Shown piece by piece: positions 1-34,694 of a stretch of 34,694 nucleotides of DNA. Location: contig JAGGUN010000010.1 of assembly GCA_021158465.1 (NCBI GenBank), positions 1 through 34,694 of the forward strand. Direction: 5' to 3'. Within the stretch, counting starts at the first letter, position 1. The number at the start of each line of letters is the position of its first letter. This DNA comes from a bacterium. Its GTDB lineage: Bacteria > UBP14 > UBA6098 > 4484-93. A model generated the notes under the pieces. It was not told the DNA's origin, searched no databases, and saw only the letters and a program-made list of their open reading frames with translations. A program made the position numbers and the translations under genes.

Positions 1-1
1 A

Positions 2-1054
2 ACTCCGTCTTTGCCTGATGGTTCCGCTGACCTATCAGCTGTTTGGTCTGTCGCAGAAGAGATTGCTGCCCACCTCGACCATAAGGCGCTTATTGTCACC
101 AAGAGCACTGTCCCACCAGGGACGACAGAGAAGCTGAAAGGTTTCCTCGCTTCTCGCCTCGATGCCAAGTTTGAGGTAGCGAACAACCCGGAATTTTTGC
201 GTCAGGGAACGGCAATAAGGGACTTTATCCTCCCCGACAGGATTATCTGCGGTGTCGAGGGTGGGTATGGAAAGCGTATCCTTAGCTCGCTCTACGGTGG
301 GATTGCGAGACCGGACAGACCCATACTTTTTATGAGCATAGTCGACTCGGAGCTTGTGAAGTATGCATCGAACGCATTTCTGGCGCTGAAGATATCGTTT
401 ATAAACGAAATAGCGAGTTTCTGCGCCTCACTTGGCGGCAATATTGATGAGGTGGCAAAGGGAATGGGTCTGGATAGGAGGATTGCTCCAAGGTTCCTGC
501 ATGCAGGTATAGGGTTTGGTGGTAGCTGTTTCCCAAAGGATATTAGAGCGCTTATATATGAGATGGAGAAACGCTCGCTTTACCCGGGGATCTTGAAGGA
601 GGTCCTCAAGCGTAACCAGCTCCAGAGGATGCTCGTTATCGAGAAGCTGAAGAAGGTATACCCCGAGGGGCTCTGCGGAAGATCTGTCGGCATATGGGGA
701 CTGTCGTTTAAGCCGAATACAGATGATATGAGGAACGCCCCCTCTATCGATATAATATCTGCTCTTCTCAAGGGGAAAGCAGTGGTCAAGGCGTACGACC
801 CTTATGCGATGGAGCAGGCAAGTCGTATCTTCCCAGATATTACCTACTGTTCGAACGCTTACAATGCGGCGAAGGAAGCAGATGCAGTGCTTGTGCTTAC
901 AGAATGGCACGAATTCCGTGACCTCGATTTCAAGAAGATCCTCTCTCTGATGCGCAATCCTGTTATGATCGACGGACGAAATATGTTTAACCCTCTGGAT
1001 ATGCACCAGCTTGGTTTCCGGTATCTATCCGTTGGTAGAAAGGATTACATCTGA
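2..1054 (+). CDS. UDP-glucose/GDP-mannose 6-dehydrogenase family protein, 5' end outside window
   Basis: Members of this family oxidise a nucleotide-sugar C6 alcohol to the uronic acid with two NAD+, supplying UDP-glucuronate or a similar sugar for polysaccharide synthesis. The frame is open to base 2. The first visible residues, TPSLPDGSADLS, match the end of the N-terminal Rossmann domain, so most of that domain lies upstream and the TTG at 11 is not a real start. The catalytic cysteine is present in GFGGSCFPKD (Cys codon 527-529). The NAFLALKISFINE helix and the C-terminal UDP-binding motif GLSFKPNTDD are also intact. The stop is 6 bases before smc, so the two may be cotranscribed. The family is secure, but which nucleotide sugar is used cannot be told from this fragment. 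Confidence 0.92.
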   Translation, partial: TPSLPDGSADLSAVWSVAEEIAAHLDHKALIVTKSTVPPGTTEKLKGFLASRLDAKFEVANNPEFLRQGTAIRDFILPDRIICGVEGGYGKRILSSLYGGIARPDRPILFMSIVDSELVKYASNAFLALKISFINEIASFCASLGGNIDEVAKGMGLDRRIAPRFLHAGIGFGGSCFPKDIRALIYEMEKRSLYPGILKEVLKRNQLQRMLVIEKLKKVYPEGLCGRSVGIWGLSFKPNTDDMRNAPSIDIISALLKGKAVVKAYDPYAMEQASRIFPDITYCSNAYNAAKEADAVLVLTEWHEFRDLDFKKILSLMRNPVMIDGRNMFNPLDMHQLGFRYLSVGRKDYI

Positions 1055-1060
1055 TTTAAG

Positions 1061-4000
1061 ATGTATCTATCAAAGCTTGAGATAGTCGGTTTTAAGTCGT
1101 TCCCTCGACGGACAGTTCTTCACTTTGGGAAGGGGATATCAGCTATCGTTGGCCCGAACGGTTGCGGCAAGTCCAACATATTCGACGCCATCCGATGGGT
1201 AATAGGCGAACAACGACCGTCTGTTCTGCGAAGCGACAGAATGTCCGATGTTATCTTCAAGGGGACAGCAAGCAGGAAACCTCTATCGTACGCCGAGGTG
1301 ACGATCCACCTTTCGGAGGCAAAAGGTGGTGTTCCAGTTGTTAGTGGGGATGAGCTTGCACTGACGAGACGTTTCTTCCGGTCGGGCGAGGGGGAGTATC
1401 TAATAAACGGTATTCCTGCCAGACTGAAGGATGTGAATAATCTCCTGCTTGACTCAGGAATCGGACGGCGTAGCTACTCCATCATCGAACTCGATATGGT
1501 CAGGAGGATGATATCCGGCGATAAAAATGAGCGTCGGTCTATACTTGAAGAGGCTGCAGGTATCTCCAAGTACCGGTCCGACATCCACGAGGCGCAGATA
1601 AAGCTCGCTGATACAGAGGGCAAGATTGAGCGAATTCGCGACATTATGCTTGAGGTGGAGGAACGAGCCAATATCCTCAGGAAACAGGTGAGAAGGGCAA
1701 AGAGATTTAGAAAGCTCAAGCAGAAGATAGCTGACCTTGAGTTGAAGATCCTCGCTATCGAGTACAGGGAACTTTCATCCCATATTGGTAAGCTCGAAGA
1801 TTCGCTCTCGTCATTCGTCGACAAGGTAAGCTCGCTCGATTCCAGAATATCCTCAATCGAAGCAGAGATTTCATCTGCCTCATCCGATAGAATAAAACTG
1901 GAAAAGGAGGTTGTTGAGCAGGGGGAGTTGATACGGCAGACGGAAAAGTCTATCCGCGAGCTTGAATCGGAGATCGTAAGAACCGAGGAAAGACAAAAAA
2001 GCACAGAGAAGACTATCGAACGGCTGGAAGGGGAGATTGTATCGCTTCAGGAAAAACGGAGGAAGACCTCATTTGAGCTTACTAAGACAAAAAGACAGAA
2101 GGCAACCATCGAGAAAAGGATACAGGAACTGACGGAGAAGGTTGCATCCGTGAGGGAACATCTCGGAGAGCTTGATACATCGCTTGCAGACGGGAGGAAG
2201 AATCTGTCAGCGATGGAGAAGAGGATATGGCAACTGACATCTAAGATGGATTCCGTCAAGGAGGCAATATTATCAACACAAAAGGAGCGGGAACTCGTTG
2301 ATGCGAGACTGGCTACCTTGGAGTCACAGCTCAGGCTCATAGGGACAGAGATAGAAAAATGCACAGACGACACAGAGAAGACCAAAGCAAAGATAGATGA
2401 GCTAACCCTCACTATCCAGACACTCTCTGATAGGCTGGAAAAGAGGAGGCAGAGAAAGGGAGAGCTATCCTCCGTGATAGAAGAGGTCCGAGCTGAGAAG
2501 TCGGAGGTTGCACTTAAGGCAAAAGAGATAGAAACGAGACTAAGTGTAATTACTAAATCTATCGAGGATTATGAGGGTTACACTGAGGGAGTTAAGAGAG
2601 TACTCGAGGAGAAAGATAACCTCCCCGGGGTTCATGGCACAATTGCTGATATGCTCAATGTTGACCCCGAGGTGGTTGGTGGGGTTGAGCGTGTTCTTGG
2701 GGAGCGGCTCCAGTATATTGTTGTCGATTCCCGCGAGAACGCGATTGAGATAATGGACACTCTCCCCGAGAAACTGGATCTCGGTTTTATCATCCTCGAC
2801 GAGCTGCCGAAGCAGTCTTCTTCCCTTGACCCTGTGGTAGCTTGTAGGGTTTCCTGCCCTGATTTCCCAAATCTTGTCCAATACCTATTCGCTGATGTAG
2901 AGTTTGTGGCTCTTTTGGACAGTTCCAACCCAGACGAGCGCCTTGCTGTAACATATGCAGGTGATGGTATCTCATCTCTTGGGCTTCTCTATTCGGGGAG
3001 ACCGAAGGCATCTAAATTGGGTCTCATTGAGAGGAGAATCATCAGGGATAGACTGAAGGAGGAAAGGGATAAGGTTCTGCTCTCGCTCAAGCTTCTGGAG
3101 AAACGGGAGGCTTCGCTTCTCGCAGATTCAGCGGAGGAGAAGAAAAGGATCTCTGAGCTAAGAGCGAAAATCGAACAGACTGTTTCTGAGGTTGCTGAGT
3201 TTGAGAAGCAATTAGCCTCTCTTGTTTTTAGGTCGCGTGAGCTTAGTGAGAAGCAAAGATCCCTTCTTGAGCAGAAGGAGGAAGCGAAAGCTTCCATTGA
3301 GAAGCTGGCGTCTCGTGAAGGGCGTCTTGCTCGTGAGATGGAAGAGCTCGATGCAAGGTTTGGCAAGCTTGATGCCGAGTTCGAGGATAAGAGTAATCTC
3401 CAACATAAAATGGAGGAGGAAAGGAAAAGGGTCGCCTCTACTCTCGCGTTGGGTGAGAATGAGCTTGTTCGACTGCACTCAGACCTTGTCTCGCTTGACC
3501 GTGAACTCGAGCGGATGAACCTGTTCCTCGCAGACTACCGGAGCAATCTCGAAAGGCTCGAGGAGAGTAGAAAAGAGTCGAAAGCCATGTTATCCGCGCA
3601 GGGACGAGCCCTTGTTCGCCTCAGAAAGAAACTGGATGCGCTTTTCGACAAGCGCGACAGCGAGGAGGCAAAGCTCGATAAACTGAGGGAGAGATTATCA
3701 TCCGTTGTATCGAAGATTGATCAGCTTGATAGCAAACTCTCACCGCTTCGGAAGGAGAAGGAACAAAGTCTTGCAAGAAAGAGTGAGATAGAAGCACTGC
3801 TCGGTGAAGAGAAGAAAAAGCTCGAATCTATCCTTTTGAAAGCTCGTAGGGAGTATAAGGCGGATGCGGATACCCTTCTTTCGATGAAGATTGACGAAAA
3901 GGATAAGAAAAAGATTGAGTCAGCTATTGCCCGTTATCGGCGGCAGGCGGAGGAAATAGGCGGAATAAACTTCGAGGCTGAGGCGGAGTATGAGCAAGCG

Positions 4001-4567
4001 AGCCAGAGGCTCAGCTTTTACAAAGAGCAGTATAACGACCTTGTTGAGGCGAAGAGAAAACTTGCTGGTACCATCAAATCGCTCGACAACGAGGCGAGGA
4101 AGCTGTTTCTTAAGACATTCTTGAAGGCAAGAGAGAACTTCGGTGTAACCTTCAGGGAGCTTTTCGTTGGTGGGGAAGCGGATCTTGTCTTGACTAACGA
4201 GTCGGACATCCTCGAGAGCGACATAAAGATAGTAATCAAGCCGAGGGGTAAGCGTCCATTGCCGCTATCACAGTTCTCGGCGGGGGAGCAGACCCTTGCA
4301 ACACTTGCACTACTCTTTGGGATATATCTTATCAAACCGTCTCCGTTTTGCCTCCTTGATGAGGTTGACGCCCCGCTCGATGAGGCTAATATAGGACGGT
4401 TCACCGCTATGATCAAGAAATTCTCTACCGATACCCAGTTTATCATTATTACACATCAGAGAAAAACCATGGAGGTAAGCGAATACCTTTATGGTGTCTC
4501 GATGGAAGAGGAAGGAGTATCCAAGGTCATTACGCTCAGGATGGAGGATTTAAAACTTGGACTTTAG
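1061..4567 (+). CDS. smc: Chromosome segregation/condensin ATPase SMC
   Basis: This is a full-length SMC (1168 residues, usual for bacteria) that compacts and segregates the chromosome. Walker A is GPNGCGKS at residues 31-38. Long coiled coils run from about 165 to 510 and 675 to 1010. They flank a hinge at about 520-670 that begins GVHGTIADM. The C-terminal half-ATPase holds the signature and Walker B, DEVDAPLDEAN, at about 1100-1110. The signature reads FSAGEQTL where most bacterial SMCs have LSGGEKAL; the key Ser, Gly and Glu remain, so it should still be active. The start lies 6 bases after the dehydrogenase stop and has only a weak ribosome binding site. The partners scpA and scpB are not in this window. 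Confidence 0.97.
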   Translation: MYLSKLEIVGFKSFPRRTVLHFGKGISAIVGPNGCGKSNIFDAIRWVIGEQRPSVLRSDRMSDVIFKGTASRKPLSYAEVTIHLSEAKGGVPVVSGDELALTRRFFRSGEGEYLINGIPARLKDVNNLLLDSGIGRRSYSIIELDMVRRMISGDKNERRSILEEAAGISKYRSDIHEAQIKLADTEGKIERIRDIMLEVEERANILRKQVRRAKRFRKLKQKIADLELKILAIEYRELSSHIGKLEDSLSSFVDKVSSLDSRISSIEAEISSASSDRIKLEKEVVEQGELIRQTEKSIRELESEIVRTEERQKSTEKTIERLEGEIVSLQEKRRKTSFELTKTKRQKATIEKRIQELTEKVASVREHLGELDTSLADGRKNLSAMEKRIWQLTSKMDSVKEAILSTQKERELVDARLATLESQLRLIGTEIEKCTDDTEKTKAKIDELTLTIQTLSDRLEKRRQRKGELSSVIEEVRAEKSEVALKAKEIETRLSVITKSIEDYEGYTEGVKRVLEEKDNLPGVHGTIADMLNVDPEVVGGVERVLGERLQYIVVDSRENAIEIMDTLPEKLDLGFIILDELPKQSSSLDPVVACRVSCPDFPNLVQYLFADVEFVALLDSSNPDERLAVTYAGDGISSLGLLYSGRPKASKLGLIERRIIRDRLKEERDKVLLSLKLLEKREASLLADSAEEKKRISELRAKIEQTVSEVAEFEKQLASLVFRSRELSEKQRSLLEQKEEAKASIEKLASREGRLAREMEELDARFGKLDAEFEDKSNLQHKMEEERKRVASTLALGENELVRLHSDLVSLDRELERMNLFLADYRSNLERLEESRKESKAMLSAQGRALVRLRKKLDALFDKRDSEEAKLDKLRERLSSVVSKIDQLDSKLSPLRKEKEQSLARKSEIEALLGEEKKKLESILLKARREYKADADTLLSMKIDEKDKKKIESAIARYRRQAEEIGGINFEAEAEYEQASQRLSFYKEQYNDLVEAKRKLAGTIKSLDNEARKLFLKTFLKARENFGVTFRELFVGGEADLVLTNESDILESDIKIVIKPRGKRPLPLSQFSAGEQTLATLALLFGIYLIKPSPFCLLDEVDAPLDEANIGRFTAMIKKFSTDTQFIIITHQRKTMEVSEYLYGVSMEEEGVSKVITLRMEDLKLGL

Positions 4568-4569
4568 GG

Positions 4570-4597
4570 TTGACAAGCTTGATAATCTGTTTATTAT
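4570..4597 (+). promoter_or_regulatory. Sigma-70-type promoter for the thioredoxin cluster
   Basis: A perfect TTGACA at 4570-4575 begins 3 bases after the smc stop codon. A -10 follows as TATTAT at 4592-4597 (16-base spacer). An overlapping perfect TATAAT at 4595-4600 has a long 19-base spacer. Transcription would start near 4604-4607, just ahead of the AGGGAGGT ribosome binding site at 4613-4620. It separates the redox genes from smc. Confidence 0.75.
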
Positions 4598-4626
4598 AAT
4601 TCCTTCTACAATAGGGAGGTAAGCGA

Positions 4627-4965
4627 ATGTCGGTAGTTCCTTTGAGTGAGTCAAATTTTTCTACCGAGGTTGAGCACTCGAATCTGCCTGTCTTGGTCGA
4701 CCTGTATGCTGACTGGTGCGCACCTTGTAAGGCTATAGAGCCGGTACTGGAGGATGTAGCACGGGAGTTTACCGGTAAACTGAAGGTTTGCAAGGCAAAT
4801 GTAACACAGGTTCCTTGGCTCGCCACTCGGTTTAAGATATTCTCTATCCCAACATTACTCCTCTTCAGTGAGGGCGCAGTTATGGACAAACTCGTTGGGA
4901 ATATCTCAAAGGAAAAACTCATCAGTAGGATAAACAATATCCTGTCAAGGAAAGAGGCAAAGTGA
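4627..4965 (+). CDS. trxA: Thioredoxin
   Basis: A 112-residue single-domain thioredoxin that reduces protein disulfides in the cytoplasm. The active site WCAPC is at residues 30-34, and the cis-proline region reads SIPTLLLF. The length is typical for the family and there is no signal peptide. A strong AGGGAGGT sits 6 bases ahead of the ATG. Its stop codon overlaps the GTG start of the next gene (GTGA), so it is probably translationally coupled to the TlpA-like lipoprotein. Together they would form a cytoplasmic and an envelope thiol oxidoreductase made from one message. A thioredoxin reductase is not in the window. Confidence 0.95.
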   Translation: MSVVPLSESNFSTEVEHSNLPVLVDLYADWCAPCKAIEPVLEDVAREFTGKLKVCKANVTQVPWLATRFKIFSIPTLLLFSEGAVMDKLVGNISKEKLISRINNILSRKEAK

Positions 4966-5591
4966 TAAAAAATCTATTCTTACTCTTTTTGTGTACGCTG
5001 ATTCTTGCTGGCTGTTCTGGCTCACAAAAGGAGAGTGAATCAATTTCAAAAGAGGTCGCTGTAACTGAGCTTGGAACACAGAAGATCTCGGATACGAATA
5101 TGATAGCCGTTCCGCTCAAGAGACCAGAACCCACCAATCCGACGCCAGAGGAAATAAAGAAAGCAAAGAGGAAGTGTCTATATGACTTTGAGCTTGCGAC
5201 CATAGACGGCGGAAATCTCAACCTCTGCGATTACAGGGGTAAGGTATTGATAGTTGACTTCTGGGCGACTTGGTGCGGACCCTGCAGGATCGAGATACCA
5301 GGTTTTATCGAGCTTAAACGGGAATATGGGAACAAGGATTTTGAGATAATCGGAGTCTCACTTGACAGAGGAGGACCATCAGTTGTCAAGAGCTTCGCAT
5401 ACAAAATGGGAATTAACTACCCGCTCGTTATGGCTAACCGTCAGATACTCCTTGCGTTCGGCGGTGTCTCCGCTATACCTACGACATTCTTGCTCGACAG
5501 GGATGGAAATATTGTCAAAAGGTACATTGGATACAGCCCCAAGGCAGAGTTTGAGAAGGAGATTGATAGATTGTTGAGCAAGGCGTCTTGA
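4962..5591 (+). CDS. TlpA/ResA-like thiol-disulfide oxidoreductase, lipoprotein
   Basis: An envelope thioredoxin-fold protein of 209 residues. It begins with a lipoprotein signal ending in LILAGC (lipid-attached Cys18), followed by a low-complexity linker to about residue 70. The TlpA/AhpC-TSA fold carries the active site WCGPC (Cys105 and Cys108) and a cis-proline in SAIPTTF (Pro173). Family members reduce disulfides outside the cytoplasm, for example in cytochrome c maturation, but no cytochrome gene is nearby. The GTG start overlaps the trxA stop by four bases. A plausible local client, by inference only, is the cysteine-rich giant secreted protein encoded at 19848-28283. Confidence 0.9.
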   Translation: MIKNLFLLFLCTLILAGCSGSQKESESISKEVAVTELGTQKISDTNMIAVPLKRPEPTNPTPEEIKKAKRKCLYDFELATIDGGNLNLCDYRGKVLIVDFWATWCGPCRIEIPGFIELKREYGNKDFEIIGVSLDRGGPSVVKSFAYKMGINYPLVMANRQILLAFGGVSAIPTTFLLDRDGNIVKRYIGYSPKAEFEKEIDRLLSKAS

Positions 5592-5592
5592 C

Positions 5593-6051
5593 ATGAAGGC
5601 TTATCTCAAGAACACAGGCGGTCTCACATTTATCGCAAAAGGGGATAGCAATCACTACCTTGTCCTGGATACAGTTCCCGCCGTTGGTGGGAGTGACGCT
5701 GCATCTCAACCGATGGAGCTTATGCTCATCTCCCTCGGTGGATGCACCGGTATGGATGTTGTCTCAATCCTTAAGAAGAAAAGGGTCAATTTCGACAGCT
5801 TGGAGATAAATGTTAACGGGGAAAGGTCTGCCGAGCATCCGAAGGTTTTCAATAGGATAGAGGTCGAATTTGTCGTTAGAGGAGATAATGTTCCACCGAA
5901 CGCTGTTGAGCGCTCAATATTCTTATCTGCAACAAGGTACTGTCCTGCAAGTGCGATGCTTCGCAAGGCAGCAAAAATTGAGTATAAGTATAAGATTTTG
6001 AACAGAATTGGAAAAGAGATTACCTCAAAGGTTCTTGACCTGGGCTTATGA
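5593..6051 (+). CDS. OsmC/Ohr family protein
   Basis: A 152-residue OsmC-family protein. The two family cysteines are present: Cys51 in LGGCTGMDV, at the start of the long central helix, and Cys117 in RYCPASAML. In characterised members this pair reduces organic hydroperoxides using thiols. Close YhfA-like relatives have no proven substrate. The start is one base after the TlpA-like gene, so it probably shares the trxA promoter. That placement fits a thiol-based stress function. The 3' end overlaps the next gene in another frame. Confidence 0.9.
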   Translation: MKAYLKNTGGLTFIAKGDSNHYLVLDTVPAVGGSDAASQPMELMLISLGGCTGMDVVSILKKKRVNFDSLEINVNGERSAEHPKVFNRIEVEFVVRGDNVPPNAVERSIFLSATRYCPASAMLRKAAKIEYKYKILNRIGKEITSKVLDLGL

Positions 6052-6634
6052 GGGCAGGAGAAAGCTTGTCCAGTCAATAGTGTCAGGTGAGAAGGTATCG
6101 CAGGAGAGCATTTTTCTTGGTTTTACAAGGCATTCGCCTGCCGTTATAACGGATGGCCCAGCAGGACTTAACGGCTCCATCAAGGGGGTCGGGTTTATAC
6201 CAAAGAGCGAATACATAGACAATATTCTTGCTCAATTTATTAAGCATATTAATTCAGGTTATGGCGAAGGCTATTCACAAAGAGGGCTTACCCTGCTCGT
6301 AAAGCTTATCTGGAGTGATGAAGCCAAGGAAAGGATTGATTTCACGAAGCTCGTTACTCTCGAACTCGCTAAGTCTCATACCTGGGTGAATATTCAAAAC
6401 AGCTCGAGGGCGACACTGCTATTCTTCGAGCCGCCGGTTACAAGTTTTGAGCTGCGATGCTCTGCGGAGATACATACCGATGATATCATCCACAGATTTG
6501 TGAACGCCCAGCATGATGTCTACCATAAGCCGGATATATCGGCGTGGGGAAGTAGACCTGCCTATCTCTTTAGGATAGAGGAGATTTACGACAATTCAGC
6601 CACACAAACCGGTTTCGGAACCAGGATTTACTGA
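6035..6634 (+). CDS. Conserved hypothetical protein, about 199 residues
   Basis: I do not recognise a family with confidence. The frame is open and is the only sizeable one from 6051 to 6634. The start is uncertain. TTG at 6035 has AAAGG three bases upstream and yields a protein beginning (M)TWAYEGRRKLV. TTG at 6008 and GTG at 6080 are alternatives. The protein has no signal peptide or membrane segment. It has mixed helix and strand character and a conserved-looking core around FEPPVTSFELRC and FVNAQHDVYHKPD, which is loosely reminiscent of flavin-binding split-barrel proteins, but I would not assign that. It overlaps the end of osmC and converges on the flavodoxin gene with a 7-base overlap of the two 3' ends, leaving no room for a terminator between them. 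Confidence 0.65.
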   Translation: MTWAYEGRRKLVQSIVSGEKVSQESIFLGFTRHSPAVITDGPAGLNGSIKGVGFIPKSEYIDNILAQFIKHINSGYGEGYSQRGLTLLVKLIWSDEAKERIDFTKLVTLELAKSHTWVNIQNSSRATLLFFEPPVTSFELRCSAEIHTDDIIHRFVNAQHDVYHKPDISAWGSRPAYLFRIEEIYDNSATQTGFGTRIY

Positions 6635-7083
6635 AATTTTACAAGCCTTCTTATGAAATCTCTTGCCTTCTCTATATCCTCTTTGTTTGGATGCCCCTTG
6701 CTTATACCGCCTATGAGTTTGAGGTAAGCAAATGTGTCGTACCCGAGGCAGGAGAACTCGCCCGCGATCTTAAACCCCTTCCGTAGGAGTTCTCTTTTTA
6801 GCGGCTTATGATAGAGGGAGACGGGACCTGCACCCCTTGTCGAAAAGATGAACGCTTTCTTCCCCCTCATATTTGGTAGTTTCTTGACGAGTTCGAAGAT
6901 TGCTCTGTGGTGCCTCAGGAAATATATTCCAGAACCAAAACCGAGAATGTCGTATTCCTTTGCTTTCTCAACCTCTACTTCCTCGGGTTTTGCAAGCTCC
7001 GCGTTGATTTCGTCAGCCATACCTTTTGCTATCTTTGCCGTGTTCCCGTGATGGAATGAGGAGTAGACTATCATTATTTTCAT
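6628..7083 (-). CDS. Flavodoxin family protein
   Basis: A 151-residue single-domain flavodoxin. The N-terminal beta strand and phosphate-binding loop, YSSFHHGNTAKIA, bind the FMN phosphate. The segments GFGSGIYF and FSTRGAGP correspond to the two isoalloxazine loops. Such proteins shuttle electrons or act as small FMN oxidoreductases; the partner is not evident here. An AGGTG ribosome binding site precedes the ATG by 5 bases. It is transcribed alone, divergently from the aminotransferase. A protoporphyrinogen-oxidase (HemG-like) role is possible for short flavodoxins of this shape, but nothing nearby supports it. Confidence 0.88.
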   Translation of the reverse strand: MKIMIVYSSFHHGNTAKIAKGMADEINAELAKPEEVEVEKAKEYDILGFGSGIYFLRHHRAIFELVKKLPNMRGKKAFIFSTRGAGPVSLYHKPLKRELLRKGFKIAGEFSCLGYDTFAYLKLIGGISKGHPNKEDIEKARDFIRRLVKFQ

Positions 7084-7111
7084 CTTTTCACCTGTTATGT
7101 TTCAGGTTGCC

Positions 7112-7139
7112 AATTTATGCGAAATTACTCCGTGGTCAA
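7112..7139 (-). promoter_or_regulatory. Promoter for the flavodoxin gene
   Basis: On the minus strand, TTGACC (7139-7134), a 16-base spacer and TAAATT (7117-7112) form a good sigma-70-type promoter. The predicted start is near 7105, giving a leader of about 22 bases to the ATG at 7083. Confidence 0.6.
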
Positions 7140-7149
7140 GCATATTTCC

Positions 7150-7177
7150 TTGATTTATCTCAAGTATAGTGTATATT
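7150..7177 (+). promoter_or_regulatory. Promoter for the eleven-gene run
   Basis: TTGATT at 7150-7155, a 16-base spacer and TATATT at 7172-7177. The start would be near 7184, about 26 bases before the ATG at 7210. Its -35 lies only 10 bases from the -35 of the divergent flavodoxin promoter. Confidence 0.6.
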
Positions 7178-7209
7178 TTAATTTTACAGTTCATAAAGAG
7201 AAAGTTTCT

Positions 7210-8403
7210 ATGGGGCTTAATAGCAGTCTGGTCTCGGAGCTATCCGATTCGATAACACTAAGGATATCTGCTTGGGCGGAGGAGTTAAAGAGGCAAGGTA
7301 TAGATGTTATCTCCTTTTCTGCTGGTGAGCCAGATTTTCTCACACCGGATTTTGTGAAGGAAGCGGCGAAGGATGCGATTGATGATAACTTCACTCGCTA
7401 CACTCCTGCTGCTGGGGCTTTGACTTTGAGAGAGGCGGTGGCGGACTATATAGGGAAGAGCACTGGTGTTAGGTATTCATATGAGCAGGTTCTTGTTTCA
7501 TCGGGGGCGAAGCAGGCGATATTCAATGTTCTTGTTGCTACACTTACGCCGGGTGAGAAGGTGATTGTTCCCCGCCCGTACTGGGTCTCGTATCCAGAGA
7601 TGGTCCGTATTGCTGGCGGCAAGACTGTTTTTTGGGACATTAATTTCTTTTCGAGCAATGATGACAGGTTGAACCTCGACCAGCTCGAGCATCTCCTTGA
7701 TAACGGTGCTTCTGTTCTTCTCCTCAACTCGCCGAACAATCCTGCAGGGTATGTTCTGACGGACAGGGAGATACTTTCCCTTGCGAGACTACTTGAAAGG
7801 CGCGATATAACCGTCATATCCGATGAGATATACGACAAGATAATATTTGACGGAAGGCATCATATCTCTATTGCGAGATATCTTCCGGATAGGACAGTTG
7901 TTGTAAACGGAGTGTCTAAGTCTTTCTCGATGACCGGCTGGCGTATAGGGTTTGCTGCGGGTCCGGTCGATATCATCTCGCTTGCGGCGAAGGTTCAGGC
8001 ACACACGACATCCAGCCCATGCTCTATATCACAAAAGGCTGCGTTGGCAGCGATTACTGGACCTTCCGAGACCGTGGACGCGGTGCGTGCTGCGTTTGAA
8101 CATCGGCGGGATATAGCGGTATCGGCGCTTAGCCAGATTGAGGGGATCGCTCTGGCGGTTCCTGAGGGCACGTTTTATCTTTTACCCGATGTCAGCTCGT
8201 TTCTGAATAGAAGCGTAGATGGCGAGAAGGTTGTAACGAGTTTTGACCTGTGCAAGTATCTCTTGAATAAGGTGTTTGTTGCCTGTGTTCCTGCTGATGC
8301 ATTCGGGCTGCCTGGGTTTATCAGGCTATCCTTTGCCACAGGAGAAACGGAGATAATTTCTGGCATTGACCGGATGAGGTCTGCTCTTTTGAGGCTTGGG
8401 TGA
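7210..8403 (+). CDS. Class I/II pyridoxal-phosphate aminotransferase (aspartate aminotransferase-like)
   Basis: A 397-residue fold-type I aminotransferase, the usual length. Visible landmarks are SAGEPDFLTPDFV near the N-terminus, the NSPNNPAG segment that contacts PLP and substrate, SDEIYDKI, and the PLP lysine Lys237 in SKSFSMTGWRIGF. The C-terminal Arg that binds the substrate carboxylate is in FIRLSFA. This pattern is typical of bacterial Ib-type aspartate/prephenate aminotransferases. The frame is open back to 7117, but the ATG at 7210 is the likely start because the family begins there and the promoter would otherwise lie inside the gene. It is the first gene of the long plus-strand run. 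Confidence 0.93.
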   Translation: MGLNSSLVSELSDSITLRISAWAEELKRQGIDVISFSAGEPDFLTPDFVKEAAKDAIDDNFTRYTPAAGALTLREAVADYIGKSTGVRYSYEQVLVSSGAKQAIFNVLVATLTPGEKVIVPRPYWVSYPEMVRIAGGKTVFWDINFFSSNDDRLNLDQLEHLLDNGASVLLLNSPNNPAGYVLTDREILSLARLLERRDITVISDEIYDKIIFDGRHHISIARYLPDRTVVVNGVSKSFSMTGWRIGFAAGPVDIISLAAKVQAHTTSSPCSISQKAALAAITGPSETVDAVRAAFEHRRDIAVSALSQIEGIALAVPEGTFYLLPDVSSFLNRSVDGEKVVTSFDLCKYLLNKVFVACVPADAFGLPGFIRLSFATGETEIISGIDRMRSALLRLG

Positions 8404-8416
8404 AAGGAGATTTTGT

Positions 8417-8638
8417 ATGCCAACCTACGAATATTACTGTGAGGATTGCGGTGAACGCTTTGAGCTGTTCCAGAAGATAACGGATGAAGCACTTACTGTT
8501 TGTCCCAAATGCGGGGGACGACTCAAGAGGAAGATTACTGGAGGCGCTGGTGTTATTTTCAAAGGAACTGGGTTCTATGAGATCGACTATAAGCGAAAAT
8601 CCTCGCCGAAGGAAAAAGGTAAGAGGGGTTGTGAGTAG
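8417..8638 (+). CDS. FmdB-family zinc ribbon protein
   Basis: A 73-residue FmdB/PSERT-type zinc ribbon. It begins MPTYEYYCEDCG, with a second CxxC in TVCPKCGG, giving four cysteines to bind one zinc. The typical GAGVIFKGTGFYE stretch follows, then a basic tail. Family members are annotated as putative regulators of formamidase or methyltransferase genes, but the real function is unknown. AAAGGAGA lies 6 bases ahead of the ATG. The 3' end overlaps the following secreted protein gene by 8 bases. Confidence 0.9.
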   Translation: MPTYEYYCEDCGERFELFQKITDEALTVCPKCGGRLKRKITGGAGVIFKGTGFYEIDYKRKSSPKEKGKRGCE

Positions 8639-10499
8639 ATTTCCGTTCGTTCTCCTTATCCTCCTGTTCACACCGCTTTATTCTCAGCAGGTGATAGATG
8701 AGGCTCTACATCCTGTCGGTATGTCCTCTGACGACATCAGGTTCAGGATAGATGAATCCCCTTCTGACTGCTATCGTGTGAGTGTGGTCAATGATGTTAT
8801 GGAATCTCCGCTTTCTCTTTTCCCCCTGACCGAGGCGATAGCAGATAGGCTCCGGGGCAATACGGCAGGTGAAGATATAGTCTATCTTTCCTCGCTTCTT
8901 GACCGGAAGGTAAGAGGTTCCTACAGGGTTTCCATATCGAGGCGTCGTCCGCTCACCAATGCACTCCGGAAGCTCTATTCAGGGCTTGGTGGTAGTCTCT
9001 CCGATGATGAGGCGAACTATCTATGGGATGAGGCTCACAAGCTCTCCATTCCGCTCCAGAAGACGCTTGCTGTCGGTGTTCTCGGACTGGCTGAGGCGGT
9101 CAGATACCGAAACCTTGCGTTCTCATCACTGACCGACGAAGAGGTTCGCTTCCTCATGACGAATGCGCACAGATTGCTTATCGAGGATACAACCACGGCG
9201 GATGGAACTGAAGAGTTCTTCACTCGGCGGGTTCTTTGGATATCGAAGAAGATTGATTATGCATCGCTCTTCAAGGGTGGAGCGGTCCTTTCGAACGCTC
9301 TTTCCCGTATGGTGCATCAGCTTGAGGAGCAGGGCATCTATGAGATCGCTGACACTGTCTTGTTCCGCTTCCCGACACCTTGGGGAGATATTGTCCTCGG
9401 AAACGGAGGATGCAACGATTATACAGGGACACCACTTTTCCTTGTGGATGTTGGTGGCGATGACAGATACAATCTCCGTTGGAGACCGTTCTCCGTTATC
9501 ATTGACCTGTCTGGTAACGACAGATATGCAGCAGAGGGGGATTTCTCCGTCGCAACTGGATACTTCGGCTATCAGCTTATTATGGAGAAAAGCGGGGACG
9601 ATATATATACTGGAGGCTCTGCTTCGCTTGGCTGTGGTCTCTTTGGTGTCGGAATGCTCATAGATGAAGGCGGCAAGGACCGCTTTATCGGTGGCTCGTT
9701 CACGGAAGGGGCAGGAGCGTTTGGTATTGGTCTGCTTGTGAGCGGTGGCGGAAACGATGAATATATTTCCGAGCGATATTCACAGGGTTTTGGCTTCACT
9801 GGTGGTGCTGGCGTTATGATTGATACGAAAGGCTCTGACCTTTACACTGTAGGCAGAAAGTATGAGGATTTCCGTGAGGAGGATTTCTTTTCCTGTCTCT
9901 CTCAGGGGTTTGGTTTTGGGATAAGGGATGAGGCGTCAGGCGGCATAGGAGCTCTTTTTGACTTCGCTGGGAACGATGTCTATGTTGGCGACTACTTCGT
10001 TCAGGGGGCGAGCTACTGGTATGCCCTTGGCATTCTCTATGACCGTTCTGGGAATGATCGCTACCTTGCCAGGAGATACTCGCAGGGAGCAGGCACACAC
10101 TTGACGGCTGGGATACTCCTCGACAGGGAAGGAAACGATTACTACACTACCTGGGGTGTCTCGCAGGGCTGCGGGCATGACCTGTCGGTGGGTATGCTCG
10201 TCGATCTATCTGGGAACGACTCCTACACTGCGACAGTTCTCTCGCAGGGTGCTGGCAATGACAACGGGTTCGGTATCCTCGTTGATGTCGAAGGAAACGA
10301 TATCTATTCTGCCGCAAGAAACAGCCGGGTTCAGGGCTCGGGGAATAAGATGAGGGGGTTCTCCAGCCTTGGACTGCTGATTGACCTGTCTGGTGAGGAT
10401 ACATACTCCGAGGGGTATAAGAATAATGCCATTTATACATCAAAACAGTATGGAGTTGTGTATGACAATGAGATTAAAGGTTTTCATTGGGATTATTAG
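8631..10499 (+). CDS. Secreted protein with a 27-residue GNDxY tandem repeat domain
   Basis: I do not recognise a characterised homologue. The likely start is GTG at 8631, in the frame that runs on to 10499. It yields a signal peptide (hydrophobic FVLLILLFTPLYS, cleavage near residue 19) and overlaps the FmdB gene by 8 bases, so translation is probably coupled. Residues 20-250 are a mostly helical domain of unknown role. Residues 276-592 hold twelve repeats centred on GNDxY or GDDxY, mostly spaced 27 residues apart, with SQGxG and GxGILxD between them. Such regular Asp/Gly/Asn turns suggest a beta-solenoid, possibly calcium-binding. The C-terminus has no sorting domain I can identify. Its 3' end overlaps the next secreted protein gene by 38 bases, so the two are likely made together. 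Confidence 0.8.
   Translation: MSRFPFVLLILLFTPLYSQQVIDEALHPVGMSSDDIRFRIDESPSDCYRVSVVNDVMESPLSLFPLTEAIADRLRGNTAGEDIVYLSSLLDRKVRGSYRVSISRRRPLTNALRKLYSGLGGSLSDDEANYLWDEAHKLSIPLQKTLAVGVLGLAEAVRYRNLAFSSLTDEEVRFLMTNAHRLLIEDTTTADGTEEFFTRRVLWISKKIDYASLFKGGAVLSNALSRMVHQLEEQGIYEIADTVLFRFPTPWGDIVLGNGGCNDYTGTPLFLVDVGGDDRYNLRWRPFSVIIDLSGNDRYAAEGDFSVATGYFGYQLIMEKSGDDIYTGGSASLGCGLFGVGMLIDEGGKDRFIGGSFTEGAGAFGIGLLVSGGGNDEYISERYSQGFGFTGGAGVMIDTKGSDLYTVGRKYEDFREEDFFSCLSQGFGFGIRDEASGGIGALFDFAGNDVYVGDYFVQGASYWYALGILYDRSGNDRYLARRYSQGAGTHLTAGILLDREGNDYYTTWGVSQGCGHDLSVGMLVDLSGNDSYTATVLSQGAGNDNGFGILVDVEGNDIYSAARNSRVQGSGNKMRGFSSLGLLIDLSGEDTYSEGYKNNAIYTSKQYGVVYDNEIKGFHWDY
9456..10406 (+). repeat. Coding tandem repeat, 81-base period
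   Basis: Twelve copies of a G(N/D/K/S/E)Dx(Y/F) turn occur at residues 276, 295, 322, 348, 374, 401, 447, 474, 501, 528, 555 and 588 of the secreted protein. The spacing is 27 residues in most intervals, with 19 at the first, 46 (27+19) around residue 420, and 33 at the end. The repeats are diverged at DNA level, so they are not recent slippage products. Confidence 0.85.
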
Positions 10500-11475
10500 T
10501 GCACTTAGTATATTCCTTTTTGCATCCTTTGTCCGGTCTGACCCACTGAAAGATGCAGTGGATTCGCTCTTTGCCCAGGCGGAGCCTGATTCGCTTAAGG
10601 AAAAGCTCCTGCTTCTGGGGACTGATGCTATTCAGTATATATTCGAGTATACTGGCGTATCTGATAAGCCGGAAGAGAAGCTGGCAAAGGATGTGATAGT
10701 CTCATTTGGCAATGATGCAATTCCAGAGATGCTCTCCCAGCTCCGAACAGAGAATTGGATGAGGATGTGGGTTGCATCGGATATACTCGTCGAGATAGGG
10801 GATCCGCTCCCGCTCGAGGATGCGGTTCTTAAGGAAAGAAGAGAGAAGGTTGTCTCACATCTGCTTTATATATTGGAGAAGATTGCCCGACCATCCTCTT
10901 TGCGCGTCTTCAGGCATTTTGCTGTTTCAGGGAATAAATCTATCGCCTCGAGGGCGATTTCCGCTCTTGGCACACTGGGGGATACAACTGACATAAGGTT
11001 TGTTCTGAAGGCGACAAGGAGCGGTTCGCCTCGGGTTTGTCGTGGTGCGTATTCTGCACTTGGTAAGTTTGCCAGAAGAGGTGCTGTTCCCCCTGAGCTT
11101 GTTGGTGAGTCTGTGTCCTGTCTTGTCTCTGGGCTTGGAAGGAGGCATTACATCGAGCGAGATGTAGCGGTCGATGCACTCGCTGCTTTCGGGGATGATG
11201 CTGTAGAGTATCTTGAAAAATACTTGAATGAGCGGAATTTTTATGTAAGATATAATATAGTTCGCGTCCTCGAGCAGATTGGAACATCTGGTGCTTTTGA
11301 GGTTTTGACCAGCTTGTCAGAAGACGAAGACTGGGGAGTTCGCTGGGCGGTTGCGGAAGCCTGTGCTAATGCCGATTTCCCGAACGGTGAGCTCCTGCTG
11401 AGAAGGATGCTTAATGTAGAGGAGAGCAGGTTTTTGAGAACGAGGCTGTCCACCTTACTAACAGAGGGGGATTAA
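10462..11475 (+). CDS. Secreted HEAT-repeat-like protein
   Basis: A 337-residue exported protein. The ATG at 10462 has GGAG 6 bases upstream and is followed by an uncleaved or weakly cleavable hydrophobic segment, VFIGIISALSIFLFASF. The rest is helical and fits HEAT/PBS-lyase-like repeats. Recurrent units such as IASRAISALGTLGD, VCRGAYSALGKFA, ERDVAVDALAAFGDDA, VRYNIVRVLEQIG and VRWAVAEACANAD are each about 30-40 residues long. These scaffolds bind other proteins; no catalytic residues stand out. The gene starts inside the 3' end of the repeat protein gene and ends one base before divIVA. A partnership with the 27-residue-repeat protein in the envelope is a reasonable inference. Confidence 0.82.
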   Translation: MTMRLKVFIGIISALSIFLFASFVRSDPLKDAVDSLFAQAEPDSLKEKLLLLGTDAIQYIFEYTGVSDKPEEKLAKDVIVSFGNDAIPEMLSQLRTENWMRMWVASDILVEIGDPLPLEDAVLKERREKVVSHLLYILEKIARPSSLRVFRHFAVSGNKSIASRAISALGTLGDTTDIRFVLKATRSGSPRVCRGAYSALGKFARRGAVPPELVGESVSCLVSGLGRRHYIERDVAVDALAAFGDDAVEYLEKYLNERNFYVRYNIVRVLEQIGTSGAFEVLTSLSEDEDWGVRWAVAEACANADFPNGELLLRRMLNVEESRFLRTRLSTLLTEGD

Positions 11476-11476
11476 G

Positions 11477-12076
11477 ATGAGGTTGACGCCTCAGCAGATA
11501 AGGAACCAGACATTTAAGAAGACAGTTTTTGGTGGGTATGCTCCGAATGAAGTGGAGGAGTTTTTAGCGGCAGTCGAAACAACAGTTTCCGACCTTATCT
11601 CCGAGACAGAGAACCTCAGGGGAGTGATTGAGAATCTAAACATGAGGATTTCTCGCCTTGAACAGGAAAGGGAAGAGGTAAAGAAATTGAAAGAGCAGGC
11701 TAAGGCAGAGGCTGAGGATATACTTCTGTCTGCACAGGAGCAGTACCGTGAGCTTAAACGCCAGATAGATGATGAGCGCCGCCGCTTGGAGGATGAGGTC
11801 GAGATCGAAATCTCCCGCAAAAAGGATGAACTGTACCAGTTCGAGCTAATCAAGAACGGGTTCAAAAGGCGGCTAAAACATCTTCTGGAGGAGTTTTCTG
11901 CCATTGTCGATTCCCTTGACCGGGAACAGGAGTTCAGGAAGTTGAGGAGTGTAATCGACTTTGCGGAGAAGGATTACATACCCGATGAGCCTGTATCCAT
12001 ACCGGAACTATTGCAAAGCACCAGGTACAGATTTGTTCATTCAATCTTTGAGAAAGAGGAGGATGAAGATGCTTGA
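11477..12076 (+). CDS. divIVA: DivIVA-domain coiled-coil protein
   Basis: A 199-residue protein. The N-terminal DivIVA motif, LTPQQIRNQTFKKTVFGGY followed by NEVEEFL, is the membrane-binding part that recognises curved membrane at poles or septa. A coiled coil runs from about residue 35 to 130, with many Glu, Lys and Arg residues. The C-terminal 60 residues are more globular and end in an acidic tail. Family members organise division, polarity or cell-wall growth. A GAGGGGG sits 8 bases before the ATG. The 3' end overlaps the phosphorylase gene by 8 bases. DivIVA is best known from Gram-positive bacteria, so its presence in an apparently two-membrane organism is notable. Confidence 0.88.
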   Translation: MRLTPQQIRNQTFKKTVFGGYAPNEVEEFLAAVETTVSDLISETENLRGVIENLNMRISRLEQEREEVKKLKEQAKAEAEDILLSAQEQYRELKRQIDDERRRLEDEVEIEISRKKDELYQFELIKNGFKRRLKHLLEEFSAIVDSLDREQEFRKLRSVIDFAEKDYIPDEPVSIPELLQSTRYRFVHSIFEKEEDEDA

Positions 12077-12890
12077 TATTATCCCTATGCTGAAGGAGAC
12101 GGTTGATTACCTGCATTCACAGGCGAGGTTCAGGGCGGAGATAGGTATTATCCTGGGTTCTGGACTTGGGCGCCTTGGAGAAAGGATTAAGGTAGAGGAA
12201 GGTATACCGTATTCCCAGATACCACATTTCCCTGTATCCACCGTGCCTGGACACGAGGGGAAGCTGATTCTGGGGCAGCTTGGTGGTAAGAGTATCATCG
12301 CTATGAAGGGGCGGTTCCACTACTACGAGGGATACTCCCTCAAGGAGGTTACCTACCCTGTCCGAGTGATGAAAAGGCTGGGAGTTAAGCGACTTCTTAT
12401 CTCCAATGCTGCCGGTGGTATAAACCCGAGCTTCGAGATAGGCGATGTTATGATGATAACCGACCATATAAATCTTATGGGTGCATCACCTATTCGGGGA
12501 AGGCACTCGGAGGAGCTTGGTGTCCGCTTTCCCGATATGTCCGACGCATACTCGAAGAAGCTGCGTGCACTTGCCCGTGAGGTTGCACTGGAGAACAATA
12601 TCTATCTCCACGAGGGGGTTTATGCAGGGTTGTCGGGCCCAAACTTCGAGACAGCGGCAGAATACAGGTTCTTAAGGTTCATCGGTGCAGACGCTGTCGG
12701 GATGTCAACTGTGCCTGAGGTGATTGTTGCTGCTCAGGTCGGAGTGAGTGTGCTTGCTTTCTCTGTCATAACGGATAAGTGCATCCCCGATCTACTTGAA
12801 CCCGTTTCTCATATAAAGGTATTAAGAGGGGCAGAGAAGGGGTCAGCTACCCTTTCCCGCCTTATGGAAAAGATAGTGGAAAAACTATAA
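12069..12890 (+). CDS. punA: Purine nucleoside phosphorylase, trimeric type
   Basis: This enzyme cleaves purine (deoxy)ribonucleosides with phosphate to give base and (deoxy)ribose-1-phosphate for salvage. The 273-residue length fits the trimeric PNP/MTAP family. The phosphate site is present: GSGLG with Ser31, VPGHEGK with His62, and GRFHYYEG with Arg82, His84 and Tyr86. SNAAGG (Asn113) and GMSTVPEV are also present, as is the base-site Glu194 in GPNFETAAE. The residue equivalent to human PNP Asn243 is Asp236 (SVITDKC), which may favour 6-amino purines. The start was chosen because AGGAGG at 12057-12062 lies 6 bases before the ATG at 12069. The in-frame ATG at 12063 directly abuts the ribosome binding site. 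Confidence 0.93.
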   Translation: MLDIIPMLKETVDYLHSQARFRAEIGIILGSGLGRLGERIKVEEGIPYSQIPHFPVSTVPGHEGKLILGQLGGKSIIAMKGRFHYYEGYSLKEVTYPVRVMKRLGVKRLLISNAAGGINPSFEIGDVMMITDHINLMGASPIRGRHSEELGVRFPDMSDAYSKKLRALAREVALENNIYLHEGVYAGLSGPNFETAAEYRFLRFIGADAVGMSTVPEVIVAAQVGVSVLAFSVITDKCIPDLLEPVSHIKVLRGAEKGSATLSRLMEKIVEKL

Positions 12891-12907
12891 CGCAGGAAGG
12901 TGTTTAA

Positions 12908-13345
12908 ATGGATAATTCGGGCACTTTCAGGGCGAGCGGGTTTGATGACATAAAAAGGGAGATGGATTCCCTTTTCCAGAGCATAGCCAAGGCGCGCTAC
13001 TTCCCGCCACTCGGCACATTGAACCTCTGGCATCCTCCAACGGATGTTTACGAAACGGATAATCTCTTTGTCATCATTGTAGAGATTGCCGGCATCGACA
13101 AGAATGAACTTTCAATCGTCCTCAAGGATAGAATCCTCTCCATTTGTGGCGCCAGAGAGGAAAAGATTCCGCTGTCCAGACCCATCTTCCACAACATAGA
13201 GATAAACTATGGTCCTTTTGAGAGGAATATCCAGTTTCCCTGTGATGTTTCTCCTGATAATATTAAAGCAAGTTATAAAAACGGTTTTTTGATTATAGAA
13301 GTCAGGAAGAAACACCCGACAAAGAAGGAGATCAATATAGAATGA
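12908..13345 (+). CDS. Small heat shock protein, Hsp20/alpha-crystallin family
   Basis: A 145-residue ATP-independent holdase that binds unfolding proteins. The alpha-crystallin domain runs from about residue 42 (PPTDVYETDNLFVI) to 136. It contains the conserved VEIAGIDKNEL and the GFLIIEVRK strand, close to the A-x-x-x-n-G-v-L hallmark (here ASYKNGFLIIEV). The N-terminal arm is short and the C-terminal tail ends EINIE, which resembles the IxI anchor used for oligomer assembly. AGGAAGGTG precedes the ATG. Its stop overlaps the lon start (ATGA), so the chaperone and protease are translated together. I see no CIRCE element upstream. Confidence 0.93.
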   Translation: MDNSGTFRASGFDDIKREMDSLFQSIAKARYFPPLGTLNLWHPPTDVYETDNLFVIIVEIAGIDKNELSIVLKDRILSICGAREEKIPLSRPIFHNIEINYGPFERNIQFPCDVSPDNIKASYKNGFLIIEVRKKHPTKKEINIE

Positions 13346-15699
13346 ACGAAAGGGAAAAGATAGCAGCCTCAAAGGAGTATATCGAACTGCCGATACTTCC
13401 CCTCCGGAATATGGTCTCTTTTCCTGGACTTTTTCTCCCGTTGGCTGTTTCGGACGAGACCTCCATTAAGATAGTCGACGACGCCCTTTCGAGGAACAAG
13501 ATAGTCGGGCTTTTCCTCATTGAGGAGACTTCCAGCAAGAAACCAGGGTTTGCCGATGTATATCGAGTGGGTGTCGCTGCACAGATAGTCAAGTTCTTCC
13601 GCTATCCGGATGGCACAATCCGTTTCCTCTGCCAGGGGATTGAGAGGGTGAGGATTGAAGAGCCTGTGCAAGAGGAACCTTATCTTGTCGTCCGTGTCAG
13701 GAAGCTCGAGGACATCTCTACAAACTCTAAGGAAGAAAATGCCCTTATGCTATCTGTGGCGCAGAACTTTAAGGAGATAGTTGAGATAGCTCCTTACTTC
13801 CCCGAGGATGTAAAGGACGCAATAAAGGGGTCACTCTTCGCTATCAAGGAGAGCCCTTCGCGCCTCTCGGATATGGTAGCAGCTAATCTGAATATCCCAC
13901 CCAAGGAAAAGCAGAAACTACTTGAAGAGTTAGATGTTTGCAGGCGTCTCAAACGGATAAGCGAGTATCTTGTCAAGGAGCTTGCTATACTTAAGCTTTC
14001 CAAAGAGATGCGGGAAAAGGCTACCGATTCTATCGAGAAGGCACAGCGTGAGTACTTCCTGCGTGAGCAGTTGAAGGCTATAAAGCGTGAGCTTGGTGAG
14101 GAGGATGAGACAGGGCGAGAGCTTGCCGAGCTTGAGGAGGAGGTAAAATCGATGGATATGCCCAAAGAGGCGAGGGAGGCTGCTCTACACGAGATAAATC
14201 GCCTCCGGGTGATGAACCCTGCATCGGCGGAATACTCTGTCTCGAAGACATACATCGACTGGCTCGTTAACCTTCCCTGGAGGCATTATACAAAGGACAA
14301 TCTCGAGCTGAAGTCCGCTATTCAGACCCTTGATGAAGACCACCATGATCTGGAGAAGGTTAAAGAGAGGATTATTGAGTATCTTGCGGTCAGGAAGCTT
14401 AAGAGCGATGTGAAGGGTCCGATACTCTGCTTCGTTGGACCGCCAGGGGTTGGGAAAACATCCCTCGGAATGTCCATCGCCAGAGCGCTTGGTAGGAAGT
14501 TCGTGAGGATATCGCTCGGTGGTATGCATGATGAAGCTGAGATTCGAGGGCACCGTAGGACATATGTTGGAGCGCTACCAGGGCGCATCATCCAGGGGAT
14601 AAGACGAGCGGGTAGTGCAAATCCAGTCTTTATGCTGGATGAGATCGACAAGCTCGGTGCCGACTTCCGAGGGGATCCGGCGTCTGCCCTGCTTGAGGTG
14701 CTGGACCCTGAGCAGAACTTCTCCTTCTCTGACAACTATCTCGAGGTCCCGTTCGACCTGTCAAAGGTGCTCTTTATCGCTACTGCAAACTACCTCGACC
14801 CGATTCCGAGGGTCCTCCTCGACCGGATGGAGGTGATAAACCTCTCCGGCTACACAGAGATAGAGAAGATGCACATCGCCAAGAAGTTCCTGATTAAAAA
14901 GGAGCTGGATAACCATGGGCTAACAAGCTCTATGTTCTCCATAACTGACTCTGCGTTGAGGCGAATAATCAACGAATATACGATGGAGGCGGGTGTCAGG
15001 AACCTTGCCAGGAGTATTGCGAACCTGTGTCGGAAGGCTGCAAAGTCGATTGCACTCGGTGAGTTAAAGAAGGTCAGGATCACGGCGCGTAACATCGAGG
15101 ATTATCTTGGACCACCAAAATTTCCTAAGGAATATAAGCTCAAATTCAACAGACCTGGTGTTGCAACAGGTCTGGCATGGACAAGATACGGCGGAGAGGT
15201 ACTGTTTGTTGAGGCTGCTGCGATGAAGGGGAGTCCAAAGCTCGTTCTTACCGGTTCGCTTGGCAATGTTATGAAGGAATCCGCTATGATAGCACTCTCT
15301 TTCCTCCGCTCCAATGCCGAGCGCTATAGTATTGATTTCGAGTTCGACAAACACAGCATCCATATTCATGTCCCTGAGGGAGCAATCCCCAAGGATGGTC
15401 CGTCGGCGGGTGTCACAATTGTTACCGCACTCTTCTCCCTATTCAAAAGGAAGACGATACCATCGGATATAGCGATGACTGGCGAGATAACCCTTCGTGG
15501 TGATATCCTCCCTATCGGAGGCTTGAAGGAGAAGCTTTTGGCTGCTCACAGGGCGCACATCAGGGATGTGATTATCCCCGTGGAGAACAAGAAGAACCTC
15601 GTCGATGTTCCGGAGGAGATAAAGCGAGATATAAAGATAACCTTTGTCGATTCGGTCGATGATGTGATAAACTATGTGTTCGGAGGAAGGAAGAGATGA
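13342..15699 (+). CDS. lon: ATP-dependent protease Lon
   Basis: A full-length bacterial LonA of 785 residues that degrades misfolded and short-lived regulatory proteins. The substrate-binding LON domain starts at about residue 16 (LPILPLRNMVSFPG). Walker A is GPPGVGKT at 366-373 and Walker B is VFMLDEIDKLG. The protease domain holds the catalytic dyad Ser688 in KDGPSAGV and Lys731 in GGLKEKLLAAH. Their 43-residue spacing equals that in E. coli Lon. All key residues are intact. It overlaps hsp20 by four bases upstream and thi4 by four bases downstream, which suggests a coupled proteostasis block. Confidence 0.98.
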   Translation: MNEREKIAASKEYIELPILPLRNMVSFPGLFLPLAVSDETSIKIVDDALSRNKIVGLFLIEETSSKKPGFADVYRVGVAAQIVKFFRYPDGTIRFLCQGIERVRIEEPVQEEPYLVVRVRKLEDISTNSKEENALMLSVAQNFKEIVEIAPYFPEDVKDAIKGSLFAIKESPSRLSDMVAANLNIPPKEKQKLLEELDVCRRLKRISEYLVKELAILKLSKEMREKATDSIEKAQREYFLREQLKAIKRELGEEDETGRELAELEEEVKSMDMPKEAREAALHEINRLRVMNPASAEYSVSKTYIDWLVNLPWRHYTKDNLELKSAIQTLDEDHHDLEKVKERIIEYLAVRKLKSDVKGPILCFVGPPGVGKTSLGMSIARALGRKFVRISLGGMHDEAEIRGHRRTYVGALPGRIIQGIRRAGSANPVFMLDEIDKLGADFRGDPASALLEVLDPEQNFSFSDNYLEVPFDLSKVLFIATANYLDPIPRVLLDRMEVINLSGYTEIEKMHIAKKFLIKKELDNHGLTSSMFSITDSALRRIINEYTMEAGVRNLARSIANLCRKAAKSIALGELKKVRITARNIEDYLGPPKFPKEYKLKFNRPGVATGLAWTRYGGEVLFVEAAAMKGSPKLVLTGSLGNVMKESAMIALSFLRSNAERYSIDFEFDKHSIHIHVPEGAIPKDGPSAGVTIVTALFSLFKRKTIPSDIAMTGEITLRGDILPIGGLKEKLLAAHRAHIRDVIIPVENKKNLVDVPEEIKRDIKITFVDSVDDVINYVFGGRKR

Positions 15700-16481
15700 G
15701 CTTCACGGATATAAAGATATCTAAGGCTATAGTCGATGACTATTTCAGGAAGTTAGCATCCTCTCTTGAGCTTGATGTGGCAATTGTTGGAGCCGGTCCA
15801 GCTGGGCTTACAGCAGGCTATTTCATCGCGAAGCAGGGATATAGGGTCTCGCTTTTCGAGAAGAGGCTTTCTGTGGGTGGCGGCATATGGGGTGGCGGGA
15901 TGATGTTCAATACGGTAGTTGTGAGTGAGGAGGCGAGCGGTATCCTTGATGAACTTGGTGTTCGATACAGAGAAACAAATGATAGCCTTTACACAGCGGA
16001 TGCGATGGAATTTGCTGGTGCTCTCATCTACCGCTCGACGCAGGCGGGGTTGCGGATATTCAATCTTGTGACCGTTGAGGACCTCCTCGTGAAAGGTGGG
16101 AGGGTTGAGGGGTTGGTGATAAACTGGTCACCTGCCGAGGCGGCATCGCTCCCTGTTGACCCGCTCACTGTTCAGTCTCGATATTCTGTCGATGCCACGG
16201 GACATCCGTTGGAGGTTGTCAAGACGCTTTGCAGGAAGAGCGGTGTTCGGCTCTTTACGGAAACAGGTGCTATCCTCGGTGAACGCTCGATGTGCGCCGA
16301 TGAAGGCGAAAAGTTCGTTGTGGAAAATACAGGAGAGATTGCGCCGAATATGTTCGTTGCTGGTATGGCTGCTTGTGCCGCATTTGGCGGTCCAAGGATG
16401 GGACCGATATTCGGCGGTATGCTCCTTTCGGGAAAGAAGGTCGCAGATATTATAATAAACAGGCTCGAGGAGAAGAAATGA
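15696..16481 (+). CDS. thi4: Thiazole synthase Thi4 (archaeal/anaerobic type)
   Basis: Thi4 builds the adenylated thiazole precursor of thiamine from NAD, glycine and a sulfur source. The 261-residue length and the FAD/NAD-binding GAGPAGLTAGYF, the GGGIWGGGMMF loop, and the C-terminal MFVAGMAAC and GGPRMGPIFGGM segments are diagnostic. Where eukaryotic suicide enzymes place the sacrificial cysteine, this protein has SVDATGHP with His170. This matches the sulfide-dependent archaeal and anaerobic enzymes, so free sulfide is the likely sulfur donor. A cysteine in KTLCRKS lies nine residues later, so an alignment should confirm this. It overlaps lon and the MIP18-family gene by four bases each. 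No other thiamine gene is present. Confidence 0.93.
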   Translation: MSFTDIKISKAIVDDYFRKLASSLELDVAIVGAGPAGLTAGYFIAKQGYRVSLFEKRLSVGGGIWGGGMMFNTVVVSEEASGILDELGVRYRETNDSLYTADAMEFAGALIYRSTQAGLRIFNLVTVEDLLVKGGRVEGLVINWSPAEAASLPVDPLTVQSRYSVDATGHPLEVVKTLCRKSGVRLFTETGAILGERSMCADEGEKFVVENTGEIAPNMFVAGMAACAAFGGPRMGPIFGGMLLSGKKVADIIINRLEEKK

Positions 16482-16801
16482 CCGAGAACGAGAGGATAAA
16501 AAAGGATGTTATCTCCACCCTCAGGCAGATTTACGACCCCGAGATACCCGTCTCTGTTTATGACCTCGGCTTCATCTACGATGTGGCGGTCGAGGATGGC
16601 AATGTAAAGATAGCTATGACGCTTACTGTTCCAGGCTGTCCGCTCCGCCAGATGATAACACAGCAGGTAGAGCAGGGTATAAGAGCTATTGAGGGGGTTG
16701 AGAATGTAGAGGTAACCCTCACCTTCGACCCACCCTGGACCCCAGACAGAATAACGGAAGAAGGGAAGAAGCTCCTCCGCTCCTATGGGTACAAGATTTA
16801 A
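16478..16801 (+). CDS. MIP18/DUF59-family iron-sulfur assembly protein (SufT/PaaD-like)
   Basis: A 107-residue single-domain MIP18 (DUF59) protein. The conserved acidic start, YDPEIPVSVYDLGFIYDV, is visible, as is the reactive-cysteine segment TLTVPGCPLRQMI. Relatives act in maturation or repair of Fe-S proteins (SufT, PaaD, human CIAO2). The ATGA overlap with thi4 suggests coupling, and Thi4 enzymes of this type need Fe(II), so an iron-handling partner would make sense. The exact target is unknown. The 3' end overlaps pcm by 17 bases. Confidence 0.9.
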   Translation: MTENERIKKDVISTLRQIYDPEIPVSVYDLGFIYDVAVEDGNVKIAMTLTVPGCPLRQMITQQVEQGIRAIEGVENVEVTLTFDPPWTPDRITEEGKKLLRSYGYKI

Positions 16802-17435
16802 GAATAAAGAAGATTTCTTTCGCTCGCTCAGGGAGGATATGGTCAGGTACCAGCTGGAGGCGCGGGGGATAAAGGATACCGCTGTACTCAATGCGATGCG
16901 GACCGTTCCGCGTCATATCTTCCTGCCAGAGGAGCTTGCTCTTGATGCCTATGCTGACTACCCTCTCCCACTGTTTGCTGGACAGACCATTTCCCAACCG
17001 TATATTGTGGCGTATATGACCGAGAAGCTAACCCTTTCTCCTGACGATAGAGTCCTCGAGATAGGAACTGGCTCAGGGTATCAGACAGCAATCCTCGCTG
17101 AGCTCTCTGGTGAGGTGTTTTCTGTCGAGCGTATCCCTGAGCTTTCTGCCTGGGCAAAGGAAAGGCTCGACTACCTTGGATACAAAAATGTCCATCTCTT
17201 GGTCCGTGGTTCTCCCCTCGGATGGGAGGAGTTCGCACCTTACGATAAGATAATCGTCACAGCAGCAGCAGAGCAGCTTCCAGAGGAGCTTTTGCATCAG
17301 TTGCGTTCCAACGGGAAGATGATTGTCCCCATAGGGACTTTCTCACAATACCTGCACCTCGTCAAGAGGATTAATGGAAAATCTTGCACCCGTCGGCTTA
17401 TACCTGTCGCATTCGTCCCACTTATAGTCGATTGA
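16785..17435 (+). CDS. pcm: Protein-L-isoaspartate O-methyltransferase
   Basis: A 216-residue repair methyltransferase that methylates abnormal isoaspartyl residues using S-adenosylmethionine. The family N-terminus, MVRYQLEARGI then AMRTVPRHIFLP, is present, as is QTISQPYIVAYM. The SAM motif VLEIGTGSGYQTAIL and the acidic YDKIIVTAAAEQLPE loop follow. The ATG at 16785 gives the usual 18-residue lead before MVRYQ. An internal ATG at 16839 would cut into a conserved helix. It is the last gene of the eleven-gene run and, with Hsp20 and Lon upstream, completes a protein repair/turnover theme. Confidence 0.95.
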   Translation: MGTRFKNKEDFFRSLREDMVRYQLEARGIKDTAVLNAMRTVPRHIFLPEELALDAYADYPLPLFAGQTISQPYIVAYMTEKLTLSPDDRVLEIGTGSGYQTAILAELSGEVFSVERIPELSAWAKERLDYLGYKNVHLLVRGSPLGWEEFAPYDKIIVTAAAEQLPEELLHQLRSNGKMIVPIGTFSQYLHLVKRINGKSCTRRLIPVAFVPLIVD

Positions 17436-17557
17436 AATCCTTGACTTTTCCACAAAATATTAACATCACAGGTCGCTTTTTACCCAAAAAGGGAAAAACT
17501 TTCTGATTTAAATTTAGCGTGAACAGATGTTTGCCCCCCAATAATGGATTAGGCTTG

Positions 17558-17573
17558 TGGTATGAAAATTGCT
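17558..17573 (+). promoter_or_regulatory. Candidate sigma-54 promoter upstream of the alternative sigma gene
   Basis: TGGTATG (17558-17564), four A residues and TTGCT (17569-17573) match the sigma-54 pattern TGGCACG-N4-TTGCW at 10 of 12 defined bases. The invariant GG and GC are separated by exactly 10 bases. The start would be near 17584, 21 bases before the ATG, and the GGAGG ribosome binding site (17593-17597) lies inside this leader. I found no good -35/-10 pair in the 169-base gap. An rpoN gene or enhancer-binding activator is not in the window. Confidence 0.5.
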
Positions 17574-17604
17574 GGTTTTTATATCGCCTTCTGGAGGAAG
17601 AGAG

Positions 17605-18342
17605 ATGAAGCCTGAGGAGAAATGGCTTTGGAGAAAATTCAAGCTGGAGAACAGCAAGGAAGCGCTGGAACGCCTCTTTGAGAGGTACATGTATCTTGTG
17701 AAATCTAGTGTTGACAGGATGTATAAAAAGTTCTCGAATTCTGTCGATAAAGAAGATTTAAGGAGTGTAGCAATGATCGGTCTGCTTGAAGCGATGAGGA
17801 ATTTTGACCCGGAGTTCGGTACCGAGTTCTCCACATTCGCTTATCCGAGGATAAACGGCGCGATGATTGATGAGCTCCGCAGGCTTGACATCTTGCCCCG
17901 AGGAGTACGCACACTCGGAAAGAAGATCCATGAGATCCAGGATGTGCAAGATGAGGATATGACACCTAATGATATAGCTTATAGACTCAAGATCTCCACA
18001 AGGGATTACGAACGGATACTTTTCTCTTATCGTGCAGGTATCCTTATGAGGTTGACCGAGCCTGTTTCTGGTGATGAAGGCTTATCGCTAGGCGATATTA
18101 TCCCCGCTGAGGGTGCTGACCAATCGAAGATACTCGACAAGAAGGAGCAGATGCGTCTCCTCAGAAAGGCGATCGAGCATCTTCCCGCTAAGGAAAGGCT
18201 GGTTGTTTCGCTATATTACTTCGAGGAAATGGCGCTCAAGAACATCGGACAGATACTGTCCGTCTCCGAATCGAGGATCTCGCAGATACATTCGAAAGCT
18301 ATAAGGGATCTAAGGGAGATCTTGAAAAGATTCTACTGTTAA
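17605..18342 (+). CDS. Alternative sigma factor of the FliA/WhiG/SigB type
   Basis: A 245-residue group 3 sigma factor without region 1.1. Region 2 spans about residues 25-95. It includes LRSVAMIGLLEAMRNFDPEFG (core binding) and FSTFAYPRINGAMIDELR (-10 recognition), followed by DILPRGVR, typical of FliA/WhiG. Region 3 is about 100-150 and region 4 about 185-245, with the helix-turn-helix IGQILSVSESRISQIHSKA. GGAGG lies 7 bases before the ATG. There is no flagellar gene, anti-sigma factor or FlgM in the window, so a motility role cannot be assumed. The next gene, a GAF sensor, is 28 bases downstream and probably in the same transcript. Confidence 0.92.
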   Translation: MKPEEKWLWRKFKLENSKEALERLFERYMYLVKSSVDRMYKKFSNSVDKEDLRSVAMIGLLEAMRNFDPEFGTEFSTFAYPRINGAMIDELRRLDILPRGVRTLGKKIHEIQDVQDEDMTPNDIAYRLKISTRDYERILFSYRAGILMRLTEPVSGDEGLSLGDIIPAEGADQSKILDKKEQMRLLRKAIEHLPAKERLVVSLYYFEEMALKNIGQILSVSESRISQIHSKAIRDLREILKRFYC

Positions 18343-18370
18343 TTCATAAACCCCTATTGGAGGAGGGAGT

Positions 18371-19189
18371 ATGGAGAAAGAAAGTATTTTGTTGCTCAAT
18401 CTTGTTGGTAAGTTCTTTGCAAACTCCTCTGACATATCTAAGGGGGCGAAGGTAATATTCCAGATTTTGAGGGAGCTTGTGGATTATGACTATGCCACGA
18501 TATTTTATTATGATAGGGAGACAGATAGCCTAAAGCACCTTGCTTATGAGGGGCAGTATATCAATCTCGTTGATGATGTCTCGTTTGGTGTGGGTGATGG
18601 TATAGCAGGATGGGTGGCGCAGAAGAACCATCCGATACTACTGTCGAATATCAAGCGGACGAAAAACAAGGAGATTCACTCTCTTCACTCATTTATGTCT
18701 ATTCCGCTCAGGCTGAACGGTAGGCTTGTCGGTGTGCTTAACATTGGGCACACGAAACCTAATGCACTTACTGTCAAGGACCTCGACACAGTGAACAATG
18801 TGATGGAAAGTATCTCTGGGCTTTTGATGAGGATGTGCAATCAGGCAACTTTGGAGAGGAAGGTTAAGAGGCTTGAGGTGCTCAACAGCTTTCTGAAGGA
18901 AAACCAGAAAGAGCTTCTTAAAAGGGGAAGAGAAAGGATGTATAAGGCGATAGGCAATCTTGTGGCACGCAATATCTCTAACCCGCTCACACTTATAGTT
19001 GGAAACGCGGAGTTTCTTATGAGGAGGCTACCCGATAAGGATAAAGAGACGAGAAAAAAACTCGCAGACATTATCGAGGCAGGCGATAAAATAGTTGAGC
19101 TGACTGAGACATTGATAAACCGACAGGCGAAACGGTCAGATTTCTATCCAAACGGTCTAAAGGATGGAAAACAACGGTCGATAAATTAG
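18371..19189 (+). CDS. GAF-domain protein with a degenerate histidine-kinase DHp helix
   Basis: A 272-residue cytoplasmic protein. The GAF domain occupies about residues 5-155 (ATIFYYDRETDSL, GVGDGIAGWVAQ, SIPLRLNGRLVGVLNIG) and probably binds a small ligand or senses redox state. A coiled coil follows (160-190). Residues 190-250 align well with a HisKA dimerisation helix pair: NLVARNISNPLTLIVGNAEF corresponds to the usual AHEINNPL motif. However, the phosphoacceptor His is Arg200 and the next Glu is Asn. No ATP-binding HATPase domain follows; the protein ends about 20 residues after the helix pair. It cannot autophosphorylate in the normal way. Its position 28 bases after the sigma gene suggests a role in controlling that sigma factor or its regulon. 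Confidence 0.85.
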   Translation: MEKESILLLNLVGKFFANSSDISKGAKVIFQILRELVDYDYATIFYYDRETDSLKHLAYEGQYINLVDDVSFGVGDGIAGWVAQKNHPILLSNIKRTKNKEIHSLHSFMSIPLRLNGRLVGVLNIGHTKPNALTVKDLDTVNNVMESISGLLMRMCNQATLERKVKRLEVLNSFLKENQKELLKRGRERMYKAIGNLVARNISNPLTLIVGNAEFLMRRLPDKDKETRKKLADIIEAGDKIVELTETLINRQAKRSDFYPNGLKDGKQRSIN

Positions 19190-19217
19190 TATACCCCCAG
19201 ACACCCAAACCCAGCCG

Positions 19218-19252
19218 GAGGCGACAGTCGGATGGATTGTCGCCTCTTTTTT
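19218..19252 (+). terminator. Rho-independent terminator of the sigma/GAF operon
   Basis: An 8-bp perfect stem, GAGGCGAC (19218-19225) with GTCGCCTC (19239-19246), encloses a 13-base loop and is followed by six T residues. The T-tract is only on the plus strand, so it stops the sigma/GAF transcript. The T-tract reaches the last bases of the opposing NYN gene. Confidence 0.9.
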
Positions 19253-19844
19253 ATTCTCCTTTTGCTTTTTTTGCCTCTGCCTTGTGAACAAGCTCTTTGT
19301 ATCTCTTCAAATCTATCGAGTACCAGCAGGAGAGAGCCACATCTTCACCTTCCTCGGGCAAAAACGAGGCATGAATAACCTTTTTACCCCGTCTGCTTAT
19401 GAACCTTATTGCAGGGATTAGGTCAGAGTCGTTTGATAGCACAACAGCAATATCGAAGCTTCCTTGAACACCATGCATCAAAAGGTCGGTTGACAAGGCA
19501 ACATCAACCCCCTTCTCTTCGCTCTTTTCTGTTCTCTCACCACAGACAGGACAGACAAAGCTCCTTTGCTTCCTCTCCTTTAAGATTACATCGTATCCAG
19601 GGAAGCGAGGGAGTGTCTTCTCGAGGAAATCCCTGACACCTGAATCGGATTCAGCCCCGGATACAGAGGCATACACATGGCAACCCTCATAAACCACCGA
19701 CTGCTGAGTTACCTCGTTCACCAACCTCTTGATGACCTCCGGTATCTGTGTCCAGTTTGGGACAAAATACTCCACACCGAGCGCCTTCTGACCGCAGATG
19801 ATGGTGTTCCAGTAGTCGATGAATATCCTCAACTTATAATCCAT
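19251..19844 (-). CDS. NYN-domain protein (PIN-like nuclease fold)
   Basis: A 197-residue NYN/DUF88 protein. The metal-binding acidic residues of the PIN-like fold are in place: FIDYWN at the N-terminus, KGVDVALSTDLL in the middle and VLSNDSDLIPAI towards the C-terminus. A single CPVC knuckle at about residues 95-98 is an insertion. Relatives are ribonucleases or RNA-processing factors (LabA, Rae1-like), so RNA cleavage is likely but the substrate is unknown. The ATG is three bases after the stop of the giant secreted protein gene, with AGGTAAGGG as ribosome binding site, so it is expressed at the tail of that transcript. Confidence 0.87.
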   Translation of the reverse strand: MDYKLRIFIDYWNTIICGQKALGVEYFVPNWTQIPEVIKRLVNEVTQQSVVYEGCHVYASVSGAESDSGVRDFLEKTLPRFPGYDVILKERKQRSFVCPVCGERTEKSEEKGVDVALSTDLLMHGVQGSFDIAVVLSNDSDLIPAIRFISRRGKKVIHASFLPEEGEDVALSCWYSIDLKRYKELVHKAEAKKAKGE

Positions 19845-19847
19845 CCC

Positions 19848-22800
19848 TTACCTCGCAAGTATAACTGTTCCGTTGCAGATAACCTTATCTTTTACCTGTA
19901 TAACATAGATATACACCCCAGGTGGGAGCTTTTTACCTGCTTTATCCGTTCCATCCCAGGAGAGTGAAAGGTCTAACATTCTCCCTTCCTGCGGCGGGAT
20001 TCTTGCTTCATACACCAACACATTTCTCATATCGAATATGGAAAGAACGGCTTCCTCCGAGTGCATATTGGGGTATGAGAAGAAGACCCTATCGTTATAG
20101 CCGTCACTGTTTGGGGAGAACGGATTTGGTCTTGCGTCACAGACAGCAACTGGTTCAATTAAGAAGTACCATTCGGCAGCTGCTATGTGGGCGTCGCAGT
20201 AGTCGGGTATATCGTATATCTGGGCTGTTATCCTCACTGTGTCTGGTAGCTCGATACCAAGAATCTCGGTGGAGATACTGAATGCGCTGTCAATAGGTGA
20301 AAATGTAACGCCTTCCTGCGGGAAGTGAAGAGCCTCACCGTTTATGTTGATTAAAATACTGGTCGGGTCGATGCCGGAGAGGTTGTCCGCCGCGAATATT
20401 GTCACCTCAGGTGTGTGGTCTCGAACCATCTGCTCCGGCTCAGGCTCAACCAGTATCAATCGGGGCGGAGAGTAATCCGTTATGTAGAACCAGGATACAG
20501 GATGCGGTATCGGATTGCCCAGCATATCGTCTGCACGAACGAGTGAAATCCGTATCGTGTCCCCATCGGACAGCTCTATCGGAACAGCAAAATACAGTGT
20601 GTCGCTCCGATAGGAAAAAATTTCCCTATCTGTCCCGAAATTAAACTCCTCACCGTTCAGGAGGATCGTTATACTGCTCGTGTCCACTCCGTTATCATCG
20701 TGTATGTAAAGGATTATCGTGTCCTGTTCACAAGCAGAGTATGCACCGTTGAACGGCGCTATAATCTCGACCGTCGGTCCGCCAGATTCTATTGTGTAGT
20801 TCCAGCAATGGCGGAGTTCGTTCGGTGAGCAGTAGTCAGGCGCATCAGAAACATCGAGGCAGACAAAGACCGTATCACCACCTGTTAGCCCGCTCAGGCA
20901 GCTGTCCTCGACATCGATAGCGGCTATCCTCTCACCGGAGGTCTCATAAGAGAGACTGAGACAGTCGGAGCCGATGAGAACCGTATCCTCTCCAACTATA
21001 AGCTGGAAGCTCGATGTATCGATTCCCGCAGGTATGTCCTCGAGCCGGAATGACAGTATGAACCCTCTTGCAGCGATGGTTGCACCCTCGGGCGGATTTA
21101 TGCTCGATATAACTGGCTCAATTAAATCAACTTGGAACTGGTAATCTAAAGTATCTTGTAAGCTGTTTCCATAAATATCTTGTGCCTCAAGAAGTTGAAC
21201 AAAAACAGTCTCGTTGTGAACCCAATCAACGGAGGGGGTAAATATCAGCGTATCGCCTGAATATTCAAGCTCGACATCGTCAATATCGAATGTGTCTCCG
21301 TTGATTGCGAGCAGGATTGTTTCTGCGTTGACCCCATCAACATCGAACAGATGAATGAGTATTCTCTGGTCATCGCAGGCAGATACCGTGTTCGGCAGAG
21401 GCTCCATCGGGTATGCGACGGGTCCACCAACGGATACGATGAAGTTTGTGCAGCTGTCGAGGATGTTGGGTGAGCACCAATCGGGTGAATCCTCAGCATA
21501 GATACAGATCGCTATCGTGTCGGCAGGTAGGACGATTCCGAGCGATTCGGGGATAAAGTAGAATGTATCACCTGTTGAGACCATTGCGTCGAGTAGATAT
21601 TCTGTGCCGTTCACTGTGAAATGCACCGTTGAGAGGTTCACACCGGAGAGCGAATCACCAAATATAAAGACGATATCCTGCAGTGTATCGTTGACGACCG
21701 GCAAAGCAGGCTCGATTATGTCGAAATAGGGGGGAGACAAGTCCATTATAAATGTTGCTCTGATAGGTTCGGCAAGCGGTGCACCATAGATATCATCGGC
21801 GGCTGACAAGAAGATCTCAACTGTATCACCGTCTTCCCAAGCGGGGGATGGGGTAAATGTCAACTCCGGTTCATCGAATGTTAGCTGTGATGAGTCGGTT
21901 GTGTATTCGACATCGTTGACGAACAATCTTATCGTGGAACCATCGACACCGTCTATGTCGTTAATCTCTATTATGACAAATTGGCTCTCCGGCTCGCAGG
22001 CAACGAAGCTCGAATCGGGGTACTGGATGAGTGTTGCTTCCGGACCGAACAGCCTAACATAGAACTCCCAGCAGTATTCATCGGACATATTTGGACCGCA
22101 GGTATCCGGCATATCCGAGACAGGCTCGAGGCAGACCATCACAGTATCACCATCATTGAAGACAATTCCTGCATCCTCAGGGTCAAAGTAGAGCGTATCG
22201 CCGGAGTATGTCAATGCCGGCGATGTTATGTCGAACGGTGTCCCGTTAATAATAACTGTGATCGTCGACTCGTCCACTCCGCTCCCCGAATCGGTTATCA
22301 CAATCGATATTATCTGGAGCGAATCAGTTGATATACCACCATCGATAGGGGATTCGGCTGAATAGACCGGCGGCTGTCTGTCAACGAAGTATCTCCATAA
22401 GACGCTTGACGATAGCGGATTGCCGAGTATATCATCCGCCCGAATAAGTGAAACATCGACCGTATCGTTATCCTCGAACGGGATATCGGGAGTGAACACA
22501 AGGAGCGAATCGTCCACCCAGGAGAGTTCGCTGTCTCCCCAGTGATATTCTGTTCCGTTGACCTCAAGGATGATAGTGGATGTGTCGACACCGTTCGAGT
22601 CTGTTATGGATATGATTATCTCGTCCTCATCGCAGGCAAAGAAGATGCTCGGAGCAGGTGATACGATGCTTGCAACAGGTCCGGTCGACTCGATGAAAAA
22701 TGTCCAGCAACTGTCGAGTTCGTTCGGCTCGCATATGCAGGGAGAATCCTCGGCGTGAACGCAAACGGTAAATGTATCGCCACCGTGGAGATCGATTCCC

Positions 22801-25800
22801 GCGGCTATAATATCAACTGTCACAGAATCCCCTGCGATATCCACAAATGCCGAGCTGGATGGGAACAGTGTTCCGTTGACCTCTACTGTAAAATCGCTGA
22901 CGCCCGAGAGCGAATCGAGCAGGTTAAACGAGATGAATGTATCGATCGTTGCAATCATTCCAACAGGGGAGATATTCCAGATTACAGGAGGCGTCAAATC
23001 GATATAGAATTCCCTGCATACCGGTGCATCCTCCAGTTCGTTTCCGATTATATCCGATGCTGAGATAAGGCATACATCAAGCGTCTCAGCGTCCTCCCAG
23101 AGAATAGAAGGTGTAAATCTCAGGTTTGTCCCGGCTCCCAAGGAAAGTTCGGAGGATGAGAGCGTGAAACTATCGACGCCTGATACCGATGATGTTATCT
23201 CGAGCAGGATCGTCGATGTGTCAACGCCCTCTTCATCGTATATCTCGATGAGAATGTTCTGGTCCTCGCAGCTTGAGTAGCAGTCAGCAGGCGGTGTGAC
23301 AAAACTTGCTGTCGGTCCACCAGGCATTATGAAGAATGTTGTGCAGTCGGTTCCGATGTTCGGAGCGCAGGTGTCAGGTGTATCCTGCGATGTGATGCAG
23401 ATAACGACAGAATCCCCACCTATGAAATGGTATCCGAACGAGTCGAGGTTCACCGAAAGCTCGGCACCATCCCAGAATATTCCGGAATGGGTTATCTCGT
23501 AGCTATCTCCGTTGATGTTTATCTCGAATGCGGTCCCATCGACACCGGAGAGCGTATCCTCAATCTGCAATCTAACGGTTGGAGACGGGTCTGTGATTGT
23601 GTCCATATCCGTGGGGAAGCTCGAGGTAAGAACCGGTGGCTCGAGGTCGAGCGTGAATGTTATACAGACAGGCGCAGATATTCCGTTTCCGACAGAATCC
23701 GATGCGGATGTAACGCAGGCACGAACGACATCACCTGATGACCATAGACCAGCCGGTGTCCAGACAAATTCTGCTCCCGTGAAAGATAATCCGGTAGAAT
23801 CGGTGGTATAATCCGTTCCGTTTATGTTTATCACAACGCTCGACGGGTCAACACCGTGTATATCTGAAATGGTGAATATCACTCCTTGGTCATCGCAGGC
23901 AGAGAACCAGCCATCGTGAGGTGTGAGTATTACAACATCGGGCGGCATCATATCCACAATGAACGAGTCGCAGAAAACCCCCTCATTGGGTGGGCAATAA
24001 TCCGGGTCATCGCGGAAGTTCAAACAATAGACAACGGTATCACCATCGGAAAATGCCTCTGTCGGTGTGAACTCAAAACAGGAATCGGTAAATGTTGCCC
24101 CTGTATTTATTGAATGTTCAACGCCGTTGACCGTAATCGCTATGACGGAGTCTACACCAGCAATCGAATCGAATAGACAGAAGCTTATCCTGGGATGCTC
24201 ATCGGCAACAATATCTCCCCATTCTGGGGAATTGGAATAAACCGCAGGTGGCGTCAGGTCAACAATGAACTGTCCACAGACAGGGGATAGAAGCATATGT
24301 CCGAGCGTATCGGCAAGCTTGATAAGGCAGAAGCTGATAGAATCTCCATCAGTATAACTTTCTATTGGAGAGAAGATTAACTCTCCTGTACTAAAGTCAT
24401 ATGTTAAATTATCATCATAACATCTGGAAGTATCAGCTGATACGACAAATATTATCGACGATGTATCCACCCCGTTCTCGCTTGTTATCAAAAGTATAAT
24501 CCCCTGGTCGTCGCAGGCGGTTATTGCCCCGATGAACGGCTCGATTATCTCTGCCTCGGGTCGCTCGAGGTTGACGATGAAGCTCCAGCAGGAATCGAGA
24601 ACATTCGGACCGCAGTAGTCGGGTGAATCATAAGCAACTATGCAGACCTGCACCGTATCGTTTGAGGAAAAGGCGAGTCCTGAATCCTCGCAGGAAAACA
24701 CTACCTCGCTGTCCGATGGCAGAACATCGAATGTATCCGTTCCGTTGATGACAAGATGCACCTCGGCAAGTCCGCTTATCCTGTCCGTTATGAAGAATGA
24801 GATATCCGGTGACGCCTCCGATACAACACCCTCGGGCAGGATGCCCCATACGACAGGCGGTGAGTAGTCGATAGTGAATGAGTATATCAGTGGCTCGGGC
24901 AGGTCTGTCCCGTACATATCGTGTGCGTGAGCAAGGTTCACATCGACCGTTTCCCCATCGCTGAAGAACCCGGCAGGTGGCGAGAATACGAGTTCGTTCG
25001 TCTCCGAACTGTATGTAAGATAGGCGCTCCTGATTGTGTAAGGTGCTCCGTTGACATAGAGCAGGATGCTATCTGGCTCTATCTCTGCGACTGTTCCCTC
25101 GAGGTGGATGATAATTACCTGCGGGTCGCAGGCGGAGATTGAATCAGGCAACGGATTGACAGGATATGCGAACGGACCATCGAGCGTCACGACAAAGCTC
25201 CAGCAGGTGTCAGAGATGTTCGGACCGCAGTACATAGCCAGGTCACCTGCCTCGATGCAAACCGTGACTGTCTCCGTCGAATCGATTATCACACCGGTAA
25301 GCGTAAGCAGGCTATCCCTGAACGAGTACTCACCGGGGGATAAAGTTCTACCATTGACTGTAATTACGAAGAGCGATGGGTCAACCCCCGCGAGATTATC
25401 GGTTACATTAAGATGTATGCCCGGTGTTGATGTCCTGATAACGGTATCGGGTGGAGGATACAGGTTCGAGAAGTCGGGTCCCGACAGGTCGACATAGAAT
25501 GTCCAGGAAAGCGGCAGGCTGTCTGCCGGGACACCGTGGACATTGGAAAGTGTGAGGAGTGACACATTTACCGTATCGCCGTCTCTAAACCCTGGAGCTG
25601 GCGGTGTAAATATTAGAAGTGTATCAAAGAGGCTCAGGTTCGCCCCGATGGTATAGATTACCCTGTTGACAGATAGGCTTATGCTTGACGGGTCTATATC
25701 GGATAGCGTGTCGATAACAGCAATTATTATGCTCGAATCCCTGCAGGATGTCACGGAGTCGGGCATCGGGCGGACGATATAAACCATAGGTATAGAATGG

Positions 25801-28283
25801 AATACCGTCCAGGTTATGCAGGTGTCGAGTTGATTGTCCTCGCGGCAGTATGTCGTGTAGTCGAGTGCCGAGACGCAGATTTCGACCTCGGTTGTATCGA
25901 ACCAGTTTATTCCGAGCGTCACCGGGTCGATGATAACGGAGTCGTTGCGGAATGTGATGAGCCTCGAGTAGTCCACGCCGTTTATTGTTACCTCGATTGT
26001 AGATGGGTCGAGACCTGCGATAGAGTCCTCGAGGATGAACGAGATAACATCGAGCGAGTCCATAATCGTATCACCTGGCGTGATGCTGAAATCATAGACC
26101 ACGGGCGGGTCGAAGTCGGTAACGAAGCTCCAGCAGAACGGCAGTGGTGCTGCGGGGGAACCGAGCGTATCCTCCGCATGGATCAGACAGAATGTGTATG
26201 TCTCACCGGAGATATATCTACCGGTTGGCGGATGGTATGCAAGTGTATCATTTGTGTATGTCAGATTAGCTCCCAGTGTAAGCGTCTCTGGGGGCAAGGC
26301 ATCCTGTTGAATTGAGACGAGGATGCTTATTGGGTTCACCGGCGCCGTTATACCCTGAAGAATCATAGAGATCTCCTGGTCGACGCAGGCGACGAAACTG
26401 TTGCTGTCGGGTGTGATAATCTCCATATTGAATGTCGGAAGCAGCACCTCGACATCATCGATTGTGTCCCTTGTTCCACCGAAATTGCTCCCTGCAGGAC
26501 CTGTGGAGTTGGTTAGTCCAACCGGATTGTCGAATAGACCTTCGACACCATAATCGATATCAACTGTGAATGTGATAACAACGGAATCCTCCGGCACCAT
26601 CTCGAATGTCCCGAATGTCAGCAGGTTGTCCCCCGGCGACGGGTCGACAACGGATGTCCTGATGGCTCCGTATATCTCGTAAGTCGGTGGTGTCGTGCCG
26701 AAATGGAACCCTGGTGGCAATGTATCCGTTATCGTCACAGAGAACGAAGAATCTCCCCTCGTCTGGTGGATGACGAGCCGGTATGTCGCCTGTGTCCCTG
26801 AGATAACGGTTGGTGTCAGCGAATATTTTCTTATATCGTATTCCGGATTGATTATATCCAAGTTCTGACCCGCGACCGTGGCGTAGCTTGCGTAGTTCGA
26901 GTCGAAGCCGTACATAGCGAGCAGGAATGATGTGTCCGCCTCGATTATATGCGAGCCGTCGGTGACCCTTATCTTCGCCCCTCTATACGGCAAAACAGGA
27001 ATATCGAACCAGCTGACTCCACCGGGTGCTCCACCATCTATCAACAGGCTACCCTCATGACCTGTTGGGATGGTTACATTGATGTAATCCCACTGATAGC
27101 CGTTTGGGACGAGGAATATATATCTTGGTGCATACTGTTCGATAGGAGAGATAAGCATAAATGCTGGGTCGCCGATGGGGTTGACACCGAGGGCATCCAC
27201 GAGCTGCGCACCGACCATATACTGGGCAACGAGTATCGGCTTGTCGGATGTTATAACCCTCGGCTCCTCGAGTAGCGGGTCGGTGCAGGAGCAGCTGATG
27301 AGCAGACAGGAGCAAGTGCCACCGTTCAGTTCCCAGTATTCACCCTCATCGAGGGTCACATTTATCGTCGATGCTCCGTCCTGAACGGTGATATGCGTAT
27401 TGTCTTCGCTTGCGAGCACCCGCAGAACATCGCCTGTCCAGGAAGCTCTCTGCTTCACTGGAAAGACGATAAAATTCTCACCCCAGGCAGTCAGAGGTGG
27501 CATCATCTCGATAAGATAGTCCGCAGCCCATATGTTGTCCGGGACAACAGCCTCCGTGTTCCCTGATATAACCCCTATCGGCTTGTCGGATGTTATACGT
27601 GTTCCCGTTAGATCCACCTCCGGTCCAAGAAGTGGGCTATGTGCCAGAATCTGATATGTCTGATACTGGTCGAGCGTGATGCTGAATGGAGTTCCAGCAG
27701 GATGTCCACCTTCCGTGTCAGCCGTTGGTGTTATTGTAATATGCGTATTGTCCTCTGTGGCAACGATGGCAAGCATCGATGGTCCCCTGTCTCTGGCGAG
27801 TGGGCTAATTGTTTGGAGGTTCGCCTGATAGCACATCGTGTAGTATTCCGTTCCAAGGGATGGAACGGGGAACAGGAGTGCCATATCGTTTGTCGCCCCA
27901 GGAGATTTAAACGAGAGGAAATATGCCGATATCAGATGGTCGGACTGAATCCTTAAACCCTTGTTTTCAACTGTTTCTGTGGTGGTTATCCAGAATGACG
28001 AGTCTATTTCGATGGTAAAGGTGCCATTTGCCGGGATGTTGAACGGAACGCTGTATGTGCCATCGAAGTTGCGCACCGTTCCGGTCGTGTTATAAGACGA
28101 GGTTAGTATCAGGAGCCCAGAGCGCGAGAGCGTATCTGGCAGAGAGTCTCTGAAGGCGTTTGCAGGATAGCAGAAGAAAAAATCCGTCCCAAGGTTGGTG
28201 AAGCTTGCATCGAGCTCGCCCACCAGAACCAATAGAAGCACCACCATAAGGATGACTTTGCTTTTCAATTTGCTTCTCCTCAT
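19848..28283 (-). CDS. Giant secreted multidomain protein: IgGFc-binding-like head, ten paired Ig-like modules, gliding/T9SS-type tail
   Basis: About 2811 residues from the ATG at 28283; residue numbers here count from an in-frame GTG at 28304 (+7). The ATG is preferred because AAGGA precedes it and the promoter start (about 28314) would leave only 9 bases before the GTG. A signal peptide covers residues 14-34. Residues 35-490 resemble the IgGFc-binding N-terminal domain, with ITSDKPIG (237) and ITSDKPIL (351). Residues 490-622 look like a DUF11-type domain (TDTLPPGFHFG). Residues 627-2716 form ten A-B module pairs of about 209 residues, rich in DGDTV strands and cysteines. The tail (2722-2818), with FSPNSDGYND and WDGTDKAGKKLPPGVYIYVI, resembles gliding-motility/T9SS or FlgD-like C-terminal domains used for export and surface anchoring. 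A surface adhesin or structural fibre is the likely role, by inference. Confidence 0.9.
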   Translation of the reverse strand: MRRSKLKSKVILMVVLLLVLVGELDASFTNLGTDFFFCYPANAFRDSLPDTLSRSGLLILTSSYNTTGTVRNFDGTYSVPFNIPANGTFTIEIDSSFWITTTETVENKGLRIQSDHLISAYFLSFKSPGATNDMALLFPVPSLGTEYYTMCYQANLQTISPLARDRGPSMLAIVATEDNTHITITPTADTEGGHPAGTPFSITLDQYQTYQILAHSPLLGPEVDLTGTRITSDKPIGVISGNTEAVVPDNIWAADYLIEMMPPLTAWGENFIVFPVKQRASWTGDVLRVLASEDNTHITVQDGASTINVTLDEGEYWELNGGTCSCLLISCSCTDPLLEEPRVITSDKPILVAQYMVGAQLVDALGVNPIGDPAFMLISPIEQYAPRYIFLVPNGYQWDYINVTIPTGHEGSLLIDGGAPGGVSWFDIPVLPYRGAKIRVTDGSHIIEADTSFLLAMYGFDSNYASYATVAGQNLDIINPEYDIRKYSLTPTVISGTQATYRLVIHQTRGDSSFSVTITDTLPPGFHFGTTPPTYEIYGAIRTSVVDPSPGDNLLTFGTFEMVPEDSVVITFTVDIDYGVEGLFDNPVGLTNSTGPAGSNFGGTRDTIDDVEVLLPTFNMEIITPDSNSFVACVDQEISMILQGITAPVNPISILVSIQQDALPPETLTLGANLTYTNDTLAYHPPTGRYISGETYTFCLIHAEDTLGSPAAPLPFCWSFVTDFDPPVVYDFSITPGDTIMDSLDVISFILEDSIAGLDPSTIEVTINGVDYSRLITFRNDSVIIDPVTLGINWFDTTEVEICVSALDYTTYCREDNQLDTCITWTVFHSIPMVYIVRPMPDSVTSCRDSSIIIAVIDTLSDIDPSSISLSVNRVIYTIGANLSLFDTLLIFTPPAPGFRDGDTVNVSLLTLSNVHGVPADSLPLSWTFYVDLSGPDFSNLYPPPDTVIRTSTPGIHLNVTDNLAGVDPSLFVITVNGRTLSPGEYSFRDSLLTLTGVIIDSTETVTVCIEAGDLAMYCGPNISDTCWSFVVTLDGPFAYPVNPLPDSISACDPQVIIIHLEGTVAEIEPDSILLYVNGAPYTIRSAYLTYSSETNELVFSPPAGFFSDGETVDVNLAHAHDMYGTDLPEPLIYSFTIDYSPPVVWGILPEGVVSEASPDISFFITDRISGLAEVHLVINGTDTFDVLPSDSEVVFSCEDSGLAFSSNDTVQVCIVAYDSPDYCGPNVLDSCWSFIVNLERPEAEIIEPFIGAITACDDQGIILLITSENGVDTSSIIFVVSADTSRCYDDNLTYDFSTGELIFSPIESYTDGDSISFCLIKLADTLGHMLLSPVCGQFIVDLTPPAVYSNSPEWGDIVADEHPRISFCLFDSIAGVDSVIAITVNGVEHSINTGATFTDSCFEFTPTEAFSDGDTVVYCLNFRDDPDYCPPNEGVFCDSFIVDMMPPDVVILTPHDGWFSACDDQGVIFTISDIHGVDPSSVVININGTDYTTDSTGLSFTGAEFVWTPAGLWSSGDVVRACVTSASDSVGNGISAPVCITFTLDLEPPVLTSSFPTDMDTITDPSPTVRLQIEDTLSGVDGTAFEININGDSYEITHSGIFWDGAELSVNLDSFGYHFIGGDSVVICITSQDTPDTCAPNIGTDCTTFFIMPGGPTASFVTPPADCYSSCEDQNILIEIYDEEGVDTSTILLEITSSVSGVDSFTLSSSELSLGAGTNLRFTPSILWEDAETLDVCLISASDIIGNELEDAPVCREFYIDLTPPVIWNISPVGMIATIDTFISFNLLDSLSGVSDFTVEVNGTLFPSSSAFVDIAGDSVTVDIIAAGIDLHGGDTFTVCVHAEDSPCICEPNELDSCWTFFIESTGPVASIVSPAPSIFFACDEDEIIISITDSNGVDTSTIILEVNGTEYHWGDSELSWVDDSLLVFTPDIPFEDNDTVDVSLIRADDILGNPLSSSVLWRYFVDRQPPVYSAESPIDGGISTDSLQIISIVITDSGSGVDESTITVIINGTPFDITSPALTYSGDTLYFDPEDAGIVFNDGDTVMVCLEPVSDMPDTCGPNMSDEYCWEFYVRLFGPEATLIQYPDSSFVACEPESQFVIIEINDIDGVDGSTIRLFVNDVEYTTDSSQLTFDEPELTFTPSPAWEDGDTVEIFLSAADDIYGAPLAEPIRATFIMDLSPPYFDIIEPALPVVNDTLQDIVFIFGDSLSGVNLSTVHFTVNGTEYLLDAMVSTGDTFYFIPESLGIVLPADTIAICIYAEDSPDWCSPNILDSCTNFIVSVGGPVAYPMEPLPNTVSACDDQRILIHLFDVDGVNAETILLAINGDTFDIDDVELEYSGDTLIFTPSVDWVHNETVFVQLLEAQDIYGNSLQDTLDYQFQVDLIEPVISSINPPEGATIAARGFILSFRLEDIPAGIDTSSFQLIVGEDTVLIGSDCLSLSYETSGERIAAIDVEDSCLSGLTGGDTVFVCLDVSDAPDYCSPNELRHCWNYTIESGGPTVEIIAPFNGAYSACEQDTIILYIHDDNGVDTSSITILLNGEEFNFGTDREIFSYRSDTLYFAVPIELSDGDTIRISLVRADDMLGNPIPHPVSWFYITDYSPPRLILVEPEPEQMVRDHTPEVTIFAADNLSGIDPTSILININGEALHFPQEGVTFSPIDSAFSISTEILGIELPDTVRITAQIYDIPDYCDAHIAAAEWYFLIEPVAVCDARPNPFSPNSDGYNDRVFFSYPNMHSEEAVLSIFDMRNVLVYEARIPPQEGRMLDLSLSWDGTDKAGKKLPPGVYIYVIQVKDKVICNGTVILAR
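20157..26426 (-). repeat. Ten tandem coding units of about 628 bases
   Basis: Each unit codes for two different Ig-like modules. Module A starts with a TP..ACDDQ-like strand and contains GVDxSTIxLxVNG. Its first cysteines are at residues 640, 854, 1059, 1264, 1470, 1679, 1891, 2103, 2310 and 2525, giving a mean step of 209. Module B starts PPVxxxxxP, contains DSxSGVD and ends with a DxPDYCxPNxxDSCW-like loop. Copies are clearly diverged in DNA and protein, so the array is old. Confidence 0.9.
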
Positions 28284-28302
28284 ATTCCTTAATAGAGAAA
28301 TC

Positions 28303-28323
28303 ACTTGTTATTTTACAACAAGT
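28303..28323. promoter_or_regulatory. Inverted repeat, possible operator
   Basis: ACTTGTT (28303-28309) and AACAAGT (28317-28323) are perfect 7-base inverted arms with a 7-base centre. The site covers the predicted transcription start of the giant gene and the -35 of the divergent promoter, a position suited to a dimeric repressor. A second, shorter palindrome, TGACT-AA-AGTCA (28337-28348), covers the -35 of the giant gene promoter. Confidence 0.45.
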
Positions 28324-28333
28324 ATACTATATT
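28305..28333 (+). promoter_or_regulatory. Promoter for the gene at 28380
   Basis: TTGTTA (28305-28310), a 17-base spacer and TATATT (28328-28333), with a start near 28340. It overlaps the opposing promoter of the giant gene across the -10 regions, so the two polymerases cannot both bind. Confidence 0.55.
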
Positions 28334-28349
28334 TTGTGACTAAAGTCAA
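28321..28349 (-). promoter_or_regulatory. Promoter for the giant secreted protein gene
   Basis: On the minus strand, TTGACT (28349-28344), a 17-base spacer and TATACT (28326-28321) form a near-consensus sigma-70 promoter. The predicted start is about 28314, giving a 30-base leader to the ATG at 28283. Confidence 0.8.
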
Positions 28350-28379
28350 CCATAAATCATAAATTTGGGAGGGAGTAGA

Positions 28380-29135
28380 ATGAGAAAGAAACGGATAGTT
28401 GTTTGCCTTTTGCTTATGGTGGTATTTTTCTCTGTTCAGTGGGCTTCTGGTCAGGAGAGGCGGAGATCCTTGAGCAGAAGGAGGGCTCCGAGCGGTAATT
28501 ACACATTCTCTGGAGCAGGTGGTGGTTTTCTCTTTTTCGGCACATCGCTCGACCTCAGTCCGATAAACCCCGAGGTCGAGAAGATGGGAATATCCCCAAT
28601 AGAGGAGAACCTGATAGGTGAGGGTGGATATGGGTTTATATACTTCTCGAGATATATGAAGCTTGGTGGAATGGGTGGTGGTGGAACGGTTTCATCCTCT
28701 GGGGAGGTAGATAGGGTTGAGAAGGGAGCAGATTTTTCCTTTAGCTTTGGTGGTCCGCTTATCGAGTTTTCAACGACTGTTGCAAGGAGGCTCGAGTTTT
28801 TTGTAGGAGGTGCTGTTCTCTTCGGTAGCGTCTCTGTGTCACTTTCCCGTGAGGATGCACCGCTTGTCTGGGATGATGTCTGGGACTATTATCAGACGGG
28901 TGGAACGCTGCTTCCTTACTCGACGACGGAGCTTACCCGCTCCTACTGGGGACCATACATTTACGGTGGAACAAGGATAAGCATCCTGCGCTGGTTTGCC
29001 GTTGGTGGACAGGTAGGTTTTGTGAAGGGGTTTATGGAGGACAACTGGGAGATTGGGGAACTCAAGCTCAACAACGGTCCAGAATATAAGCTCGAGAACC
29101 TCCTCTGGCAGGTGCACTTCACATTCGGCGGGTGA
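28380..29135 (+). CDS. Secreted protein of unknown function, possible outer-membrane beta-barrel
   Basis: A 251-residue protein I do not recognise. GGGAGGGAG lies just before the ATG at 28380. A clear signal peptide is followed by cleavage near WASGQ (about residue 24). The mature part starts with a basic stretch (RRRSLSRRRAP) and then becomes rich in Gly, Phe and Tyr with alternating strands, such as GGGFLFFGTSLDL, GYGFIYFSRYMKL, GPYIYGGTRISIL and FAVGGQVGFVKGF. That pattern suits an 8- to 10-strand outer-membrane barrel. It is divergent from the giant secreted protein gene and shares its promoter region, so the two may be controlled in opposition or together. Confidence 0.75.
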   Translation: MRKKRIVVCLLLMVVFFSVQWASGQERRRSLSRRRAPSGNYTFSGAGGGFLFFGTSLDLSPINPEVEKMGISPIEENLIGEGGYGFIYFSRYMKLGGMGGGGTVSSSGEVDRVEKGADFSFSFGGPLIEFSTTVARRLEFFVGGAVLFGSVSVSLSREDAPLVWDDVWDYYQTGGTLLPYSTTELTRSYWGPYIYGGTRISILRWFAVGGQVGFVKGFMEDNWEIGELKLNNGPEYKLENLLWQVHFTFGG

Positions 29136-29201
29136 AGAAGACTGTAGCAAAGTAGCCTGTTGCTTTTCTGCCCCGCTGTTTGGTTGAAAGTGAGAGATTT
29201 C

Positions 29202-31472
29202 CTACCTTATTATTATTGTTGGTGCAAGGTAGAGTATCTCCTCGTCACCTTCTTTGAGGAGTTTCTGGATAGCGGATTCTGTTATCTCAGTCCGTATTCT
29301 CTCGACGATGTCTAACCTGGGTAGATACACATAATCGACCTTATCATCCTTCTTTATCCCGCAGAGCTTCTTCGTGTATTCGAGTGCATCGCGGAAATTG
29401 CCGATGGAATCGACAAGCCCGACGCTATGTGCGTCTGTTCCGATCCAGACCCGTCCCTGTGCAACCGCCTCGAGCGAATCTGCTGTAAGATTTTTCCTCC
29501 CTGCCAGAACACGGGATTTGAACATATCGTACGATTTTCGTATGCTGTATTCCATTCTGTTTTTCTGATGCTCGTTCCAGCTGTCGAATAGTGAGAAGGT
29601 TCCTGCGCTCTTAGAATAGGTTATGCTCTCGCTATTTGCACCGATTTTCCTGAGCATTCCTTTGAGGGAAAATTTCCCCATAATGACACCGATAGAGCCT
29701 GTTATGCTTGTTTTGTCGGCGAAGATAAAGTCCCCCGGTGATGAGACATAGTATCCGCCCGATGCTGCAGATCCGCCCATCGACACAACAACCGGTTTAC
29801 CCTTGTCTTTTACCAGATTTATCCCGTACCAGATGACATCAGACGAGAATGCACTTCCACCGGGAGAGTTCACACGCAACAGCATCCCCTTGATTCTCTT
29901 ATCGTCTGCTACCTTTCTGGTCGATTGGGTGATCTTCCTTTCCATATCGGAGTTTATCCCGCCATCAATCCAGACGATGGCGAGCTTCTTTGGGATGCCC
30001 CAGCGGTACTCAACGAACTCATCATTTATATATTTGCTGAAATCGAGCTTCTGCTTCTTGTAAAATTTCTTAATGAATTCGTCTTCGTACATGAGCGTAT
30101 CGACAAGCCCAAGTGCGACAGCATCCTCTGCCGGGTGCGGGGAATTGTCTATAATGGAGCGGAGGGAATCGACAGACATTCCTCTTGCTTCTGCTATCTG
30201 GTTGATAAGAATACTATCCACAACAGCGAGCAGTCTCTCCGTTTCCTCCCGGCTTTCGGCAGACATACTGTCCCTGGTGAACATCTCTGCTGCGGATTTG
30301 TATTTCCCTGCCTGGAGATACTCCGGGGTCACTCCGAGCTTCTCGAGCGTTCCACGAATAAAGAGCATTCGTGCAGACACACCGGTAACAGCCGCCATTC
30401 CTGCTGGGTTCATAACAATCTTGTCAGCAGCGGAAGCAAGATAGAAACTGATATTATCGAGGTTGTCAGAATAGAAGAAAATCTTCTTCCCCGCAGACCG
30501 GAAATCAGCAAGCGCGCATCTTAACTCCTCTGCCTGTGCAAGCCCAATGGATGGGGAGTGCATAACAATCACGAGGGCATCTATCCCAGCGTCATCCTTC
30601 GCACGGTGTATCTCGGAGATTATCTCATGCACCGACCGTGAGCGCGAGAAGAATGACTTCTTTGGTCGCTCGCTTATGTTTCCTGATAGTGTGAGCTTCA
30701 CTGTTCTGTGCCTCGGGTGGAATATCGTCTTGAACTGATGGTCGCACAGGTGTATATAGGATATGTGGTTTGTTAGGTTGCTTGACGGATCGAATTCTGC
30801 TCTGTATCCGACGCCCATATTCGATATGTCTATCCTTGCGCCGAATGTTATGTTTTTATCCTTGTCGTATTCTCCGAAGAGCCTTATCCCCTTTATCGGG
30901 TGGATCTCTGCTCCTGCCCTGTAATCCATATCGTCGAACTTTTCGCGCTCGAGCAGTTCTGCCTCGCTATAGAGTGTCAGATGCCAGGAGAGAAACGGTC
31001 TCACAGCAAGTCCTGCTTTGTATTCGCGCAGGATCTCTCTTCCCGCTATCCTTGGCTGATTAATATTCTTTACACTCGCTCCGAGTGAAAAATATCTTAT
31101 CGGGCGAAGAACGGCGCCAGCATCATAGAGCGTTCTGAACCTGTCGTCGGATGAGAACTTTACCCTTCTTATGGTAAATCCGATGTTCCCTCCGTCGTCG
31201 GGCGAATGGAATGATAGCCCGAAGTTCCACTCCTTCAATGATTTGCTATCGGTGTAGCCTATTCCAAGCCCCTTTAGATTCAAAAGAAACCTATTCGATA
31301 GGTTATTGAAACTGGAATCCGACAGGTTCGAATAGATGAACTCGAGATATTCCGGATTGAGCAGTGCAGGGTTGTCGAATGCACCCTCCGGCGAATCGGA
31401 GTACGGAATGGAAGCGAAAAGGGAGGATACCATCAGAAGCATTATAGTAGCAAGAGATACAGTCCTGAACAT
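29202..31472 (-). CDS. sppA: SppA-type signal peptide peptidase fused to an N-terminal barrel-like domain
   Basis: A 756-residue exported protein. A signal peptide occupies residues 1-20. Residues 21-265 are strand-rich and include EGAFDNPALLNPEY, similar to the ...NPAGL motif of PorV/FadL-like outer-membrane proteins. Residues 270-470 and 495-720 are the two S49 domains of a long (67K-type) SppA. The catalytic lysine Lys392 lies in AGKYKSAAE and the serine Ser571 in SMGGSAASGGYY, matching E. coli Lys209 and Ser409 by motif. Normal SppA sits in the inner membrane and degrades cleaved signal peptides. Here the extra domain suggests the peptidase faces the periplasm from the outer membrane. AGGAGG (31484-31479) is an ideal ribosome binding site. 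Confidence 0.9.
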   Translation of the reverse strand: MFRTVSLATIMLLMVSSLFASIPYSDSPEGAFDNPALLNPEYLEFIYSNLSDSSFNNLSNRFLLNLKGLGIGYTDSKSLKEWNFGLSFHSPDDGGNIGFTIRRVKFSSDDRFRTLYDAGAVLRPIRYFSLGASVKNINQPRIAGREILREYKAGLAVRPFLSWHLTLYSEAELLEREKFDDMDYRAGAEIHPIKGIRLFGEYDKDKNITFGARIDISNMGVGYRAEFDPSSNLTNHISYIHLCDHQFKTIFHPRHRTVKLTLSGNISERPKKSFFSRSRSVHEIISEIHRAKDDAGIDALVIVMHSPSIGLAQAEELRCALADFRSAGKKIFFYSDNLDNISFYLASAADKIVMNPAGMAAVTGVSARMLFIRGTLEKLGVTPEYLQAGKYKSAAEMFTRDSMSAESREETERLLAVVDSILINQIAEARGMSVDSLRSIIDNSPHPAEDAVALGLVDTLMYEDEFIKKFYKKQKLDFSKYINDEFVEYRWGIPKKLAIVWIDGGINSDMERKITQSTRKVADDKRIKGMLLRVNSPGGSAFSSDVIWYGINLVKDKGKPVVVSMGGSAASGGYYVSSPGDFIFADKTSITGSIGVIMGKFSLKGMLRKIGANSESITYSKSAGTFSLFDSWNEHQKNRMEYSIRKSYDMFKSRVLAGRKNLTADSLEAVAQGRVWIGTDAHSVGLVDSIGNFRDALEYTKKLCGIKKDDKVDYVYLPRLDIVERIRTEITESAIQKLLKEGDEEILYLAPTIIIR

Positions 31473-31499
31473 AATCGACCTCCTTTTTGTGTGAAGAGC

Positions 31500-31527
31500 A
31501 AGATAGCTATTTTCCTGGAATAATCAA
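31500..31527 (-). promoter_or_regulatory. Promoter for the barrel-SppA gene
   Basis: On the minus strand, TTGATT (31527-31522), a 16-base spacer and TATCTT (31505-31500). The start would be near 31493, about 21 bases before the ATG at 31472. It lies in the gap after the DUF3795-like gene, so sppA can be expressed independently of that pair. Confidence 0.6.
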
Positions 31528-31541
31528 ATAGAAATTTTAGA

Positions 31542-31943
31542 TTAGAGATTGCCGGTTTTTGGCAGAAAATACGGAATTAACCTGTCGTTGCGAGGAGCGT
31601 GCCTTTGTTCTCTGAGCTTTTCGAGCGTGAGCCTGGCAGCAGGAACAGTATTGAATAGTTTGTTTAGCTTTTCACAGGGATAATCGTCGCAAAAGGCACA
31701 GTTCTCGACGCCCCTTTTCAGACCGCAGTTCCTTATCTCGCAAACCTTACAGTAGCCGAAAACTCTTCCGCTCTCCGACAGACACCCATCGCAGTTAATA
31801 TCCTCTGGCTTAATCTCCGAGTTAAATTCCTTTGCCCACTTTTCAGCGACCTTCTTTCTCTCCTTCTCATCACCTTTTTGGGTTGCTATATATACAGGGC
31901 ACTCGGCGCAGTTCATTCCGCAGAAAGCGATTATCTTCTCCAT
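31542..31943 (-). CDS. DUF3795-like cysteine-rich protein
   Basis: A 133-residue protein with the start AFCGMNCAECPVYIAT and further clusters CDGCLSE, YCKVCEIRNCG and NCAFCDDYPCEKL. This is typical of the DUF3795 family found in anaerobes and archaea. Twelve or more cysteines suggest zinc or Fe-S binding; no enzyme activity is known for the family. It overlaps the upstream GNAT-like gene by four bases (ATGA), so the two form an operon. Confidence 0.87.
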   Translation of the reverse strand: MEKIIAFCGMNCAECPVYIATQKGDEKERKKVAEKWAKEFNSEIKPEDINCDGCLSESGRVFGYCKVCEIRNCGLKRGVENCAFCDDYPCEKLNKLFNTVPAARLTLEKLREQRHAPRNDRLIPYFLPKTGNL

Positions 31944-33094
31944 CAGACGCCTCCGGTGCCTCTGGCTGGGACAATCTGCCTCTCGTATATCCGGTATCTT
32001 TTGTAGAGCTTTCCGCCTATCTCGCTATCGAACCGGTTGATAAGGTCGTTATCCTCGAGGTTCCACGATAGCTCGCACCATTGGTATCCGAGCCTTCGAG
32101 CAGCCATCTCGGTCTCCCAATAGAGGAGGATGGGCAGCCCTGTCCTGCGGAACTCCGGTTTGAACCCGAACACCATCGCCCGAATGCCTGTAATCTTCTT
32201 TCGCAACACTAACGCCTTGGCAATCTGGATCGGTCCCAGCTTGCCGTTTAGGTGGATGAGCACCTGATTGTAATCCGGTATGCTGATTCCTACACCAGCC
32301 GGCTTACCGTTCATAAATGCAAAGAGAGCAAGCTCGGGCACAGCGATCGATTTTAGTTCCTTCCCCATAAGGTCTATCTCCTCGTCCGTCATAGGTGAAA
32401 AGCCCCAGTTCTTCTCCCAGCTCTTGTTGTAAAGCTCCTTTATAATCTTCAACTCGCCGGGGAGCTTCTTGAAATTCACCTCCCTGATGAGCAGATTGTG
32501 TTTGCGTTTTAATGCTTCTGCCAGTTTTTGCAGCCGCTCCGGGATTCCCATTGAGGTATCCTTGTAAAATGCCCAGAGTTCTTTTGCTTTTGTAAAACCT
32601 GATTTCTCAACGAGTTCGGGGTAATACGGCGGATTGTAGGGCATCATTATCACCGGTGGCTTTTCATATCCCTCTGTTAGAAATGCGCACTCATCGTTCA
32701 TTGATGGTGATAGTGGTCCGCGGATAAAGCTCATTCCCTTTTTCTTGAGCCAATCGGATGCAGCGTCGAGGAGGGCATCAGCCACAGATTGGTCGTTTAT
32801 GCACTCGAAGAAGCCGAATGCACCCATCTTCTCATTCCAGAGTTTATTGTAGTTATAATCGATGATTGCAGCGATTCTGCCAGCTAATGTGCCATCCTTG
32901 TATGCGAGGAAGAGCTGTCGTTCGGCGTGCTTCCAGAAAGGGTGTTTCGATCTGTTCAGCTTGAATTTTATATCTCGCTTGACTGGTGGCACCCAGTTGG
33001 GGTCCCGCCAGTATTCCCTGTATATGAACCAGGGGAATTCGATGAACCTGGATAGCTCATCTTTCCCAGCAACCGATTTTATAGAGATTCCCAT
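31943..33094 (-). CDS. GNAT-superfamily-like protein
   Basis: A 383-residue soluble protein. The N-terminal half contains FWKHAERQLFLAYKDG followed by AGRIAAI, a GNAT-like strand pair, and RGPLSPSMNDE. The C-terminal half contains another GNAT-like stretch with GKPAGVGISIPDYNQ and KPEFRRTGLPILLYWE, where RRTG corresponds to the acyl-CoA pyrophosphate loop. This double-GNAT layout is common in unassigned bacterial proteins often called N-acetyltransferase. The substrate is unknown. The ribosome binding site is weak (AAGGT about 12 bases upstream of the ATG). It is cotranscribed with the DUF3795-like gene. Confidence 0.7.
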   Translation of the reverse strand: MGISIKSVAGKDELSRFIEFPWFIYREYWRDPNWVPPVKRDIKFKLNRSKHPFWKHAERQLFLAYKDGTLAGRIAAIIDYNYNKLWNEKMGAFGFFECINDQSVADALLDAASDWLKKKGMSFIRGPLSPSMNDECAFLTEGYEKPPVIMMPYNPPYYPELVEKSGFTKAKELWAFYKDTSMGIPERLQKLAEALKRKHNLLIREVNFKKLPGELKIIKELYNKSWEKNWGFSPMTDEEIDLMGKELKSIAVPELALFAFMNGKPAGVGISIPDYNQVLIHLNGKLGPIQIAKALVLRKKITGIRAMVFGFKPEFRRTGLPILLYWETEMAARRLGYQWCELSWNLEDNDLINRFDSEIGGKLYKRYRIYERQIVPARGTGGV

Positions 33095-33122
33095 TCTTGT
33101 TGTGCTGACCTTGATTTCTCTT

Positions 33123-33150
33123 AAGATAGGATTTGCAATAGCAAAGTCAA
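33123..33150 (-). promoter_or_regulatory. Promoter for the GNAT/DUF3795 pair
   Basis: On the minus strand, TTGACT (33150-33145), a 16-base spacer and TATCTT (33128-33123). The start is predicted near 33116, about 22 bases before the ATG at 33094. Confidence 0.7.
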
Positions 33151-33172
33151 GTGGAAGGTTATGAAAATTTCC

Positions 33173-33200
33173 TTGAATGTTGTAGCTCTTTCATTATTAT
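33173..33200 (+). promoter_or_regulatory. Promoter for the M42 peptidase gene
   Basis: TTGAAT (33173-33178), a 16-base spacer and TATTAT (33195-33200), with a start near 33207. A strong AAGGAGGG ribosome binding site follows just upstream of the ATG at 33240. Confidence 0.6.
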
Positions 33201-33239
33201 GGGTCGAACCGCAGAAATCAAATGTAAAGGAGGGTAATT

Positions 33240-34271
33240 ATGAACATTTCACTGCTTGAGAGATTGTCCAACGCCTTTGGTGTCTCTGGCTGCGAGGATG
33301 AGGTTGCGGAGATTGTCAGGGATGAATTTGCCAACTTCTGCGATGATGTTCACGCCGACAGGTTCGGCTCGGTCATCGGGCACAAAAGGGGGAATGGTCC
33401 CGTTGTTGTCTTTGATGCTCATATGGATGAGGTCGGCTTTATGGTGAAGCATATCGATTCCGAGGGGTTCATCAGGGTTGTCCCGGTCGGTGGGATAGAC
33501 CAGAGGGTATTTTTTGCTCAACCCGTAAAAATTTTGGGCAAGGAGACGCTCTTCGGTGTAGTTGGCTCGATTCCGCCGCATCTCACACGCGAGGGTAAGG
33601 AGCATCTGCGTGGTGCTGTCCCGGAGATTGAGGACTGCTTCATCGACACAGGACTCCCCGCTGATGAGGTCAAATCTATCGTCTCCGTTGGTGATTATGT
33701 TGTCTTCGATACGGAGTTCAGGCAGCAGAAAGGGGTGTTTTTCGGCAAGGGTTTCGACGATAGGGCAGGTCTTTTTGCGATGATAGAGGGTGCCAAGCTC
33801 GCAAGCCGTTTCTCGGCGGATATCTATTTTGTCGGTGCGGTTCAGGAGGAGATGGGGCTCCGCGGAGCGTCGGCATCGGCACTCGCTCTCAATCCTGATA
33901 TCGCCATAGCACTTGAGGGCACAATCGCTAACGACATTGCAGGTGTCCCTGGGCATAAACGGCTTGCACATCAAGGGAAGGGCCCCGAGATTCGCCTTTC
34001 CGACAGGAGGATGCTTGCTGATAGAAGGCTTGTCCGTTTCATATCAGATGTTGCAAAGTCACGCGACATCCCTCATCAGATTGTTGTCAAGCGGGTTGGT
34101 AGCACGAATGCTGCGGTGTATCAGTTATCTGCTGGAGGTGCGAAGGCAGCGGCAGTTGCAGCCCCCGTGCGATACATACATTCACCGGTCGGTATAGTGC
34201 AGAAGTCGGACATCGAGGCGATGGTTGCCCTCGTGGCGGCACTTATCGAGGAGATAGGGAGTTTCAAATAG
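33240..34271 (+). CDS. M42-family metalloaminopeptidase (glutamyl aminopeptidase/TET type)
   Basis: A 343-residue di-metal aminopeptidase that trims peptides in the cytoplasm; relatives form 12-subunit tetrahedral shells. Metal and catalytic residues are complete: His61 in DAHMDEVGF, Asp173 in GKGFDDRAG, the catalytic Glu203 with Glu204 in VQEEMGLRGA, Glu226 in ALEGTIAND, and His314 in RYIHSPVGIV. The position often filled by Asp is Glu226 here, which is a known variant. It could act on peptides released by Lon. It is transcribed alone from its own promoter. Confidence 0.94.
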   Translation: MNISLLERLSNAFGVSGCEDEVAEIVRDEFANFCDDVHADRFGSVIGHKRGNGPVVVFDAHMDEVGFMVKHIDSEGFIRVVPVGGIDQRVFFAQPVKILGKETLFGVVGSIPPHLTREGKEHLRGAVPEIEDCFIDTGLPADEVKSIVSVGDYVVFDTEFRQQKGVFFGKGFDDRAGLFAMIEGAKLASRFSADIYFVGAVQEEMGLRGASASALALNPDIAIALEGTIANDIAGVPGHKRLAHQGKGPEIRLSDRRMLADRRLVRFISDVAKSRDIPHQIVVKRVGSTNAAVYQLSAGGAKAAAVAAPVRYIHSPVGIVQKSDIEAMVALVAALIEEIGSFK

Positions 34272-34357
34272 GGGATAAGTAAGTCCTCTCGATATTCCGA
34301 TTGTGGTTATTGTGTTTTTTATGAAGCCTGTGTAAAGACCCCGAGAGGGGAAACCCC

Positions 34358-34386
34358 TTGACTTCTGCCGGAGTGCGGATTAAATT
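34358..34386 (+). promoter_or_regulatory. Promoter for the LVIVD-type secreted protein gene
   Basis: TTGACT (34358-34363), a 17-base spacer and TAAATT (34381-34386). The predicted start is near 34393, 29 bases before the ATG at 34422. Upstream, CCCC-GAGA-GGGG-AAA-CCCC (34339-34357) can fold two alternative small hairpins of unknown meaning. Confidence 0.65.
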
Positions 34387-34421
34387 AAAATTGATTGAGA
34401 ACTAAAAATACAGGTGATAAG

Positions 34422-34694
34422 ATGAGACGCTTTGCTTTTGTTTTGCTGTTTGTGGGGATGCTTTCTGCCCCGATTTTTGCTGATTCTTTGAATGTTTCTC
34501 TGGTGGGGCGGGCACTTGGTGGACCGTGCTACGCCACTTTTACCGTAGGGGACTACTGCTACATTGGCGGTGGTGGGCGGTTTATGGTAATGGACATATC
34601 CGACCCGACCTCACCCACCGAGGTTGGGCATTGCTATACACCGGGAATTATCGAAGATATTTTCGTTTCTGGCTCTTATGCTTATGTGGCAGAT
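34422..34694 (+). CDS. Secreted LVIVD/beta-propeller repeat protein, 3' end outside window
   Basis: The first 91 residues of an exported protein. AGGTG lies 5 bases ahead of the ATG at 34422. A signal peptide ends near PIFADS (about residue 21). The mature part contains GDYCYIGGGGRFMVMDISD followed by PTSPTEVGHC and then SGSYAYVAD. This is the LVIVD repeat pattern (GnyaYVADg..LrvvDvSdPs.P..vg), which folds as a beta-propeller. Such proteins are abundant in Cloacimonadota, WOR-3 and related lineages and are often cell-surface. The remaining repeats and any C-terminal sorting domain lie beyond the window. Confidence 0.85.
   Translation, partial: MRRFAFVLLFVGMLSAPIFADSLNVSLVGRALGGPCYATFTVGDYCYIGGGGRFMVMDISDPTSPTEVGHCYTPGIIEDIFVSGSYAYVAD

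Follow-up and report, generated by a model that had tools for sequence, protein, structure and literature searches.

The window analysed here, a 34,694-nt stretch of DNA, carries at 17605..18342 (+ strand) the gene for a FliA/WhiG-family sigma factor of 245 aa. It is followed, 28 bases past the sigma stop codon at 18342, by a second gene (18371..19189, + strand) encoding a 272-aa protein in which a GAF domain is joined through a signalling helix to a two-helix DHp segment; we refer to this protein as GAF-DHp. An intrinsic terminator (19217..19253, + strand), consisting of a 13-bp hairpin at 19217-19247 and a T-run (-23.6 kcal/mol, z=-4.8), closes the pair. Both the 28-base interval and the strong terminator had been described in an earlier note on this DNA and are confirmed, and fliA and the GAF-DHp gene probably form one transcription unit. 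Farther along, on the minus strand at 19848-28304, a gene encodes a secreted protein of 2818 aa that has an IgGFc-binding-type domain and many repeats and carries a CHU_C type IX secretion signal.

The sigma factor scores 203.8 bits against TIGR02479 (cut-off 189.6 bits), has intact regions 2 and 4 by Pfam, and has a conserved region 4.2 (SESRxSQIHS). The TTG start given by a mechanical list of open reading frames was replaced by the ATG at 17605, which is preceded by the Shine-Dalgarno (SD) sequence GGAGG. Region 2.4 reads LDILPRG in this species and in its congener, and so departs from the usual DWxPRS, a motif that is common in the FliA family rather than strictly required, and from which several other aligned FliA proteins also depart. 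Because region 2.4 is without the usual Trp, the -10 preference of this FliA may differ from the usual one.

For GAF-DHp, Pfam gave a GAF_2 match (E=6e-16) and a HisKA match just under the cut-off (25.6 vs 26.9), and no HATPase_c domain. In an AlphaFold2 model (mean pLDDT 77) a GAF fold is followed by a long helix and then by a DHp hairpin of two helices, and the chain ends after the second DHp helix; among solved structures the closest are GAF domains, one of them a cAMP-binding GAF and another that of the NifA-like activator Nlh1. In the window's genus the DHp motif reads ARNISNPL (the window protein) or ANNISDPL, and the His of the NHEINNPL type is missing. Because both catalytic requirements of a kinase, the ATPase domain and the phospho-acceptor His, are missing, GAF-DHp can act only by contact and not as a kinase. 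The term "GAF pseudo-kinase" used earlier needs correction: GAF-DHp is a "half" kinase and not a full-length pseudo-kinase. At 19158-19184, in the end of its gene and directly 5' of the terminator hairpin, there is a sigma-28-like TAAA-N15-GTCGATAA that is conserved in the congener and that could mark the start of a very short RNA or be a coincidence.

Conservation of the gene pair

The sole other genome of the genus, "candidate division Zixibacteria bacterium 4484_93" (G001; NATO01000048.1, contig C109), is 80% complete. It contains both genes in the same order and with the same neighbours, at 85% (fliA) and 82% (GAF) identity, so that the pair is kept together in the only known congener. The dN/dS ratios are 0.12 for fliA and 0.15 for the GAF gene, and neighbours such as lon and pcm give 0.06-0.14. 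Given such low ratios, near those of neighbouring housekeeping genes, the sequence comparison indicates that the pair is under purifying selection and is not decaying.

A probable sigma-54 promoter in front of fliA

Upstream of fliA, TGGTATGAAAATTGCT at 17558-17573 (+ strand) has the form of a sigma-54 -24/-12 promoter, TGGTATG-N4-TTGCT, with the GG at 17559-17560 and the GC at 17571-17572. Exactly 10 bases separate the two, confirming the GG-N10-GC reported in the earlier note. The element lies 31 bp 5' of the fliA ATG and is the single exact match to TGGYAYGN4TTGCW in the whole window; the chance of an exact match is about 8e-5 per 170-nt intergenic strand. Transcription from sigma-54 promoters starts about 12 bases past the -12 element, and the expected fliA leader, with ATG 17605 as start codon, is about 20 nt long.

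Alignment of the 169-bp spacer with that of the congener showed three identical runs of at least 18 bases (P ~6e-4). These are a 20-bp block about 100 bp 5' of the -24 element (17436..17455), a 19-bp block that takes in most of the -24/-12 element (17554-17572), and an 18-bp block covering the expected transcription start and part of the ribosome-binding site (17578..17595), all on the + strand. The GG-N10-GC is thus identical in the sole known relative; the 15-base promoter core is identical throughout and the remaining spacer is 73% identical (P ~0.01), these figures referring to two aligned genomes, with one relative known to have the pair. The 17436-17455 block is a possible activator (enhancer) site for sigma-54. 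No inverted repeat was found inside it and no copy of it near the other sigma-54 sites of the genome, and a search for an activator site common to the genome's sigma-54 promoters found none.

The source genome (G000; 2.04 Mb, 97.6% complete) has the machinery such a promoter calls for, whose presence had been left to be checked: rpoN was found (E=1e-54), together with nine strong sigma-54 activator domains. A search of this genome with the slightly looser pattern TGGYAYRN4TTGCW gave nine exact matches, and the reversed control gave five. When the contexts were read, six of the nine clearly, and one more probably, lay 40-80 bp 5' of a co-oriented start codon. If about 5% of the genome lies in this 40-80 bp zone, an estimate from about 2000 genes, the binomial probability of the association is about 2e-8 for seven of nine and about 1e-6 for six of nine. 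The genes behind the exact matches include two pilin-like genes with N-methylation signals, Hsp20-DnaK, genes for short or secreted proteins, and fliA. Because exact matches cluster before gene starts genome-wide, the fliA site most likely belongs to a functioning set of sigma-54 promoters. At loci L095, L098 and L103, sigma-54-type promoters were seen immediately 5' of type IV pilin-like genes, and the promoter of the pilin-like L095/L098 gene is conserved in the congener.

It could be argued that the match in front of fliA arose by chance and that the gene is transcribed from a sigma-70-type promoter, given that only two genomes could be aligned and that the longest identical run in the spacer, taken alone, is not unusual (P=0.11). 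Against this stand the exact consensus, the correct spacing and the closeness to the start codon, as well as the presence of rpoN and activators and the strong association of the other exact matches with gene starts, and we regard a chance match as very improbable. The cascade from sigma-54 to sigma-28 proposed in the earlier note is supported genome-wide, and none of the three conditions that the note named as refuting its reading held.

Absence of flagellar genes and distribution of FliA

The earlier note had seen no flagellar, FlgM or anti-sigma gene. This holds genome-wide for FlhA, FliG and FlgM, none of which was found in G000 or G001, although the FlgM model (PF04316) is weak for divergent members and finds none in G069 either, a flagellated genome. 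Fifteen further genomes of the class were searched for FlhA and FliG and have neither, and among the 17 genomes of the class FliA is restricted to the window's genus. Because the class-mates are without both FliA and flagella, horizontal transfer of the pair as a small unit is as possible, on distribution, as its retention after vertical loss of the flagellum. Transfer is also consistent with the long stem branch (1.6) in the FliA tree, but that branch, together with weak support, gives no firm placement with a donor or sister. Moreover, in all the other GAF-DHp/fliA loci found, several genes intervene between the two, and no two-gene donor unit is known. On the whole, we consider transfer rather unlikely.

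Another genome (G024; locus L070, C16:1-10894) also keeps fliA without a detected FlhA. By eye, csrA- and fliW-like genes are present on its fliA contig, and its FliA groups in the tree with that of a Zixibacteriota MAG.

GAF-DHp homologues in other genera

Nine distinct homologues with the GAF-DHp layout were found in other genera (G066, G069, L108-L114), mostly of the FCB group; the sources include Neomarinimicrobiota, Cloacimonadota and a Zixibacteriota MAG. Like the window protein, those of Neomarinimicrobiota, Cloacimonadota and the Zixibacteriota MAG combine GAF and HisKA, have no ATPase domain and are encoded near fliA. Unlike it, they keep the phospho-acceptor His: the motif NHEIN(N/S)PL is present in all nine homologues and is lost in the window's genus alone. 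In each of the nine loci fliA lies a few genes 5' of the GAF-DHp gene, and most of the loci lie within flagellar operons (flhA, flhF, flhG, fliA, ... flgF, flgG).

The usual neighbour of GAF-DHp in these genera is a two-component sensor, which adjoins it in seven of the nine loci (four Pfam-checked). In G069 and five Neomarinimicrobiota/FCB loci, a PAS sensor kinase with a HATPase domain directly precedes GAF-DHp, as judged by Pfam in three of the six and by length and position in the rest; in the Zixibacteriota MAG, GAF-DHp is followed directly by a gene for a PAS-GAF-HisKA protein. No description of the link between GAF-DHp and fliA was found in the open-licence literature, and the GAF-DHp proteins without an ATPase domain, whose genes accompany fliA in several phyla of the FCB group, apparently form a little-described family. 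Another type of "half kinase", REC-PAS-HisKA without an ATPase domain, was seen in flagellar loci at L117:10386-11462 and L115:4251-5312 (Pfam-checked for L117 only).

Search for FliA-dependent promoters

With the FliA promoter consensus TAAA-N15-GCCGATAA, one-mismatch matches in G000 numbered 21 compared to 3 in the control, most of them inside genes. Two-mismatch matches were in modest excess over the reversed control, at least 205 vs at least 136 in G000 and at least 137 vs at least 107 in G001. Definition of the regulon by consensus was dropped, exact and one-mismatch matches being mostly intragenic. One intergenic candidate, TTAAATAAAAACGGGTAAAGCCGATAA (G000:C4:71057-71083), is co-oriented with the gene for an NtrC-type regulator and ends 17 bp before its ATG; a second intergenic candidate precedes an HDOD gene. 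The placement of these sites would fit direct control of signalling genes by FliA, with a feedback loop to sigma-54 through the NtrC-type regulator. However, one or two intergenic matches to the consensus are expected by chance, and searches of the 80%-complete congener turned up an orthologue of neither gene. Such control is, in our judgement, unlikely.

Discussion

The fliA/GAF-DHp pair is probably what remains, as a regulatory core, of a flagellar cluster that was lost; it would serve a non-flagellar task and would still be controlled by sigma-54. The pair is read as a regulatory remnant because both of its genes are under selection and because both families occur together downstream of flhA, flhF and flhG in flagellates of other phyla. 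We picture an NtrC-type activator that would switch on the fliA/GAF-DHp unit through RNA polymerase bearing sigma-54, after which FliA would direct RNA polymerase to TAAA-N15-GCCGATAA-type promoters of non-flagellar genes. More tentatively, GAF-DHp may be a dimeric sensor of a small ligand that has no enzymatic activity and works by protein contact, using its helical DHp part; ancestrally it would have acted on the two-component sensor encoded beside it, which would feed the sigma-54 step. The suggestion that the cascade is "self-contained" found no support: its activator and its regulon are located outside this locus.

The earlier note had proposed a different role for GAF-DHp, in which it binds FliA, gates it in response to a ligand and takes the place of FlgM as anti-sigma factor. 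The adjacency of fliA and GAF-DHp and their joint conservation in two species would be expected under direct gating, as would the fliA linkage in nine further loci, the failure to find FlgM, and the loss of the phospho-acceptor His, which implies action by contact. No direct support for gating was found, however. In the relatives several genes separate fliA from GAF-DHp, which instead sits beside a two-component sensor; the absence of FlgM is not firm, given the divergent members that the model misses; and the flagellate G066 carries FlgM as well as GAF-DHp, so that in flagellated relatives GAF-DHp is no FlgM replacement. Direct gating of FliA is accordingly unlikely, and somewhat more so is the specific version in which a ligand-sensing "half kinase" without the phospho-acceptor has come to regulate an orphan sigma-28 directly and independently of phosphorylation, in place of FlgM. 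Since GAF-DHp was ancestrally linked to a two-component sensor, action on the two-component/sigma-54 side is the likelier, though the protein may also act directly on FliA.

Returning to the pair as a retained regulatory core, several known systems are comparable. An orphan FliA alone is common: in one survey, 41% of the non-motile genomes gave hits to FliA (PMC12199754). As in Chlamydia trachomatis, there is here no flagellum, a FliA-family sigma factor is kept with sigma-54 apparently above sigma-28, and no anti-sigma factor is known; C. trachomatis, however, keeps FlhA/FliI-like type III genes and AtoS/AtoC (PMC10597470), whereas the window's genus has no FlhA and pairs fliA with a GAF-DHp gene. 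Legionella oakridgensis likewise keeps FliA without the rest of the flagellar regulon, but in that species FlgM alone is retained with it (reviewed in PMC5655016), while here no FlgM was detected and the neighbour is GAF-DHp. In non-sporulating Rubrobacter, the flagellar-clade sigma factor WhiG is predicted, with start-site mapping, to control type IV pili, a non-flagellar task such as is probable here, and the sensor is the c-di-GMP-binding anti-sigma factor RsiG (PMC8325347); in the window's genus the putative sensor role falls to GAF-DHp, and sigma-54 lies upstream. What distinguishes the present case from the known cases of orphan FliA is the coupled GAF-DHp gene.

In sum, the locus offers a second case, unrelated to that of Chlamydia, in which sigma-54 apparently stands above an orphan sigma-28 after loss of the flagellum. 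It also points to the apparently little-described fliA-linked GAF-DHp family of several FCB-group phyla, and the pair makes testable what flagellar regulators do once the flagellum is lost.
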